From the NCBI GenBank assembly GCA_017554745.1, contig JAFZHS010000030.1, positions 1 through 64,000 of the forward strand: DNA of 64,000 nt, read 5' to 3'. The translations under genes were made by a program, and so were the position numbers. Numbering within the stretch: the stretch's first letter is position 1; every line of letters starts with the position of its first letter. Shown here in pieces: positions 1-64,000 of this stretch. The DNA is from Clostridiales bacterium (lineage in GTDB: Bacteria; Bacillota; Clostridia; Saccharofermentanales; Saccharofermentanaceae). The notes under the pieces are model-generated. The model did not search any database, was not told where the DNA came from, and was given only the letters and a program-made list of their open reading frames with translations.

Positions 1-1
1 A

Positions 2-190
2 CACAAAAACAAGTGGGAAACTATGACTTTTAACGTTTTTGAAATGGGAACAGAAGAAGCTGTTTATAATGCTTTTCAGGTTTTGAGCGATGGGGGTGTA
101 ATTATCGAACCTATCGGAGAACTTCCATGGAGTAAATGTTGTGCCACCATTATTGATAAATATGGTGTGTGTTGGTGGATATCAATTTAA
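2..190 (+). CDS. VOC/PhnB-like protein, C-terminal fragment
   Basis: The reading frame is open from the left edge to a TAA at 188-190, so the gene starts outside the window. The visible 62 residues contain GTEEAVYNAFQVLSDGG followed by GELPWSKCCATI and DKYGVCWWISI. This pattern (a helix of the AFxxLSxGG type, then a W and a DxYGVxW ending) is the usual C-terminal half of the PhnB-like branch of the glyoxalase/VOC fold. The exact substrate cannot be told; these proteins are often small-molecule-binding or resistance-type proteins. Family call fairly sure, function unknown. Confidence 0.7.
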   Translation, partial: HKNKWETMTFNVFEMGTEEAVYNAFQVLSDGGVIIEPIGELPWSKCCATIIDKYGVCWWISI

Positions 191-291
191 CAAATTCCTG
201 TTTATAGGGATGCGGCAATTGTGAGTTATCTCGGGATTTACAGAGAAAGAAATGCAGCATATATACAATGAGCGGGAAAGGGCAGACGATT

Positions 292-807
292 ATGCAAAAT
301 ATAATGTTAAAACAATTATCGTTGGATATGGGAAAAACGGAATATGATATGTTGCAGGGGATTCCTGCGGTTGAAAACGGTTTTACGAATCCGGCATATA
401 ACCTGTCTTATGACGAGTATAAAGAGTGGCTGCGAATAACGGATAATAATTCCATAGGCAAGGATCTGCCGGAAGCCTGGATTCCGTATACTACATTTTT
501 TTTATATATCGACGATATTCCCGTCGGTTACGGCAGAGTCAGGCATTCGTCATCCGAGTATCTGGAAACGGTCGTCGGTGCAGGAAATCTGGGGTACGGT
601 ATCGCAAAGGCATACAGAGGAAAAGGATACGGCAGTATTTTATTTAAAGAATTATTGAAAAAATGCAAAGAGATCGGATTAAAAGAAATAAAGCTGTTTC
701 CGATGAAAAGTAATGAGACAACCGTAAAAATCATGCTGAACAACGGCGGTCAGATCATTGGAGATTTCAAGGATCAGAAATATATTATTCGTATACCATT
801 GGAATAA
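292..807 (+). CDS. GNAT family N-acetyltransferase
   Basis: A single-domain GNAT of about 171 residues that should move an acetyl group from acetyl-CoA to an unidentified amine. The acetyl-CoA loop reads YRGKGYGSILF, the expected R/Q-x-x-G-x-G/A motif, preceded by the strand GNLGYGIAKA and followed by an NETTVKIMLNNGG helix typical of motif B. The ATG at 292 follows GGGAAAGGG with normal spacing, whereas the in-frame ATG at 268 has no ribosome site, so the shorter start is preferred. It converges with the membrane protein on the other strand. Substrate is not predictable. Confidence 0.8.
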   Translation: MQNIMLKQLSLDMGKTEYDMLQGIPAVENGFTNPAYNLSYDEYKEWLRITDNNSIGKDLPEAWIPYTTFFLYIDDIPVGYGRVRHSSSEYLETVVGAGNLGYGIAKAYRGKGYGSILFKELLKKCKEIGLKEIKLFPMKSNETTVKIMLNNGGQIIGDFKDQKYIIRIPLE

Positions 808-867
808 ACGATGATTTGATAAATTCCAATTTGTCGTGACGAGGCGATAGTGAGAAAAATTATAATT

Positions 868-1731
868 TTATCCGTTTGTTCTTTTGGAATCAGACAGCCT
901 GCTGTACAACAATACGCAAAGTACGATCATGAGCACATAAACTGCTCCGTATGCGAGTGTCTTAACGACATCTGTTCCGAAGAAGATCATTATCAGCACA
1001 CAGGGAAGCCAGATTATCGCAGCCCATTCAACGCCAAACAGGCCTATTTTTGACTTCGATTCCGGCATGCAGTATCTGAACCATACAGGCTGTATGAGTC
1101 CTGCCAGAAACATGAATGCAAAGAAAACGATGTTGAAAAAGACTTCGCGTCCGGATGTAACTTTCAAGATGCTGCTTAGTCTCCATGAGCTGTCGATGAG
1201 CCCGGCGATCATATCGATTACTATGTTGAGCAATCCGAAAACAATGCCGTTAACAATGCATGTTATAGCGAATATACTATTGTTTATCTGATGTGTTTCC
1301 GCATGTTTTTCTTTCGCGTATTTCTTCATCAGCAGGCCGAGAATAAGTCCGTCCATAAGATAAGAGATTGTGTCGATCATCACTATGTTGACTGAAAAAG
1401 ATGCACCGATTATCTCGCCGTCGCCGCCTGCCATGGCAAGGATGTTCGGAAGGTAACTGCTGAAGAAGATGAGCATTATGTAAGAAAATGCGCGAAGGAT
1501 ATTGTTTCTAATAGGGAGCTTGTGTCCGAACAGGACATATCCAAATCCGAAAACGATCTTCATTGATACCGCATATACGAGGAACGGCACGCTGACAAAT
1601 GATGGCGGCCCTTCCAGCTTCTCGATGAAGATGCTGTTGAATAACTGCAGCGGGGTAGAGGCTGCGGCTGACAGTATCGCAAACAACAGAAGACGCGGAA
1701 TGACACCGATATTAAACTTATTCATTGACAC
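868..1731 (-). CDS. Multi-pass membrane protein of unknown function
   Basis: A 287-residue protein with roughly seven or eight hydrophobic segments (for example FNIGVIPRLLLFAILSAA near the N-terminus and VLMIVLCVLLYS near the C-terminus). No catalytic motif was recognised. It lies directly downstream of the marR-type gene on the same strand, overlapping it by 14 bp, so the two are almost certainly cotranscribed and translationally coupled. MarR regulators often control a neighbouring transporter or membrane protein; a role in efflux or membrane stress is only an inference. It does not look like MFS, MATE or SMR. Confidence 0.65.
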   Translation of the reverse strand: MSMNKFNIGVIPRLLLFAILSAAASTPLQLFNSIFIEKLEGPPSFVSVPFLVYAVSMKIVFGFGYVLFGHKLPIRNNILRAFSYIMLIFFSSYLPNILAMAGGDGEIIGASFSVNIVMIDTISYLMDGLILGLLMKKYAKEKHAETHQINNSIFAITCIVNGIVFGLLNIVIDMIAGLIDSSWRLSSILKVTSGREVFFNIVFFAFMFLAGLIQPVWFRYCMPESKSKIGLFGVEWAAIIWLPCVLIMIFFGTDVVKTLAYGAVYVLMIVLCVLLYSRLSDSKRTNG

Positions 1732-2185
1732 CCTCGGTTATTAACTGCTCTTTCATATCGGAGAGTCTGAGTAAAAGTTTCTGCTGGACATTGCAGAATG
1801 TTTTTATGTCTTTTGCTGATATTCCGCCGAAAAGTTCCTCTACGAACATGAGATTTCTGTCCAGATTATTTGCACCCCAGTTACGTCCTTTTCTGGTGAT
1901 GACGATCCTAATATTGCGTCTGTCGTTATTGGCTTTTTCGATCTTTACGAGACCTTTTTCAGCAAGCTTGTCGACAAGCTGCTTTGCGCTCTGTCTTGTT
2001 ATTCCGCACTTTTCTGCGAGTTGGTTGAGGTTTGGTGATTCTTCGCATCTGCCCAATATCATAAGAGGGAGCCACTGTCTGGATGTGATGTCATCCATAC
2101 CCATATCCATTACATTCTGAAGCGAATTGGCGAGTCTTGAGATTTCTACTAAAGCGGTGAATTCGGGTGAATCGTAAATATTCAT
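1718..2185 (-). CDS. MarR family transcriptional regulator
   Basis: A 155-residue winged-helix regulator. The central region has the MarR layout: NLNQLAEKCGITRQSAKQLV as the recognition helix-turn-helix, then DKLAEKGLVKIEKANNDRRN, with the conserved D-R-R wing residues, and ITRKGR after it. An upstream in-frame extension to 2320 is rejected: the ATG at 2185 follows a perfect AGGAGG site and begins at the usual MarR N-terminus, and the extension would read through the promoter. A palindrome lies on its promoter, suggesting autoregulation. It is cotranscribed with the membrane-protein gene that follows. Confidence 0.9.
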   Translation of the reverse strand: MNIYDSPEFTALVEISRLANSLQNVMDMGMDDITSRQWLPLMILGRCEESPNLNQLAEKCGITRQSAKQLVDKLAEKGLVKIEKANNDRRNIRIVITRKGRNWGANNLDRNLMFVEELFGGISAKDIKTFCNVQQKLLLRLSDMKEQLITEGVNE

Positions 2186-2206
2186 GGCAGCCTCCTGAAA
2201 AACGAT

Positions 2207-2222
2207 ATGCAGTATACTGCAT
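2207..2222. promoter_or_regulatory. Perfect 16-bp palindrome, likely MarR operator
   Basis: ATGCAGTATACTGCAT reads the same on both strands and covers the -10 box of the marR-type promoter. MarR dimers bind palindromes of about this size, and blocking the -10 would give autorepression. Assignment to this MarR protein is inferred from position. Confidence 0.6.
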
Positions 2223-2239
2223 AATTTCCAGGCGTGCAA
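2211..2239 (-). promoter_or_regulatory. Promoter of the marR-type gene
   Basis: On the minus strand TTGCAC (2234-2239) and TATACT (2211-2216) are separated by exactly 17 bases, a good sigma-A promoter about 25 bases from the AGGAGG site of the MarR gene. The -10 hexamer lies inside a perfect palindrome. Confidence 0.7.
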
Positions 2240-2465
2240 CATAGAATTATGCAATCTCCTACTTTTTTCGAAGAGAAGAAGAAAGAAAAACCAAACAGAC
2301 CTTGTTAAGGACTGATGCACATTTGTGTTATCAGACCCTAAGCAATGTCTGAAAAATGATATCAGGAGCTTTTTACTACGATGTTATAATAGGGGAGATA
2401 AAGGGATTTCCTTTGTCGGGAAAATTTTAAGTTTGCAAACTACCAGGGATTATTGGGAGAATCAG

Positions 2466-2681
2466 ATGAACGAAGAGAATATCAGAGAGCTTTCAGGCGC
2501 AAACATGGATATTGATTTAGTCAGTGAAAATGCACCTTGGGCTCAATTTGCTTGTCCATGGAATGAAGTTGAGAATACCAAAGAGCATAGATGCGCAGTA
2601 AAAGACACTTCTATATGCAAGTATTTTCGGGGTATCAAGTATTTAGACAGTGTGCTATGCAGTTATCCGCAAGAAGAGTGA
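2466..2681 (+). CDS. Small conserved cysteine-containing protein
   Basis: A 71-residue soluble protein of unknown function. The ATG at 2466 follows GGGAGA with good spacing; the upstream in-frame extension has no ribosome site and an atypical composition. Four cysteines are spread over the C-terminal half (ACPWNEVEN, HRCAVKD, SICKYF, VLCSYP), which might bind a metal. I have an impression of similar small proteins in other Clostridia but know no function. Its stop codon lies 2 bp before the alpha/beta hydrolase start, so the two form an operon. A lone TATAAT at 2385-2390 may be part of its promoter. Confidence 0.6.
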   Translation: MNEENIRELSGANMDIDLVSENAPWAQFACPWNEVENTKEHRCAVKDTSICKYFRGIKYLDSVLCSYPQEE

Positions 2682-2683
2682 TT

Positions 2684-3448
2684 ATGGCTTATTTCAGGTT
2701 TGAGAATAAGAATATCTACTTTGAAGAGTCAGGAAACGGATCACCACTCCTTATTCTTCATGGAAACACTGCTTCTTCAAAGATGTATGCGGATGTTGCA
2801 GCGAGATATGCAAGTGAATACAAGGTGATTCTCATAGACTTTCTTGGTCATGGCAAGTCTGACAGACTGGAAGAATTTCCGGCAGATCTCTGGTTCTATG
2901 AAGCGCAGCAGGTGATTGCTTTCCTGAAGAAAAAAGACTGCAAAGACGTCAGCATCATCGGTTCAAGCGGCGGCGCGATGGTCGCGATCAATGTCGCTTT
3001 GGAGGCGCCTGAACTTGTCAGTAAAGTTATAGCAGACAGTTTTGAAGGCGAGAGGGCTCAGGCTGCATTTACAGAGAATCTTCTGAAGGACCGCGCTATG
3101 GCAAAGGAAAACCCCGGGGCTAGAGGTTTCTATGAGTACATGCACGGCCACGACTGGGAGCAGGTCGTGGATAATGATACTTCCGCGATCGTCAGGCACG
3201 CTGATGATATCGTGGATTTCTACCACAGGCCACTGACAGAACTGAAGGCTGAAATCCTGCTTACAGGTAGTAGAGAAGACAAGTTCATGTACAGTATTGC
3301 CGATGATTACTATGAGAAAGTGTATGGTGCAATAATCCAGAAAGTGCCTAAGGCTAAAATGCATCTATTTGAGCACGGAGACCACCCTGCGATGCTGACG
3401 AATTTCGAAGAGTTCTACGGACTGAGCATGGATTTTCTGAAGGGATAA
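2684..3448 (+). CDS. Alpha/beta hydrolase
   Basis: A 254-residue alpha/beta-hydrolase-fold enzyme, probably an esterase or related hydrolase. Visible landmarks are the oxyanion-region HGNTASS near residue 25, the strand VILIDFLGHGKSD, the nucleophile elbow GSSGGAM (Ser in G-x-S-x-G) near residue 92, an acidic residue in LTGSREDKF and the catalytic His in FEHGDHPAM near the end. The start at ATG 2684 lies just after the stop of the small protein, preceded by AAGAAGAG; longer starts would overlap that gene. An adenosine-deaminase-like gene follows after 4 bp. Substrate unknown. Confidence 0.85.
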   Translation: MAYFRFENKNIYFEESGNGSPLLILHGNTASSKMYADVAARYASEYKVILIDFLGHGKSDRLEEFPADLWFYEAQQVIAFLKKKDCKDVSIIGSSGGAMVAINVALEAPELVSKVIADSFEGERAQAAFTENLLKDRAMAKENPGARGFYEYMHGHDWEQVVDNDTSAIVRHADDIVDFYHRPLTELKAEILLTGSREDKFMYSIADDYYEKVYGAIIQKVPKAKMHLFEHGDHPAMLTNFEEFYGLSMDFLKG

Positions 3449-3452
3449 TTGC

Positions 3453-4385
3453 ATGAACAGTCTGTTTTATGAAGGCCTTGCAGAAGGAGACAACAAGAAG
3501 CTTCTTTCAGTTCCCAAGAGTGATATCCATAATCACTCTACTAAGGGATGCCGGCGGAAATGGCTGGAAGAGAAGACCGGTCAAAGATTTGCAGAACCAC
3601 CGGAAAGATTTGACGGTCTTGCAGGTATGCAGGAATGGTTTACTGAGACTATAAAGCCCTATTGTTCAGGAAGAGAAGGCATTATTCTCAGATGGGAAGG
3701 CGCTTTTGCGGAAGCCAGAAGGAATAACATAACAAGGCTTGCGATGAATTTTGGAGCAGCTGAGATTGATCTTGTCGGCGGTATGGACATTTTCGAAAAT
3801 CTGATCAGTTCCTTTCATCAGAAGAATTGTCCCAATACGGTATTTGAACCGGAGATCACTTACATCTCCTTGTGTGATATAGAACTTGAAGCAGGAAAGA
3901 TGGACCAATATCTGTCTTCAGGTTTTTTCAGATCGATCGATGTTTGCGGAGGCGAGGGTATTAAGCCCTTTGAAACATATCTGCCTTTGTACAGAAAAGC
4001 AGAAGATTATCATTTGGTCAAGAAGATGCATGTCGGGGAAACCGGCTCTGCAGATGATGTAAGGCGTGCTGTGGAAGTATTGAACCTTGATGAAGTGCAT
4101 CACGGAATTAATGCTTCAGGCTCGGAAGAAGTAATGCGGTTCCTTGCAGATAACAGGATTCAACTTAATGTGTGTCCAAGCAGCAACGTAATGCTAGGGT
4201 ATGCATCGGATTATAAAGATCATCCAATCAGATTGTTATATGAGAACGGAGTCAGAGTTACGATAAATACTGACGATCTGCTGATATTTGACAGCTCTAT
4301 CGAAAACGAATATCTGCTGCTTTATCAATCTGGAACATTAAACGCTGAACAATTAAATGAGATCCGTAAAAACGGTCTGCTATAA
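3453..4385 (+). CDS. Adenosine deaminase-like amidohydrolase
   Basis: A 310-residue member of the adenosine/AMP deaminase branch of metal-dependent amidohydrolases. It has the metal-binding HxH motif in SDIHNHSTKG near residue 27, a third metal ligand in KMHVGETGSADD (His plus catalytic Glu), the HHGINASGS loop, and the C-terminal metal ligand in INTDDLLIF. CPSSNVMLG matches the family C-P-x-S-N motif. It should hydrolytically deaminate a purine nucleoside or related compound, but the specificity may differ from adenosine because the sequence is divergent. It shares an operon with the alpha/beta hydrolase before it. Confidence 0.82.
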   Translation: MNSLFYEGLAEGDNKKLLSVPKSDIHNHSTKGCRRKWLEEKTGQRFAEPPERFDGLAGMQEWFTETIKPYCSGREGIILRWEGAFAEARRNNITRLAMNFGAAEIDLVGGMDIFENLISSFHQKNCPNTVFEPEITYISLCDIELEAGKMDQYLSSGFFRSIDVCGGEGIKPFETYLPLYRKAEDYHLVKKMHVGETGSADDVRRAVEVLNLDEVHHGINASGSEEVMRFLADNRIQLNVCPSSNVMLGYASDYKDHPIRLLYENGVRVTINTDDLLIFDSSIENEYLLLYQSGTLNAEQLNEIRKNGLL

Positions 4386-4444
4386 TAAACATGACATATA
4401 GTTGTCGTGTTTAGCGTGTTAGCATATTCGTGGAGCGTGATCAG

Positions 4445-5353
4445 ATGAAGATAGACAGACTCATCGGAATACTGTCGGTACTGTTGCAGAAGGAGACGGT
4501 GACCGCGCCTGAACTGGCTGAGCTTTTCGAAGTCTCGAGGCGTACGATCAACAGGGACATTGATACCCTGTGCTATGCCGGGATACCGATAAGAACGAAG
4601 CAGGGAGCAGGCGGAGGCATCTATATCGCGAGAGGATACCGGATCGATCGGACTGTCCTTACTTCCAAGGACATGCAGACGATCCTTGCGGGCCTGAGGA
4701 GCCTTGACAGCGTAAGCGGGAGCAGTTATTACGGCCAGTTGATGGAAAAGCTTCAGACCGGATCTTCTGACCTGCTGAGCGGCAAGGATTCGATGCTGAT
4801 CGATCTTTCTTCCTGGAATAAGGAGTCTTTGGCGCCAAAGATAGCCTTGATCCAGGATGCGATCGAGAGCCGTCATCTTCTGAGATTTGATTACTATGCT
4901 CCGTCCGGGGAGAGCAGCAGGACGATAGAACCGTATTACGTTGTCTTCAAATGGTCGAGCTGGTATGTCTGGGGTTGGTGCAATAAACGCAAGGACTTCA
5001 GGCTCTTCAAGCTTAACCGTATGGATAATTTATTCTTGACGGACAAGGCTTTTGAATGCAGGGAAGTTCCAGTACCTGATCTCTCCAACGAAAAAGTCTT
5101 TAAGGGAGGCATCAAGGTAAAAGCATTATTTGATCCGGACATTAAATGGCGCCTGATCGAAGAATTCGGACCTAAGTGTTTCGAAGAGACAAAAGACGGA
5201 AGACTGCTCTTTTCGGCAGAGTATACGGATATGGATAACCTGATCTCTTGGATCCTGACATTCGGAGACAAAGCCGAGGTTATTGAGCCGGAAGAAGCAA
5301 GAAAGAAACTGCTTGAGATAGTGGAAGCCATCAAGAAAAATTACAAGAGGTAA
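4445..5353 (+). CDS. WYL-domain transcriptional regulator
   Basis: A 302-residue regulator with an N-terminal HTH_11-type winged helix (TAPELAELFEVSRRTINRDI, residues about 20-40) and a central WYL domain near residues 135-205, with SSWYVWGWCNKRKDFRLFKL containing the W-Y-x core and RLFKLNRM after it. WYL domains sense nucleic acid or small ligands. ATG 4445 is preferred over GTG 4430 because GGAG lies about 10 bases before it. The following DUF3795 and GyrI-like genes run in the same direction within a few bases and are the likely operon partners. Confidence 0.88.
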   Translation: MKIDRLIGILSVLLQKETVTAPELAELFEVSRRTINRDIDTLCYAGIPIRTKQGAGGGIYIARGYRIDRTVLTSKDMQTILAGLRSLDSVSGSSYYGQLMEKLQTGSSDLLSGKDSMLIDLSSWNKESLAPKIALIQDAIESRHLLRFDYYAPSGESSRTIEPYYVVFKWSSWYVWGWCNKRKDFRLFKLNRMDNLFLTDKAFECREVPVPDLSNEKVFKGGIKVKALFDPDIKWRLIEEFGPKCFEETKDGRLLFSAEYTDMDNLISWILTFGDKAEVIEPEEARKKLLEIVEAIKKNYKR

Positions 5354-5359
5354 TACGAT

Positions 5360-5650
5360 ATGACAGATAACAGTTTGATTAGTTGTTGCGGAATGGATTG
5401 CAGCGCATGCTATTGCTATGGAAAGATGTGTCAGGGCTGCAACGCTGCATGCGGTAAAGTTTTCCATTGCCCTGAAGGAGAGGAATGTGCCATCTATCAT
5501 TGCTGCATTACAAAGAACGGTTTTAAGTCCTGCGGTGAATGCGACAAGCTTCCTTGTGAGATTATACTTGGTACGAAAGATCCGAACCTCTCAGAAGAAG
5601 AATTCATGAAGACTGTTGAGGACAGGGTGAAGCGCTTGAAAGGCGAGTGA
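5360..5650 (+). CDS. DUF3795 cysteine-rich protein
   Basis: A 96-residue protein with fifteen cysteines, starting with ISCCGMDCSACYCY and ending its Cys-rich core with CGECDKLPC. This matches the DUF3795 pattern, a small domain found widely in Clostridia and archaea that probably binds zinc; no reaction is known. It sits 6 bp after the WYL regulator and its stop overlaps the start region of the GyrI-like gene, so the three are likely cotranscribed. Confidence 0.8.
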   Translation: MTDNSLISCCGMDCSACYCYGKMCQGCNAACGKVFHCPEGEECAIYHCCITKNGFKSCGECDKLPCEIILGTKDPNLSEEEFMKTVEDRVKRLKGE

Positions 5651-5655
5651 TCAGA

Positions 5656-6288
5656 ATGACGTTTGACTTCAAGAAAGAATATAAAGAATTCTATATTCCT
5701 AAAGACACACCTTCCATTGTCACAATTCCGAAAATGAACTACATTGCGGTAAGAGGGCATGGTGATCCTAATGAAGAGAATGGTGAATATAAGAAAGCGA
5801 TAGGACTTCTTTACGGTATCGCATTTACTATCAAGATGAGCAAAAAGAGTGATCACCGTATTGAAGGATACTTTGACTATGTTGTTCCTCCGCTTGAGGG
5901 ATTCTGGTGGCAGGAAGGAGTGGATGGAATTGATTATTCCCATAAAGAGGACTTCAATTGGATATCCGTTATCCGCTTGCCGGATTTCGTTACAAAGTCT
6001 GAATTTGATTGGGCGGTAGCTGAAGCAACCGCAAAGAAAAAGACAGATTTTTCGAAAGCCGAGTTCTTTACATATAGTGAAGGTCTTTGTGTACAATGCA
6101 TGCATATAGGTTCTTACGATAACGAACCCGCCACCGTAGAGGCAATGCACCGCTTCGCAGAAGAGAATCGATATGTCCCTGATATCTCGGATCAAAGGTT
6201 GCACCATGAAATCTATTTGAGTGACGCCAGAAAAGTTGATCCTGATAAATTTAAAACCGTAATTAGACATCCGGTCAGAAAGACTTGA
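5656..6288 (+). CDS. GyrI-like small-molecule-binding protein
   Basis: A 210-residue protein of the GyrI-like / SOUL-like group. IPKMNYIAVRGHGDPN near residue 30 is the usual first strand and G-x-G-D/P turn of the family; LYGIAFTIKM, YVVPPLEGFWW and MHIGSYDNEPAT further on are the typical later strands. These domains bind small hydrophobic molecules and often occur with regulators, here a WYL regulator two genes upstream. ATG 5656 is preferred to the GTG at 5647, which overlaps the previous stop; AAGGCG lies about 10 bases before the ATG. The ligand is unknown. Confidence 0.78.
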   Translation: MTFDFKKEYKEFYIPKDTPSIVTIPKMNYIAVRGHGDPNEENGEYKKAIGLLYGIAFTIKMSKKSDHRIEGYFDYVVPPLEGFWWQEGVDGIDYSHKEDFNWISVIRLPDFVTKSEFDWAVAEATAKKKTDFSKAEFFTYSEGLCVQCMHIGSYDNEPATVEAMHRFAEENRYVPDISDQRLHHEIYLSDARKVDPDKFKTVIRHPVRKT

Positions 6289-6392
6289 ATTGATACTGTT
6301 CGTTGTAGATATTCAAGAGTGTTGTTATACTTTATCGCAATAAAATCGACTAAGACAAGCATCTTAAGGATATTTTTATAACAAATGAAAAA

Positions 6393-6421
6393 AGACCGGG
6401 TTTGACATTTGTACCCGGTCT
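6393..6421. terminator. Rho-independent terminator, possibly bidirectional
   Basis: Perfect 9-bp stem AGACCGGGT / ACCCGGTCT with an 11-base loop. An A-rich run precedes it, giving a good U-tract on the minus strand, and TATTATG follows it on the plus strand. It closes the WYL-DUF3795-GyrI group. Confidence 0.65.
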
Positions 6422-6561
6422 ATTATGTTGTTGGTTCCCCTATGTAAAAAATTCTGTGGTTTAAGTTTGGTTTAAGCCCTGTTTTTAGGGTAGGTTATGA
6501 TGCTCAAATGCTTGAATTTATTGGCTTTGCGGATTTCGCATAATTGGCTGAAATAGAACCA
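6422..6561 (+). other. Gene-free leader with several small hairpins, candidate structured RNA
   Basis: No coding frame with a ribosome site is seen here. The stretch can form CCCT/AGGG (6477-6490) and TGCG/CGCA (about 6528-6540), and GTGGTT (6456-6461) can pair with AACCAC (6557-6562) to enclose them. It directly precedes a terminator-like hairpin and the long leader of the PPDK-like gene. It does not contain the T-box signature or any riboswitch core I recognise. The pairing is by eye and could be chance. Confidence 0.3.
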
Positions 6562-6613
6562 CCTCTTCCCACCATAGAGGAGTTATCGGTTTCGGTAACT
6601 CCTTTGTTTTTTC
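6562..6613 (+). terminator. Terminator-like hairpin overlapping a competing stem (possible attenuator)
   Basis: AGGAGTTA (6578-6585) pairs perfectly with TAACTCCT (6596-6603), followed by TTTGTTTTTTC: an intrinsic terminator about 160 bases before the PPDK-like start. CCTCT (6562-6566) can instead pair with AGAGG (6576-6580), which uses the first bases of the terminator stem, so the two folds exclude each other. This is the architecture of an attenuator. Alternatively it simply ends a small upstream RNA. The remaining leader to 6773 shows no further feature except a strong AAAGGAG ribosome site. Confidence 0.5.
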
Positions 6614-6773
6614 TTCGTTTTTGTGGTTGATCGGCTCTTTTATCAACGTGCTTTTTTACTTCCATCACCGTATGCTGGCATACAATTCACAAAAGGCATT
6701 ATTCCGATACTGAGAAAGTATATCGGTCAGAGCTTCTTTGCATTTATACTCAAATTGTAAAGGAGATCTTGCC

Positions 6774-9344
6774 ATGGCTGCGTTTGACAGAGTCTTGAGC
6801 GGTATTCCGGAGATGGATGCTGCATTTGATAATATAAGGCTTGGCGACAATGTCGTCTGGCGTGTTTCTGATCTGGAACAGTTCAAATTGTTCATGGAGC
6901 CTTATGTTGAGCAGGCCATTAAGGATAAGCGCAATATCATATATTTCAGATTCGCAAGTCATGAGCCGCTTGTTCAGGAGCGTCCTGAAATAAAGACAGT
7001 TAATATACCTTTGTCTCACAGGTTTGAGACATTTACGGTCGATATCCATAATGTGATCGAAAAAGAAGGCTTTGATGCGTTTTATGTTTTCGATTGCCTG
7101 TCAGAGCTTCAGACGGCCTGGGCAACAGACCTTATGATGGGAAACTTCTTTAAGGTAACCTGTCCGTTTCTATTCATACTCGATACTGTTGCGTTTTTTC
7201 CTATCATCAGAGGCAAGCACTCCGTAGATGCTATCAACAAGATCCTTAATACTACCCAGCTTTTTATTGATGTCTATTCGGATAAAAAGAATATCTATGT
7301 GCGTCCGCTGAAGGTCTGGAACAGAGAGTCTGAGACTATGTTCCTGCCGCACACGTATGAACCTGAGACCGGTAAATTCCAGCCGATATTGGATGGTGTT
7401 AAATCAAGCAGATTCTATCAGACTTTGGGACAGGCGCAGCGTTCTTCTGAAGAACAGTATTCTGACTCGTGGGACAGATTTTTCAACCGGACCAGAATAC
7501 TTCACGAGAGCCAGGCGGATATAGCTGAAGAATGCAGCAGAATGTGCAATATCATGATGACCAGAGACGAGAAGATGCGCGAGATGGTAAAGAGGAACTT
7601 CACGCCTGAAGATTATTTTGCAGTAAGGGATCATATGATAGGTACCGGCATGATCGGCGGTAAAGCGTGCGGAATGCTTCTGGCCAGGGCGATCATAAGA
7701 AATAAAGAGCCGGATATTGCAGAATACTTGGAGCCGCACGATTCATTCTATGCCGGATCGGATCTTTATTACACATATATCGTTGATAACGGGCTTTGGG
7801 ACTTAAGGATAAAGCAGCGCACCGAAGAAGGATATTTCACGCTCGCTGAAGACTTTGCTAAAAAGCTTATGGAAGGCAAGTTCTCCGATGTAATGCGAGA
7901 GCAGTTCCTGAGGATCATTGAATACTACGGTCAGGATCCTTATATCGTCAGATCAAGCAGTATACTTGAAGACGGTTTCGGAAATGCATTCGCAGGAAAA
8001 TACGAATCGGTATTCTGCGCAAACAGAGGAACGCTTGAAGAGCGTCTTAACGAGTTCGAAATAGCGATAAAGACTGTATATGCAAGCTCCATGAGCCTTT
8101 CGGCATTGGATTACAGAAAGAGAAGGGGACTTGATAAAAGAGACGAGCAGATGGCTCTTTTGATACAGCGCGTATCAGGTTCTTATTACGGCAATTACTA
8201 TATGCCCTGTGCTGCAGGTGTCGGGTACTCATATAGTCCTTACAGGGTTATGAAGGATTCTGATCCGACAACGGGTATGCTGAGACTAGTAATGGGGCTT
8301 GGAACTTCAGCCGTTGACAGAACGGAAGGCTCATACCCCAGGATCGTAAATCTTGATATGCCTGAGAAATCCTCATATTCGTCTTCTGCCGATAAGCACA
8401 AGTTTTCGCAGGGCAAAGCTGAGGTTATCAACATGACGACCCATGAGCTTGAGAAACTTTCATATGATAAGCTCGAACCTGTTATCCCGAAATATCTCGA
8501 AAACGTTTTGCTGGAGCACGATTACGATGCCGAATCAAGGCTTCGCGAGATGGGAAGACCAAGACAGATCAAGTTCATCTCATGCAAAGGCCTTGTTGCC
8601 AATAAAAAGCTTATGGATCAGATGAAGAGACTGCTTCATTGTATTCAGGAAGAATATGACTATCCTGTCGATACGGAGTTTACGATCAATATCTCTGATA
8701 ACGGTGATTATTCTGTTGACCTTCTCCAGTGCCGGCCACTTCAGGTGCAGAAAACATCCGGAGGAACGGTCATACCGGAAGGCATTCCTGAGGATAATAT
8801 CCTGCTTGAGAATACGAGTTCTTCGATGGGCCTTTCGAAGACATCGGAACTGGATATCATTGTTTATGTTGATCCCGTCAATTACTACAACATGCCATAT
8901 AAGGATAAGCCTGCTGTTGCAAGGCTCATAGGCAAGATCAACTGGCATTACAGAGACCTGAATAAGCACATGATGCTTATTGTCCCTGGACGTGTGGGAA
9001 CAACGTCTCCTGAGCTCGGTGTGCCGACTTCGTTTGCTGACATAAGTGCTTTTGAGATCATCTGCGAGACCGAAGAAACCAAGGCAGGCTATAATCCCGA
9101 GCTGTCTTACGGAAGTCACATCTTCCAGGATCTTGTTGAAGCCGAAATCCTATATACTGCTGTATTTAATAATTCAAAGACTGCCCACTTCCATCCGGAT
9201 AAATTGCAAAATTCTCCTGATGTTATAAGCGATCTGGATGAGACGAAAAACCTCTCTGACATAGTTCACGTTTACGATGTCTCGGGAAGGAACTGCAAAG
9301 TCTATAATGATATCGCAGACGAACATTTGGTGATTACCTGTTAA
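6774..9344 (+). CDS. PEP/pyruvate-binding (PPDK-type ATP-grasp) domain protein
   Basis: An 856-residue cytoplasmic protein. The central part resembles the ATP-grasp domain of phosphoenolpyruvate synthase and pyruvate phosphate dikinase: MIGGKACGMLLARAI near residue 290 and YIVRSSSILEDGFGNAFAGKY near residue 390 are the hallmark nucleotide and pyruvate-binding segments, and LLQCRPLQ near residue 660 is the typical domain end. No swivelling phosphohistidine domain or PEP-binding TIM barrel is visible, so it is not a normal PEP synthase. The first 200 residues (LSGIPEMDAAF, VVWRVSDLEQF, FYVFDCLSEL) resemble a RecA/KaiC domain without a Walker A motif. ATG 6774 follows AAAGGAG; an upstream in-frame ATG at 6738 has none. 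Reaction unknown. Confidence 0.75.
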   Translation: MAAFDRVLSGIPEMDAAFDNIRLGDNVVWRVSDLEQFKLFMEPYVEQAIKDKRNIIYFRFASHEPLVQERPEIKTVNIPLSHRFETFTVDIHNVIEKEGFDAFYVFDCLSELQTAWATDLMMGNFFKVTCPFLFILDTVAFFPIIRGKHSVDAINKILNTTQLFIDVYSDKKNIYVRPLKVWNRESETMFLPHTYEPETGKFQPILDGVKSSRFYQTLGQAQRSSEEQYSDSWDRFFNRTRILHESQADIAEECSRMCNIMMTRDEKMREMVKRNFTPEDYFAVRDHMIGTGMIGGKACGMLLARAIIRNKEPDIAEYLEPHDSFYAGSDLYYTYIVDNGLWDLRIKQRTEEGYFTLAEDFAKKLMEGKFSDVMREQFLRIIEYYGQDPYIVRSSSILEDGFGNAFAGKYESVFCANRGTLEERLNEFEIAIKTVYASSMSLSALDYRKRRGLDKRDEQMALLIQRVSGSYYGNYYMPCAAGVGYSYSPYRVMKDSDPTTGMLRLVMGLGTSAVDRTEGSYPRIVNLDMPEKSSYSSSADKHKFSQGKAEVINMTTHELEKLSYDKLEPVIPKYLENVLLEHDYDAESRLREMGRPRQIKFISCKGLVANKKLMDQMKRLLHCIQEEYDYPVDTEFTINISDNGDYSVDLLQCRPLQVQKTSGGTVIPEGIPEDNILLENTSSSMGLSKTSELDIIVYVDPVNYYNMPYKDKPAVARLIGKINWHYRDLNKHMMLIVPGRVGTTSPELGVPTSFADISAFEIICETEETKAGYNPELSYGSHIFQDLVEAEILYTAVFNNSKTAHFHPDKLQNSPDVISDLDETKNLSDIVHVYDVSGRNCKVYNDIADEHLVITC

Positions 9345-9351
9345 TTAGAAT

Positions 9352-9804
9352 ATGGAATACATTTGGACAGACGGAAACGATCAGGATTTTCAAAGGTTTT
9401 ATCTCAAGACCGAAGAATACTACAGCAAGATCGTAGGCGGTAAAAAGAACAGGACGGGTTTTATCCCATACAATCTGTCCGAAAGTATTTCTGATGTGCT
9501 TATTGCTTATGCTGACGGTAAAGCGGTCGGCTGTGCAGGCCTGAAAAGATATTCCGATCTGGATGTTGAGATCAAGCGTGTCTGGGTAGAGCCTGAGTGG
9601 AGAGGAAACCACATTGCAACCGCGCTGATGGATCAGATAGAAGATAAAGCCAGACAGATGGGCTTTAAAAGAGCGATCCTTCAAACCAGACTGATCATGC
9701 CCGATGCAGTCGGTCTGTATGAGAGCAGAGGATATGTATTTATCGAAAACTATCCTCCATACGATAAACTTGAAGGCGCCATTTGCATGGCATTGGATCT
9801 GTAA
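9352..9804 (+). CDS. GNAT family N-acetyltransferase
   Basis: A 150-residue GNAT. The acetyl-CoA-binding segment VWVEPEWRGNHIATALMDQIE has the R-G-N-x-x-A/G pattern, preceded by the strand AVGCAGLKRY and followed by RAILQTRLIMPDAVGLYESRGY, which supplies motif B and its Y-x-x-x-G-Y ending. It starts 7 bp after the PPDK-like gene with only a weak ribosome site, so translation may depend on coupling to that gene. Substrate unknown. Confidence 0.82.
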   Translation: MEYIWTDGNDQDFQRFYLKTEEYYSKIVGGKKNRTGFIPYNLSESISDVLIAYADGKAVGCAGLKRYSDLDVEIKRVWVEPEWRGNHIATALMDQIEDKARQMGFKRAILQTRLIMPDAVGLYESRGYVFIENYPPYDKLEGAICMALDL

Positions 9805-9880
9805 TATCGCAAAATTACCGTCAAAGCATAGTGTATAATTGAATCTGGCAGAGCGAACGCTTTGTCAGTTAACTTTAAAT

Positions 9881-9900
9881 TTTATGTGCTAAGACATAAA
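9881..9900. repeat. Inverted repeat in the HAD-gene leader
   Basis: TTTATGT and ACATAAA are separated by GCTAAG, 27 bases before the HAD start codon. It could be an operator or an RNA hairpin; a TATAAT-like element lies further upstream at about 9834. No regulator is adjacent. Confidence 0.35.
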
Positions 9901-9927
9901 TTGATACGCGAATGAGGAAATATCAGC

Positions 9928-10563
9928 ATGACAAAAGCAGTTGTATTTGATCTTGGCGGAACGTTGATGGAATACAAAGGCATGCCGCTGAATTGGGACG
10001 AGTATTATTACAGTGGATTTCAAAATGTAAATAAGTTGAATGAACTGAGTCTCTCTGAGGAAGAAATTCTCGATGCAACTAAAATTTTAAAAGATTACAA
10101 CCCTCGTAATTGTGGAAGAGAATACGAAGTTGCTCCCGAAACTATTTTTGATGATGCTACATCCGGATGGAAGAAAAAGCCAACGATTGGAAAGATTATT
10201 GATGACTTTTTCTCAGGCATGTTTCTCGAAGCACGTATATTTGATTATTCGGTCAGAATTATAAATGAATGTAAAGGAAAAGGATTTATTGTAGCTTGCC
10301 TGACTGATTTGCCAAATGGTATGCCTGATAAAATGTTCCGAAAAGCGATTATTACTATAGATTCACTTTTTGATCTATATGTTTCTTCACAAATATGTGG
10401 AGCCAGGAAACCAAACAAGAAGGGGCTGGAATATATAGCTGACTATTTTGGAATTGATGTATCTGATATTTTGTTTGTTGGCGATGAGAAGAAAGACGAG
10501 AATACAGCACTCAATGCCGGATGCAAATTTATGTACATTGAAGAGTATTTAAATAACTTTTAA
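9928..10563 (+). CDS. HAD superfamily hydrolase
   Basis: A 211-residue phosphatase-like protein. Motif I reads VVFDLGGTLMEY at the N-terminus; the second Asp of DxD is replaced by Gly (D-L-G-G-T), as in a common HAD subgroup. Motif II Thr is in ACLTDLPNG, motif III Lys in ARKPNKKG, and motif IV is FVGDEKKDENTA. It should hydrolyse a phosphate monoester or related bond in the cytoplasm. By eye the gene is richer in A and T than its neighbours, hinting at separate origin. GAGGAAAT precedes the ATG. Confidence 0.82.
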   Translation: MTKAVVFDLGGTLMEYKGMPLNWDEYYYSGFQNVNKLNELSLSEEEILDATKILKDYNPRNCGREYEVAPETIFDDATSGWKKKPTIGKIIDDFFSGMFLEARIFDYSVRIINECKGKGFIVACLTDLPNGMPDKMFRKAIITIDSLFDLYVSSQICGARKPNKKGLEYIADYFGIDVSDILFVGDEKKDENTALNAGCKFMYIEEYLNNF

Positions 10564-10614
10564 AATAGCCGATTATATCAGCATATCGTTCTATCACAAA
10601 ACAGGGGACAATAG

Positions 10615-11376
10615 ATGGAAAAGATAACAGTAGATGATGGGAAAGCTTTTGATTTCGGGAAGACTTCAAAAGCGTATGCGAAATACAGGGATATTTATCC
10701 TGAAGAAGTATTCGAAAAACTGCATGAGATCGGAGTCGGCGTGCAAGGCAGCAGATGGTTGGATCTGGGCACGGGAACCGGTGTAATACCGAGAGGCCTT
10801 GCCAAGTATGGCGCTGACATTGTTGCGACTGATATTTCAGAACAGCAAATAACAGAGGCCATTGCTCTTTCGAAGGATTATTCCAATATCAAATACGAAG
10901 TTTTGGCAGCGGAAGATATTTCTTATCCGGAACACAGTTTTGATGCTGTTACGGCATGCCAGTGCTTCTGGTATTTTGATCCGAATACCGTTGTGCCTGT
11001 GATCAAGTCGCTGCTGAAGCCCGGTGGTGTATTTTTGAAATTGTACATGAGCTACCTGAAGGAAGAATCAATCGCTCAGGATTCAAACAGCATTGTAAAG
11101 AGAATCAACGGCAATTGGAAAGGCGCCTCGCCGGCACTTCAGGATCTGAACACACACTATTTCGAAGATCCGCATACGGAAACGATGCTGGTTGATATTC
11201 CTTTTACAAGAGAATCCTGGCATGGCCGTATGATGGCCAGCCGCGGTGTTATGGCATCAATGAATGCAAAACAGCTTGAACAGTTTGATGCGGAGCACAG
11301 AAAGATGCTTGAAGAGAAATATCCTGAGAGATTTACCGTCAGGCATAAGGTATTCTTTACGTGGTATTACATGTAA
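10615..11376 (+). CDS. Class I SAM-dependent methyltransferase
   Basis: A 253-residue Rossmann methyltransferase. Motif I is WLDLGTGTGVIPRGLA near residue 50, the acidic end of strand 2 is DIVATDISE, motif II-like is AAEDISYPEHSFDAVTA, and SLLKPGGVFLKLY is the usual post-III strand. The pattern is that of UbiE/Methyltransf_11-type enzymes acting on a small molecule; the N-terminal FDFGKTSKAYAKYRDIYP also fits that group. The acceptor is unknown. GGGGACA precedes the ATG. It is followed by a remnant kinase gene. Confidence 0.85.
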   Translation: MEKITVDDGKAFDFGKTSKAYAKYRDIYPEEVFEKLHEIGVGVQGSRWLDLGTGTGVIPRGLAKYGADIVATDISEQQITEAIALSKDYSNIKYEVLAAEDISYPEHSFDAVTACQCFWYFDPNTVVPVIKSLLKPGGVFLKLYMSYLKEESIAQDSNSIVKRINGNWKGASPALQDLNTHYFEDPHTETMLVDIPFTRESWHGRMMASRGVMASMNAKQLEQFDAEHRKMLEEKYPERFTVRHKVFFTWYYM

Positions 11377-11402
11377 GTGATAGACGAGTCGAGGTATAAC
11401 GA

Positions 11403-11579
11403 ATGAACGTAATTGTTATTAACGGCCCGATGGGTATCGGGAAAACAACTGTAGGGACGTATATCGCGGATTCAAATCCCGGTACTGCCTTTATTGACGG
11501 CGATTGGTGTATGGATCTTCATCCGTTTGTCGGCAATAAAGAGACCAGGGATATGGCAGTCAACAATATCGCAAAATAA
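11403..11579 (+). pseudogene. Truncated P-loop kinase-like fragment
   Basis: A 58-codon frame beginning MNVIVINGPMGIGKTTVG, a clear Walker A at the N-terminus, then FIDGDWCMDLHPFVG, which resembles the start of small AAA/kinase-type proteins that are normally about 170 or more residues long. The frame stops at 11577-11579 soon after NKETRDMAVNNIAK, and a terminator follows. The rest of the fold, including a lid and base-binding part, is missing, so this is most likely the leftover of a deletion. Confidence 0.65.
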
Positions 11580-11590
11580 TCGACTAAGAG

Positions 11591-11614
11591 CCTCTGAGAA
11601 ATCAGAGGTTTTTT
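11591..11614 (+). terminator. Intrinsic terminator
   Basis: Perfect CCTCTGA / TCAGAGG stem with a GAAA loop (tetraloop type) followed by six T. It ends the methyltransferase and kinase-fragment transcript. Confidence 0.9.
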
Positions 11615-11727
11615 CGTGCTCTCATTTGCTTTTCTTTATGCCGTAATTTTGTGTCTTGATTTAGATTTTTAATTAACATAGTCTATTTTTAAGGACGCCC
11701 GAATCTTAGCTTTAAGAGAGGATAATC

Positions 11728-12711
11728 ATGAATAAAAACGACCTTCACCAATATATTGCAGAGAGCGCTGGTAATGCGGGGAATATCTGTCAGATATGTG
11801 CATTTCGAGACGGGGAAAATATATATGAGGACAGCTGGCGCGGGTATAAGTCAGACGATGCCGTTAACGTCAATTCCGTAACGAAAGGCGTTATGGCCAT
11901 ACTTGCAGGGATTGCTGTCGATAAAGGATATTTCAAAGTTGATGATAAGGTGTTGGATTACTTTCCTGATTATCAGGTCAAGCGCGGAGAGAAAACGATC
12001 TACGATGTCACTATCAGGAACCTTCTTACGATGACAGCTCCTTATAAGGGAAAATCCGAGCCTTGGAAAAAAGTGTGCACTTCGGATGACTGGACACGTG
12101 CTGCACTTGATTTTCTGGGTGGCCGCAAGGGAATTACCGGAGAATTCAGGTATGCGACGCTCGGTATCCAGATTCTTGCCGGGATCATAGAAAATGCGTC
12201 AGGTGAAAAATGCATTGATCTGGCTAACAAATACCTGTTTCTTCCCCTGGGGATCCCGGAACATTTTGTGCATGGAAACAGCAGCAAGGAAGATCAGTTT
12301 GATTTCTTTATGAATAAAGGCCCGAGAAAGAACGAGTGGTATTCAGATCCGAAGGATACGGTCACTGCGGGATGGGGACTTTGTCTGACAGGTAAAGATA
12401 TGGCGAAGATCGGAGATATGGTCTTGCATGAAGGTGTTTTTGACGGCAAGCAGATCATATCGGCTGAATGGATAAAAGAGATGATCAGCCCCCGTATTAA
12501 GCTTGGCAGGATGTTCGGATATATGGAATACGGATATCTCTGGTATAAACCCTCAAGAGACAAAGAGGTTTATGCCGCAATCGGTGACAGTGGTAACATC
12601 ATCTACATAAATAAAGATTTGAATGTTTCTGTGGGAATCACGGGAACATTTAAACCTCGCATATTTGACAGGGTCGAATTCATAGAAAAAACCGTTTTGT
12701 CTGTCATATAG
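11728..12711 (+). CDS. Serine hydrolase, class C beta-lactamase-related fold
   Basis: A 327-residue cytoplasmic-looking serine hydrolase of the beta-lactamase/esterase (Pfam Beta-lactamase) group. The nucleophile motif is SVTK (residues 50-53, within VNSVTKGV). The second motif, normally Y-x-N, reads YAT at 142-144, and the third region is GDSGNIIYI near residue 290. No signal peptide is seen, which argues against a periplasmic-type beta-lactamase or PBP role; an intracellular esterase or peptidase is more likely. TAAGAGAGG lies just before the ATG. The gene stands alone between a terminator and the next short gene. Confidence 0.8.
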   Translation: MNKNDLHQYIAESAGNAGNICQICAFRDGENIYEDSWRGYKSDDAVNVNSVTKGVMAILAGIAVDKGYFKVDDKVLDYFPDYQVKRGEKTIYDVTIRNLLTMTAPYKGKSEPWKKVCTSDDWTRAALDFLGGRKGITGEFRYATLGIQILAGIIENASGEKCIDLANKYLFLPLGIPEHFVHGNSSKEDQFDFFMNKGPRKNEWYSDPKDTVTAGWGLCLTGKDMAKIGDMVLHEGVFDGKQIISAEWIKEMISPRIKLGRMFGYMEYGYLWYKPSRDKEVYAAIGDSGNIIYINKDLNVSVGITGTFKPRIFDRVEFIEKTVLSVI

Positions 12712-12773
12712 GCCTTGTGAGTCGGTAGGATCCGGTGATAATCAAATCATAGACCGAATAGAAGGATTTATAG

Positions 12774-13088
12774 ATGAGAAAGATTTTGTACATAATAATT
12801 CAGTGTACCTGGGGAATAATACAAACCCTGTTGGGCCTTTTTGTGTTTTTGCTGAATATCAAAAACAGGCATTTCTTTTATCATGGGCATACGATCCAGT
12901 CTTTGATCTTCGGACCTCTGTATCTGATCGTTATGGGCATTCCGTCAACGCTTTGGGGATTTTTGCCCTATTTTCAACATAAGAGAGATAACGGAGTATC
13001 CTATTTTAGTTTCTTTACAGAGAGATTTGCCAATTATCTGGGTGAGAAAACCACAAAAGAAAAATCAATGGGAAACGCTATAATATAG
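12774..13088 (+). CDS. Small membrane protein, probably internally deleted
   Basis: A 104-residue protein with an N-terminal hydrophobic segment (CTWGIIQTLLGLFVFLLNI) and a second one (SLIFGPLYLIVMGIPSTLWG), ending in FFTERFANYLGEKTTKEKSMGN. I recall related clostridial proteins of about 150-200 residues with an H-E-Y-G-H-T-type metal motif just before the second segment; here FFYHGHTIQSLIF suggests that the middle, including the motif's start, was lost in frame. That comparison is from memory. Function unknown. Confidence 0.5.
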   Translation: MRKILYIIIQCTWGIIQTLLGLFVFLLNIKNRHFFYHGHTIQSLIFGPLYLIVMGIPSTLWGFLPYFQHKRDNGVSYFSFFTERFANYLGEKTTKEKSMGNAII

Positions 13089-13173
13089 AGCGGTCTTACA
13101 ATCTTGGAGCACCCTCTAAATTGAATATTAATTAATTTTTCCCGAAATAGTGAAACCATTTGGCACTAAACTG

Positions 13174-13199
13174 CACTTATATAAGTGAACGGCCGTTCA
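13174..13199. promoter_or_regulatory. Two abutting perfect palindromes before the ECF sigma gene
   Basis: CACTTATATAAGTG (13174-13187) and TGAACGGCCGTTCA (13186-13199) are both perfect 14-bp palindromes sharing two bases, ending 24 bases before the sigma factor start codon. The second has the GC centre and GAAC/GTTC arms seen in many TetR-type operators; the first contains a -10-like TATATAA. They probably form a control site for the sigma/anti-sigma operon. The binding protein is unknown. Confidence 0.5.
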
Positions 13200-13223
13200 G
13201 AATAATAATTTGAGGTGAAACGA

Positions 13224-13790
13224 GTGAACGAAGCGAAGGCGCTGGCTTTACTTAAAAAAGGCGACGAGGAAGCACTGGAGTGGTTTATTGACAAATACGG
13301 TGCGTATGTCGGAACCGTAGTCAGTAATATACTGCAAAGCTCCATGACACATGAGGACATCGAAGAGGTGACAGCTGATGTGTTCGTGACTTTGTGGCAA
13401 TCTGCGGAAAAACTGTATCCTTTGAACCTTAAGGGCTACTTGAGCCGCGTAGCAAGGAGCCTTTCCATGCAGAAATTGCGGGATAAGGCGACAGAGCTCC
13501 CTTTGGACGAGGACATTCTTATCTTAGATGACGATTCTGAATTTGACAGGCTTGCTCAGGAAGATCAGGACAATATGGTCAGGAATGCGGTCTATTCAAT
13601 GCCGCAGCCTGATAAAGAGATCTTTCTAAGGTTTTATTACTACTGTCAAAGCGTGTCGGTGATCGCAAAACAAATGCAGATGAACCCGTCCACGGTCAAG
13701 ACCAAACTGAAGCGCGGACGCGAGAGACTCCGGGTGATCCTCAGCAAAAAAACGAAAGGAGACGATCTTAATGAAAGTACATATTCATGA
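13224..13790 (+). CDS. RNA polymerase sigma factor, ECF/sigma-70 family
   Basis: A 188-residue two-domain sigma factor. Region 2 spans about residues 20-85 (WFIDKYGAYVGTVV, EEVTADVFVTLWQSAEKL, LKGYLSRVARSLSMQKLR) and region 4 about 120-175 (MPQPDKEIFLRFYYYCQSV then VIAKQMQMNPSTVKTKLKRG as the -35-reading helix-turn-helix). The second GTG at 13224 is chosen because GAGGTGA lies about 6 bases before it. The downstream gene overlaps it by 20 bp and encodes a single-span membrane protein, the usual anti-sigma arrangement, so it likely acts in an envelope or signal response. Confidence 0.88.
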   Translation: MNEAKALALLKKGDEEALEWFIDKYGAYVGTVVSNILQSSMTHEDIEEVTADVFVTLWQSAEKLYPLNLKGYLSRVARSLSMQKLRDKATELPLDEDILILDDDSEFDRLAQEDQDNMVRNAVYSMPQPDKEIFLRFYYYCQSVSVIAKQMQMNPSTVKTKLKRGRERLRVILSKKTKGDDLNESTYS

Positions 13791-14724
13791 GCTATTAAAC
13801 AACATCGAAGATTCTTCAGTTAACCTCGAAGAACAGAATGTCGTCTCCTCTGAAAGGATAAAGGAGTTGACTAAGATGAAGATCACAAATAATAACAGTG
13901 GCAGCAAGAGATCAAAGAAAGGCGCTGTCACAGTATGCATAGCCGTAGCAGTAGTAGCCGCATTAGGTGCTGCAACATATGCAGCTTTCGGCGGTGGATT
14001 GGACAGCGTACTCTTTAACAAGGCATCCGAAGAGCAGCCGCCTATAGCTGAATCTGACATAAAGACAAGTGATGACTACTTCGCATATGCAGGTAATTTA
14101 GAGTATATCTCGCTGCAGGGATATACCGGTACACCTGAATACCTGGCAGCTAAAGAGTGGCGTCAGTTTGAATCCGGTTACGATACCGACTTTAAGATCC
14201 TTGAAGCTGCCGGTAACGATACGAGCGAGTGGGATGACAAATACGGCGCATATGGTGTCTATTCTCAGGAGATGGCTGATAAGGTCGATGAGATTGCAGC
14301 GAAATACGATCTCACGCTCCACGAAGGCGGATTGGAAGATTTGGACGAGAAGGTCTTGGAAGAGAAGTTCGGTCAGACAGTCATGAACGATGCGCTTCTT
14401 GGCGGATACGGCTACAAAGACGGAACTTTCAGTGTTGACGGTGAGTTTGACGGATATCCCATCCAGCTCGGCCGCGTTATGAAAGGCACTTTTGATACCG
14501 TTTATCTGAACATCGGCTCAAGCAGCAGTTACGAGGAGTGGAATTACACCACCAAGAGCGGAGCTAATGTTACGCTCTGTCTTTCTAAGGATAAGGCAAT
14601 CATCCTCGCGGATCTCGAGAACAGTTTTGTTTCCGTAAACGTGCTGCTCAGATTCTGCGACAAGACGATGGACAAGGCCCAGCTCGAGAATATGGCAGAC
14701 AATATAAATTTCGCAGTTCTCTGA
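13771..14724 (+). CDS. Membrane-anchored anti-sigma-like protein
   Basis: A 317-residue protein with about 50 cytoplasmic residues, one membrane span (AVTVCIAVAVVAALGAATYAA, near residues 50-70) and a 240-residue outside domain without a recognised family. It overlaps the sigma gene by 20 bp and has its own AAAGGAG site, so stoichiometric coupled synthesis is likely. The short basic and acidic N-terminus would hold the sigma-binding part, but no zinc (ZAS) motif is present. The role as anti-sigma factor is inferred from context and topology. Confidence 0.7.
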   Translation: MKVHIHELLNNIEDSSVNLEEQNVVSSERIKELTKMKITNNNSGSKRSKKGAVTVCIAVAVVAALGAATYAAFGGGLDSVLFNKASEEQPPIAESDIKTSDDYFAYAGNLEYISLQGYTGTPEYLAAKEWRQFESGYDTDFKILEAAGNDTSEWDDKYGAYGVYSQEMADKVDEIAAKYDLTLHEGGLEDLDEKVLEEKFGQTVMNDALLGGYGYKDGTFSVDGEFDGYPIQLGRVMKGTFDTVYLNIGSSSSYEEWNYTTKSGANVTLCLSKDKAIILADLENSFVSVNVLLRFCDKTMDKAQLENMADNINFAVL

Positions 14725-14752
14725 AATTGGTGAAGAATGATCTGAAACAGAG

Positions 14753-14783
14753 CAGGAGTTGCCGCAAGGCAGCTCCTGTTTTT
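14753..14783 (+). terminator. Intrinsic terminator
   Basis: CAGGAGTTGCC / GGCAGCTCCTG stem (one T-G pair) with a GCAA tetraloop followed by TTTTT. It ends the sigma/anti-sigma operon. Confidence 0.88.
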
Positions 14784-14830
14784 ATGGCCTGGATTGGTAT
14801 AATGTGATTGCCGGGAGGCAGGTAAATGGT

Positions 14831-15406
14831 ATGAATGAACAAATTGTAGAAGCGGCAAAACTTTATCTGAAGGATATCTTTAACGGTAATTCCGACGGAC
14901 ACGATCTGGACCACTCTCTGAGGGTCTATCACAATGCTCTTAAGATCGCTGAAAGCTATCCTGAATGCAATCTGATTGCGGTTGCACTGGCAGCTTTGCT
15001 CCATGATGTCGATGATCATAAGCTGTTTAATACCGAGAATAATATGAACGCCAGGCATTTTTTGACAGAACAGCACGTCGAAAATTCCGATATTGAGCTT
15101 ATCTGCGAGATCATCAACGGCGTATCTTTCAGTAAAAACAAGGATGCGCAGCCGGAAAGCATTGAAGGAAAGATCGTTCAGGACGCTGACAGGCTGGATG
15201 CCATGGGAGCGATAGGTATCGCAAGGACATTTGCGTATGGCGGCAAGAACGGAAGATCCTTAGAATCTTCTCTGCAGCATTTCGAGGACAAACTCCTGTT
15301 GCTCAAAGATAAGATGAATACTGATGAAGCAAAGCAGATGGCTGAGGTACGGCACGCATATCTGGAAGAATTCTTAGATGAATTCCAAAGGGAAGCGGGT
15401 TCTTGA
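14831..15406 (+). CDS. HD-domain phosphohydrolase
   Basis: A 191-residue HD-domain protein. The metal ligands are visible as GHDLDHSLRVYHNALKI (first His), ALLHDVDDHKL (the H-D pair) and IVQDADRLDAMGAIGIART (final Asp). This is the pattern of YedJ/YpgQ-type HD hydrolases, which act on nucleotides, sometimes triphosphates. The ATG at 14831 gives the usual family N-terminus; GGGAGG lies about 12 bases upstream. It has its own transcript after a terminator. Substrate unproven. Confidence 0.82.
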   Translation: MNEQIVEAAKLYLKDIFNGNSDGHDLDHSLRVYHNALKIAESYPECNLIAVALAALLHDVDDHKLFNTENNMNARHFLTEQHVENSDIELICEIINGVSFSKNKDAQPESIEGKIVQDADRLDAMGAIGIARTFAYGGKNGRSLESSLQHFEDKLLLLKDKMNTDEAKQMAEVRHAYLEEFLDEFQREAGS

Positions 15407-15462
15407 ATGTGATATTATTACTGTTAGCAAAGAGGAAGAGTAGCAAGGAAGGATCATAACCC

Positions 15463-15972
15463 GTGGACAACGACGTTATTCTTAAGGAAAAAGACGATTT
15501 CATAGACGACAGGGAAAAAGTCTGGCTCGGAATTCTGGGAGCATTTTTGCTCTCGCTTATCGGCGGGGCTATTTGGTGCGGCCTTCTATGGCTTGATCTT
15601 TTCCGTCCGGTATGCGGGTTAGCGATCATTACCTTTGCAGTTATCGGTTACAGGGCTTTTACTAAGAAGAACAGTACCAAAGGACTGGTAATCTCGATCG
15701 TCGTTTCCCTGGTTACGGTCGTTATGGCTAATTATCTTGTGCTTGTTATGCAAGTGTATGAAGCATATAAGATATGGTATGAAGAGGGTGAGTATTTCAC
15801 CAAAGTTACTTTCCTCGCGGCAATCAAAGGTTCATATTATTATTTGAGCGATGCCTATGTGCGCGGTCTTGTCTTAAGGGATCTTGGGCTTGGAGTTGCT
15901 TTCGTTGTGCTCGGCGCCGTTCCCTTTATCGTTGACGCTGTAAAACGCCACAGAAACCAGCCTTATAGTTAA
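15463..15972 (+). CDS. Four-span membrane protein of unknown function
   Basis: A 169-residue protein with four hydrophobic segments (about residues 22-45, 48-65, 72-95 and 140-158) and an acidic start (DNDVILKEKDDFIDDREK). The start is GTG at 15463, preceded by AAGGAAGGATC. It lies between an HD hydrolase and a Fur-family regulator, with an 18-bp gap to the latter's start. No transport or enzyme motif was recognised. Confidence 0.6.
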   Translation: MDNDVILKEKDDFIDDREKVWLGILGAFLLSLIGGAIWCGLLWLDLFRPVCGLAIITFAVIGYRAFTKKNSTKGLVISIVVSLVTVVMANYLVLVMQVYEAYKIWYEEGEYFTKVTFLAAIKGSYYYLSDAYVRGLVLRDLGLGVAFVVLGAVPFIVDAVKRHRNQPYS

Positions 15973-15990
15973 CCGGAGGGCTTGATACAT

Positions 15991-16419
15991 ATGCCGAGAA
16001 CGCAGAAAGGCGCTTACAATACAAAACAGTCATGTGAGATCCTGAATTTCCTTAAGGATAACCAGGGTTCACATTTTACCAGCCAGGAGATATCCGATCA
16101 TTTCAGGGCCCAGGGCATCAATATCGGACAGGCCACGATTTACAGACGCCTGGACAGGCTTACTACAGAAGGTCTCGTAAACAAGTACATTATCGATGAG
16201 AAATCACCTGCATGTTATGAATACATCGGTACAGACCATTGCAGCAGCGGCAAGTGCTATCACATGAAGTGCGAGACCTGCGGAAAGCTTATCCATTTGA
16301 GTTGTGATGAGATAAATGAGTTTTTCGAGCATGTCGAGAAAGAGCACGGATTCATGCTCGATCCTAAACGCACAGTATTCTACGGGATCTGCGACGACTG
16401 CAGTAAAAAGAATTCCTGA
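15991..16419 (+). CDS. Fur family transcriptional regulator
   Basis: A 142-residue metal-sensing repressor. The winged helix contains FTSQEISDHFRAQ and IGQATIYRRLDRLTTEGLV, the usual recognition helix of Fur/Zur/PerR. The dimer part holds CYHMKCETCGKLIHLSCDE and the C-terminal ICDDC, two C-x-x-C pairs that form a structural zinc site. Which metal it senses (iron, zinc or peroxide) cannot be told. ATG 15991 is chosen because CCGGAGGG is about 10 bases before it; a TTG nine bases upstream is too close to that site. It converges with dacA. Confidence 0.87.
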   Translation: MPRTQKGAYNTKQSCEILNFLKDNQGSHFTSQEISDHFRAQGINIGQATIYRRLDRLTTEGLVNKYIIDEKSPACYEYIGTDHCSSGKCYHMKCETCGKLIHLSCDEINEFFEHVEKEHGFMLDPKRTVFYGICDDCSKKNS

Positions 16420-16421
16420 TA

Positions 16422-17852
16422 TCAGAGCATATTTGCGCGCTTCGTGACTTCGTCCCTGCGGCGCTTGATTATGCGTGCGCGGAAGATGAGGAGCACGATG
16501 ACGAGCAGGAGAATTAAGCCCGACAGAACGGCAAATGTGATGAGAATGCTCCTGACGCTTGTAAGATTCGTCTTCTTCTCAGGATTGATCTCGACTACAC
16601 CGGACTTTTTATCGATCCTGACGACCAGCGTTCCGACAAGGTAGGTCTTGTCCGAATATACCTTGCACAGCGGTATCTCGAGCACTTGCTGCTCCGCAGA
16701 GGTGTCGATCAGGGCATTGGATAAGTCGATGCGGTTCGTGCTTCCGAGCTGCGCTCTGGAAGAAGTTGTAGTGATATAGCGGTCGAGAACGACTCTCTGC
16801 TCTGAGATATAAAGGTTAGTATCAGAAAGGAGGTCTTCCATCTGCCCGTGTGCTTCATCAATCAGGGGAGTGAACTCGCTTTCTGTGATCTCGACTGTCG
16901 CGAAATTGGCATATCCGTAATCGAAAAGCGAGATGAGGTCAGAATATCTGACATCGGCACTTGTAGCGTTGAAGACGCATCCGATGAGCAGTCTGTTGTT
17001 CTTCTTGGCAGCTGCGCAGAGTGTGTAACCTGCTGTGTTTGTAAAGCCGGTCTTACCGCCGATGTAGTATTCGTAACTGAACTTGGTGGTGTTGACGAAT
17101 CTGTTGGCGTTGGTGATCTCTCTTACGCTGCTGTATTTGTTGGTAGCATTGATCGTGTAATTGAGAGTCTTTGCGATCTCTGAATAATTTGTATTTGATA
17201 CGGCTTCGTTAAGGATCAGGGCCATATCGTAAGGAGTGGTCACGTTATCGGGTGTCGAAAGTCCGTAAGCGGAAGAAAAGTGGGTGTTAAGACATCCGAT
17301 CTCGGAAGCTTTGGCATTCATCAGTTCGCAGAAAGCTTCTTCGGTACCCGAGATGTACATGCCGAGAGCGAGGCTGGCATCGTTTGCCGACGTGAGGACG
17401 GCGGCGTAGACAAGGTCTTTTACGCTGATCTCTTCGCCTTCCTGAAGGCCAAGCTTAACGTAGTCTTCCGTTATGGCTTTTATGGCTTCGGCCATGTCGT
17501 GGTTGACAGTTACAATATCTGTCATCTCAAGGCGCTCTAAGGCCAGAAGGATCGTCATGACCTTTGTCATGGAAGCAGGCTCTTTCTGGACGTCGTAATC
17601 CTTGCCTAAGAGTATAGATCCGCTGTTTGCATCGAAAAGAACATAAGATGAAGCAGAAACAGGGGGAACGTCTGCCATGATCTCGCCAAGAAGATCTGTT
17701 TTGCGCTCGGAAGCCGTAACGATACCGTCGTTAGGGTCGTCTTGATATGTCTCATCAGCCTGCACACGGGCTCCCGCGAAAGAATAAAGCGAGGTGAGCG
17801 CCATAAGCAGGACAAGTAAAAATGTCGATATCTTAAGCCTTTTAGCTGTCAT
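16422..17852 (-). CDS. dacA: D-alanyl-D-alanine carboxypeptidase (PBP5-type)
   Basis: A 476-residue low-molecular-weight penicillin-binding protein that trims the terminal D-Ala of peptidoglycan pentapeptides. It starts with a signal peptide (residues about 1-30), then the catalytic motifs SMTK (94-97), S-A-N in LTSANDAS and KTG in GGKTGFTN near residue 267. After the catalytic domain comes a beta-rich C-terminal part and a membrane span (VLSGLILLLVIVLLIFRA) with a positive tail, so it is anchored at the outer membrane face. GGGGAGA precedes the ATG. The paralog (DacF/DacB) cannot be distinguished with certainty. Confidence 0.9.
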   Translation of the reverse strand: MTAKRLKISTFLLVLLMALTSLYSFAGARVQADETYQDDPNDGIVTASERKTDLLGEIMADVPPVSASSYVLFDANSGSILLGKDYDVQKEPASMTKVMTILLALERLEMTDIVTVNHDMAEAIKAITEDYVKLGLQEGEEISVKDLVYAAVLTSANDASLALGMYISGTEEAFCELMNAKASEIGCLNTHFSSAYGLSTPDNVTTPYDMALILNEAVSNTNYSEIAKTLNYTINATNKYSSVREITNANRFVNTTKFSYEYYIGGKTGFTNTAGYTLCAAAKKNNRLLIGCVFNATSADVRYSDLISLFDYGYANFATVEITESEFTPLIDEAHGQMEDLLSDTNLYISEQRVVLDRYITTTSSRAQLGSTNRIDLSNALIDTSAEQQVLEIPLCKVYSDKTYLVGTLVVRIDKKSGVVEINPEKKTNLTSVRSILITFAVLSGLILLLVIVLLIFRARIIKRRRDEVTKRANML

Positions 17853-17935
17853 AATATCTCCCCGAATGGTTTTAACCTGTATATTTTATAGTTTTTCGGT
17901 CAAAAAACAAATATTACGCAGTCTGCTAATTTTTA

Positions 17936-17965
17936 TTAAAAATAAGAGGCGATTTACTGTATAAT
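17936..17965 (+). promoter_or_regulatory. Likely promoter of the miaB-mutS-mutL-miaA operon
   Basis: A perfect TATAAT at 17960-17965 with a weak TTAAAA 18 bases upstream, and the miaB start 28 bases downstream. Confidence 0.55.
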
Positions 17966-17992
17966 TAGCGGGTATATGAAATGAGGCTGTAA

Positions 17993-19456
17993 ATGGCAAT
18001 TATTAAGACTACAGATTTAGATAAACTTGATTTTGATTCTGCGATAAATGAGCTTAAGGAGTATTTCTCGTCTTTAGGCGCCAGAAAAGGCAGAGATCTT
18101 ACCTATAACGTCCTGACATACGGCTGCCAGCTTAACGAATCAGATTCGGAGAAACTCTCCGGAATGCTGGCTTCCATGGGACTTAAGCCGTCATCAGGCG
18201 GAGAACTCGATGATGCCGACGTGATCGTATTTAATACCTGCTCTATCAGAGAGAATGCAGACAGGCATCTATTCGGCAATCTTGGTGTTTTTAAGACTCT
18301 GAAGAAGAATGACCGCGACGTGGTGATCGCAGTCGGCGGCTGCATGATGAAGGTCCCCGAGAATGTTGAGAGGATCAAGAAGTCCTATCCTTATGTGGAT
18401 CTTGTTTTCGATCCGCAGCAGCTGCACAGGTTCCCGGTCCTGATGAGGGATGCCATCCGCAAGAATAAGCAGCTCGTAAATATCTCGGCTGACGACTACA
18501 TCGCCGAGGATGACTTCTTCCCGATCGACAGGAAGAGGAAGTTCAGGGCGCTCGTGCCGATAATGTACGGCTGCAATAACTTCTGCTCTTACTGCATCGT
18601 CCCTTATGCCAGGGGCAGGGAGAGGTCCAGGGACTTCAATGAGATCGTCAAGGAATTGTCTGATCTCGCCTCACAGGGCTACAAGGAAGTCATGCTTTTA
18701 GGCCAGAACGTCAATTCCTACAAGGGAGAGGACGGCAAGACTTTTGCGGATATCTTAAGGGCGGCTTCTGATTTTAAGGAATTTTCCAGAGTAAGATTCA
18801 TGTCTTCACATCCGAAGGACCTTTCTGACGAAGTGATCGACATCATGGCTACGCGCCCGAATGTCGAAAAGCACCTGCATCTTGCTATGCAGTCAGGCTC
18901 AAATACCGTTCTCAAGGCCATGAACAGACCTTATACGATCGAGAGATTCCAGGAGATCGTGGATACTTTCAGAGCCAAGGTAGAGGGCGGATCCCTTACG
19001 ACTGACATTATCGTAGGCTTCCCCGGCGAGACTGAAGAAGATTTCCTGGAGACACTGGATGCAGTCGAGAAAGCCAAGTTTGACGCGGCATTTACTTTCC
19101 AGTATTCCGCAAGGCCCGGCACAAAGGCTGCAAGCTTCCCGGACCAGATCCCCCAGGATGTGGTAACTGACCGCTTTGGCAGACTTACCGAATATACAAA
19201 CCGCTACGCTGAAGAATCCAATAGCAGGCTTATCGGCAAGACCATGGAAGTCCTTATAGAGGGCATCAGCAAAGCAGGTGATATGACTTTCTCCGGAAGG
19301 ACTATCACGAACCATCTGGTCAACTTTACGATCCCTGCAGATCTCGGGATCGAGATCGGACCTGATTATCTTGAAGGCAGACTCTGCGAGGTCAGGATAG
19401 ACCGCGCAAGGCCTTATTCTGTTGACGGCGAGCTCGTCAGCTTGAAGGGAGAATGA
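17993..19456 (+). CDS. miaB: tRNA-2-methylthio-N6-dimethylallyladenosine synthase
   Basis: A 487-residue radical-SAM methylthiotransferase that converts i6A37 to ms2i6A37 in tRNAs reading UNN codons. The N-terminal domain carries the three cysteines of the auxiliary cluster (C45, C83, C117) and the radical-SAM domain the C-x3-C-x2-C triad (C194, C198, C201 in YGCNNFCSYCIVPYARGRE). A TRAM domain occupies the last 65 residues. It starts the operon that also encodes MiaA, which makes the i6A37 substrate, and overlaps mutS by 4 bp. This link of mismatch repair and tRNA modification is common in Clostridia. Confidence 0.96.
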   Translation: MAIIKTTDLDKLDFDSAINELKEYFSSLGARKGRDLTYNVLTYGCQLNESDSEKLSGMLASMGLKPSSGGELDDADVIVFNTCSIRENADRHLFGNLGVFKTLKKNDRDVVIAVGGCMMKVPENVERIKKSYPYVDLVFDPQQLHRFPVLMRDAIRKNKQLVNISADDYIAEDDFFPIDRKRKFRALVPIMYGCNNFCSYCIVPYARGRERSRDFNEIVKELSDLASQGYKEVMLLGQNVNSYKGEDGKTFADILRAASDFKEFSRVRFMSSHPKDLSDEVIDIMATRPNVEKHLHLAMQSGSNTVLKAMNRPYTIERFQEIVDTFRAKVEGGSLTTDIIVGFPGETEEDFLETLDAVEKAKFDAAFTFQYSARPGTKAASFPDQIPQDVVTDRFGRLTEYTNRYAEESNSRLIGKTMEVLIEGISKAGDMTFSGRTITNHLVNFTIPADLGIEIGPDYLEGRLCEVRIDRARPYSVDGELVSLKGE

Positions 19457-22191
19457 CCGTGACTGATAACAACGGTTTTGATGAGAATAACGTTAAAGCT
19501 GCCGGCCAGTTCCCGATGAGCCTATCAGACTTAAAGCCTGAAGAGCTTTCTCCCATGATGCAGCACTATGCCGAGATGAAGGAGAAGTGCCGGGATTCAT
19601 TCCTTTTGTACAGGCTCGGCGACTTCTATGAGATGTTTTTCGATGATGCGGTAAAGGCCGCGAAGATCCTTGAACTCGCGCTTACCAGAAGAGACTGCGG
19701 TTCGGGCTACAGGGCACCGATGTGCGGCATTCCTTTCCATGCATATTCGACCTATGCCAACAGGCTCGTCCAGGCCGGATATAAGGTCGCTATCTGCGAG
19801 CAGCTTGAAGATCCTTCGGTCGCAACAGGACTTGTAAAGCGCGGCATCATTAAGATCCTTACACCCGGTACCATTACCGAATCCGGCGGGCTTGAAGACC
19901 GCAAGAATAACTTCCTCATGAGCATCTACTGCGTAGGAAGCCAGTTCGGCGTAGCCTGCGCTGATATTTCTACGGGCGATTTTGAGGCTACACAGCTGAC
20001 GCTTACCGATAACGGTGAGCATCTTATCAATCTGATCGGCAAATATTCTCCGTCAGAGATCATATACAACTCGAATTTCGAGGGCACACCTGAGATACAG
20101 GCAATAAGGAGCGGTACTGATATCGCCCTTACAAGAAGAAGCGACAGAGACTTCTCTGAGAGCCTTTTCAGGAACAGCGGAGCTGCCGTACAAGACGCCA
20201 AGCTTTTCAATAATCCCGAGATGATGTACTGCGCATGCTCGGCTCTGATACTTTATGCCGAGGAGACACAGACTGATAAAGTCACATATCTTGATGTCGT
20301 AAGATGCTACAAGATCTCCGATACAATGGAGCTCGATATCGCAACGCGTACGGGCCTTGAGCTCACATCGACCATCAGGACCAAGCAGAAGAAGGGCTCG
20401 CTCCTCTGGGCTATCGACAGGACAAAGACTTCCATGGGCGCAAGACTTTTGCGCAAGTGGGTAGAAGAGCCTTTGATCTCGGTCAAGGCTATCAACAGAA
20501 GGCTCGATGCCGTTGAAGAAGCGAAAGAGAAATACATGGCCCGCCAGCAGATTATGGAAGGCTTGTCAGGCCTTTACGATATCGAGCGTCTGGCAGGTAA
20601 AGTATCGCTTGGCACATGCAACGCGAGAGATATGCTTTCCCTTCGCAATTCCCTGCGCAAGATCCCGTTCGTAAGAGAAGGTCTTGAGGAGTTCTCCAAG
20701 GGTATGTTCAAGGAGATAAAGACTTCTATGGATCCTCTTACAGACATCGCTGAGCTCCTCGAGAAGTCCATAAATGAAGATGCTCCCGTAACGGTTAAAG
20801 ATGGTGACATCATCAAGCGCGGCTATAACGCAGAATGCGATGAGCTCTATGACCTCGCCAAGAATGCCAAGGAATATATCCTGCAGCTCGAGAATAACGA
20901 GCGTGAGAGGACGGGCATAAAGACTCTTAAGATCGGTTATAACAAAGTATTCGGTTACTTTATCGATATCCCGAGATCCCAGTCTGACAAGGTACCTGAA
21001 GAGTATGTAAGAAAGCAGACTCTCGTAAACAACGAGCGTTATATCACGCCGCAGATCAAGGAGCTTGAAGATAAGATAGTCAGTGCCTCTTCACGCCGTA
21101 TCGCGCTTGAATATGAGCTCTTTACTGAGGTGCGTGAGAAGGTCTGTGCCGTATCGGATAAGCTTTTCGGTACAGCAAGGGCTATTGCGCAGACTGACGT
21201 TATCACTTCGCTTGCTGAGCTTGCCGAAGTAGAGAATTACGTTAAGCCTTCCATAGACGATTCGGAGATAATTGAGATCAAGGGCGGCAGACACCCTGTC
21301 GTAGAGCAGATGATGAGATCTTCCCATGAGACGTTCGTTCCAAACGACATCACCATGGATGAAGAGAAGCGGCTCATGGTCCTTACGGGCCCTAACATGG
21401 CCGGCAAGTCAACGTTCATGAGGCAGACCGCGCTTATTGTTCTTATGGCGCAGATAGGTTCTTTCGTTCCTGCGCAAAGCGCGAAAATCGGTCTTGTGGA
21501 TCACATCTTTACCAGGATCGGCGCATCAGATGATATCTCCACGGGCCAGTCAACATTCATGGTAGAGATGAGGGAAGTGTCTTATATCCTGAAGAATGCT
21601 ACGCGCAAGAGCCTTCTGCTTTTGGACGAAGTAGGAAGAGGTACAAGCACATACGATGGTTTGTCTATCGCCTGGGCTGTCATCGAGTACATAATCGATC
21701 CGAATATACTCTATTCGAGGACTATTTTCGCGACGCATTATCACGAACTTAATCAGCTCGAGCGTCTTAACAGAGGCGTATACAATAACCACGTTGAAGT
21801 TAAGGAAGAGGGCGACAGCGTTACCTTCCTGCATAAGATCTCAGACGGCGGCACTTCGGATAGTTACGGTATCGAAGTAGCAAGACTGGCAGGACTTCCT
21901 TCAGACGTTTTGAAGCGCTCAAGAGCGATACTTTCGGAGCTTGAGAGGATCGGGAAGTTCAAGGTCAAGGGCAACCGTGAGACCATGGGTAATGACGAGG
22001 AACTTTCGAAGGATGTCATGCCCGGACAGGAATCTTTCTTTAATCCCGATAATGTCGTTTACAGGAAAGAAGACAAGATCCGCCAGACTTTAAGAGAGCT
22101 TGATCCTACGAGATTAACGCCTATCGAAGCCATGAATATTCTTTATGAATTGAAGCAGAAGTGCTCGGAGGAAGACATTGGGCAGGATTAA
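19453..22191 (+). CDS. mutS: DNA mismatch repair protein MutS
   Basis: A 912-residue mismatch sensor. The N-terminal mismatch-binding domain carries LLYRLGDFYEMFFDDA (the Phe-x-Glu wedge in this segment), followed by connector, lever and clamp domains, and the ABC-type ATPase with Walker A GPNMAGKST near residue 645 and the DEVGRGTST signature/Walker B. It is somewhat longer than the usual 850-870 residues because of an acidic C-terminal tail. The ATG overlaps the miaB stop (ATGA); GGGAG stands upstream. A GTG six bases on is a less likely start. Confidence 0.97.
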   Translation: MTVTDNNGFDENNVKAAGQFPMSLSDLKPEELSPMMQHYAEMKEKCRDSFLLYRLGDFYEMFFDDAVKAAKILELALTRRDCGSGYRAPMCGIPFHAYSTYANRLVQAGYKVAICEQLEDPSVATGLVKRGIIKILTPGTITESGGLEDRKNNFLMSIYCVGSQFGVACADISTGDFEATQLTLTDNGEHLINLIGKYSPSEIIYNSNFEGTPEIQAIRSGTDIALTRRSDRDFSESLFRNSGAAVQDAKLFNNPEMMYCACSALILYAEETQTDKVTYLDVVRCYKISDTMELDIATRTGLELTSTIRTKQKKGSLLWAIDRTKTSMGARLLRKWVEEPLISVKAINRRLDAVEEAKEKYMARQQIMEGLSGLYDIERLAGKVSLGTCNARDMLSLRNSLRKIPFVREGLEEFSKGMFKEIKTSMDPLTDIAELLEKSINEDAPVTVKDGDIIKRGYNAECDELYDLAKNAKEYILQLENNERERTGIKTLKIGYNKVFGYFIDIPRSQSDKVPEEYVRKQTLVNNERYITPQIKELEDKIVSASSRRIALEYELFTEVREKVCAVSDKLFGTARAIAQTDVITSLAELAEVENYVKPSIDDSEIIEIKGGRHPVVEQMMRSSHETFVPNDITMDEEKRLMVLTGPNMAGKSTFMRQTALIVLMAQIGSFVPAQSAKIGLVDHIFTRIGASDDISTGQSTFMVEMREVSYILKNATRKSLLLLDEVGRGTSTYDGLSIAWAVIEYIIDPNILYSRTIFATHYHELNQLERLNRGVYNNHVEVKEEGDSVTFLHKISDGGTSDSYGIEVARLAGLPSDVLKRSRAILSELERIGKFKVKGNRETMGNDEELSKDVMPGQESFFNPDNVVYRKEDKIRQTLRELDPTRLTPIEAMNILYELKQKCSEEDIGQD

Positions 22192-24097
22192 TGTATTAGA
22201 TACCAAGACCGCCAATGCCATCAAGGCCGGCGAGGTCATCGAGCGCCCTGTCTCGGTAGTCAAGGAGCTTGTTGATAACGCGATAGACAGCGGTGCCACA
22301 AGAGTGACCGTGGAATTCGCAGGCGGCGGCATATCGCTTATCCGCGTGTCTGACGACGGCTGCGGAATGGACAGGGAAGATGCGGAGAAAGCGTTCCTGA
22401 TCCACGCCACGTCAAAACTTCACTCTATAGAAGATATCTATTCGCTCTCCACGATGGGCTTCAGAGGAGAGGCGCTGGCTTCGATCGCAGCATGCTCGGA
22501 TGTTACCCTCACGACATGCCTCAAGGGCGAGAGCCTGGGATCCAAAGTAGTTTACGAAGACGGTTCTCTTAAAGGCGTTTACGACAGTCCCGCATGCACA
22601 GGAACGACCGTAGAAGTAAGGAATCTTTTTAAGAATCTCCCTGCGAGATATAAGTTCCTTAAGAAAGATTCGACTGAAGGAATGTACATCACAGGCCTTA
22701 TCGAAAAGCTTGCGGTTATTGCGCCCGAGATATCCATAAAACTCATTAAGGACGGAACAGTCTTATTTACCACGCCCGGCAACGGTTCTTCTCTTGATGC
22801 AGTTTACGCGGTATACGGCAAAGAGACGGCGAAAGCACTTGTTCCCGTGAGCTTTAAGTACGAAGGCGGAAGGATAGAAGGCTTTACGGGCCTAACTTCA
22901 TTCGTCAGAGGCAACAGAGGCCTTCAGGTGGTTTTTGTAAACGGACGTCTTATCCACAGCAAGACGGTATCTGCCGCTATTGATGAAGCATATAAGAATG
23001 CCGTAATGAAGAATAAGTTCCCGATCTGTTTTCTCATGATCTACTGCGAGCCGGGCACTGTGGACGTTAACGTGCATCCGCAGAAATCTGAAGTTAAATT
23101 CAGCAATGACGGAGACATTTTCAGGCTCGTTTATCACGGCATAAAGGATGCCCTGACGAAGAACGGCGAAGCGGGAATGACTTTCAACGGCATTGCCGAG
23201 AAGGTAGAAGAGGAAGCAAATGCAGGCATACAGCTCCGCTATGATTTTTCCGGCAAAGCTCCTGCTCCTAAGTCTTCCGCGAGACCTTCATCTGCTCCTT
23301 CTGCTTCGCATAAACTTGGACAGCAGGGAGATCCTGCACAGGCGAATAAGCTCCTGCAGATATTGTCAGAGTTTAAGCCTGATATCGAGGCTCTGAAAGA
23401 GACCGGCGATGAGCCGTCAGTAAAGTCTGAAGAGCCTGCCGCTCCAGAGGTTTTCGAGACTGCTGCGCCTGCCATCATAGAGGATGTTCAGGAGAACAGG
23501 ACTTTGACTGATATCGACAGACTTGCCGCCGCAAGCTTTGTCGGAATTATTTTCTCGACATATATCATCCTTCAGAATGAGGATGTCTGCTTTATAGTTG
23601 ACCAGCACGCAGCTCACGAGAGAGTGCTCTATGAAGAATTCATGGTAAAGAAAAAGCCCGGCGTAAAGCCTGCGGTAGAGCAGGTATTAACCCCGCAGAT
23701 CCTTACGCTTTCCTGGGAGGATTACAGCTTTGTCGAGGATAACTTAAGCCGCTTTGAAGAAAACGGATTTGAGCTCGAACTTCTTGGCGACAGGCAGATC
23801 GCTGTAAGGACTGTCCCGCTTGGAAAAGCAGGCAGACAGTCTGATGTTTTCCAGGCTATCCTTACAGACCTTAAGCGTGAAGTTCCTTCCAAATCCGAGA
23901 TATGGTATCAGCTTATCCAGACCACAGCATGCAAAGCTGCCATCAGAGCCGGTGATAAGATAACGCAGCAGGAGGCCATGCAGCTTATAAGGGAGCTCTC
24001 AAAGCTTGAAGATCCGTATCACTGCGCGCACGGCAGGCCTACGTTCTTTACGGTCTCCAAAAAAGACTACGAGAAGAACTTCAAGAGAATAGTCTGA
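22178..24097 (+). CDS. mutL: DNA mismatch repair protein MutL, endonuclease type
   Basis: A 639-residue GHKL ATPase that couples MutS to strand removal. ATP motifs are ELVDNAIDSGA, DDGCGMD, ATSKL and GFRGEAL. The C-terminal domain has the complete nicking-endonuclease motif DQHAAHERVLYE and the metal-binding CAHGRPT, so this MutL should cut the nascent strand itself, as expected in an organism without MutH. A linker rich in Pro, Ala and Ser lies near residues 350-440. The start is TTG at 22178 within the mutS end, preceded by GGAGGA with correct spacing; overlap with mutS is 14 bp. Confidence 0.95.
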   Translation: MGRINVLDTKTANAIKAGEVIERPVSVVKELVDNAIDSGATRVTVEFAGGGISLIRVSDDGCGMDREDAEKAFLIHATSKLHSIEDIYSLSTMGFRGEALASIAACSDVTLTTCLKGESLGSKVVYEDGSLKGVYDSPACTGTTVEVRNLFKNLPARYKFLKKDSTEGMYITGLIEKLAVIAPEISIKLIKDGTVLFTTPGNGSSLDAVYAVYGKETAKALVPVSFKYEGGRIEGFTGLTSFVRGNRGLQVVFVNGRLIHSKTVSAAIDEAYKNAVMKNKFPICFLMIYCEPGTVDVNVHPQKSEVKFSNDGDIFRLVYHGIKDALTKNGEAGMTFNGIAEKVEEEANAGIQLRYDFSGKAPAPKSSARPSSAPSASHKLGQQGDPAQANKLLQILSEFKPDIEALKETGDEPSVKSEEPAAPEVFETAAPAIIEDVQENRTLTDIDRLAAASFVGIIFSTYIILQNEDVCFIVDQHAAHERVLYEEFMVKKKPGVKPAVEQVLTPQILTLSWEDYSFVEDNLSRFEENGFELELLGDRQIAVRTVPLGKAGRQSDVFQAILTDLKREVPSKSEIWYQLIQTTACKAAIRAGDKITQQEAMQLIRELSKLEDPYHCAHGRPTFFTVSKKDYEKNFKRIV

Positions 24098-25056
24098 TGA
24101 ATACGTCTTTTCCTGTTTTCGAAAAGTATTCTTACATACCGATAATCGCAGGACCTACTGCGAGCGGCAAAAGCGCGCTTGCATTAGAGATCTGTAAGAT
24201 CGCAGACGGCGAACTGGTCTGCGCTGATTCCATGCAGATCTATAAGGGACTTGATATCGGAACGGCTAAAGATACCAAGGAAGAGATCGGCGACATACCG
24301 CATTATCTGACTGATATCATCGAACCCGGTATGAACTTCTCGGTTTACGATTACCTGAGCAATGCTCTCCCGGTCATTAAGGACATTTTGGAAAGAGGCA
24401 AACTGCCCGTTGTCTGCGGTGGTACGGGACAATATATCTCTTCGCTTCTCTACGGCCTTGATTACGGAACAGGTGACGAAGAAGCAGAGATAAAGGCTAC
24501 GAAAGAGCTTACCGAAGAATATGAGAAGAACGGAATAGAACCGTTGTATTCAAGGCTTAAGGAGATCGATCCCGAAGCGGCCGCAAATATCGAGCCCAAT
24601 AATACAAGGCGTGTAATAAGGGCACTTGCTGTATATGATGCGCTTGGCATGACTTTCACAGAGAAGAACAGAAGGTCTAAAGCGAACGGACCAGAGTATC
24701 CGTTTAAGGTGTTCATGATCGACTGGGACAGGGAAGTGCTCTACGACAGGATCAACAGAAGAGTCGGCATCATGATAGATAACGGCCTTGTCGAAGAAGC
24801 GAAAATGCTGCAAAGCCTGAATGTCGACAGGACTTCCACTTGCTGGCAGGCGATTGGCTATAAAGAAATGCTTAAATATCTTGAAGGCGAAGAATCTTTG
24901 GAAGAGGCTGCTGACAGGATAAGGATCGGCACAAGACATTATGCAAAAAGACAGCTTACCTGGCTTCGCAGCATGGGCGAAGATGTTACGCCGATCAAGC
25001 CGGATGAGCCAATTGTGAACGCGAAGAAAGTGTTAGATCTCATTAGAAATAATTAA
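24097..25056 (+). CDS. miaA: tRNA dimethylallyltransferase
   Basis: A 319-residue enzyme that adds a dimethylallyl group to A37 of tRNAs, the substrate later methylthiolated by MiaB at the head of this operon. Walker A is GPTASGKSALA (residues 19-29), followed by DSMQIYKGLDIGTAK and the IEPNNTRRVIRAL segment of the tRNA-binding part; WQAIGYKE and RQLTWLRS close the family pattern. The start overlaps the mutL stop by one base (TGATG). hfq, which often follows miaA in other bacteria, is absent. Confidence 0.95.
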   Translation: MNTSFPVFEKYSYIPIIAGPTASGKSALALEICKIADGELVCADSMQIYKGLDIGTAKDTKEEIGDIPHYLTDIIEPGMNFSVYDYLSNALPVIKDILERGKLPVVCGGTGQYISSLLYGLDYGTGDEEAEIKATKELTEEYEKNGIEPLYSRLKEIDPEAAANIEPNNTRRVIRALAVYDALGMTFTEKNRRSKANGPEYPFKVFMIDWDREVLYDRINRRVGIMIDNGLVEEAKMLQSLNVDRTSTCWQAIGYKEMLKYLEGEESLEEAADRIRIGTRHYAKRQLTWLRSMGEDVTPIKPDEPIVNAKKVLDLIRNN

Positions 25057-25059
25057 AAA

Positions 25060-25090
25060 ATGCTGCATGGTATATGCAGCATTCCTTTGT
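25060..25090 (+). terminator. Weak intrinsic terminator after miaA
   Basis: Perfect ATGCTGCAT / ATGCAGCAT stem with a 5-base loop, followed by TCCTTTGTT rather than a continuous T-run. Confidence 0.6.
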
Positions 25091-25222
25091 TCACATTTGA
25101 TTAAATCAATTAAATTTCAAGACTTGTCTCAATAATAGTTAATTTACAAACAATTGCTTGAAAAACTCAGCAGAGCAAACATAATGATAGTACACGCGGA
25201 GTATCTCTAAGGAAGGAGGTAG

Positions 25223-25879
25223 TTAATCAATTGAATATCTGTGTAATCCAACTACCTTGCCTAGAATCCTGCACCCTTCAGTGTTAAAAGGAATAGGCGA
25301 ATAATCGTCATTCTCAGGGAAGAGATATGGAATACCATTCTTTTTACCGAAACGCTTAACGGTTGCTTCATCATCAATCAGAGCAGCAATGATATCGCCC
25401 TCTTCGCAGGAGCTCTGCTTGCGGACGATAATCAGGTCACCGTCAAGGATATGAGCATTGATCATACTGTTGCCGCGGACCTTAAGCATAAAAGCTTCGG
25501 AATCTCCGATAATCGATTTGCTGACCAGAAAAGAATCACTGTAATCCTCGTGTGCCAAAATGGGGATACCGGCAGTTATCTTACCGACTACGGGAACCTG
25601 TCTGTAGCCGCTTAGATTCGTCACACTTGCCGGTTCGGAAGGCGTCTGGCCGAAGTCATCGGAATCCTGCTTGATGACAATAGCTCTGCGAAGTCCGGGT
25701 CTGTACTCGATCTTACCCTGACTATCCAGTTGCTTGAGATATGTGTGGACTGAAGAAGTAGACTTGAGCCCGACACCGGCACAGATATCGCGTACTGAAG
25801 GTGATATCTGATTCTGTTCAATATAGTTACGAATGTAATTATATACGCGGTCAATAGTTTTCTTATCTCCGGTCTGCAT
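25223..25879 (-). CDS. lexA: LexA repressor
   Basis: A 218-residue SOS repressor. The N-terminal winged helix reads SPSVRDICAGVGLKSTSSVH; the self-cleavage site is Ala103-Gly104 in KITAGIPIL, and the catalytic pair is Ser138 (RGNSMI) and Lys175 (ATVKRF). Cleavage is stimulated by RecA on single-stranded DNA. The start at 25879 follows GGAGGTTCAGC; the longer in-frame extension to 26128 runs through the promoter and operator and is rejected. A LexA-type box overlaps its -35, giving autoregulation. A divergent HTH gene lies on the other side. Confidence 0.95.
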   Translation of the reverse strand: MQTGDKKTIDRVYNYIRNYIEQNQISPSVRDICAGVGLKSTSSVHTYLKQLDSQGKIEYRPGLRRAIVIKQDSDDFGQTPSEPASVTNLSGYRQVPVVGKITAGIPILAHEDYSDSFLVSKSIIGDSEAFMLKVRGNSMINAHILDGDLIIVRKQSSCEEGDIIAALIDDEATVKRFGKKNGIPYLFPENDDYSPIPFNTEGCRILGKVVGLHRYSID

Positions 25880-25905
25880 AGCTGAACCTCCAAACATATT
25901 TTCTC

Positions 25906-25935
25906 TTATAATAACATTAATTTTCTGACAGTCAA
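25906..25935 (-). promoter_or_regulatory. lexA promoter
   Basis: On the minus strand TTGACT (25930-25935) and TTATAA (25906-25911) with an 18-base spacer. The -35 overlaps the LexA box, the usual layout of an autorepressed lexA. Confidence 0.65.
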
Positions 25936-25946
25936 ACAATTGTTCT
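25933..25946. promoter_or_regulatory. LexA-binding site (SOS box)
   Basis: CAAACAATTGTTCT; read on the minus strand this is AGAACAATTGTTTG, with the GAAC-N4-GTTT core of the Gram-positive LexA box (consensus CGAACRNRYGTTYG). It lies 54 bp from the lexA start and 73 bp from the divergent HTH gene, so LexA could repress both. Confidence 0.75.
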
Positions 25947-26018
25947 TGATAGGAAGAAAAATAATTGAATAAGAGAAAACAAAATAAATTAATTCCTCTA
26001 AATGAAAGGAGGCTTATT

Positions 26019-26621
26019 ATGACAGTAATTACAAATGATTTCCCCCAGGAAAATAATCCTAATGATGACATGATCGGGAATGCATCATCTTTTGAAGAGG
26101 CAAGAGCAATCATTATAACCAGACTCAATTATCTTCGAGCCGATATCAATTATCACACGACGGCCGAAGAAGCATTATTCGCTGAACTGTGTAAAGCTCA
26201 TGAAGACAAGAAACACAGACTGATGGATATGTATGCGAGGTTCTATTCGCCGTGTAAGGTAAGCGATCCGGCGTTTATCTCCGGCGGTCAGACAGACATG
26301 AATGACCTGATGATCAATTTCTCTGAAGGTTACGATAAGTTCATTATGTCAATGGAGAAAGAATATATGCAGCTGACGCTGAGAAGAAGGAGAGCAACGA
26401 TGCTGCTTAGTAAGATCCTTTCTATTAGGTATCCGTTAAGCAGAATCCTTTATCTCAACTACTATGTGAATATGGATCCGGTTAAGATCAGTGATGCGCT
26501 TTTTATAAGCCGCGCTACGTTCTACAGGTTAAAATCGAACGGGATCAATTCGCTTACTGCCATATATTATCCGCCCAAGAATAAAAAGAAGAAGGCGTCA
26601 GATGATGATTTGGAGAAATAA
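26019..26621 (+). CDS. HTH protein, ArpU/sigma-region-4-like, divergent from lexA
   Basis: A 200-residue soluble protein. The C-terminal half (ILSIRYPLSRILYLNYYVN, then PVKISDALFISRATFYRLKS) looks like a sigma-70 region 4 or ArpU-type helix-turn-helix; the N-terminal half is helical and unassigned. ATG 26019 is preferred because AAAGGAGGC precedes it, whereas an upstream start would lack a site and overlap the intergenic control region. The LexA box upstream suggests SOS induction. ArpU-like proteins often control late phage genes, but no phage genes are near. Function not proven. Confidence 0.55.
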   Translation: MTVITNDFPQENNPNDDMIGNASSFEEARAIIITRLNYLRADINYHTTAEEALFAELCKAHEDKKHRLMDMYARFYSPCKVSDPAFISGGQTDMNDLMINFSEGYDKFIMSMEKEYMQLTLRRRRATMLLSKILSIRYPLSRILYLNYYVNMDPVKISDALFISRATFYRLKSNGINSLTAIYYPPKNKKKKASDDDLEK

Positions 26622-26689
26622 TGCGGTATAAAGATGCTATGGCTTTTTGCTTCGGACAAACAATGCTATAATCGCTCCAGGTAATTAAT

Positions 26690-27166
26690 ATGACTATGAA
26701 TCAGGAAGACAGAACAACATCGACTTCTTCGGTCAGCGATTTAAGCAGTGTCGTGATTGATTTCTTAGGCTGTTCGTACCGTGCGACCATAAGGCTTTTC
26801 AAAGGCCTGCCGAACAGATTTAAGGCTTATGTAAAGCGCAAGATCAAAGAGTACCGCAACAGGCCGAAGAGAACCGATATCAACAGAGTCTATGTGGTAG
26901 TAGGCTATACGACCAAGAAGCGTGTTGATGAGAAGTTTAATGCCGAGAGACGCATGATGATAATCAGAAGAGGACTTCTGGTCTTGATCTTCGTTTTGGT
27001 CATATTTATTGCGATCGACAGGTTCACTAATCTTATCAATTACGGCGAGTTGTCCCAGATATTCGGTGTCGATTCATGGGGCGAGGTCATCGAGAACGAT
27101 CCCTTTGCCGATAAAACCACTGAAAGCACGGGCTTTGTCGTTCCGGGAACAAGTGAGACCAATTGA
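26690..27166 (+). CDS. Single-span membrane protein of unknown function
   Basis: A 158-residue protein with a basic cytoplasmic part (FKAYVKRKIKEYRNRPKR), one membrane span (GLLVLIFVLVIFIAID, near residues 94-110) and a short Thr/Ser-rich outside tail. A TATAAT at 26667-26672 with a weak TTTTTG 17 bases upstream may be its promoter, which would place the start site very close to the ATG; no clear ribosome site is seen, so the exact start is uncertain. No family recognised. Confidence 0.5.
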   Translation: MTMNQEDRTTSTSSVSDLSSVVIDFLGCSYRATIRLFKGLPNRFKAYVKRKIKEYRNRPKRTDINRVYVVVGYTTKKRVDEKFNAERRMMIIRRGLLVLIFVLVIFIAIDRFTNLINYGELSQIFGVDSWGEVIENDPFADKTTESTGFVVPGTSETN

Positions 27167-27203
27167 CGGCATTTTAATTTGAGTTGATTATAGTATTTCT
27201 CAA

Positions 27204-27239
27204 AATGAAAGTTCGCAAATGCGAACTTTCATTTTTTAT
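27204..27239. terminator. Strong bidirectional terminator
   Basis: Perfect 14-bp stem AATGAAAGTTCGCA / TGCGAACTTTCATT with a 2-base loop (in practice the end pairs open), preceded by AA and followed by TTTTATTT. Confidence 0.85.
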
Positions 27240-27246
27240 TTGCCTA

Positions 27247-27275
27247 TTGAAATTGGGAAAGTGTTGTAATACTAT
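27247..27275 (+). promoter_or_regulatory. gdhA promoter
   Basis: TTGAAA (27247-27252) and TACTAT (27270-27275) separated by 17 bases, giving a leader of about 105 bases. The leader can form GCCCG/CGGGC (27340-27344 with 27365-27369) just before the ribosome site. Confidence 0.55.
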
Positions 27276-27340
27276 ACATAACGATTGGTTTAAACTAGGT
27301 TTGATAACCTAAGCTTTCAGTCTACAAAATGAATTTTTAG

Positions 27341-28753
<1,413 letters not shown>

Positions 28754-28783
28754 TAATCTGATACTTTAACCAGATAAACACGA

Positions 28784-28815
28784 GGGGTTGTGACATAAGT
28801 CACAGCCCCTTTTTG
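28784..28815 (+). terminator. gdhA terminator
   Basis: GGGGTTGTGAC / GTCACAGCCCC stem (one T-G pair) with an ATAA loop and TTTTT tail. Confidence 0.9.
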
Positions 28816-28943
28816 ATTATGACATTTATACAAAACGCGGTGATTTGCCACAGTTTTCTTTTATTGTTTATTAATAGTCAAATATGGTTCTGATGATATA
28901 ATTGAAGGACTTTTTTGAGATTATATGGAGATTTACGGTAACA

Positions 28944-30044
28944 ATGAGTAAACAAGACCGTGACTTCGAAGGGAATAAGCCCCGTAAGAAGTCAAAGGCC
29001 CCTCAATATATTGTAAGGTTTTTCGCAGCCATTGTCGGACTGGGTGTAGGCTTTTATCTTTATTGGGCATACCTGTTCGGCGGAACGTTTGTAGCGGTCC
29101 CTATCGTCAGTAAAGAAGATTATTCTACTATTGAGATCGAGCAGAACAGCAGTACTACGGGCGGAGATGTCACTTCCTCCTGGAAGGACGGCGGCCACAC
29201 AAGGCTTTATTACGATCCTGCCCATCCGATCATTGAAGTAAAGCAGAAGGACCCGGACATCGAGAATATCCTTGTCTTTGGTATCGATGCAAGGGGCACT
29301 GACGACTATACATGCCGTACTGACTGCATGATGGTCTTATCCATCAATAAGCGCGAGAACACGCTCAAGATCATTTCCCTTATGAGAGATACGGGCGTTT
29401 ATATCGGAGATACTCCCGAGACACTCGGCACAAGGCTCAACAAGCTTAATTCCGCTTACCATTACGGCGGAGTAGGTGAGATGATCAACACCATCAACAT
29501 CACATTCGGACTCGATATCCAGCGTTTTGTTATGTTCGACTTCGGAAGCGCTGCCGAGATCATCGATATGTGCGGCGGTGTCGATATCGACATAAAGCCC
29601 GAAGAACTTTCACACGCAAACCGCTATCTCGACGAGATGTATACGCTCGATAACAATACTTCACCGCACCTTACAAACAGCGGTCTGCAGACACTTGACG
29701 GACACCAGGCTGTCGCATGGTCAAGGATCAGATATCTCGATTCTGACTTTGTCAGAGCATCAAGGCAGAGGACTGTCGCTACGGCTCTGATGAAGAAGGT
29801 AAATGAGATGTCTTATGCCGCCAAGCTTCAGCTCCTAAACGATTCTGCGGGAGTTTTCGAGACAAATATGCGCTCTACTGATATAATGCGTGTGGCATTT
29901 AATTGTTTCGATTGTATTGATCATCTGGAAGAGCACAGAATTCCCGACGACGGACTCTATGAGATCCAGAATGATCCTTGGATGATGAAGATTGATTTTG
30001 CTACCCAGAAGCAAAAGCTTAACGAATATATTTGGGGTGAATAA
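28944..30044 (+). CDS. LCP (LytR-CpsA-Psr) family cell-wall polymer transferase
   Basis: A 366-residue membrane enzyme that attaches teichoic-acid-like or capsular polymers to peptidoglycan. A basic N-terminus is followed by one span (VRFFAAIVGLGVGFYLYW, near residues 25-45), then the LCP domain from about residue 95: NILVFGIDARG, LKIISLMRDTGVYIG with the pyrophosphate-binding Arg, INITFGLDIQRFVMFDF and AWSRIRYLDSDFVRASRQRT. The ATG at 28944 has GGAG upstream; an in-frame TTG at 28902 has none. The PP2C-like gene begins 2 bp after the stop, so the two work together or share control. Confidence 0.9.
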   Translation: MSKQDRDFEGNKPRKKSKAPQYIVRFFAAIVGLGVGFYLYWAYLFGGTFVAVPIVSKEDYSTIEIEQNSSTTGGDVTSSWKDGGHTRLYYDPAHPIIEVKQKDPDIENILVFGIDARGTDDYTCRTDCMMVLSINKRENTLKIISLMRDTGVYIGDTPETLGTRLNKLNSAYHYGGVGEMINTINITFGLDIQRFVMFDFGSAAEIIDMCGGVDIDIKPEELSHANRYLDEMYTLDNNTSPHLTNSGLQTLDGHQAVAWSRIRYLDSDFVRASRQRTVATALMKKVNEMSYAAKLQLLNDSAGVFETNMRSTDIMRVAFNCFDCIDHLEEHRIPDDGLYEIQNDPWMMKIDFATQKQKLNEYIWGE

Positions 30045-30046
30045 CG

Positions 30047-31894
30047 ATGAGTAAGACAGTAGCTACTTGTATTGCTGAGACTAATCTGATACAGGGAGAC
30101 CCTCAGGAGAATGTATTCTTTCTTACGCTTTCCCGTAAGATCGAAGATTTCCCTAATGAGTTCCTCAGAACTGCCAGATCAACATCTCCTATCCAGATCT
30201 GCGCAATATTCTCTACTATTGGTCCTGACAATCTTTCGGCAGTCTTGAATCTTGAGCTCAACGCAGAGCTCGAAAAGATCGCAGCAGCATGCTCAAACCA
30301 GGCAGTACTTGATTTCGACGGGTTTGCAAACCAGGTAATCAATAATCTTAACGTAAAAGTCTGCAATTTCGCTGCCAATAAGGGCAAGCAGTTTAAGACT
30401 TCCATGTCTATGTTTGTTATCGAGGGCGATATCCTCAGAGTAATCCATGTCGGTATTACCAAGGCAGTATTGTTCAGAAACAACCGTGTCATGCTCCTTA
30501 CAGAAGAGCAGACAGTCGCTCACAGATATGTCCAGATGGGCGCCATCCAGGCATCTGAAGAGCTCACACATCCCGAGAACATGAACCTTACCCAGTATCT
30601 CGGAAAGATGCCCCAGGAAGGTCCTGTCAATGCAGACAAGAAGGTCCACTTAAAGCTCCAGGACAACGACGAGTTGTTCCTTATGGGTGTCGGCCTTTCC
30701 AGAAAACTTCCTTCACAGATGCGCAATGCGATCATCGCAAAGCCTTTGTCTACTGAGGTCAAGGCTAAGGAGATCATCAATTCCGCATTGAGCTACGGCC
30801 TTAAGTCAGGCCTTACACTTATCGATATCAAGGTCGAATCCACATTCCTGCTCCCCGGTGATGCAGTTATCAACAGCAACCTGAGAACAGAAGCTACGAT
30901 GGCCGCAAGACCCGGCAATGCCGCTAAGGCAGCAGCTGCAGGCTCGAGCGCGTTCTTCGACTTCGATTCCGGCAACGATGCTTCCGATACGATCAACTAT
31001 GTTCCCGGAGATAATATCTCATCAGATTCCGATTCTTCTGAAGAAGAGCCTATCGTTAATGAGAAGAAGGAAAGAATTAAGACAATAATCATTCCTATTG
31101 TTATCTTTGTCGTTTGCGTATTGCTGGGCTTCGGTGTCACTTTCATGATCTTCAACATGAAGGATCTTATCAACTTCACTGAAGCTACCACAACGCTTCC
31201 TAATTCTGCAGGAACGGCGGTCCGCTACTGCGCTATGGATGAAGTAAAGGTATATTCCGAAGCTTCTTTGGATTCAACCGAAGTCGCAGTCCTTAACCGC
31301 GGTGATGCAGTAATCCTCCAGAAGGAGCTTGATAACTCATTCTCCCTTATCGTTACTAAGGACAATAAGAACGGTTATGTCATGAGCGCATATCTCCTGG
31401 AAGAGGATCCCACATACAATGATGCTACTTCCGAGATGACAGGCGATCCCACACCTGTTCCGACAGAGGATCTCTTTGAGACAACAACCCACATGACAAC
31501 AACAGCTGTCCAGACTGACCAGATCTGGAATACAAGATCTACGACCACAACTACAACTGATCCTAACTCTGTCGAACCCGGCGAGTCTGACCAGAAACCT
31601 GATCCGAATAACCAGGGCGGCGAGGATCCTAACAATGGCGGCAACGCGGATCCTGGCAACGGTGGTAACGCGGATCCTGGCAATGGCGGTAACGCAGATC
31701 CTGGTAATGGCGGTAACGCGGATCCTGGTAATGGCGGCAACGCAGATCCTGGCAATGGCGGTAACGCGGATCCTGGTAATGGCGGCAACGCAGATCCTGG
31801 TAATGGCGGTAACGCGGATCCTGGTAATGGCGGCAACGCAGATCCTGGCAACGGCGGCGCCGGCGGAGACACCAACGGTGACGGCAACACCTGA
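30047..31894 (+). CDS. PP2C-like membrane protein with SH3-like domain and Gly/Asn repeat tail
   Basis: A 615-residue protein of unusual build. Residues about 1-270 resemble a divergent PP2C-type phosphatase fold ([20 protein letters not shown] and [16 protein letters not shown] correspond to its late strands), but the metal-binding aspartates are not all evident, so it may not be catalytic. After an acidic linker comes one span ([20 protein letters not shown], near residues 347-366), then an SH3b-like segment ([31 protein letters not shown]) on the outside, a Thr-rich stretch, and nine copies of NADPGNGG ending in a short Gly-rich tail. It is the second gene of an operon with an LCP transferase. 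A role as inside-out wall sensor is inferred. Confidence 0.6.
31646..31861 (+). repeat. Nine tandem 24-bp coding repeats
   Basis: Nine in-frame units encode ADPGNGGN, within the tail of the PP2C-like protein. Units 4, 6 and 8 are identical and units 3 and 7 are identical, so the array has a 48-bp higher-order period that points to recent duplication of a two-unit block. Copy number may vary between strains. Confidence 0.95.
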
Positions 31895-31918
31895 TTTTCG
31901 AGTAACAAAACAATTAAT

Positions 31919-31951
31919 AAGGGGTTATCTTTGCGATAACCCCTTTTCTTT
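31919..31951 (+). terminator. Terminator of the LCP/PP2C-like operon
   Basis: AAGGGGTTATC / GATAACCCCTT stem with a 5-base TTTGC loop, followed by TTCTTT. It lies between convergent genes. Confidence 0.85.
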
Positions 31952-32312
31952 AAGCGCTTCTGTCATTCTTGGATAATAGATAAAGACAGTATTGATTCAT
32001 GCTTATGCCTTCTTCTTTTGCGTGAAGGGAGAGCGATCTGTGAAGGCTCTTAGGAATGCGGATCTTAAATTGTCCGGAATAGTTTTCAAGATCGTCTGAA
32101 GCAGGTTCGGGAACAGGAATACCATCAGCAATAGCGGCTGTGATCCACTCTTTCTTTGCATCTTCGGCATTTTTAACAGCTTCGTCAATGGTATCACCGG
32201 TGCTTATACAGCCGGGAAGATCAGGGTAGCTTACAGCAAACCCACCCTCGTCAGGATCGGGAACAATAACTAATCTATAAGGAAGCTTAAAATAATCACT
32301 AACATTTTTCAT
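31950..32312 (-). CDS. HicB-family antitoxin-like protein, no HicA neighbour
   Basis: A 120-residue protein with a HicB-like N-terminal domain ([20 protein letters not shown] then [20 protein letters not shown]) and a C-terminal ribbon-helix-helix of the HicB/Arc type ([20 protein letters not shown]). This matches antitoxins of HicAB systems, which block an mRNA-cutting HicA toxin and repress their own operon. No HicA-like frame (about 60-80 residues, dsRBD-type) lies on either side, so it is an orphan. The start at 32312 is preceded by AACGAGG; a longer frame to 32375 runs into the promoter. It may be a stand-alone regulator. Confidence 0.82.
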
Positions 32313-32346
32313 CCTCGTTTTCCTCGCTTTCAAATCTTTTAAGTTT

Positions 32347-32375
32347 ATTTTATGTGGTGTCACATATGGTGTCAA
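32347..32375 (-). promoter_or_regulatory. Promoter of the hicB-like gene with repeat operator
   Basis: On the minus strand TTGACA (32370-32375) and TAAAAT (32347-32352) lie 17 bases apart. The spacer and -35 contain two direct copies of TGACACCA 11 bases apart, a plausible site for the ribbon-helix-helix protein. Confidence 0.65.
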
Positions 32376-32417
32376 TGCGCTATTGTGAATGCTTTGCGAC
32401 TAACATGTTTAACTCGC

Positions 32418-32453
32418 AAAAAAAGACCGGGAAGTGAAGATCACGTCCCGGCC
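32418..32453 (-). terminator. lysC terminator
   Basis: Read on the minus strand, GGCCGGGA / TCCCGGTC with an inner GTGA/TCAC pairing (one mismatch in the outer arm), followed by TTTTTTT. Confidence 0.85.
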
Positions 32454-32478
32454 TAAAAGCTTTAATTTTCGAGCGGTA

Positions 32479-33831
32479 TCAGTAACGGAAGAGTTCCTTA
32501 TAAAGTACCTTTACGGCGTATGAGCAGTAAGACTCGGATACACCGAACATCATGGAGATCTCGGATGCGCCCTGGTTAACGATACGGAGGTTGATACCTG
32601 CGTTGGAGAGGGCGGAAGCGGCACGTGCCATGATACCTACGGAGTTTGCCATAGCTTCACCGACGATCATTACGATGGCGAGGTCTCTGTCTACCTTAAC
32701 GTCAGCCTCGAGCTCTTTCTTGATGCGGTCAACGATGATCGCTTCCTTTTCTTCTGTGAAGTACTTCTTGCGGAGAACGATGGTAACTGTATCGATTCCG
32801 GAAGGAATGTGGTCGATGGAGATCGCTTCATCAGAGAAGATCTTAAGGAGAGCTGCAAGGAAGCCGACCTGACGGTTCATCATGTACTTGCTTACAGTAA
32901 CAGTTGCAAAGCCCTTGTCGCCTGCGATACCCGTAACGAGTGAATCGTAGTGTGTACGCTTGGATACGATCCATGTACCCTTTGCGGAAGGGTTGTTCGT
33001 ATTCTTGATGTTGAGCGGGATGCCGTTAGCGAATACCGGGTAGATAGCTTCCTCGTGAAGTACCGTGAAGCCGGCGTAAGAAAGCTCTCTCATCTCGTCG
33101 TATGTGATCTCCGTGATAGGGAAAGGATTCTTAACGAGATTAGGGTTAACGGCGAAAACGTTGTCTACGTCTGTCCAGTTCTCATAAACATCAGCGCCGA
33201 CTGAAGCTGCAAGGATGGAACCCGTGATATCGGAGCCGCCTCTTGAGAACGTGATTATCTTGCCGCTCTTGGAATAACCGTAGAAGCCGGGGAATACGAG
33301 GATGACGTCCTTTTCATCCTTGAGCTTTGCGAGGTTATCGTATGTCTCGGGAAGGATAACTGCTTTGCCTGCTTCGTCATGCTCTAAGAAAAGACCGCAG
33401 ACCTGGGGATCGCAGTACTTTGCAGCGTGACCCGTGGAGTTGAGGTAGAAAGCTACGAGCTTGGCGCAGCAGTCTTCACCCATTGCCTTAACGGAATCGA
33501 GATAAGCGATATCTTCCGTATAGTCAGCCTTGACGATCTTAAGGAGCTTCTCCTCGATGTCGGGAAGAACTTCCTTAATACCCAGCTCATCAGCAATCTC
33601 CTCATAACGAGCGAGGACTGCTTCAACTTCTTTATCATAAGATTCGCCGGCGATCCTTGCCTTGGCAACAGCGATAAGAAGATCGGTTACCTTGATGTCA
33701 TCCTTGGTGCGCTTGCCCGGCGCAGATACGACCATGATCTTACGGTCCTCATCTGCGAGAAGGATGCTGCAGACTTTCTGAATCTGAAATGCGTTGGCAA
33801 GAGATGATCCGCCGAATTTTGTAACTTTCAT
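32479..33831 (-). CDS. lysC: Aspartate kinase
   Basis: A 450-residue aspartokinase, first step of the lysine, threonine and methionine branch and of dipicolinate/diaminopimelate supply. The kinase start VTKFGGSSLANA and SRGGSDITGS (the nucleotide and aspartate region) are clear, followed by two ACT domains near residues 300-450 (VSKYMMNRQVGFLAAL and VGIMARAASALSNAGI) that sense end-product amino acids. It is a single-function enzyme (no homoserine dehydrogenase). CAAGGAGC precedes the ATG. No lysine riboswitch is seen in the short leader between it and the divergent YqeG gene. Confidence 0.93.
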   Translation of the reverse strand: MKVTKFGGSSLANAFQIQKVCSILLADEDRKIMVVSAPGKRTKDDIKVTDLLIAVAKARIAGESYDKEVEAVLARYEEIADELGIKEVLPDIEEKLLKIVKADYTEDIAYLDSVKAMGEDCCAKLVAFYLNSTGHAAKYCDPQVCGLFLEHDEAGKAVILPETYDNLAKLKDEKDVILVFPGFYGYSKSGKIITFSRGGSDITGSILAASVGADVYENWTDVDNVFAVNPNLVKNPFPITEITYDEMRELSYAGFTVLHEEAIYPVFANGIPLNIKNTNNPSAKGTWIVSKRTHYDSLVTGIAGDKGFATVTVSKYMMNRQVGFLAALLKIFSDEAISIDHIPSGIDTVTIVLRKKYFTEEKEAIIVDRIKKELEADVKVDRDLAIVMIVGEAMANSVGIMARAASALSNAGINLRIVNQGASEISMMFGVSESYCSYAVKVLYKELFRY

Positions 33832-33965
33832 AGCTTTTGTGCTCCTTGACTTGTCATTTAGCCTTAATATAATATCACAAGCGCGAAAATATATAATTAT
33901 AATAATTTTGTCGCTGAATCTTAGTCTTACTGTAACAGTTGCACAGTTATAACAGGAGATAACCT

Positions 33966-34463
33966 TTGAACATTTTCAAAGCAATGAAGCCGGAGAAAGT
34001 CTACGAGAAGCTTGCCCTGATGCCATGGGACGAGCTTGCTGCAAGCGGCATAAAGACGGCTCTCTTGGACTTCGACAACACTTTGGGCAAGGACCATGCG
34101 ACAGAGCCTGAAGAATACAGCTTTAGCTGCGTGAAGATGATTGAGGAGAAGGGGATAAAGTGCTGCCTCGTCTCCAACGCAAAGTCAGGGAGATCTGCAA
34201 AGATCGCTGAGATGCTCGGTGTCCCGTGCGTTACTTATGCAAATAAGCCTGGCACATCAGGCGTTATCAAGGCTATGGAGCTTATGAATTCCACTCCCGC
34301 CGAATCCGTGATGGTAGGAGACCAGATATTTACAGACGTTATAGCAGGCAACAGGGCAGGCCTTCGTACATTCATGGTAGAGAAGCTTTATAAGCCTGAG
34401 ATCTGGTATGTCATGCTTAAGCGCCCTTTCGAAAAACTTGTAAGACTTGTAGGAAAATTTTGA
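33966..34463 (+). CDS. YqeG family HAD phosphatase
   Basis: A 165-residue HAD IIIA-type phosphatase. The start region IKTALLDFDNTLGKD holds the D-x-D nucleophile motif; LVSNAKSGRSAKIAEML supplies motif II, NKPGTSGVIKAM motif III Lys and MVGDQIFTDVIAGN motif IV. The family (B. subtilis YqeG) acts on a phosphate substrate that is not settled; in other Gram-positives it lies in a ribosome-biogenesis gene cluster. The start is TTG at 33966 with AGGAGA about 7 bases before it. It is divergent from lysC. Confidence 0.88.
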   Translation: MNIFKAMKPEKVYEKLALMPWDELAASGIKTALLDFDNTLGKDHATEPEEYSFSCVKMIEEKGIKCCLVSNAKSGRSAKIAEMLGVPCVTYANKPGTSGVIKAMELMNSTPAESVMVGDQIFTDVIAGNRAGLRTFMVEKLYKPEIWYVMLKRPFEKLVRLVGKF

Positions 34464-34478
34464 TTGTATTTGTAATAC

Positions 34479-34507
34479 TTGCATAGAAACACGCTTTCAA
34501 GTAAAAT
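34479..34507 (+). promoter_or_regulatory. efp promoter
   Basis: TTGCAT (34479-34484) and TAAAAT (34502-34507) with a 17-base spacer, 43 bases before the efp start. Confidence 0.7.
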
Positions 34508-34549
34508 TACTAAGTTAAACGCTTATTTATTAAAAAAGGAGAAATATTT

Positions 34550-35107
34550 ATGATCAGCGCAGGAGACTTCAGAAACGGTTTGTGTTTTGAGATGGACGAC
34601 CAGGTTTATCAGGTTGTCGAGTTCCAGCACGTTAAGCCCGGTAAAGGAGCTGCTTTCGTAAGAACGAAGTACAAGAACGTAAAGACAGGATCAGTTGTTG
34701 AGAGATCTTTCAACCCTAACGAGAAGTTTGAGCAGGCTCAGCTTACAAGACAGGATATGCAGTACATCTATTCTGACGGCGACCTCTACTACTTCATGGA
34801 TGCAGAGACATATGAGCAGACACCTATCCACCAGGATAAGATCGGTGACGGTATCAAGTTCCTCAAGGAAGAGATGATCTGCAAGGTCGTATCTTACAAG
34901 GGCGACATCTTCCAGGTAGAGCTTCCTATCACAGTTATCCTTGAGATCACAGAGTGCGAGCCCGGCGTAAAGGGTGATACAGCAAACAATGCTTCCAAGT
35001 ACGCTACACTCGAGACAGGCGCTGTTGTTAAGGTACCTCTTTTCGTTAACCAGGGTGAGAAGATCAAGGTTGACACAAGAACAGGCGAGTACTTAGAAAG
35101 AGCTTAA
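34550..35107 (+). CDS. efp: Elongation factor P
   Basis: A 185-residue three-domain beta-barrel protein that relieves ribosomes stalled at polyproline. Lys32 in the loop [12 protein letters not shown] sits at the position that is modified in many bacteria; no modification gene is seen nearby. The domains II and III contain the signature AETYEQT and the C-terminal [34 protein letters not shown] precedes the ATG. Codon use is that of a highly expressed gene. Flanked by its own promoter and a hairpin terminator. Confidence 0.97.
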
Positions 35108-35121
35108 TTTTTGATTTCACA

Positions 35122-35160
35122 GCCGTAAGCGGGTTATTATCCGCTTACGGCAGTTATTTA
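35122..35160 (+). terminator. efp terminator hairpin
   Basis: Perfect 11-bp stem GCCGTAAGCGG / CCGCTTACGGC with an 8-base loop, followed by the modest tail AGTTATTTA. Confidence 0.7.
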
Positions 35161-35198
35161 TCCGCACCTTTAAAGTTTAGATCATTTAAGGAACCGAT

Positions 35199-35567
35199 AT
35201 GGAAGACAATACACACATCGAATCCATAAAAGGCGATCGTTCAATGACCCAGGGCTTTGTTGCCCAGTACGCATCTGAAGCAGCGCTCCAGATAGACGGT
35301 GTTTTGTCATTGGTGCCTTCTTTCGCGGTTGCTTTGAAGGAAAAGGCGGGAGTTGTCCATGAGGGCAAAGGCGTACGAGTTGTTTTCGGTGATACCGAAG
35401 AAGGCTCTGTATCCATTACAGTTTATCCTGTGGTCAAATACGGAATGATCATTCCCGAGATCGCGTGGATGATCCAGGAAAAGGTAAAAAAAGACGTCGA
35501 GCGATTTACCGGATTGTCGGTAGAGAGTGTCGACGTTTATGTTTGCGGGGTTGAGGAGGTCACATGA
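35199..35567 (+). CDS. Asp23/Gls24 family envelope stress protein
   Basis: A 122-residue cytoplasmic protein of the Asp23/YloU fold. SVSITVYPVVKYGMIIPE, then IQEKVKKDVERFTGLSVE and VDVYVCGVEEV are the conserved half, with the usual dimer/oligomer helix. These proteins associate with the membrane through AmaP, encoded next with a 4-bp overlap, and are linked to cell-wall stress and cell shape. It heads the long operon to dxs. A weak ribosome site (AAGGAACC) precedes the ATG. Confidence 0.85.
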   Translation: MEDNTHIESIKGDRSMTQGFVAQYASEAALQIDGVLSLVPSFAVALKEKAGVVHEGKGVRVVFGDTEEGSVSITVYPVVKYGMIIPEIAWMIQEKVKKDVERFTGLSVESVDVYVCGVEEVT

Positions 35568-36118
35568 ATTCCTTTATCAGAGGCTTGATGTTCATTTATT
35601 CCGTTGTAATAGCCGTCATTTCTGTCGTGCTGTTATATGCGCTTGTCGATGACGGTATCTTTGCAGATATCCTGTCACCTCTGTCTTCCATCGTTACGGG
35701 CCCCGTAAGCAGATATATCTATCTGGGCATTTTGATGCTCTTGTTTATCACTTCAATTATCTCGATCACTAACATCATTACTTCAGGAAGACTTAACCGT
35801 ACGAGACTCAGAAAGAACGATATCGGTACTGTCGATATCGGACCTGATGCTATCGAGAGCATCGCGCTCAATGCAGCTAAGTCCGCACAGGTAGGTATTA
35901 AGAGCGCAAGGTGCCGTGTTGCTCCTGCGAAGAACCAGGCATTGAGGGTAACGCTTTCCACAGAGCTCTATTCCAATGTTGAGATCCCTGCTTCCATGGC
36001 GAAGGTCCAGGAGAAGGTAAAGAAGGATATCGAGAGATATACGGGTATTGCCGTCGATCAGGTTATTGTCAAGGTAGCCAAGGTCGAGCAGGCTCAGGCT
36101 AAGGTCGAGAGCAGATAA
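35564..36118 (+). CDS. amaP: Alkaline shock response membrane anchor protein AmaP
   Basis: A 184-residue protein with two membrane spans (about residues 6-28 and 50-70: SVVIAVISVVLLYALV, GILMLLFITSIISITNI) and a cytoplasmic Asp23-like domain, IQ-type pattern AKVQEKVKKDIERYTGIAVD. It anchors the Asp23 protein at the membrane. The start overlaps the asp23 stop. The last 40 residues resemble the end of the neighbouring Asp23 protein, showing a shared fold. Confidence 0.85.
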   Translation: MNSFIRGLMFIYSVVIAVISVVLLYALVDDGIFADILSPLSSIVTGPVSRYIYLGILMLLFITSIISITNIITSGRLNRTRLRKNDIGTVDIGPDAIESIALNAAKSAQVGIKSARCRVAPAKNQALRVTLSTELYSNVEIPASMAKVQEKVKKDIERYTGIAVDQVIVKVAKVEQAQAKVESR

Positions 36119-36120
36119 GA

Positions 36121-36357
36121 ATGGAAAGGTTTTTATCCAAACTTTTCGAGAAACTTCGTAACACCAAGGCAGGTGTTATCTTTGCTGTCCTGTTTTTCAT
36201 AATAGGACTTTTGCTTTGCATATTCGGGTTCTTTAAGACCCTGTTTATATTATTGTTGACGCTGGTAGGCTTCTTTGTTGGTTCGTTCCTCTTTTCCGAT
36301 ACGAGCAAATTCAAGAAATTTCTTGACAGGATCTTGCCTCCGGGGAGGTTCAGATGA
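36121..36357 (+). CDS. DUF2273 small membrane protein
   Basis: A 78-residue protein with two closely spaced spans (AGVIFAVLFFIIGLLLCIFG and FILLLTLVGFFVGSFLF), matching DUF2273, a usual third member of Asp23/AmaP operons. No reaction is known; it probably belongs to the same membrane complex. It starts 2 bp after amaP and its stop overlaps the nusB start. Confidence 0.85.
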   Translation: MERFLSKLFEKLRNTKAGVIFAVLFFIIGLLLCIFGFFKTLFILLLTLVGFFVGSFLFSDTSKFKKFLDRILPPGRFR

Positions 36358-36752
36358 GTAGAATTGAGACACGCGAGCACGCATTGGAATTTCTTTTCCA
36401 GACAGGGTTCAGAAATGATCCCATAAGTGAACAGATCAATCTGTTCAGGGAGACAAATCCCGATATTACTGAAGACGAGCCGTATTTTCTTGATATCGTT
36501 TACGGCGTTATCAACAGCAGAGATGAGCTCGATGAGAAGTTCGTTCCTTTCCTCAAGAGATGGAAGCTTGAGCGTCTTCCCATGACTGACCGCATCATCC
36601 TTGAGATCGCCGTGTATGAGATACTTACAGTTGAGGATATTCCCACTTCCGTATCCATCAACGAGGCAGTTAAGCTTGCCAAGAAGTTTGGTACTGACAG
36701 CTCATCTTCTTACATCAACGGTGTATTGAGCAACTTCGTTAAGAGCCTCTGA
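36354..36752 (+). CDS. nusB: Transcription antitermination protein NusB
   Basis: A 132-residue all-helical protein that binds the boxA of rRNA leaders with NusE (S10) and promotes antitermination. Its family signs are REHALEFLFQ at the N-terminus, LERLPMTDRIILEIAVYEIL and VSINEAVKLAKKFGT, with SSYINGVLSN at the end. GGGGAGG lies before the ATG, which overlaps the DUF2273 stop (ATGA). Four bases separate it from xseA. Confidence 0.94.
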   Translation: MSRIETREHALEFLFQTGFRNDPISEQINLFRETNPDITEDEPYFLDIVYGVINSRDELDEKFVPFLKRWKLERLPMTDRIILEIAVYEILTVEDIPTSVSINEAVKLAKKFGTDSSSSYINGVLSNFVKSL

Positions 36753-36756
36753 ACTC

Positions 36757-37983
36757 ATGTTCGATTTTGATAGCGTAAGCCGTCTTAACGGCTACATAAA
36801 GCAATCGCTGCAGGATAATCCTTATCTTGCGGAATTCTCCGTGGTAGGCGAGATATCCCAGTATACGATATCCGCACGAGATCACGCGTATTTCTCCATT
36901 AAAGACGAACAGTCAGTTATAAACTGCGTTATTTTCGCAAGGTCAAGAAGCCAGCTTAAGATAGAGCCGAAGATCGGCATGAAGGTCAAGGTATACGGCA
37001 GTGTGGACTTTTACTCGCAGGGCGGAAAGCTCCAGGTGATCGCTACAGATATCGAAGATCTTGGCAGCGGAGATCTCCACGAACTGTTCAACAAACTTTT
37101 CAAAAAGCTTCAGGATGAGGGCCTTTTTGACAGCAGTCACAAAAAGCCGCTGCCGATACTTCCGAGGCGCATAGGCGTAGTAACTTCGGGTTCGGGCAAG
37201 GTAATATCTGATATCGTAAATACCATCCGCAAGAGAAATCCTCATTACGATATCCTGCTTTATCCTGCGAGCGTACAGGGCGCTGAGTGTCCGCCTGAAG
37301 TCATAAGCGGTATCAATTATTTCAACAGCGAAAAGAATGTAGACGTCATCATAGTCGCAAGAGGCGGCGGATCGTATGAAGAGCTCTTCTGCTTCAACGA
37401 TGAAGGCATCGCAAGAGCTGTATATGCCAGTGAGATCCCTGTGATCTCAGCCATAGGCCACGAGCCTGATTATACGATCATCGATTATGTCGCAGACTTA
37501 AGGGCGGCAACGCCTACTGCTGCAGCGGAGATGGTCATCGCTTCATATGATGACCAGAAGAAAGAGATAGATAATCTCGCGCTCAATCTCGATATCGCTA
37601 TCAACCAGTATGTCGACTTAAGACGCAAGGCCCTCGATGTTTATAAGAATCACAAGGCGCTTCATTCGCCGGCATACTACGCCATGGAACAGAAGGCTGT
37701 AGTAAGAGAATTGAAGACGAAGCTGGATGCATTGTCAGGCAAGATAGTCGAGCAGACTGCTTCAGATATCAACCAGGTAAAGGTAAGACTTGACGCGCTC
37801 AATCCGGGAAATGTCCTCAAAAGAGGCTATTCGTACGTTTGCGATAAGGACGGCAACGCCATCGAATCCGTTGATAAAGTCAGCAGAGGAGACAACGTTA
37901 ATATCGTTCTTTCCGACGGTACATTATTGAGTGAGATAAAAGATATTGAACATAACATAGACGGAGGTATCGAAAATGCCTAA
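36757..37983 (+). CDS. xseA: Exodeoxyribonuclease VII large subunit
   Basis: A 408-residue large subunit of the enzyme that degrades single-stranded DNA to oligonucleotides. An N-terminal OB fold (EFSVVGEISQYTISARDHAYFSI) is followed by the catalytic core with RIGVVTSGSGKVISDI, DVIIVARGGGSYEEL, PVISAIGHEPDYTIIDYVADLRAATPTA and a coiled-coil C-terminus that binds XseB. The gene is paired with xseB, overlapping it by 8 bp, as expected. Confidence 0.96.
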   Translation: MFDFDSVSRLNGYIKQSLQDNPYLAEFSVVGEISQYTISARDHAYFSIKDEQSVINCVIFARSRSQLKIEPKIGMKVKVYGSVDFYSQGGKLQVIATDIEDLGSGDLHELFNKLFKKLQDEGLFDSSHKKPLPILPRRIGVVTSGSGKVISDIVNTIRKRNPHYDILLYPASVQGAECPPEVISGINYFNSEKNVDVIIVARGGGSYEELFCFNDEGIARAVYASEIPVISAIGHEPDYTIIDYVADLRAATPTAAAEMVIASYDDQKKEIDNLALNLDIAINQYVDLRRKALDVYKNHKALHSPAYYAMEQKAVVRELKTKLDALSGKIVEQTASDINQVKVRLDALNPGNVLKRGYSYVCDKDGNAIESVDKVSRGDNVNIVLSDGTLLSEIKDIEHNIDGGIENA

Positions 37984-38218
37984 AGCCAAAGAAAACGAGA
38001 TGACTTACGAAGCCTGCATGGCTGAATTAAGACAGACTGTAGCAAAGCTCTCAGAAGGCAAGGCTACTCTTGATGAGTCTTTAAAGCTCTATGAACGCGG
38101 TGTCGAGCTTGTCTCAATCTGCGAGAAGAGACTTAACGAAGTGACCGCTAGGATCGAGGCAGTCAACAAGGCAAACGGTACCACAGATCCTTTGAACATC
38201 AGCGAGAGCGGGGTGTAA
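37976..38218 (+). CDS. xseB: Exodeoxyribonuclease VII small subunit
   Basis: An 80-residue helical protein that binds the coiled coil of XseA. TYEACMAELRQTVAKLSEG and ESLKLYERGVELVSICEKRL are the conserved parts. GGAGG stands before the ATG inside the xseA end. The next start, ispA, overlaps its stop by one base. Confidence 0.93.
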   Translation: MPKAKENEMTYEACMAELRQTVAKLSEGKATLDESLKLYERGVELVSICEKRLNEVTARIEAVNKANGTTDPLNISESGV

Positions 38219-39141
38219 TGATGGGATCTGATATCCGTTCATTGATGGAGCGCACAGAGGCCTGGATAACACCTGAGCTTCATACTGCATTTGATAACAA
38301 GATCAGTGAGGACATAACGGTCAAGGCCGCTATGTACAGTCTTTTCGCCGGCGGCAAGAGATTAAGGCCAATGATGATGCATCTTACTTCCGGCATGCTT
38401 AAGCTGGATAGCAGCATCGATAATGACGTCAGGTATTTTGCCGCAACTCTTGAGATGATACACACATATTCTCTTATCCATGACGATCTTCCGGCCATGG
38501 ATAATGATGAGCTCAGAAGAGGAAAGCCCACATGCCATATGGTCTACGGCGAAGGCATCGCGACTCTGGCAGGCGATCTTCTGCTTAATACCGCATTGGA
38601 GAGGCTGTTCCTTATCTGCGAGAAGGAGCCGGGGTACATCTATGCCGCTTCCGCCATGGCGGGAAATGCCGGTATCTACGGCATGATCGGCGGCCAGAGC
38701 ATCGACATCGCATCTACGGAGAAAGAGATCTCCATTGACCTTCTTACAGAACTTCAGGAGAAGAAGACAGGAGCGCTTATCGAGGCTTCGATAGTAACTC
38801 CTTACTATCTTGCCAAAAAGCTCTCAAGAGAGCTGAGCTGCACCGATGAGACCGCTATTGCTCTCAGAAGACTTGCAAACCATATCGGCCTGGCTTTCCA
38901 GATCAGGGATGATATCCTTGACGTAATTTCTGACAGTGAGACACTTGGTAAGAGCACCGGTAAAGACGAGAGGGATTCGAAGGCTACATTCGTAACTCTC
39001 TTAGGCATGGACGGCGCGAAAGAAAGACTAAATAGCGAGGTGGAAAGCATCAGAGATATCCTTAACGGATTTACCCAAAAGGGCTTTGACACTTCTGACT
39101 ATGAGACACTGACGGATTATCTTGCGAACAGGGAAAAGTAA
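38218..39141 (+). CDS. ispA: Polyprenyl (farnesyl/geranyl) diphosphate synthase
   Basis: A 307-residue trans-prenyltransferase condensing isopentenyl and allylic diphosphates, normally to farnesyl diphosphate. The first aspartate-rich motif is DDLPAMDND, the second DDILD (in IRDDILDVIS), and GGKRLRP and GDLLL complete the pattern. It lies directly before dxs, so the operon feeds isoprenoid precursors and makes the C15 product. Exact chain length cannot be read with certainty; farnesyl is likely from gene context and residues. Confidence 0.9.
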   Translation: MMGSDIRSLMERTEAWITPELHTAFDNKISEDITVKAAMYSLFAGGKRLRPMMMHLTSGMLKLDSSIDNDVRYFAATLEMIHTYSLIHDDLPAMDNDELRRGKPTCHMVYGEGIATLAGDLLLNTALERLFLICEKEPGYIYAASAMAGNAGIYGMIGGQSIDIASTEKEISIDLLTELQEKKTGALIEASIVTPYYLAKKLSRELSCTDETAIALRRLANHIGLAFQIRDDILDVISDSETLGKSTGKDERDSKATFVTLLGMDGAKERLNSEVESIRDILNGFTQKGFDTSDYETLTDYLANREK

Positions 39142-41021
39142 TGGAATATAAGTATCTCGGAAAGGATATAACGTTTGAGACTCTTAGGGACATGAAGCCC
39201 GAAGAGCGCGTTGAATTGTGTTCCGAGTTAAGAGATAAGATCCTCAAGACCGTGTCTGAGAACGGCGGCCATCTTGCGAGCAATCTCGGTGCGGTAGAGC
39301 TTACCGTGGCGCTTTTGTCAGTGTTCGATTATAAGACTGATAAGATCGTTTTCGACGTAGGACATCAGGCATATTCATATAAGCTTCTGACAGGCAGATT
39401 CGACAGGTTCAACACCTTAAGACAGAAGGACGGAATCTCCGGATTCCCGAGAATCACCGAATCTCCTTACGACGCGTTCGATACCGGACACAGCTCCACA
39501 TCGATATCTGCCGCAATGGGTATCGCGAGGGCGAGAGATCTGGACGGCAAGAAGAATCAGGTAGTAGCAGTTATCGGCGACGGCGCTCTTACGGGCGGTC
39601 TGGCTTATGAGGCTATCAATGATCTCGGCCACAGCAAGACGAAGATGATCGTTATCCTGAACGATAACGAGATGAGCATCGATAAGAATGTCGGAGGCCT
39701 TTCAAAGCACCTGTCTAAGCTCAGAATCTCGAGCGGATATATCTCCGCAAAGCAGACCACGGAATCTTTCCTCCAGAAGCTTGGCTTTTTGGGCAGAGGC
39801 ATCATTAAGATCATTCTCGCGATCAAGGATTTCTTCAGGTTCCTTTTGTACCGCAAGAGACCTTCAATGTTCGATGACTTGGGACTTAATTACTACGGCC
39901 CGGTAGACGGACATAACATGAACGATCTCATAAAGGCTTTGGAAGCCGCAAAAGAGATCAGGGGACCTGTTTTGATCCATGTACTTACCAAGAAGGGTAA
40001 GGGATATGAGCCCGCTGAGAAAAATCCTTCCGATTATCACGGCGTCGGTCCGTTCGATCTTGAAACAGGAGTTACACCCGGCAAGAACAGCTATACAACT
40101 GTCTTTGCAAGCGCGATGGCAGAGCTTGCCGCCAAGAATCCAAAGATCGTCGCGATCTCTGCTGCCATGACGCTCGGCACGGGTCTTGATAACTTCCAGA
40201 TGAAGTATCCCGCGAGGTTCTTCGACTGCGGAATTGCAGAAGAGCACAGCGTCACTATGGCCGGCGGCCTTGCGGTATCAGGTTATATCCCTGTTGTCGC
40301 CATTTATTCTTCGTTCCTTCAGAGAGCTTATGATGAGATGATCACGGACTGCTGCTTCATGAACAGCCATGTGGTTTTCGCCATCGACAGATCAGGTTTT
40401 GTAGGCAATGACGGTCACACGCATCACGGCCTTCTCGATATCTCGTATCTTAATTCCATGGTCAACATGACTGTTTTATCGCCCAGAGATTATACGGATC
40501 TTAAGAGATGTCTTGCTTATGCCATCGATTCGGTCAAGGGCCCTGTTGCCGTAAGGTATCCCAGAGGCGCTTCGCCTTTTGAAGTGGAAGGCCCGTTGTA
40601 TACTGATCCTGCTGACTGCGTATTGCCTCATGTCGTCTGCGATTACGGCAATGATTTTGCCATCGTTTCCACCGGAAAGATCTGCGAGGAAGCTGATAAG
40701 GCAGTTGAGATCTTAAAAGAGCAGGGAATCATGGGCAAGCACATCAACCTTACCTTGATAAAGCCCATGCCCGCAAAGGAGATCTGGGATCTTCTGGTCG
40801 GCACGAAATATGTATTCAGCCTTGAAGAAGGCATCATCTCAGGCGGCTTCGGCGAAGCGCTCGAAAGAGAACTCCAGATATTAGGCTTTGAGTCTGACGT
40901 TACGGTATTCGGTGTAAGGAATCCTATCGTAAGAGCAATGTCCCAGAAGGAACAGCTCAAGTACTGCGGCCTCGACGGTGATACCGTTGCCGCTTCCATC
41001 AAATCCGCATTGTCCCGATAA
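39141..41021 (+). CDS. dxs: 1-deoxy-D-xylulose-5-phosphate synthase
   Basis: A 626-residue thiamine-diphosphate enzyme that joins pyruvate and glyceraldehyde 3-phosphate, the first step of the MEP isoprenoid pathway. FDVGHQAYSYKLLTGR, VIGDGALTGGLAYEA with NDNEMSI (cofactor binding) and, later, GIAEEHSVTMAGGL and HHGLLDI are the landmarks. The start overlaps the ispA stop by one base. The gene tlyA, often next in Firmicutes, is absent; a 75-bp gap with a new promoter leads to nadK. Confidence 0.96.
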   Translation: MEYKYLGKDITFETLRDMKPEERVELCSELRDKILKTVSENGGHLASNLGAVELTVALLSVFDYKTDKIVFDVGHQAYSYKLLTGRFDRFNTLRQKDGISGFPRITESPYDAFDTGHSSTSISAAMGIARARDLDGKKNQVVAVIGDGALTGGLAYEAINDLGHSKTKMIVILNDNEMSIDKNVGGLSKHLSKLRISSGYISAKQTTESFLQKLGFLGRGIIKIILAIKDFFRFLLYRKRPSMFDDLGLNYYGPVDGHNMNDLIKALEAAKEIRGPVLIHVLTKKGKGYEPAEKNPSDYHGVGPFDLETGVTPGKNSYTTVFASAMAELAAKNPKIVAISAAMTLGTGLDNFQMKYPARFFDCGIAEEHSVTMAGGLAVSGYIPVVAIYSSFLQRAYDEMITDCCFMNSHVVFAIDRSGFVGNDGHTHHGLLDISYLNSMVNMTVLSPRDYTDLKRCLAYAIDSVKGPVAVRYPRGASPFEVEGPLYTDPADCVLPHVVCDYGNDFAIVSTGKICEEADKAVEILKEQGIMGKHINLTLIKPMPAKEIWDLLVGTKYVFSLEEGIISGGFGEALERELQILGFESDVTVFGVRNPIVRAMSQKEQLKYCGLDGDTVAASIKSALSR

Positions 41022-41029
41022 TCTCGGAT

Positions 41030-41057
41030 TTGCTTCTGTATTTTTATTCACTATAAT
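41030..41057 (+). promoter_or_regulatory. Promoter of nadK-argR-recN
   Basis: TTGCTT (41030-41035) and TATAAT (41052-41057) with a 16-base spacer, 40 bases before nadK. Confidence 0.7.
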
Positions 41058-41096
41058 GATTAAATATATAGAGCTTCTAATAGGAGGACCATCTTC

Positions 41097-41978
41097 ATGA
41101 ATTACGGAATATGTTCCAATGGTTCAAGAGATACCGGTTATGAGACAGCTATAAAGACGGCAGGGATCATCAGCCGCCTTGGCGCTGTGCCTGTCTTCGA
41201 GCCCGGTATGGATGAAGAATGCCCCGCTCTTAAGGAGATACCGGGGGTTGTTTTCGAAGACTTCTCGAAGATTGCCCTTAAGACGATAATCTCCATCGGC
41301 GGTGACGGCACATTCCTTTCAAAAGTAGCAAAATACAGAGAGCTCGATACCGAATTCGTCGGTGTCAATTTAGGCTCCATCGGCTTCCTTAACGAGATCC
41401 TCAATGAGAACCTCGAGAAGGACTTGGAGCAGCTCATCAACGGTAATTACGACACGATCGACAGAATGCAGCTTAAGTGCGACGTATACAATAAAGACGG
41501 CGTACTTAAGGGAAGCAGTGTCTGCCTTAACGACATAATCATCGTAAGAGGCGCAAAGCCTCATATTACAACGCTCGTGCTCTCGATAGACGGCCAGATC
41601 ATCGAAAGATTCAGGGGCGACGGCCTTGTTGTAGCTACTCCTACAGGCTCTTCGGCTTATTCATTATCAGCCGGCGGCCCTATCCTTATGCCTAACATGA
41701 AGGACATCATCGTTACTCCGATCTGCTCACACACGCTGAACGGATATACTTACGTGGCTACATCCGAGAGCGAGATCAGGATAGGTCTTGAGAATATCGA
41801 GACTGCGCCTTTGATCTGTCCTGACGGAAGAGATTTCGTTGCGCTCGAGAGCTACGACCAGATTGTTATCAAAAGATATGACAAGGTCCTCAAGACTGTT
41901 GTCCTGAAGAAAGACAGCTTCTTCAGCAACGTAAGAAAGAAGATAGTACAGAGAGGTTACTTCTATGAAAACCGATAA
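41097..41978 (+). CDS. nadK: NAD kinase
   Basis: A 293-residue kinase that phosphorylates NAD to NADP. The family motifs are SIGGDGTFLSKVAKY, VNLGSIGFLNEI and DGLVVATPTGSSAYSLSAGGP. It begins a group with argR and recN, as in many Firmicutes. TAGGAGGA stands before the ATG. argR overlaps its end by 14 bp. Confidence 0.96.
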   Translation: MNYGICSNGSRDTGYETAIKTAGIISRLGAVPVFEPGMDEECPALKEIPGVVFEDFSKIALKTIISIGGDGTFLSKVAKYRELDTEFVGVNLGSIGFLNEILNENLEKDLEQLINGNYDTIDRMQLKCDVYNKDGVLKGSSVCLNDIIIVRGAKPHITTLVLSIDGQIIERFRGDGLVVATPTGSSAYSLSAGGPILMPNMKDIIVTPICSHTLNGYTYVATSESEIRIGLENIETAPLICPDGRDFVALESYDQIVIKRYDKVLKTVVLKKDSFFSNVRKKIVQRGYFYENR

Positions 41979-42429
41979 GAACTCAAGACAGGAACGCATT
42001 TTATCGCTCATCAGGGATAATGATATTTCGACACAGGAAGATCTCACGGCAAAGGTAAACCAGGCAGGCTTTGAGGCTACGCAGGCGACTATCTCCCGTG
42101 ACATTAAGGAGCTTGGCATCATCAAGATCACTCTTCCTAACAGAGCTACAAAGTACTGCGTTCTCGACAGGACAGGTGATACTGCTCCGGGAAGACTTCT
42201 TGCGGTTTTTGCCAACAGTATCGTCTCCGTCAATCAGGCGATGAACATGATCATCATCAAGACTCTGCCCGGTATGGCGAGCGCAGCTGCTTCCGCGCTT
42301 GACTCGATGCATCTTGAAGAGTGCGTAGGTACTATCGCGGGCGATGATACCATCTTTGCCGCATGCCCAGGTATCGAGGAAGCAAAGGCACTTCTTATCA
42401 CCATCAATGACATGACAGAAAAAGGCTGA
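41965..42429 (+). CDS. argR: Arginine repressor ArgR/AhrC
   Basis: A 154-residue arginine-sensing regulator. The N-terminal winged helix is NDISTQEDLTAKVNQAGF with TQATISRDIKELG as the recognition part; the C-terminal hexamerising, arginine-binding domain has LPGMASAAASALDSM and TIAGDDTIF. It normally represses arginine synthesis genes and activates catabolism; no arg gene is in this window. AGAGAGG stands before the ATG inside the nadK end. Confidence 0.94.
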   Translation: MKTDKNSRQERILSLIRDNDISTQEDLTAKVNQAGFEATQATISRDIKELGIIKITLPNRATKYCVLDRTGDTAPGRLLAVFANSIVSVNQAMNMIIIKTLPGMASAAASALDSMHLEECVGTIAGDDTIFAACPGIEEAKALLITINDMTEKG

Positions 42430-42433
42430 TCTG

Positions 42434-44125
42434 ATGCTCATAAGACTTGAGATAAGGGATTTTGCAGTCATAAGCAATATCGTTTTCGAACCGGGAAAAG
42501 GCCTCAACGTAATAAGCGGTGAGACCGGTGCCGGCAAGAGCCTTATTGTCGATGCGATAAGTCTTATCCTCGGAGCAAAAGCTTCAAGGACTCTTATCCG
42601 TACTGGCAGCTCTTCATGCTTTGCCGAAGCGGTTTTCGACTGCTCCGATCTCAAAGATAAGGAATTTGCAGGATTTCTCGAAGATAACGGAATAGAAGAT
42701 AACGACGGCATGCTCATCATCAGCCGTACTGTCTATGACAGCGGCAAGTCTGTCGCGAGAGTCAACGGCACGGGCGTTACCAATTCCATCTTAAGGGACA
42801 TTTCTTCCAGACTCGTTGATATCCACGGCCAGCACGACACACAGGCGATCTTTGATGAGAGTACGCACGTCAGGCTCCTCGACAGATTTGCAGGTGACAG
42901 TTGCGTTGATCTTCATAATGAATATGTGAAGAGCCTTCAGGAATTTAAAGACCTCGCGCTCCGCATAAAAGATATCTCCTCAACGCCTGATTATCTCGAA
43001 CGCCGCCGCGATTATTTGGAGTTCGCGGTAAATGAGATTGAGTCTGCCGGCTTCAAGGACGGTGAAGAGGAAGAGCTTCACGATACCAAGAAAAAGATGT
43101 CCCAAAACGAGGTGCTTTTCGAGAGCCTTAAGAACGCGGGAGATCTTCTTAATACCGAGAATAACTATCAGAGCCCTGTCCAGTCCGTAAACCAGGCGAG
43201 CAGAGAATTACTTAAGGCTTCCCAGAATGATGAGAGCTTAAAAGAGATCGCAGAACGCGCGCAGGCTCTTGCACTAGATCTTGATGCACTGGCTTCAGAT
43301 GTTGACAAGGTCTTATCTGACCGCAATTACGATGAGGGTCTTAAAGAACGCACCGAGCAGCGAATCGGCCTCCTTTATGAGCTTAAGGCCAAGTATGGCG
43401 CGACCATAGCTGAGATAAATAAGTTCGCTGCTGATTCCAAGACCGAGCTCGATGCCATCGAGAAGAATAAGGATATCCTTCAGGAATTAAAGAAACAGCG
43501 TGCGGTCAAGGAGAAGGAACTTCTTGATCTGGCCGAAAAGCTCTCATCTGAGCGCAAAGTCTATGCTAAGCAGCTCGAAAAGGCTATCACCAAAGAGCTT
43601 GCCGATCTCGAGATGCCCAATGCCATATTCGAAGTAAGCTTTGTAAGAAGAGAGAAAGCAAAGTTCTTCTCCATGGCAGGTATCGATGATATATCATTCC
43701 GCTTCAGTGCAAACCCCGGCCAGGAGGTAAGACCTCTTTCCGCGATAGTGTCAGGCGGTGAGGCTTCAAGAATCATGCTCGCAGTAAAGAACGTCTTAAG
43801 CCGCGTGGATCTCATACCGACATTGATCTTCGACGAGATCGATACGGGCGTATCAGGCAAGGCTTCTCTTGCCATCGCAAATAAACTCAAAGCGATCTCT
43901 GCCAATCACCAGGCACTGTGCGTAACGCATACAGCCCAGATCGCAGCAGCTTCAGACAAGGGATTTGTTCTGACCAAAAACGTTTCAAACGGCAACACAG
44001 AAACTATTTGTACTGTCCTTGACGGAGATAATAAGAAACGTGAAGTATCAAGACTTCTTTCAGGAAGCGATTCAGAGTCGTCTTTGAGATTGGCAGAAGA
44101 TCTTATCAGTTCGTTCAGCGGTTAA
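42434..44125 (+). CDS. recN: DNA repair protein RecN
   Basis: A 563-residue SMC-like ATPase that acts at double-strand breaks. Walker A is SGETGAGKSLIVDAISL near residue 30, the middle is a long coiled coil (about residues 150-360), and the C-terminal ATPase part has PLSAIVSGGEASRIMLAVK (signature) and LIFDEIDTGVSG (Walker B). Four bases separate it from argR. RecN is SOS-controlled in many bacteria; no clear LexA box is seen at this position, as it lies inside an operon. Confidence 0.96.
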   Translation: MLIRLEIRDFAVISNIVFEPGKGLNVISGETGAGKSLIVDAISLILGAKASRTLIRTGSSSCFAEAVFDCSDLKDKEFAGFLEDNGIEDNDGMLIISRTVYDSGKSVARVNGTGVTNSILRDISSRLVDIHGQHDTQAIFDESTHVRLLDRFAGDSCVDLHNEYVKSLQEFKDLALRIKDISSTPDYLERRRDYLEFAVNEIESAGFKDGEEEELHDTKKKMSQNEVLFESLKNAGDLLNTENNYQSPVQSVNQASRELLKASQNDESLKEIAERAQALALDLDALASDVDKVLSDRNYDEGLKERTEQRIGLLYELKAKYGATIAEINKFAADSKTELDAIEKNKDILQELKKQRAVKEKELLDLAEKLSSERKVYAKQLEKAITKELADLEMPNAIFEVSFVRREKAKFFSMAGIDDISFRFSANPGQEVRPLSAIVSGGEASRIMLAVKNVLSRVDLIPTLIFDEIDTGVSGKASLAIANKLKAISANHQALCVTHTAQIAAASDKGFVLTKNVSNGNTETICTVLDGDNKKREVSRLLSGSDSESSLRLAEDLISSFSG

Positions 44126-44202
44126 GAATCTTTACAATAGGATTAATCATAACTTTGTGAAGATAAGTCAGGCATATAACGCAAAATCTTGTAGGTGTTG
44201 AA

Positions 44203-44799
44203 ATGAGTGAGCGGAAAATCGGATTAGGGAAAATAGCAGTATTTATCCTGCTGATTATTGATGTCATTACTCTTGTTTCTATAGGTTATATTTGTACCGA
44301 TAACAATGCGAAGTGGAAATGCATTGCGCATATTGACAAATCCGAAGTTAAGACGCTTACATTTAAAGAAGATGTAGACTTCGCGATTTCCCGTGAGGAA
44401 ACTGTCACGGTACCCAAAGGCACGATTATTGAGCCGAAAAATATTCTCGGCACGCGTGTAGGCTTTTATTATTCTATTTCTGAAGAAAACTCTGATGAGC
44501 CGGGAGCATCTGAGGTTAAAGAAAAGTATCTGAGTACAAACTGGGATTGTTTCGAAGAAAAGGATGAACTTGACAGGCTCTATGAAGAGAAACAAAAGCA
44601 GATGCGTGCAGAGAGAAAACAAATCTTTTTAAAGGATTTTATTCCTTTTATAGTTGCGAGCCTTTTGTTCCTGGCAATCGGGTGGTTTATTAACGTTTTG
44701 CTGATAAAGACACAATGGTATGTCGTTTTATATGCTATATATATAATCGCCTTTATGTTTGCTTTCTTTGTGCTCCCCGGCTTGGTCCTATGGCATTAA
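44203..44799 (+). CDS. Membrane protein of unknown function
   Basis: A 198-residue protein with one N-terminal span (IAVFILLIIDVITLVSIGY), about 105 outside or inside residues, and two closely spaced spans near the C-terminus (FIVASLLFLAIGWFINVL and VVLYAIYIIAFMFAFFVLPGLVL). A short coiled region with Glu, Lys and Gln (RLYEEKQKQMRAERKQ) precedes the second span. No family recognised. GTAGGTG stands before the ATG. It converges with the RluA-like gene. Confidence 0.55.
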   Translation: MSERKIGLGKIAVFILLIIDVITLVSIGYICTDNNAKWKCIAHIDKSEVKTLTFKEDVDFAISREETVTVPKGTIIEPKNILGTRVGFYYSISEENSDEPGASEVKEKYLSTNWDCFEEKDELDRLYEEKQKQMRAERKQIFLKDFIPFIVASLLFLAIGWFINVLLIKTQWYVVLYAIYIIAFMFAFFVLPGLVLWH

Positions 44800-44818
44800 T
44801 CTTTCGCTGACGGCCGTA

Positions 44819-45721
44819 TTACCGGATCTCATCAACCAGCTTCTTGATGTCTTCGGGAAGTTCAGCCTCGAAAACCTTGGTATTTCCATTATCGAAAGGA
44901 TCTTTATATTCAATCCTGTAGGCATGAAGTGCGACCCTTCCAATTTTCGAATCGTATATTTCAGCTTGTGATCTCAGTTCTTCATTCGGGTTATCGTCAG
45001 ACAACGGACCGTACAGACCATCACCGAGCAGGGGATGACCTACATGACAGCAGTGGGTCCTGATCTGGTGGCATCTGCCGGTCTCAAGCTCAAACTCTAC
45101 AAGGGAGATGTCGGCCTTTTCGAGATAAGAAACGGTCTTATAGTGGGTGACCGAAGGCTTGCCGTCATCCACGCAGTCCCTGATCATGACTGAATTCGGG
45201 CGTCTTGCGATAGGGAAGGACAGAGTCCCTTCTGAAGGCTCAAATCTGCCGTAGCACAGAGCGAGGTAACGTTTCTTGATGTCGGCTGTCGTTACCAACA
45301 TATTGTGGGCATAACCATCCTTGGCCACTATAAGTAGTCCGGAAGTCTCTCTGTCTAAGCGCATGACGGGATGCAGAGTGTTTTCGGAAAGGCTTGTAAG
45401 GAGAGAATCCTCGAGATGACCGTGGGAAGGGTGGGTGACCATTCCGGAAGGCTTGTTTACGACGGCGTAGTGCTCATTTTCATAAACAATCCCTACATTG
45501 GGCGGCGGAGTCAGAGCTGCGGAGTTTTCCTCGTATTCAAAATAGAGCTTGTCACCGGTCTTAACGTGGTCTTTTACGCGGGCATGAACGTCATTTAACT
45601 CGACTTTACCGTAGAGTTTTACGCGCTTGACCCATGTGGTGCTCATCTTGAATTCGCGCCTCATAATCTGCTGGATTTCGCAGTCGTTATATTCATTTTG
45701 AACAAAATAAATAATTTTCAT
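44819..45721 (-). CDS. RluA-family 23S rRNA/tRNA pseudouridine synthase
   Basis: A 300-residue pseudouridine synthase. It has an S4-like N-terminal segment and the catalytic motif HPVMRLDRETSGLLIVAKD, with the Asp of R-L-D, then LVEFELETGRCHQIRTHCCHVGHPLLGD. The target uridine cannot be told by sequence; a second family member, RluD-like, lies at 48994. The ribosome site at its start is weak (GAATG). It is divergent from rny and shares the intergenic region with it. Confidence 0.88.
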   Translation of the reverse strand: MKIIYFVQNEYNDCEIQQIMRREFKMSTTWVKRVKLYGKVELNDVHARVKDHVKTGDKLYFEYEENSAALTPPPNVGIVYENEHYAVVNKPSGMVTHPSHGHLEDSLLTSLSENTLHPVMRLDRETSGLLIVAKDGYAHNMLVTTADIKKRYLALCYGRFEPSEGTLSFPIARRPNSVMIRDCVDDGKPSVTHYKTVSYLEKADISLVEFELETGRCHQIRTHCCHVGHPLLGDGLYGPLSDDNPNEELRSQAEIYDSKIGRVALHAYRIEYKDPFDNGNTKVFEAELPEDIKKLVDEIR

Positions 45722-45741
45722 TGTTACATTCTAACAAATTA

Positions 45742-45770
45742 TTGACAGATAGGGCATTTATTTCTACAAT
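45742..45770 (+). promoter_or_regulatory. rny promoter
   Basis: TTGACA (45742-45747) and TACAAT (45765-45770) with a 17-base spacer: near consensus, giving a leader of roughly 65 bases. Confidence 0.82.
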
Positions 45771-45774
45771 ATTC

Positions 45775-45797
45775 AATGGCTTGTCAGAGCCATTTTA
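45775..45797 (+). promoter_or_regulatory. Hairpin at the 5' end of the rny leader
   Basis: AATGGCT / AGCCATT with a 6-base loop followed by TTATAC, just after the predicted start site. It may protect the RNA 5' end or allow feedback by RNase Y; the T-run is too short for a firm terminator call. Confidence 0.45.
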
Positions 45798-45840
45798 TAC
45801 GATCTTTGACAACTAAATAATTTTGGAGGTGAGTACCAAC

Positions 45841-47412
45841 GTGCCAGAAGTATCGTTTTACTTTGTATTAATCGCGGGCGTTGTTGGTCTTATTCTGGGT
45901 ATTATAATTGCAGCAGTCTATTTTAAGTCAGGAATATCTGGTGAACAAAAGAGACTTGCGGAGGACATTGCCAAATCTAAGGAGGAAAGCAATGTGCTTC
46001 TCGCAAATGCACAGAAGGAAGCGGAAAACAACAAGCGTGATTTGCTTTTGCAGGCAAAAGAGGAAGTCTCCAGGGTACGTTCCGAATTGGAGCGTGAAGC
46101 CAGGGAGAAGAAACAGGAGCTTGCAAAAGAGCGCAATAAGCTCGAGCAGAAAGAAGAAAATATCAACCGTATTGAAGCTAATTGTGAGCGCAAGCAGGAG
46201 GAGATCGAGAGACGTCAGCAGAATGTTGCGGAACTCGAAGCAAGAGCCAAGGATTACGAGCAGCGTAAGAAGACTGAACTTGAGAAAGTATCGGGCCTTA
46301 CAGTTGCAGATGCCAGAAGCTTAGTGCTTGACGAAGCAAAGCGCGAATATACACATGATATGGCTGTAATGCTCAAGCAGATGGAAGAAAAGACCAAACA
46401 GGATGCGGATAAGGTCGCAAAAGACATTATCGTTAACGCTATCCAGCGTTATGCATCTGATTACGTCTCAGAAGTCACTGTATCTGTAGTAAGCCTCCCC
46501 AATGACGAGATGAAGGGTAGAATCATCGGTCGTGAGGGAAGAAACATCAGAGCAATCGAGACTATTACCGGAGTCGATCTTATTATCGACGATACGCCTG
46601 AAGCAATCGTACTTTCATCGTTCGATCCTATCAGAAGAGAGATCGCAAGATTAACGATTGAAAGACTTGTAGCTGACGGAAGAATCCACCCGGCCAGAAT
46701 CGAAGAAATGGCGGGCAAGGCAAAGAAGGAACTCAATCAAACTATTAAATCCGAGGGCGAGAAGGCAGCCTTTGATACCGGTGTAATGAATCTGCATCCG
46801 GAAGTTATCAAGCTTTTGGGACGTCTTCATTACCGCACATCGTACGGACAGAACGTACTGCAGCACTCCATTGAAGTATCTTGGATCGCTGCAATGATGG
46901 CGGACGAACTCGGACTTGACAGTAATCTTGCAAGGCGCGGCGGCCTTTTGCATGATATCGGTAAGGCAGTTGACTTTGAGCAGGAAGGAACACATATCCA
47001 GCTCGGTGTCGAGATCGCCAAGAAGTATCATGAAAGTCCCGCAGTCATCAACTGCATCGAGGCACATCACGGTGATGTTGAGCCTCTTACCGCAGAGGCT
47101 GTCCTGGTAGCTGCAGCAGATGCTATTTCTGCAGCAAGGCCCGGTGCCAGAAGAGAGAATCTCGAGACCTACATCAAGAGAATCGAGAAGCTTGAGGAGA
47201 TCGCCACAAGCTTCGAGGGTGTCGAAAAGAGCTTCGCCATCCAGGCAGGCAGAGAGATTCGTGTCATCGTTTCACCTGATAAGGTTTCAGATGATGAGAT
47301 GACTCTTAAAGCTCGTGATATCTGCAAGAAGATTGAGGATGAACTCGATTATCCCGGACAGATAAAAGTGAACGTCATCAGAGAGACGAGGGCAACTGAC
47401 GTTGCTAAATAA
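45841..47412 (+). CDS. rny: Ribonuclease Y
   Basis: A 523-residue membrane-bound endoribonuclease that starts the decay of many mRNAs. It has one N-terminal span ([20 protein letters not shown]), a long coiled coil (about residues 25-190), a KH domain ([21 protein letters not shown]) and an HD domain ([12 protein letters not shown], with EAHHGD after it). GGAGGTGAG ending about 10 bases before GTG 45841 sets that start; a TTG at 45823 lies inside the ribosome site itself. Its leader has a near-consensus promoter and hairpin. ymdB follows after a terminator, as in other Firmicutes. Confidence 0.95.
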
Positions 47413-47473
47413 TTATTTAATCGCTTTTACATATATTATTTAACACGTTAGTATCATCTATCAAAACAAAAAC

Positions 47474-47510
47474 AGGACCTGTTGTCATTCAGACAGCAGG
47501 TCCTTTTTGT
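47474..47510 (+). terminator. rny terminator
   Basis: GGACCTGTTGTC / GACAGCAGGTCC stem (one T-G pair) with a 5-base loop, preceded by A-run and followed by TTTTTG. Confidence 0.9.
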
Positions 47511-47560
47511 TTGCTTTTTTGTTATAATTTAAAAGAATAAAAAGAACGGGGGTATTGCAA

Positions 47561-48343
47561 TTGAGAGTTTGCTTTGTGGGCGATATAGTCGGTTATGCAG
47601 GGCGCAGGGCTTTTAAGACAGTGATGCCCGGGTTCCTTAAGAATAATGCCATTGATTGCTGCATCGTCAATGCCGAGAACAGCGTACACGGGCTTGGCGC
47701 TTCGATGAATATCATCAGAGAGCTTGAAGATTACGGTGCCGATCTTTTTACGATGGGCAACCATACATTCTCCAACAGAGAGTTCATAAGCCAGATCTCC
47801 AAGATCAAAAATGTTGCAAGGCCGGCTAATTTCAGCCCTTCATGGCCGGGCAATGATTTCTGCGTTTTCGAGAAGAACGGAGAGAAGATCGGTGTATTTA
47901 ATCTCCTGGGCCAGGTATATGCCAATGTGCTTCCCGATAATCCTTTCGCCTGTGCGGACAGGATCGTGGACAGGCTGAAGAATGTCGAAGGCTGTTCTGC
48001 CATCCTCTTGGATTTCCATTGTGATGCCACATCAGAGAAGTGTGCTATGGGCTATTACCTGGACGGCAAGGTCTCTGTTGTAGCCGGCACACATACGCAT
48101 GTCCAGACTGCTGACGAGACGATCCTGCCTTCAGGCACCGGATACATCACAGACTGCGGTATGGCAGGCGCCAAAGAATCCGTCCTCGGTATGGATGTCG
48201 AAGCGTCGATCAAGAGGCTTGCTTATAAGCTTCCTGCCAAGTACGAGCCTGCGGACGGCCCCGGATTCGTATGTGGTATTATTTTTGAGACTGATAAAAA
48301 CGGAAGGTGTACCGACATAAGACGGTTTTGCGAATATGAGTGA
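47561..48343 (+). CDS. ymdB: YmdB-type metallophosphoesterase
   Basis: A 260-residue calcineurin-like phosphodiesterase of the YmdB family, which cuts 2',3'-cyclic nucleotide monophosphates and affects biofilm formation in Bacillus. Metal ligands are in FVGDIVGYAG, VNAENSVHG, MGNHTFSN, DFHCDATSEK and VAGTHTHVQTAD; TDCGMAGAKESVLGM is also typical. The start could be TTG 47555 or TTG 47561; the second fits the GGGGG site and the usual MRxxFxGDIVG start better. It lies downstream of rny, its normal partner. lspA overlaps its end by 8 bp. Confidence 0.92.
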   Translation: MRVCFVGDIVGYAGRRAFKTVMPGFLKNNAIDCCIVNAENSVHGLGASMNIIRELEDYGADLFTMGNHTFSNREFISQISKIKNVARPANFSPSWPGNDFCVFEKNGEKIGVFNLLGQVYANVLPDNPFACADRIVDRLKNVEGCSAILLDFHCDATSEKCAMGYYLDGKVSVVAGTHTHVQTADETILPSGTGYITDCGMAGAKESVLGMDVEASIKRLAYKLPAKYEPADGPGFVCGIIFETDKNGRCTDIRRFCEYE

Positions 48344-49010
48344 TAACAGAGCTAAGAAGAAAAAGACCGATCTGGATCTTTGTGTTTTATATGTTTTCCT
48401 TGTGATCTTACTTGTTACGGTAGATCAGTTCATTAAGAAAGTCATCGATACCGAGATGGAGTACGGCTCACTAAAGCCTGTGATCCCGGGCTTCTTCTCG
48501 CTCCATTATGTGCGCAACACAGGCAGCGCGTTCTCACTTTTTGCTGATAAAGACTGGGGTATTTATTTCCTGTCAGGCATGTCACTTGTCCTTGGCATCC
48601 TTATCTTCATCCTTATGCTCATCGCGGCATCGAGAAGCATGAAGCTTATTTCATTTGCTTTTTGCCTTTTGGCTTCCGGCGCTCTCGGCAATCTTGTCGA
48701 CAGGGTCTGGCTTAAGTATGTAATCGACTATCTGAGATTCGACTTCGGAACATATACATTCCCGATCTTCAATTTTGCTGACATCTGCGCTGTGGTAGGT
48801 ACGATACTTCTTATCTGCATCATTATCTTCGGCACCAAGTATTTCGAGTCATTCTGGCAGATCATCTTCAAGAAAAAAGAGAAGAAAAAAGAGCCTGAGT
48901 CTGAAGAAGATAATGTAGAGATCGAAGAGGCTGATGAGGCCGAAGATATCGAAATGTCTGAAGACGAAGATTCCGAAGAAAAGGAAGAGAGCGATGCCGA
49001 TCCTGAATAA
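48336..49010 (+). CDS. lspA: Lipoprotein signal peptidase with acidic C-terminal tail
   Basis: A 224-residue signal peptidase II that removes the signal peptide of lipidated prolipoproteins at the membrane. Four spans are visible; the catalytic aspartates sit in GALGNLVDRVW and FNFADICAVVG. Family proteins are usually 150-170 residues; here a tail of about 50 residues after the last span begins with a Lys-rich stretch (FKKKEKKKEP) and then is nearly all Glu, Asp and Ser. rluD starts inside the tail's coding end. Lipoproteins that it could process are encoded at 55275, 56724 and 62231. Confidence 0.92.
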   Translation: MSDNRAKKKKTDLDLCVLYVFLVILLVTVDQFIKKVIDTEMEYGSLKPVIPGFFSLHYVRNTGSAFSLFADKDWGIYFLSGMSLVLGILIFILMLIAASRSMKLISFAFCLLASGALGNLVDRVWLKYVIDYLRFDFGTYTFPIFNFADICAVVGTILLICIIIFGTKYFESFWQIIFKKKEKKKEPESEEDNVEIEEADEAEDIEMSEDEDSEEKEESDADPE

Positions 49011-49917
49011 GACTTGTGAGACAGACGGAGTAAGGCTTGACAGCTTTGCTGCTGAGGCTTTTGACACAACTTATTCCAGGTCGTTTTATAAGAAACTGAT
49101 CGATGACGGCAAGATCACCGTAAACGGAAAGGTGATCACAAAAGCAGGCACAAAGCTTGCTGCAGGCGATATCGTCGAGGCTGACATTCCTGATCCCGAG
49201 CCTGACAATTCCTTTGTCGCCCAGGATATTCCGCTCGATATCGTTTACGAAGATTCCGATCTGCTCGTTATTAATAAGCCCCAGGGCATGGTAGTCCATC
49301 CTGCCGCAGGACACAGTGAAGGCACGCTGGTCAATGCGCTGCTTGCCCATTGCAAGGATGATCTTTCAGATATCAACGGCGTTTTAAGACCCGGAATAGT
49401 CCACAGGATCGATAAAGATACTTCAGGCCTGATGCTCGCATGCAAGAATAACTTTACGCACCTGAAGCTTGCCGATATGCTCTCAAGACACGAGATCGTG
49501 AGAGAATACAGAGCTTTGGTCTACGGCGTTGTCAAGGAAGACAAGGGCATGATCGATGCCCCTATAGGACGCTCAGATAATGACAGACGCAAGATGGCTG
49601 TTATCAAGGACGGAAAGTCCGCGGTAACGCATTTCGAGGTTATCGAGAGATCGGGCGAGATATCCGACATCAAGCTTATACTCGAGACCGGAAGGACCCA
49701 CCAGATCAGAGTCCATATGGCTTATATCGGCCATCCTGTAGTAGGAGATCCCGTCTATGCTTCGCGCCGTAAGAATTACGGACTGACCGGCCAGGCACTT
49801 CACAGCAGGGCGATCACTTTTGTTCATCCGAGAACGGGCGAGACGATGCATTTTGAGACGGAGCTTCCTGATTACTACACCGCTGTCCTTAACCGTTTTA
49901 AGGGCCTTGGTTGTTGA
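48994..49917 (+). CDS. rluD: RluD-like pseudouridine synthase
   Basis: A 307-residue RluA-family pseudouridine synthase. An S4 domain at the N-terminus (VRLDSFAAEAF, DDGKITVNGKVITKAGTKL) precedes the catalytic RIDKDTSGLMLACK and ILETGRTHQIRVHMAYIGHP. The lspA-rluD pair is a usual Firmicute arrangement, and RluD normally modifies 23S rRNA helix 69. ATG 48994 has AAGGAAGAG before it and overlaps lspA by 17 bp; a longer in-frame start is rejected because it would lie deep in lspA without a site. Which uridine it modifies is inferred. Confidence 0.9.
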   Translation: MPILNKTCETDGVRLDSFAAEAFDTTYSRSFYKKLIDDGKITVNGKVITKAGTKLAAGDIVEADIPDPEPDNSFVAQDIPLDIVYEDSDLLVINKPQGMVVHPAAGHSEGTLVNALLAHCKDDLSDINGVLRPGIVHRIDKDTSGLMLACKNNFTHLKLADMLSRHEIVREYRALVYGVVKEDKGMIDAPIGRSDNDRRKMAVIKDGKSAVTHFEVIERSGEISDIKLILETGRTHQIRVHMAYIGHPVVGDPVYASRRKNYGLTGQALHSRAITFVHPRTGETMHFETELPDYYTAVLNRFKGLGC

Positions 49918-49963
49918 CGGAAACCCTAATTAGCATAATAATTCTTTATATAGGAGAGCGTAT

Positions 49964-50908
49964 TTGGAAGACAGAATCGAACATCTTAGCAATTCCACAC
50001 AGACGGCCGGCGTTTATGCGACAAGAGTAGCCGAGTTTTTTGATGTCGACATTGAGCACGACGGCACAGGCTTTGTTATCTCCGGTGATTCCAAGAATGT
50101 TGCTTGTGCCAAAGATGCTTTCACAGCGCTCGATAAGTTATCCTCCGGCTCTGAGATAGACGAGACGGATATCCAATACATCATGAATCTTGCAAATGAA
50201 GGAAGGCTTGAAGAGTTCCTTAAGACTTCCGATGAAGTGTTCTATATGACTCCGTCAGGCCGCGCCATCAAGGCAAGAACTCTGGGTCAGAGACTTTATG
50301 TTGATTCGCTTAAGCAGTCTGAGCTTGTTATCTGTTCAGGTCCTGCGGGCACAGGCAAGACTTTCCTCGGCGTTGCCATGGCTGTTAAGGCTTTGAAGGC
50401 AAGGGAAGTATCGAGGATCATCCTTACCAGACCTGCTATCGAAGCAGGTGAGCGTCTGGGATTCTTGCCCGGCGACATTGAAGAAAAGGTCAATCCCTAC
50501 ATGCGCCCTATATATGATGCTCTTTCCGCACTCTTAGGCCAGGAGATGTTCGAGCGTTACTATGACAGGGGCGTTATCGAAGTTTCTCCTTTGGCATTTA
50601 TGAGAGGAAGAAATCTTGATGACTGCTTCGTTCTTCTCGATGAAGCGCAGAATACAACACCCGAACAGATGAAGATGTTCCTTACCAGGCTCGGAGTAAA
50701 CTGCCGCGCCTGTGTATGCGGCGATTTTACACAGATAGATCTTCCCAGAGGAATTGAGAGCGGTCTTAAGGATGCCATTACCGTCCTGCCGGATGTTGAA
50801 GGCGTCAGGATCGTAAGCCTCAATGACACTGATATTGTCAGAAACAGCCTTGTTGCAAGGATCGTAAAAGCTTATGAGAATGCAAAGAACAGCAAAGGTG
50901 AATTATGA
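49964..50908 (+). CDS. phoH: PhoH-family ATPase
   Basis: A 314-residue protein of the PhoH/YbeZ group. Walker A is GPAGTGKTFLGVAMAVKAL near residue 125 and Walker B FVLLDEAQNTTPEQMK. Its N-terminal domain resembles a KH-like fold (TRVAEFFDVDIEHDG). YbeZ and YbeY are often encoded together and act in ribosome and RNA maturation; here ybeY lies two genes on. The start is TTG at 49964 with TAGGAGAG before it. The stop overlaps the next start by 4 bp. Confidence 0.93.
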   Translation: MEDRIEHLSNSTQTAGVYATRVAEFFDVDIEHDGTGFVISGDSKNVACAKDAFTALDKLSSGSEIDETDIQYIMNLANEGRLEEFLKTSDEVFYMTPSGRAIKARTLGQRLYVDSLKQSELVICSGPAGTGKTFLGVAMAVKALKAREVSRIILTRPAIEAGERLGFLPGDIEEKVNPYMRPIYDALSALLGQEMFERYYDRGVIEVSPLAFMRGRNLDDCFVLLDEAQNTTPEQMKMFLTRLGVNCRACVCGDFTQIDLPRGIESGLKDAITVLPDVEGVRIVSLNDTDIVRNSLVARIVKAYENAKNSKGEL

Positions 50909-52977
50909 GTAATAACAAGTCTGCAAAACCTAAGTTCCATCAGATCATTTCTTTGGTGCTCGCAGCGCTTACCGTAGTATTCATGGTTTTCTACGGATCA
51001 CTTCCTGTCAGCTATGACTACGAGGTAGGCTCCATAGCAAATCAGGACATTTATGCTCCGAGAACCTTTGCCGATACTTATGAGACAGAAAGAAGAGCGA
51101 TCATTGCCAGAGATACCGTAGAAGATATCTTCGTAAGATCCGATAAGCAGTCTGAAGAGAGCATCGACAGGGTAGATGACTTCTTCGATCTTGCAGAGCA
51201 GGTGAGAAAGGATGTTACCCAGTCGCGAAATACTTCTACTCCCATGGCTCCTTCTGAAGCTGCCGGCAAGCTTGCAGACAGCGTTGACCAGACAATGGGT
51301 GCAAAGGTCGATCCTGAAGAACTCGTAGTGCTTTTCGAGATGTCGAATCCGACATTTACATACATCAGAGAGAAGACAACATCGCTTGCAGAGCTCATAA
51401 TGCTTGGCGATGTCAATGATGCCGAGCTGGCAGCAAAGATCGATGAACAGATCGAGAATTTCCGTTCGTCCAATCCTTCTTATTCGAAGTTCTCTGAAGC
51501 TATGCGCATCGTATTGTCCACGATGCTTGAGCCTAATACCGTTTACGACGAGAAGTCGACGGCTGACTCTGCAAACAATGCGTATATCGCGGTTAAGAAT
51601 GAGCCTGTCATGGTCGATAAAGGATCAAGACTGGTTGAAGCAGGTTCCATCATCGATGAGCACATCTACAGCAATCTCGTTGAACTCGAGCTCATCAGAG
51701 AATCCTCATTCGACTTCGTCATCTTCCTTAGAACGTTCCTTTATGTATTGATCATCACGGCTTGTGCTCTGGTCTACCTCAACATCGAACGTAAGAAGCG
51801 CAAGATCAGCATGCCGATCTTTTACATGCTCATCGTTACGTTCCTTATCTCGATCGGCGCATCCGTATATCTTTCGACTGTTTCAACACTGCTTTGTATC
51901 GTTATATTCTTTGCGACAGTTTGTGCGACATATCTCGGCACACAGGACGGCATCATACTTTCAGTGATCAATCTTCTGCTCGTATGGCCGATGTATTATT
52001 TCGAGCCTGAAGTGTTCTTTATCACACTCGTAGGCATCGTATTCTGCTCGATCTTCGCCGGCAGAACGGACAAGATAATCAATAACGCCGCTTTGATCTT
52101 CTTCCCGACGATCGCGACAGTCGGCGCAAGCTTTATCTATAACTTCCTGATCGGTAATACCAGAACCGAATATCTCAATTCCTTTATCTATTCATTTGTC
52201 AGCTGTATCGCTTCACTGGTTGCAGCAATCGGTCTGTCTCCTATCTATGAGCTCGTGAGCAACGCGGCTTCGCCTGTAAAGCTCATCAGCCTGAGCCAGC
52301 CCGGACAGCATCTGCTTAAGCGTTTGTTCCTTGAGGCTTCGGGCACACACTCACATTCAATGATGGTCGCAAATCTCGCTGACTCCGCTGCTGAAGCGAT
52401 CGGTGCAGATTCGCTCCTTTGTAAGGTTGCCGCTTATTATCACGATATCGGTAAACTCGAGAATCCCGAGTACTTCACCGAGAACCAGCACGGCGGCGTT
52501 AATCCTCATGACACGCTCACCGTTATGGAGAGTGTTGCAATTATCACCAAGCACCCTGAAGACGGTGTTAAGCTCGCCAAGAAGGAGAGACTTCCTAACG
52601 CGATCATAAAGATCATCGACGAGCACCACGGCACTACATATCCTTCGTACTTCTACCGCAAGGCAGTAGAGGATGCGAAGGCAAGAGGCCTGGAACCGCC
52701 GGATATCAATAACTTCAGATACAGAGGACATATTCCTTCTTCAAGAGAATCTGCAGTCGTCATGATCGCTGATACCTGCGAAGCTGCAGTAAGATCCATG
52801 AAGATCAATGACGTCCAGGGCGCAGAGCAGCTTATCCGCGCGCTGATCAAGGATAAGATCGATCAGGACCAGCTCAGCAGCTCAGGCCTTTCTTTCGATG
52901 ATATCGAGAAGATCGTTGTAGCCTTCAAGCAGGTCTATGCCGGTGTATTCCACGAAAGGATCAAGTATCCTGAATGA
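50905..52977 (+). CDS. 7TM-HD cyclic-di-AMP phosphodiesterase (PgpH-like)
   Basis: A 690-residue membrane hydrolase. One N-terminal span (FHQIISLVLAALTVVFMVFY), a large outside domain (about residues 40-270), then seven spans (about 275-450) and a cytoplasmic HD domain with HSHSMMVANLADSAAEA, AAYYHDIGKLENPE and DEHHGTTYPS. This is the 7TMR-HD layout of PgpH, which degrades c-di-AMP and so controls turgor and potassium balance. It sits between phoH and the ybeY-era fusion, as in many Firmicutes. The next gene overlaps its stop by 4 bp. Confidence 0.9.
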   Translation: MSNNKSAKPKFHQIISLVLAALTVVFMVFYGSLPVSYDYEVGSIANQDIYAPRTFADTYETERRAIIARDTVEDIFVRSDKQSEESIDRVDDFFDLAEQVRKDVTQSRNTSTPMAPSEAAGKLADSVDQTMGAKVDPEELVVLFEMSNPTFTYIREKTTSLAELIMLGDVNDAELAAKIDEQIENFRSSNPSYSKFSEAMRIVLSTMLEPNTVYDEKSTADSANNAYIAVKNEPVMVDKGSRLVEAGSIIDEHIYSNLVELELIRESSFDFVIFLRTFLYVLIITACALVYLNIERKKRKISMPIFYMLIVTFLISIGASVYLSTVSTLLCIVIFFATVCATYLGTQDGIILSVINLLLVWPMYYFEPEVFFITLVGIVFCSIFAGRTDKIINNAALIFFPTIATVGASFIYNFLIGNTRTEYLNSFIYSFVSCIASLVAAIGLSPIYELVSNAASPVKLISLSQPGQHLLKRLFLEASGTHSHSMMVANLADSAAEAIGADSLLCKVAAYYHDIGKLENPEYFTENQHGGVNPHDTLTVMESVAIITKHPEDGVKLAKKERLPNAIIKIIDEHHGTTYPSYFYRKAVEDAKARGLEPPDINNFRYRGHIPSSRESAVVMIADTCEAAVRSMKINDVQGAEQLIRALIKDKIDQDQLSSSGLSFDDIEKIVVAFKQVYAGVFHERIKYPE

Positions 52978-54512
52978 AGATAAATGTTGTAAACAGAGCG
53001 GAAGGTTTTCCGGAAGATATAATATCTTCGCTTAACGAATATATCTCTAAGCTCGGCGATTGCATTACGGGCGAGGATTACTGTTCGCCACAGGTCGCAA
53101 GATCGCTCAAGGATGCCTATGCGACGCTGACTTTTGTCACTCCCGAAGAGATCCGTGAGATCAATCTCGAGCAGCGCGAAATAGATAAGGAGACAGACTG
53201 TCTTTCTTTCCCGATGCTCGAATTAAGGGAAGGCGAGTTTGAGATGATCCCTGACAGCGGTGACTTTGAGACTGACGATGACGGCAATCAGGTCCTTTGC
53301 TACGGAGACATTCTCATCAATCCCTTTGCCTGCAAAGCACAGGCTGAAAGCTATGGTCATTCATTCGAGCGTGAAGCAGTATTCCTTATCGCGCATTCGC
53401 TTCTGCATCTTTTGGGATACGACCATATCGATCCTACAGATGAGAAGATCATGATCGACAGGCAGAAGAGACTCATGAGAGATCTCGGCCTTGCTTTCGA
53501 TGACGAGATTCAGGACATCTACGAGATGGATAACCACAGAGAAGCATCACAGTCGGAGACTCTTATTCCTGCAGGAACACCCTGTAAGCACTGCGGAACC
53601 GTTGCTTTGCTCGGACGCCCAAATGTAGGCAAATCCACGCTTCTTAATTACATAACGGGAATGAAGATCGCCATCGTATCACATAAGCCACAGACAACGA
53701 GGACCAATATCAGGACCATCTACAATACTGAGGATACGCAGATCATATTCACCGATACGCCGGGTATTCACAAGCCGACATCAAAGATGGGCGAATTTAT
53801 GGTCGACAGATCTTACAAGGCTGCTCTTGGCGCTGACTGCGTTGTGCTCATTGCGGACGGCAGATTCCCTGAGCCGGGCGCTGTTGAGAAGAAGCTTATG
53901 TCGCTTCTTAAGGAGAGCAATAAGAAGGTCATACTCGCCATCAACAAATACGATGAAGCAGGGCAGGCAAAGCTTTTGCCCCTCACGCAGAAATATGCAG
54001 AGCTCTATGACTTTGAAGACGTTGTCCCTGTCAGCGCTAAAACAGGCAAGAACGTTGATCTGCTCTTGAGCGTAATTACCAAGATGCTGCCTGAAGGCCC
54101 GAGGCTCTATGACAGTGAATACATGACTGACCAGACTGAAAGAGTCATTGCAGCAGAGCTGATCCGTGAGCAGCTCCTTCACTATACTGACCAGGAGATC
54201 CCGCACGGCACTGCCGTTATCATAACCGAGTTCAAAGAGAAGAATGACGACGGTGAGATAACTGACGGAGATGACCGCTCTATCGCAGTCATCAAGGCTG
54301 ACATCATTTGCTCAAGGGATTCTCACAAGGGCATCATCATCGGCAAAGACGGCCAGATGATCAAGCGCATCGGTACGGCCGCAAGAAGGAATATCGAGAA
54401 GATGCTTGACTGCAAGGTCTTCCTTGATCTCTATGTTAAGGTCAGGAACGACTGGCAGAACAACGATGCCCTCTTAGGTGAGACGGGCCTCGGCAAAGAC
54501 ATTGACGAATAA
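52974..54512 (+). CDS. YbeY-Era fusion: rRNA maturation nuclease joined to GTPase Era
   Basis: A 512-residue protein of two normally separate rRNA maturation factors. Residues 1-180 are YbeY, the metal-dependent endoribonuclease: TDCLSFPM, GDILIN and the zinc ligands H141, H145 and H151 in HSLLHLLGYDH (Ser replaces the more usual Gly at 142). After a linker of about 25 residues containing C204-x-x-C207, residues 208-500 are Era: G1 GRPNVGKST (214-222), G3 DTPG (261-264), G4 NKYD (324-327), and a KH domain with GIIIGKDGQMIKRIG. No stop or frameshift lies between them. The usual dgkA and cdd between ybeY and era are absent. The joining would hold a nuclease and its GTPase at the 16S 3' end. recO follows with 1-bp overlap. 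Confidence 0.93.
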   Translation: MKINVVNRAEGFPEDIISSLNEYISKLGDCITGEDYCSPQVARSLKDAYATLTFVTPEEIREINLEQREIDKETDCLSFPMLELREGEFEMIPDSGDFETDDDGNQVLCYGDILINPFACKAQAESYGHSFEREAVFLIAHSLLHLLGYDHIDPTDEKIMIDRQKRLMRDLGLAFDDEIQDIYEMDNHREASQSETLIPAGTPCKHCGTVALLGRPNVGKSTLLNYITGMKIAIVSHKPQTTRTNIRTIYNTEDTQIIFTDTPGIHKPTSKMGEFMVDRSYKAALGADCVVLIADGRFPEPGAVEKKLMSLLKESNKKVILAINKYDEAGQAKLLPLTQKYAELYDFEDVVPVSAKTGKNVDLLLSVITKMLPEGPRLYDSEYMTDQTERVIAAELIREQLLHYTDQEIPHGTAVIITEFKEKNDDGEITDGDDRSIAVIKADIICSRDSHKGIIIGKDGQMIKRIGTAARRNIEKMLDCKVFLDLYVKVRNDWQNNDALLGETGLGKDIDE

Positions 54513-55240
54513 TGGATCCTTTTAACTGCCGCGGTCTTATAATCCGCTCTTCCGAATACAAAGAGAAAGACAGGCTTTTATCTGTGCTTACTGCAGACAG
54601 GGGCCTTATTACCATTTGCGCGAAAGGCGTTTCAAAGCCGGGGAGCTCGTTGGGATGCTTTTCCATGCCGTATATGCTTTGCGACTTTGTGGTTACCATA
54701 TCTCACGGTTATTACTATCTGAAAGATGCATCGATAATCGAGAGCAATTCCAAGATCATGGACAGCCTCGAGCAGATGACCGTCGCAGCACACATCTCAT
54801 CCTGTCTTATGGACTGCACGCTTCAGAGCGAGAATGCCAAGGACGCTTATGAATTGGCCGTCTATGCTTACTATAATCTGGCGAACAACAAGGATAAGTA
54901 CCTTCTTATCTATTCCGCATTTAACTGGAGACTTCTTACCATAGCGGGATTTACTGTCATTTACGATCTTGATGATGCCATCAGCAAATCAACACATAAG
55001 TACATGATAAATATCTCAGGCGGTGAGCGCGGAGACGGTAACAACAGAGCTTTCAACAGGATGCTTGAAGAACCGTCAGTAAGGGCTTTGAACTTTTTCG
55101 CTACGTGTGATCTTAAAAGGCTCTTTACTTCAAGCGCTGACAGGAATATACAAGAGGAGCTTAAGGGTTTTACGACGGACTATCTGTCTATGCATTTCGA
55201 GAAGCGCTATGATGCGCTGTCTGTGCTGAATAATCTTTAG
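54512..55240 (+). CDS. recO: DNA repair protein RecO
   Basis: A 242-residue recombination mediator. It has an N-terminal OB fold (FNCRGLIIRSSEYKEKDRLL, then LTADRGLITICAKGVSKP) and a helical C-terminal part. The four-cysteine zinc motif of some RecO proteins is not present. It loads RecA onto SSB-coated DNA with RecR. era-recO is the standard pair. The ATG overlaps the stop of the fusion gene by one base. Confidence 0.9.
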   Translation: MDPFNCRGLIIRSSEYKEKDRLLSVLTADRGLITICAKGVSKPGSSLGCFSMPYMLCDFVVTISHGYYYLKDASIIESNSKIMDSLEQMTVAAHISSCLMDCTLQSENAKDAYELAVYAYYNLANNKDKYLLIYSAFNWRLLTIAGFTVIYDLDDAISKSTHKYMINISGGERGDGNNRAFNRMLEEPSVRALNFFATCDLKRLFTSSADRNIQEELKGFTTDYLSMHFEKRYDALSVLNNL

Positions 55241-55274
55241 ACAGTCATGACGGTCAATAAAGGAGAATGAGAAT

Positions 55275-55970
55275 ATGAGAAAGATCATTGCAATCGGCAT
55301 GAGCCTTATCCTTATAACAGGAGCATTAACAGGATGCAAGAAGCAGCCAAGTGATAAAGAGACTGCAAAACGCCTGCAGGAAATGTATGGCGGTGAGAGA
55401 TTTGAAGTCAGCGGGGGACGTGCTTCTTCTCGGGACAGGGATCTTGAATTTGAAGTCTGGTATGACAAGGAAGGAGCCGCTATCTGGCCTGACATAGAGA
55501 TTGGCGGTGATTACTATCTCTATTCATCATATGGTTCGGCTGTTTGCAATTATTGGAATGATGAATACCGCAAATGCATCGATAAATACGGGTTTGCTGA
55601 AGTGGACTACGGCAAGGACGGCGAGGATGAAGACTCCTGTACTCCGAACCTGGTATACATTTTCATCGATTCCGAAGCATCTTCCGAATCCCTTAATGAC
55701 GTAGAATCGCTTCTTAAGGATCTGAGAGAAATATGCCGGATGGAAGATGATTTCCATGATTCCGGTAAAAGTACATATTACTATGTCGCGTATATCTGGT
55801 TTATTGACAGTAACGAGGAACAATACCTGAAAAATTCCGGAATAAGGATCGAATCAGATACCAAAGACAAAGAATTGAGATTTGACGATATGGATGATTA
55901 TCACGAAGAGAAGTCAGATCCCCGCAAAACACCTTTGTCCAATGGAAATGCCAAGATCTACGTAGATTAA
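55275..55970 (+). CDS. Lipoprotein of unknown function
   Basis: A 231-residue lipoprotein: a short signal peptide with the lipobox LTGCKKQ (Cys at about residue 20), followed by an acidic mature part that is probably outside the membrane. AAAGGAGAATG precedes the ATG. Parts of it (DLEFEVWYDKEG, YRKCIDKYGF, SEASSESLNDVESLLKDL) resemble by eye the lipoprotein encoded next on the other strand, so the two may be diverged paralogs. It should be lipidated and processed by LspA. No domain recognised. Confidence 0.65.
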   Translation: MRKIIAIGMSLILITGALTGCKKQPSDKETAKRLQEMYGGERFEVSGGRASSRDRDLEFEVWYDKEGAAIWPDIEIGGDYYLYSSYGSAVCNYWNDEYRKCIDKYGFAEVDYGKDGEDEDSCTPNLVYIFIDSEASSESLNDVESLLKDLREICRMEDDFHDSGKSTYYYVAYIWFIDSNEEQYLKNSGIRIESDTKDKELRFDDMDDYHEEKSDPRKTPLSNGNAKIYVD

Positions 55971-56007
55971 CGATCGGTCCTGATATTCAAGCCGGCATCA
56001 ACATATG

Positions 56008-56724
56008 TCAGATGTCGACATCTTTAACTAAGTACTTGCTGTCAGAGCTGCCGTCCTTATAAGAAACGTATATGTGCTTTATGTGATCTTCCTCATCCAT
56101 GTGAAGAAGATAACTGACATCATAATTCTTTAAGGCGAGTTTCTCGTCATCCTTGTATCTGGCATCGCAGAAATTAAAGTATATGCTGTATTCATGCGGT
56201 TCTTTGGAAGCGAAATCGATCAAAAGCTCTGTCATTTCTTCTTCTGAGGGCACCTGGGATTTGTCATCGTAGAAAAGGATCACAGTGCAGTCATAATCCA
56301 TGTAATTCTTTATGAATTTTTTAGCGCCCATTTCCTCTAAAGCATATCCGCCTTCGTTATATGTATAATATCCGGTTATCAGATAACTTGAGCAGGGGAA
56401 ATTGCCTTCTAACACACGGTCAAGTTCATCGATACAATCTTCCTTATACAGGAGACTTTGGTAATTTGTCCTGATCTCTCCCTTTTCTTTCCAAACACTG
56501 ATCACAGCATCGGGAAACAGCTCGGAACTTAACAGTATGGAATTGTAATCAGTTCCGAGTTCGCTGTCAGGATGGCCTATATAGGTAAAGTTGTCATCCG
56601 GGAATGCTTTGTTCATTTCTTTTACCCAACGCTTCTGATCTGCTTCCTGAAACGGCGTGCATGAAGCGAGAAAAAGGCTTGCTGTAAGTGCCAGCGCGAT
56701 TGCTTTAAAAGATTTAAGTCTCAT
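56008..56724 (-). CDS. Lipoprotein of unknown function, possible paralog of 55275-55970
   Basis: A 238-residue lipoprotein with the lipobox LFLASCTPF (Cys at about residue 22). Similar layout to the previous gene: FPDAVISVWKEKGEIRTNYQ, EDCIDELDRVLEG, PSEEEMTELLIDFASKE. It converges with that gene, suggesting an old duplication with inversion. Its start faces the GH10 gene, and an inverted repeat lies between them, so expression may follow xylan signals; that is only inferred. Ribosome site weak (AGGGATAG). Function unknown. Confidence 0.6.
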   Translation of the reverse strand: MRLKSFKAIALALTASLFLASCTPFQEADQKRWVKEMNKAFPDDNFTYIGHPDSELGTDYNSILLSSELFPDAVISVWKEKGEIRTNYQSLLYKEDCIDELDRVLEGNFPCSSYLITGYYTYNEGGYALEEMGAKKFIKNYMDYDCTVILFYDDKSQVPSEEEMTELLIDFASKEPHEYSIYFNFCDARYKDDEKLALKNYDVSYLLHMDEEDHIKHIYVSYKDGSSDSKYLVKDVDI

Positions 56725-56744
56725 ATTTCTATCCCTTAGATTTA

Positions 56745-56767
56745 ATATTGATTACCGGTATCAATAT
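56745..56767. promoter_or_regulatory. Inverted repeat between lipoprotein and GH10 genes
   Basis: ATATTGAT / ATCAATAT: perfect 8-bp arms separated by TACCGGT, about 20 bases before a TATAAT at 56789-56794 that could serve GH10. The ACCGGT centre is like operators of LacI-type sugar regulators. No such regulator is in the window. Confidence 0.5.
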
Positions 56768-56824
56768 ACACCACAAGGGCTCTTTATGTATAATTCATTT
56801 ATCAAATTTGAAAGGACCGCTCTT

Positions 56825-58036
56825 ATGAATCTTTCAACAACCCCTTCACACCGTATAGGCGAAGCCTTAGTCAAAGTTATCGATAAGAACGGCAATCCCG
56901 TTGCAAATAAAGAACTTGTATTAAACCAGAAGTCTCATGAGTTCCTCTTCGGATGCGGAGCTTTTGACTTCGTGTCATGGTACGGCACACCCATCGATAC
57001 TTACAGAACTGCAAAGTGGCTTGAACTGATGAATTACGGAACACTTCCTTTCTACTGGGGCAAGTATGAGCCTGAAGAAGGAAGGACAGAGTATGAGAGC
57101 CGTAAAGCAGCAGCCGACATCCTGAAGGCTAATAACGTCACTATTAAGGGACACCCGCTTTGTTGGCATACGGAATGCGCCGACTGGCTTTTGAAGTATT
57201 CTGACGAAGTCATCATGGACAAGCAGCTCGCAAGGATCAACAGAGACGTAACACTTTTTAAGGGAACCATCGATATATGGGACGTCATCAATGAAGTCGT
57301 CATCATGCCGGTCTTCGATAAATACGATAATGCGGTAACAAGACTTTGCAAAAAGTACGGAAGAGTAGAGCTCGTTAAGGAAGTTTTCGCTGCTGCAAAG
57401 GCAGCCAATCCCGAAGGAATATTCCTTATCAACGATTTCAACACTTCGCCTCAATACGAGAAGCTCATCGAAGAGTGTCTCGATGCAGGCGTTGAGATCT
57501 CTGCTATCGGCATACAGTCCCACCAGCACCAGGGATACTGGGGAGAAGAGAAGCTCCGTGATGTATTGAAGAGATTCGGAAGGTTAGGACTTCCTATCCA
57601 CTTTACGGAAAACACATTGATCTCCGGCGATATCATGCCTGCTTATATCGAAGACCTTAACGACTGGCAGGTCGAAGAGTGGCCGACGACAGAAGAAGGC
57701 GAGATCAGGCAGGCAAAGGAATGGGAAGAGATGTACCGTATCCTGTTTGCAGATCCTAATATCAAGGCCATTACGGGATGGGATTTTACTGACGGTGCCT
57801 GGCTTAATGCGCCCAGCGGACTTGTCACGACTGATAACAGATGTAAGCCCGCTTATGACAAGCTCTTAAGCCTCGTAAAAGGTGAGTGGTGGACAAAGGG
57901 TGAAGTAATCCGTACAGATAATGAAGGTGTTGTATCCGTTAAGGGCACTAAGGGTACTTATGAGATCGAGGGCACTGAAGGAGTTATCACGCTTGGATCA
58001 GAGCCTTCCAAGGCGACCGTTCAGATCTTCCAGTGA
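56825..58036 (+). CDS. GH10 endo-1,4-beta-xylanase, intracellular type
   Basis: A 403-residue family 10 glycoside hydrolase. The acid/base Glu157 lies in IDIWDVINEVV and the nucleophile Glu262 in PIHFTENTL; HPLCWHTECADW and ITGWDFTDGAW are further family marks. The N-terminal 50 residues (IGEALVKVIDKNGNPVANKEL) look like a small beta domain found in some GH10 enzymes. There is no signal peptide, so it likely cuts imported xylo-oligosaccharides inside the cell. The ATG at 56825 has AAAGGA before it; an ATG at 56786 has none. The end overlaps the convergent helicase gene by 16 bp. Confidence 0.92.
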   Translation: MNLSTTPSHRIGEALVKVIDKNGNPVANKELVLNQKSHEFLFGCGAFDFVSWYGTPIDTYRTAKWLELMNYGTLPFYWGKYEPEEGRTEYESRKAAADILKANNVTIKGHPLCWHTECADWLLKYSDEVIMDKQLARINRDVTLFKGTIDIWDVINEVVIMPVFDKYDNAVTRLCKKYGRVELVKEVFAAAKAANPEGIFLINDFNTSPQYEKLIEECLDAGVEISAIGIQSHQHQGYWGEEKLRDVLKRFGRLGLPIHFTENTLISGDIMPAYIEDLNDWQVEEWPTTEEGEIRQAKEWEEMYRILFADPNIKAITGWDFTDGAWLNAPSGLVTTDNRCKPAYDKLLSLVKGEWWTKGEVIRTDNEGVVSVKGTKGTYEIEGTEGVITLGSEPSKATVQIFQ

Positions 58037-60390
58037 TCAGGGAACAGCATTATATAGTCAGGCTTTTCCAAGCGTTCATCTATAAGGAGCGCAAAGCCTG
58101 TGTCTGTCTCTGTCCTTATTACTCGTCCTACGGCCTGAAGCACTTTCTGCCATCCCGGGAATCTGTATGCGAACGAGAAGCCGTCACCGAATTTTTCTGC
58201 GTAGTAATTGCTTAATATCTGGCGTTCGGGCGTTATCTTCGGCAGGCCGACGCCTACGATAACAACGCCGGTGAGCTTATCTCCTACGAGGTCAATTCCT
58301 TCTCCGAAGTGACCGCCTAAAACTGCAGCACCGATAAGAAGACCCTTGTACGGCACGGTAAATGCCTCCAGGTATTCTTCTTTCTCGACGCCTGTCATAT
58401 CGGTTACTTGTGAGATGATCTTATAATCCTTAACGCCTTTGGATTTGAGCTCCTGCTCGATCCTCGGCATTATCTGGTTCATGTATTCGAATGAAGGGAA
58501 AAATACCATGTGATTGCCCGTGCGGTCTTTGAGGCAATCCGCGATCTTGAGCGCGAGGTCGTCCTGAGTGATCGAACGGTTCTTATAAGTGGTCGAGATA
58601 TCGGTGTCTATCATTATCTCAAGGTTCTCCGGCGGGAAGGGCGAAGGAAGCCTTAAGAATGAAGCGTAGTCGCAGTCAGGCCCTACCAGGCAGTTGCGGT
58701 AATACTCGTAGGGTGTGAATGTAGCAGAGAAGAATATTACGGACATCCTGTCCCTGATTATGTAATCGAGCTTTTTTGAGCAATCAAGACAGTCGAGTGT
58801 GATAGTAGTATCACCGTTCTCTCTCGAAGCGATGGTGATATATGCATCATCAAAGTAGTGCTCCAGTACTGTAAGGAAATACCTTGCTTCGAAGAAGAAC
58901 TTAACAGCGGTACGTCTTGTCTGGCCCTGCTCAAGATTATCAAGGATGGGGGCAAGGTTTCGTATAGTGAACCAGAGCTTTGCATAAAGCTGTCTCGGAG
59001 GCTGCTTCATGGCTTCCCAGTTATCGGTCATTAAAACTTTGTGTTCATCAGCCTGTTCAAGCAGTTTGAAACATGAACTCGACGAATCAAAGCAGGTTCC
59101 GATACTGACGAAGAAGTTTCGAAGCTGATGGAGCATCGTCTCGACCTTCGTGTTCCTGCCCTTAAAATCAAAGATCATCTGGTCAATAAGGCTGAGAGAA
59201 AACGATGCAGAGAACATGTCGCGGCCCCTGTCTATCATGTTGTGGGCCTCATCTACCAGAACGGCTATACGCTGGCTTCCGGGCTCCATTGAGGTAAGGG
59301 ATACTCTAGGGCAGAACACGTGGTTATAGTCACCGATGATGACGGTGCAGTAGTTCATCGTGTCTATCATGAACTCGTGAGGGCAGATATTGTGCTTTAA
59401 AGCGATCTCCGTGATCTTCTCAGGTGTGATCTCGTCAAAAGCCAGAGATTCTGCCAGGGCAGCCTTGAGCTTGCCGTAGTAGTCCTTGGCAAGAGGGCAG
59501 AACTTGGCATCGCATTCGGTGCCGAAGGGACACATCTTTTCCTTGGACCTTAGAGTGATAGATCTTATTATCAGTCCTGATTTGCGCATTGCGTTCAGGG
59601 TAGCCTCGGCAACGCCGCGGGTCGCTTCCTTGGCTGTCAGATAGAAGATCTGGTCATAGCGGTTCTTTACAAGGCCTTTGACGGCAGGGTAGAGAACGGA
59701 TACGGTCTTGCCTATGCCGGTGGGCGCCTCTACGAAGAATGCCTCCTGCGAATTGAGCGCCAGAAGGGCTTTTTTCATGAACTCCTTCTGACCGGGCCTT
59801 ATTGTGTCAAAGGGGAACCTTATCTGTGTGACGGTATCCATGAGGCTGTTCTGGTAGTCGAGCAGTGTCTTGGCAAAGACGCAGTATTCAGCGCATGTCT
59901 CTTCCCAGAACTTCTCGGCTTCCTCGAATGACATCGGATAAGTATTCTCGTAGCTGTCCAAAGTGGTTATTGATACATATCTTAACGTCAATGAGATATC
60001 GAGCACATCGGAATTTGTAAGAAGATACATCGCGCCATAAAGCTTAAGCTGGGTCACGTGTTCTGGCCTTACAAGCGCTTCGAAGCTCTCTTTGGTAGAG
60101 TTGAAAGACTTGATCTCAAAGAGCATGGGCGGTTTGCCGGGCTTGTCGAGCATCGCGTCAAATCTGCCGTTAACGGAAAGACAGACGCCTGATTCCGAGA
60201 TATAGTCGTATACCAGCGTTTCTTCTGTGATGACTATGTCTCCGTAAGCTTTCTTAAGATCCGAGAATACTCTCTGGTGGAGCTTTGTCCCTTCAACGCC
60301 TGATACAGAGCCGTAAGAACCGCCCGCGAGATTGCCGCGGCGCGATACATAAGAGGCCAGATCTGTAACGGAAACACTTATCTTATCCAT
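58021..60390 (-). CDS. PD-(D/E)XK nuclease domain fused to Rad3/DinG-type helicase
   Basis: A protein of about 789 residues. The first 160 residues carry a RecB/Cas4-like nuclease pattern: VNGRFDAMLD with an Asp, then MLFEIKSFN with the (D/E)-x-K pair. The rest is an XPD/DinG-type superfamily 2 helicase: Walker A EAPTGIGKT, four cysteines of an iron-sulfur site (CPFGTECDAKFC and ICPHEF), LVDEAHNMIDRG as the DEAH box, and late motifs GGHFGEGIDL and VGRVIRTETD. It should unwind damaged or structured DNA and may cut it. The ATG at 60390 begins the known conserved part; a GTG at 60414 would add 8 residues. A -10 is too close for a normal leader. Confidence 0.85.
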   Translation of the reverse strand: MDKISVSVTDLASYVSRRGNLAGGSYGSVSGVEGTKLHQRVFSDLKKAYGDIVITEETLVYDYISESGVCLSVNGRFDAMLDKPGKPPMLFEIKSFNSTKESFEALVRPEHVTQLKLYGAMYLLTNSDVLDISLTLRYVSITTLDSYENTYPMSFEEAEKFWEETCAEYCVFAKTLLDYQNSLMDTVTQIRFPFDTIRPGQKEFMKKALLALNSQEAFFVEAPTGIGKTVSVLYPAVKGLVKNRYDQIFYLTAKEATRGVAEATLNAMRKSGLIIRSITLRSKEKMCPFGTECDAKFCPLAKDYYGKLKAALAESLAFDEITPEKITEIALKHNICPHEFMIDTMNYCTVIIGDYNHVFCPRVSLTSMEPGSQRIAVLVDEAHNMIDRGRDMFSASFSLSLIDQMIFDFKGRNTKVETMLHQLRNFFVSIGTCFDSSSSCFKLLEQADEHKVLMTDNWEAMKQPPRQLYAKLWFTIRNLAPILDNLEQGQTRRTAVKFFFEARYFLTVLEHYFDDAYITIASRENGDTTITLDCLDCSKKLDYIIRDRMSVIFFSATFTPYEYYRNCLVGPDCDYASFLRLPSPFPPENLEIMIDTDISTTYKNRSITQDDLALKIADCLKDRTGNHMVFFPSFEYMNQIMPRIEQELKSKGVKDYKIISQVTDMTGVEKEEYLEAFTVPYKGLLIGAAVLGGHFGEGIDLVGDKLTGVVIVGVGLPKITPERQILSNYYAEKFGDGFSFAYRFPGWQKVLQAVGRVIRTETDTGFALLIDERLEKPDYIMLFPDHWKI

Positions 60391-60396
60391 ATGGTG

Positions 60397-60424
60397 ATTA
60401 TAATATTTGACCACTCTATCTCAA
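60397..60424 (-). promoter_or_regulatory. Possible promoter of the nuclease-helicase gene
   Basis: On the minus strand TTGAGA (60419-60424) and TATAAT (60397-60402) with a 16-base spacer. Transcription would begin at about the ATG at 60390, suggesting a leaderless or very short-leader mRNA. Confidence 0.5.
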
Positions 60425-60461
60425 AGGGGAATGAGCGAAATTGAGACTGGTTGTCCCCTTA

Positions 60462-60488
60462 TTGAAAATTATTGTCCTATGATATAAA
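60462..60488 (+). promoter_or_regulatory. Possible tRNA-Leu promoter
   Basis: TTGAAA (60462-60467) and TATAAA (60483-60488) with a 15-base spacer, just before the tRNA. Confidence 0.5.
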
Positions 60489-60501
60489 ATCTATCCCGCA
60501 C

Positions 60502-60588
60502 GCAGATGTGGTGGAATTGGCAGACGCGCTAGCTTCAGGTGCTAGTGGGAGCAATCTCGTGCGGGTTCAAGTCCCGCCATCTGCACCA
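60502..60588 (+). tRNA. tRNA-Leu (anticodon CAG)
   Basis: An 87-base tRNA with encoded CCA. The acceptor stem is GCAGATG / CATCTGC, the anticodon stem CTAGC / GCTAG surrounds the loop TTCAGGT (anticodon CAG, reading CUG), the T arm is GCGGG-TTCAAGT-CCCGC, and a long variable arm is present, as expected for a class II leucine tRNA. Confidence 0.95.
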
Positions 60589-60595
60589 AGGTCTG

Positions 60596-60636
60596 AGGCT
60601 TTTCGTGATAATTCACGGAAAGCCTTAATTTATTGC
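60596..60636 (+). terminator. tRNA-Leu terminator
   Basis: AGGCTTTTCGTGA / TCACGGAAAGCCT stem (one T-G pair) with a TAAT loop, followed by TAATTTATT. Confidence 0.75.
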
Positions 60637-60656
60637 ATTTTATATGAAAAAGGTGG

Positions 60657-60685
60657 TTGTCCTGAAGTGCTCGTTTTGCTATGAT
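60657..60685 (+). promoter_or_regulatory. yegP-like gene promoter
   Basis: TTGTCC (60657-60662) and TATGAT (60680-60685) with a 17-base spacer, 48 bases before the start codon. Confidence 0.65.
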
Positions 60686-60733
60686 TAAAATAGTTTTACA
60701 AACACAATAATCTTTTTATTCAGGAGGTTTTTT

Positions 60734-61102
60734 ATGGCAAAATTTGTATTATCAGCAGCTAAGACAGGCTTCAAATTCAATCTTGTTGCCAGCAATGGCG
60801 AGACTATTGCTTCCAGCCAGGTTTACAAATCTGTAGCAACTGCCAAGAATGGTATTGCTTCCGTAGCAGCAAATGCACCGGTCGCTAATATCGAAAACCA
60901 AACGGTAAAGGATTTTAAGGCTGAAGTAAATCCTAAGTTCGAAGTCTATAAGGACAAGAAGGGTGAATTCCGCTTCCGGTTAAAGGCTAAGAACGGCCAG
61001 ATCATCGCTACAAGTGAAGGCTACTCCAAGGTTGACAGCTGCCTTAAGGGTATTGCTTCTGTTAAGAAGAATGCTCCTGCTGCTAAGATCGAAGAGAAGT
61101 AA
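60734..61102 (+). CDS. YegP family (DUF1508) protein, two repeats
   Basis: A 122-residue protein made of two DUF1508 repeats of about 50 residues: the first has FKFNLVASNGETIASSQVY and KNGIASVAANAP, the second FRFRLKAKNGQIIATSEGY and LKGIASVKKNAP. This is the E. coli YegP layout, a small beta-rich protein of unknown role. AGGAGG stands before the ATG. Codon use and a clear promoter suggest good expression. It has its own terminator. Confidence 0.92.
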   Translation: MAKFVLSAAKTGFKFNLVASNGETIASSQVYKSVATAKNGIASVAANAPVANIENQTVKDFKAEVNPKFEVYKDKKGEFRFRLKAKNGQIIATSEGYSKVDSCLKGIASVKKNAPAAKIEEK

Positions 61103-61127
61103 GGATCAAATAAGCAGATAATAACGT

Positions 61128-61156
61128 AAGAGCCTGCAAACGCAGGCTCTTTTTTG
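61128..61156 (+). terminator. Terminator of the yegP-like gene
   Basis: Perfect 10-bp stem AAGAGCCTGC / GCAGGCTCTT with an AAAC loop followed by TTTT. Confidence 0.92.
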
Positions 61157-61157
61157 T

Positions 61158-61186
61158 TTGATAAAATGGCTTTCAAACTGCATAAT
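61158..61186 (+). promoter_or_regulatory. araC-type gene promoter
   Basis: TTGATA (61158-61163) and CATAAT (61181-61186) with a 17-base spacer, 34 bases before the start codon. Confidence 0.65.
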
Positions 61187-61220
61187 GTTATCAATAAATC
61201 TTTATTTGGAGTGACTGCTA

Positions 61221-62123
61221 ATGAAGCTTTGCACCGAGTGCCATTGGGAAGGCTGGGACAGGATCCTCGATATATATTCCGACATGTACGATGTGCTGCC
61301 GGATTACATTAATGCTGATGACAGATATAAGATAGTTATCCTTGAGAAAGGCTGTATCATGCTTGAGTCAGACGGAATTACAAGCGAAGTAAAGGCTCCG
61401 TCAATCATTCTGCTGTCCCAGAAAGATAAGATCTCCTATAAGATCGTTAAGGCAATGAAGGCTTATGTCACTTTCTTCGATCCGACAGTCATCCGTGACG
61501 AGTTTACTTACGAACGCATCGATTCGGGCGAGTTTGAAAAAATGATCGGCCAGGTTATCTATCAGGATTATCTGCTTATCAGGGATTTTGCATTCAGGGA
61601 AGATAAGGCACATCAGATAATCCCGCTTCCGATGACCGGGTTTAAGCACATTAAAGGTCTTTATATCTCGATGGACAACCAGCTCAAAGGCCAAAAAGAC
61701 GGTTTCTGGCCCTGCAGGAGCAGGTCTTTCCTGATGGAGATACTGCATTATATCGTGTATTCGTACTTCATCATCAGCCCGGAAACCGAAGCTGATGAAG
61801 AGACTTTCGAGCAGGAGAAGTTCGCCGAGATCGCCGAGTACTTAGAGCAGAATTTAAGCGAGCCGATCACATTGGAGATGCTCACTAAACAGTTTGCGAT
61901 CAACCGCAATAAGCTCAATCAGATATTCGAAAAGCAGGCTTCGATGACATGCCTTAATTATCTGCTAAAGCTCAGGATGGATCTTGCCATGATCCTACTC
62001 AGCAAAACCGAATTGCCGGTAGGAGAGATAGGCGCACGCGTTGGTTTTCCTGACCCGAACTATTTCACGAAGGTCTTTAAGAGCAAGACCGGAAAGACGC
62101 CTACCAAATACAGATATCCGTAA
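61221..62123 (+). CDS. AraC family transcriptional regulator
   Basis: A 300-residue regulator. The C-terminal 100 residues hold two helix-turn-helix units: ITLEMLTKQFAINRNKLNQIF and LPVGEIGARVGFPDPNYFTKVFK, ending in the family sign GKTPTKYR. The N-terminal 180 residues would bind a ligand but have no recognised domain (a cupin-like fold is possible: KGCIMLESDG, APSIILLSQKD). It precedes the PEBP lipoprotein and lies near GH10 and GH51, suggesting a sugar signal. GGAGTG precedes the ATG. Confidence 0.88.
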   Translation: MKLCTECHWEGWDRILDIYSDMYDVLPDYINADDRYKIVILEKGCIMLESDGITSEVKAPSIILLSQKDKISYKIVKAMKAYVTFFDPTVIRDEFTYERIDSGEFEKMIGQVIYQDYLLIRDFAFREDKAHQIIPLPMTGFKHIKGLYISMDNQLKGQKDGFWPCRSRSFLMEILHYIVYSYFIISPETEADEETFEQEKFAEIAEYLEQNLSEPITLEMLTKQFAINRNKLNQIFEKQASMTCLNYLLKLRMDLAMILLSKTELPVGEIGARVGFPDPNYFTKVFKSKTGKTPTKYRYP

Positions 62124-62230
62124 GATCGTGCAGATTTTACTAGTTTATGTGTAGATATTTCTAATTAGCTTTTCACGGGTGTAATAGACTTTGCTTGAAA
62201 ATACGTGAATTCAGGCAAGGAGGACAGCCC

Positions 62231-63502
62231 GTGAATCGCAATAAGTCATTATCCGTATTGTTAGCATTCTGCATGCTGATGAGTATCGCTGTCAGTGGGT
62301 GTTCTGCTGAGAGCGATGTCAGCCGTGAAAGCAGCGCAATAAGCAACGGAACGGTTTCTGTCGATGACAGTTATGTCATGGAAAAGGTCAAGACAGATGC
62401 TATTAAGTCGGTAGTTATCAATTCCCATAACGCAGAAGAAATAGCGGGTTCTGAATACGGTGAGCAGTATACTATGCGCGATATCGTCAGCATCACTTAT
62501 GATGCGGGCGATCTTGACGGCATGCTTCCGCAGACAGTCAGCAAAGACCTTGAGTTTTATATGAACAGCGCTACTTCAGAGTGGGAGCTTTTAAGCGAGA
62601 AAACTACCGCTTGTGAAGTCGATAATACAAATCTTGTCGGTACGAGTTGGAAATGCGATTCCCTTAGTGCAGAGAGCCTGTCTCAGGTTTTCGAAGGCGA
62701 GATACCTGCAGACAGCACGGGTACGCTCTATATACGTTTCCTAAAGAAAATGGGCGGCTTTGCTTTCAATATGGATAACGGCATCAACACTCCTGATGAA
62801 AGATTTTTCGTAACTGTCGGAACGGGCGCGAAAATCGCTTGGGCCGGACAAGAAGGAGTTGTAGAAAAGAGCGTAAAGATGACCGAAGGTTCTGTAACGG
62901 ACGAAGGCATCCTGAATCTTGTCCTCGGTTCCGGCGACAGCAGCTTGATCTTGAGCTTTGGTGATAACACGGTACTTATAAAAGATCAGGAATACGATAC
63001 GGCTGTCGGACTTGAAGTCAATGAATCAAAGGTCTATAAAGACAACCTTCCGGTTATTGAGGTCACTTCGGATAACGCGAATAATGGGGATTGGGACGTG
63101 GATATCGGCCTTAAGGAAGGTAATCTTTCTCCCGAATTGACCTGGGAAAAAGTTGAAGGTGCCGGCTGCTACGCTGTGTTCATGATCGATGTCTCCACGA
63201 CCACATGGCTCATGTGGTACGTGATCGTCGATACCACGCATTTTGATAAAGGCAGATATACTGACAGTACGGAATATGTAGGTCCTTATCCGCCGGGAGC
63301 GCATGACTTTATCGTTTATGTCGTAGCACTTAAGGATGAACCGAAGATATCTTCGTATCCGTTAGACCAGATAACCGGAGATATCGATGACAAGCTGAAT
63401 GTGCTTAACACGGCTGCTGACGGAAGTGTTGGTAATGTCCTTGCTTATGGAAGTGTAAAAGCTACTTATACTTCTCCGGAGCTCTATTACGATTACAGAT
63501 AA
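62231..63502 (+). CDS. Lipoprotein with PEBP (YbhB/YbcL-like) C-terminal domain
   Basis: A 423-residue lipoprotein. The start is GTG 62231 after AAGGAGGA; the signal ends in the lipobox AVSGCSAES. The first 240 residues of the mature protein have no recognised domain. Residues about 275-385 match the phosphatidylethanolamine-binding/YbhB fold: LSPELTWEKVEGAGCYAVFM, WLMWYVIVDT and YVGPYPPGAHDFIVYVVAL, the last being the P-x-P-P-G/A-x-H ligand site. Usual bacterial PEBP proteins are single-domain and about 160 residues. Placed outside the membrane beside the AraC gene; ligand unknown. Confidence 0.8.
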   Translation: MNRNKSLSVLLAFCMLMSIAVSGCSAESDVSRESSAISNGTVSVDDSYVMEKVKTDAIKSVVINSHNAEEIAGSEYGEQYTMRDIVSITYDAGDLDGMLPQTVSKDLEFYMNSATSEWELLSEKTTACEVDNTNLVGTSWKCDSLSAESLSQVFEGEIPADSTGTLYIRFLKKMGGFAFNMDNGINTPDERFFVTVGTGAKIAWAGQEGVVEKSVKMTEGSVTDEGILNLVLGSGDSSLILSFGDNTVLIKDQEYDTAVGLEVNESKVYKDNLPVIEVTSDNANNGDWDVDIGLKEGNLSPELTWEKVEGAGCYAVFMIDVSTTTWLMWYVIVDTTHFDKGRYTDSTEYVGPYPPGAHDFIVYVVALKDEPKISSYPLDQITGDIDDKLNVLNTAADGSVGNVLAYGSVKATYTSPELYYDYR

Positions 63503-63505
63503 TAT

Positions 63506-63751
63506 TTACCATTTGCCGTAAGGGCAGATCCCTTTAACTAGTGCGGCCCTGATCTCGACAAAGCATCCGCAGGCTAGACAAGTGCCCTGATTGAGCTTGT
63601 CACAGCTGCTGCAAAGAGAAAGCCTTCTGCCTGATTCAGCTTTATCAACAAGATCTTCTTTTGGAAGTGAAGAGAGGCCATTGATAACAATGGCCTCGTA
63701 TTTTTCTTTGCTGAAGTCTTTAAGAAGACACCTCGTGCAGATCTTCGTCAT
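63506..63751 (-). CDS. Small Cys-rich protein, DUF6171-like
   Basis: An 81-residue protein with eight cysteines in C-x-x-C pairs (ICTRCLLKD, LCSSCDKL, CLACGCFVEIRAA, ICPYGKW), probably zinc or iron-sulfur binding. The pattern resembles DUF6171, recalled from other Clostridia. Its start overlaps the GH51 stop in ATGA, so it is translated with that gene. Function unknown. Confidence 0.7.
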   Translation of the reverse strand: MTKICTRCLLKDFSKEKYEAIVINGLSSLPKEDLVDKAESGRRLSLCSSCDKLNQGTCLACGCFVEIRAALVKGICPYGKW

Positions 63752-64000
63752 ACGGTAACTTCGATATGCATTACGCTTGCAGCGGGAATGCTGAACGTGA
63801 ACTTGTCTCCGTCTGTCTTGAAGGCATCGAAATCAACATCCTTTACGACATCGGGTTCATCGAAAGTATTGTGATCAGTAATGTTGCCTGTGACAACGGA
63901 CGCCTTGACTGACTTGACTTCGCTGCCGAGAAGATTTGTCTCGATCTCATAAGGGTCGCTGACGGAAAGGTTTGTAAGCGTAATGTGGATCTTGCCGTCC
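63748..64000 (-). CDS. GH51 alpha-L-arabinofuranosidase, C-terminal fragment
   Basis: An open frame on the minus strand from the right edge to a TGA at 63750-63748; the gene continues outside the window. The 83 visible residues have IHITLTNLSVSDPYEIETNL, NITDHNTFDEPDVVKDVDF and TFSIPAASVMHIEVTV, the usual C-terminal beta-domain of family 51 arabinofuranosidases (H-N-T-F-x-x-P-x-x-V is the strongest sign). It would remove arabinose side chains from xylan or arabinan oligomers, complementing GH10. The DUF6171-like gene overlaps its stop by 4 bp. Confidence 0.85.
   Translation of the reverse strand, partial: DGKIHITLTNLSVSDPYEIETNLLGSEVKSVKASVVTGNITDHNTFDEPDVVKDVDFDAFKTDGDKFTFSIPAASVMHIEVTV

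Follow-up and report, generated by a model that had tools for sequence, protein, structure and literature searches.

A predicted receptor-type PP2C pseudophosphatase encoded beside an LCP glycopolymer transferase gene in Saccharofermentanaceae

What is the role of a membrane protein with a degenerate phosphatase domain that is encoded directly behind a cell wall polymer transferase? The question was raised by two genes in the window, a stretch of 64,000 nucleotides from the genome of a Clostridiales bacterium of the family Saccharofermentanaceae (GCA_017554745.1). A sequence-only reading had proposed a wall-sensing regulator of polymer attachment, which would signal inward by or without dephosphorylation. 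Both open reading frames were found exactly where that reading had placed them. The LCP gene starts with ATG at 28944, encodes 366 amino acids and stops at 30042-30044. The second gene is co-directional, starts with ATG at 30047 after a gap of 2 bp (CG) and encodes 615 amino acids. The pair is situated on contig C23, where gdhA and an aspartate kinase gene flank it, and the neighbours are housekeeping genes on both sides (miaA, lexA and gdhA upstream; the aspartate kinase gene, efp and asp23-type genes downstream). The features of the locus are as follows.

28782..28811, + strand: intrinsic terminator after gdhA, putative upstream operon boundary (13-pair stem and T-run; consensus match only)
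28875..28902, + strand: extended -10 promoter-like site 5' of the LCP gene (TG before TATAAT; 10/12 consensus)
28944..30044, + strand: predicted LCP (LytR-CpsA-Psr) glycopolymer transferase, 366 amino acids, with N-terminal transmembrane helix and extracytoplasmic LCP domain at residues 125-287
30047..31894, + strand: predicted receptor-type PP2C pseudophosphatase, 615 amino acids (profile, predicted structure and site table)
31919..31945, + strand: intrinsic terminator putatively closing the two-gene operon (11-pair stem, then TTCTTT; consensus match only)

Promoter-like sites in the region are no commoner than expected by chance, so the site at 28875-28902 can be taken only as suggestive. 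As pattern matches, the terminators and this site would fit a two-gene operon, and the two genes are probably carried on one transcript. Chance can be ruled out as the origin of the locus because it is conserved in 70 named loci of the genus and in all other genera of the family that were examined. The named orthologues belong to Saccharofermentans sp., Mageeibacillus sp. UBA6976, 'Ruminococcaceae' and 'Clostridiales' from rumen and gut sources. The window's genus is coded here as g1 and its family as f1, with g17-g20 as further f1 genera; f3 (including g28 and g30) and f4 are other families of the same order.

A HicB-like antitoxin gene (window 31950-32375, - strand; PF15919, PF05534), with no HicA-sized partner called alongside, is shared at this site by the window and its sister G023 and is absent from the other genus loci read. 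A 158-amino acid protein with one transmembrane helix and no significant Pfam match (window 26690-27166, + strand) is conserved by gdhA in many genus genomes. In G020, gdhA is broken into two frames (L051:7426-8755, - strand) by a frameshift or an assembly error.

The upstream gene is predicted to be an ordinary LCP glycopolymer transferase, as had been suggested. Its product matches PF03816 (LytR_cpsA_psr) with E 1.6e-32 and 113 bits against a cut-off of 24.6, and an N-terminal transmembrane helix could be read from the sequence. Motifs of the LCP catalytic type (R-T-D, MRDT and SRIRY..SDFVRASRQR) are visible, and the PDB matches include the structures of TagT, TagU and TagV, which it resembles as a typical LCP enzyme. 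Two more LCP genes are present in the same genome.

The second gene gave no Pfam PP2C match in a Pfam profile search. It matched the NCBIfam model Stp1_PP2C_phos with E 3e-14 and 53 bits, which is far below the equivalog cut-off of 230, and it was not assigned to the Stp1/IreP equivalog. The predicted organization of the protein is given below.

30047..30844, + strand: cytosolic PP2C fold without metal ligands, residues 1-266 (structure, alignment and site table)
30845..31084, + strand: acidic cytosolic linker, residues 267-346
30986..31000, + strand: DTINY motif with Thr315, a candidate phospho-threonine site
31085..31144, + strand: single transmembrane helix, residues 347-366 (hydropathy scan)
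31241..31396, + strand: extracytoplasmic SH3b domain, residues 399-450 (SH3_3 and fold match)
31415..31891, + strand: low-complexity extracellular tail, residues 457-615, ending in GNGGNADP repeats
31624-31858: minisatellite in the tail, 9.8 copies of a 24-bp unit

The N-terminal domain is predicted to have the alpha-beta sandwich fold of the PP2C/PPM family. An AlphaFold model built from 65 sequences reached pLDDT 84.9 and pTM 0.85, and in Foldseek it matched PP2C phosphatases over the whole domain with E 4.4e-14. Comparison by VIA gave Z 28.6 and an rmsd of 2.0 A over 236 residues with Streptococcus agalactiae Stp1 (2pk0), and Z 27-28.6 to the PP2C structures 2pk0, 1txo and 5f1m. The earlier proposal of a PP2C-like inner domain would have fallen with a model lacking this fold, and fold prediction bore it out.

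The degeneracy of the domain was analyzed in a site table, in PPM1A numbering, of 70 genus sequences along with seven g20, four f4, three PrpC and five other class-level sequences. The window protein carries the substitutions E37Q, D38E, D60S, D146I, D239V, D282S and N283G. Four of these are fixed in the genus, where E37 is replaced by Q, D38 by E, D60 by S and N283 by G in 70/70 sequences. D146 is replaced by I, N or V, D239 mostly by L, V or I, and D282 by S, A, Y, F or T, mostly by the first four. The phosphate-binding Arg is also lost, and thus the residues that mark an active PP2C/PPM enzyme (E37/D38, D60, D239, D282 and the phosphate Arg) are gone from the genus protein. The ligands are replaced as well in the seven tabulated g20 sequences and, by alignment, in g17-g19, while the four f4 proteins, the three PrpC and the five other class members keep all catalytic residues. 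Since none of the 70 genus sequences retains the metal ligands, the domain is almost certainly a pseudophosphatase, in agreement with the degenerate domain recognized before.

It is still conceivable that the domain acts as a phosphatase through other ligands, because the exchanges of E37 to Q and D38 to E are themselves invariant, and the invariant Q20, E21, S56, G59, G216 and G255 point to selection on the old cleft, where they lie. This is very improbable, as none of D60, D146, D239 and D282 is kept, most of the replacements being Ser, Asn or hydrophobic residues, and PPM phosphatases require at least two metals, PHLPP2 with its single-metal site being inactive (PMC12002173). The loss of catalysis is read from the residues at these sites, and the domain might have acquired a new, metal-independent activity.

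A functionless, decaying relic could also be imagined behind the missing catalytic residues. The pairwise dN/dS of the PP2C-like domain is 0.007-0.039 in both LCP-bearing and LCP-less species (estimated by the simple Nei-Gojobori method; dS approaches saturation in some pairs), and the frame is intact in nearly every genus genome, which leaves this explanation hardly any probability, and it was rejected. At least 98% invariance was found at 82 of the 271 domain positions, several of them at the former active site. The PP2C-like domain evolves far more slowly than the adjoining LCP protein; between L111 and the window, identity is 80% in LCP and 97% in the PP2C-like domain. A phosphatase fold, lost catalytic motifs and retention of the domain by selection together characterize a predicted pseudophosphatase.

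The PP2C side of the membrane is predicted to be cytosolic because a basic, Lys/Arg-rich stretch follows the acidic linker on the N-terminal side of the transmembrane helix (positive-inside rule). The single transmembrane helix and the SH3b-like outer domain of the first description were both recovered. The ectodomain alone scored 30.1 bits with SH3_3 against a cut-off of 27, while the entire protein scored 25.7, slightly below it, and SH3_3 matches 54 of 57 orthologues at E 1e-3. The model of the SH3b domain has a modest pLDDT of 69, and its fold matches, weak at E about 3e-3, are to bacterial SH3b modules, those found in NlpC peptidases and in a phage endolysin. Peptidoglycan binding is not universal among SH3b domains.

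The Gly/Asn/Asp/Pro repeat tail that had been noticed corresponds to the minisatellite. In the sister species locus L092, DNA identity is about 93% up to the tail, which is then an unrelated GQGE-type repeat. Depending on the species, the tail is of a Gly/Asn, Gln/Gly/Glu, Thr/Ser/Glu or Pro/Thr/Lys type. Most species retain the low complexity and approximate length of the tail, but not its sequence.

T315 forms the sole invariant column of the otherwise hypervariable linker. The strict motif D/E-T-x-x-F/Y was found in 65 of the 67 genus sequences with a linker, against 7.2 expected from shuffled linkers, a comparison which ignores kinship among the sequences. The other two linkers carry ATINY and QTQKF, and the looser T-x-x-[F/Y/I/L] fits all 67. 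No second occurrence of DTIN[FY]VP was found in the window's genome. The motif is specific to the genus and absent from most g20, f3 and f4 linkers; therefore, it cannot belong to the ancestral function. Some linker variants, ETTVF for instance, are similar to ETTS, the site at which the FHA protein GarA is phosphorylated (PMC12321487). The linkers of the f4 PP2C proteins (L066, L068, L070 and L071) share a conserved stretch of their own, LT[DE]...ERF..A...RQ.

Components of Ser/Thr phosphorylation are encoded elsewhere in the genome. FHA proteins were found in 38/38 genus genomes. A PASTA kinase, which the sequence-only reading had suggested looking for, is present as a single gene (PrkC) on contig C1, adjoining an intact prpC; the pseudophosphatase on C23 is not part of the prpC-prkC locus. 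Besides its three PASTA repeats, the kinase (L072:7330-9441, - strand) has a domain resembling an InlB B-repeat (Flg_new_2), and its P/T/G/N-rich tail is of a similar style to that of the pseudophosphatase.

The LCP-PP2C pair was found in g1, in all other f1 genera examined (g17-g20), in f3 (g28 and g30) and in f4, and is probably older than the families. Among the 70 named genus loci, LCP lies immediately upstream in 45, with 2-30 bp between the genes, is missing in 24 and is cut off by a contig end in one. Two of the LCP-less groups have gdhA about 240-690 bp upstream and the third has a different context. Whole-genome search of the genomes with LCP-less loci gave no close LCP, the best match having about 25-33% identity. 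The label of LCP presence changes four times on an 81-row tree, at least three of the changes being forced by starred branches. LCP was thus lost at least three times within the genus, and the pseudophosphatase was kept and constrained. Likewise, G049 of f4 keeps an intact PP2C and has no LCP match. An obligate LCP-PP2C module was rejected on the basis of this repeated loss, and LCP is a frequent operon partner but not a required one. In the LCP-less clades A, B and C (L102-L109, L118-L141 and L146-L161), the tails of A and B gain Lys and the tail of C halves, in 3-4 events.

These observations bear on two explanations that tie the protein to its neighbour. As a dedicated regulator or subunit, it would tell the adjoining LCP enzyme where or when to attach polymer. 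The adjacency in 45 genus loci, the other f1 genera examined, f3 and f4, and the likely shared transcript are in line with this role. It is weakened by the constraint on the pseudophosphatase in LCP-less members of the genus and by the opposite sides of the membrane on which the LCP domain (outside) and the conserved PP2C domain (inside) are positioned, and we regard it as unlikely. Hence, of the earlier proposal, the pairing holds across f1, f3 and f4 but fails at 24 of the 69 assessable genus loci, and the dedicated regulator of polymer attachment is not sustained. As to inward signalling by or without dephosphorylation, the loss of the metal ligands makes the second branch the likelier.

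Alternatively, the LCP enzyme may glycosylate the Ser/Thr-rich tail of the adjoining protein. A precedent exists in Actinomyces oris, where LcpA glycosylates the protein encoded by the neighbouring gspA (PMC6381275), so that an LCP gene adjoins the gene of the protein it modifies. GspA is a sortase-anchored surface protein, the neighbour here a transmembrane pseudophosphatase. In LCP-bearing species the tail has a high Ser/Thr content (median 33%), and that of the LCP-less clade C is short (median 64 against 133 amino acids) and Ser/Thr-poor (11%), in line with a substrate relationship. The LCP-less clades A and B, however, retain long tails with 20-28% Ser/Thr, the repeat of the window is rich in Gly/Asn/Asp, and f4 and f3 g30 have an LCP neighbour without any extracellular tail. 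A substrate role for the tail is thus rather doubtful.

Comparison across the order distinguished several stages. In f4, an intact PP2C with a long linker and a C-terminal anchor has almost nothing outside. The g30 proteins of f3 are near-intact, with D146 and the Arg changed and a C-terminal anchor. The g28 proteins of f3 have lost the Arg, E37, D146 and D239 and possess a transmembrane helix with a Thr/Pro/Ser-rich tail of about 120-130 amino acids, with no SH3b. In f1, all ligands are lost and the SH3b and tail are present. The order of events from active to dead would follow from this ladder itself and not from a rooted cross-family tree. In a class-level sample of 292 genomes, the nearest aligned PP2C relatives are all intact; no recognisable LCP was seen within a few kb on either side of the 17 loci with near relatives in this limited sampling, and several of them adjoin Ser/Thr kinase-like genes. 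One class-level protein (L242:3269-4876, + strand), an intact PP2C with a transmembrane helix and two LysM-like repeats outside, is possibly an active wall-sensing phosphatase. Ectodomain-bearing membrane PP2C proteins therefore occur elsewhere, but the dead, SH3b-bearing, LCP-linked form was seen only in f1.

On balance we favour, with some reserve, the view that the product of the second gene is a receptor or scaffold that spans the membrane once, faces the wall and has a PP2C pseudophosphatase as its cytosolic half; it would bind the wall outside and a phospho-partner or kinase inside, with a Thr switch. Its ancestor would have been an active, membrane-anchored PP2C phosphatase linked to an LCP gene. 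The SH3b and tail may hold or sense peptidoglycan, and the dead PP2C domain may bind a partner without dephosphorylating it and so shield, recruit or localise it at the wall. Such a partner could be PrkC or PrpC, a phospho-protein from the PrkC network, or a protein of division or wall synthesis. Thr315 would be phosphorylated, probably by PrkC, and then recognised by an FHA protein. The LCP enzyme would attach glycopolymer nearby and be dispensable for the core job of the receptor.

The genus protein shares its fold with the PP2C (PPM) phosphatases of the Stp1/PrpC/PstP type (Z 27-28.6), but it lacks their metal ligands and phosphate Arg, has an SH3b and tail outside and lies outside the prpC-prkC locus where the intact PrpC sits. 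PstP of Mycobacterium tuberculosis is membrane-anchored as well. The PASTA kinases PrkC and StkP are similarly one-pass proteins with an enzyme fold inside and wall-binding modules outside, if the SH3b does bind the wall; here a pseudophosphatase stands in place of the kinase and SH3b in place of PASTA. Bacterial pseudokinases are known. The animal proteins TAB1 and PHLPP2 have, likewise, a PP2C fold with lost metal sites and an ancestry of active enzymes (PMC12002173). They retain one metal (M2), unlike the genus protein, which has lost D60 and D239 too and is bacterial, single-pass and equipped with an ectodomain. A search of the open-access full-text literature for bacterial PP2C pseudophosphatases gave only eukaryotic cases, and the literature on Saccharofermentans gave nothing about an LCP/pseudophosphatase locus.

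Taken further, and tentatively, the protein could be a bacterial receptor pseudophosphatase which gave up catalysis and gained a wall-binding ectodomain, a phospho-protein-binding wall sensor that would be switched by phosphorylation of the invariant Thr in its linker and its recognition by FHA proteins, with its intermediate stages persisting in the order. One conserved locus in one bacterial order would thus present the steps by which an active phosphatase became a dead receptor and gained an ectodomain, and the living intermediates make a post-catalytic role of the phosphatase fold testable. PASTA-kinase signalling in bacteria of the rumen and gut would also gain a likely partner that faces the wall.
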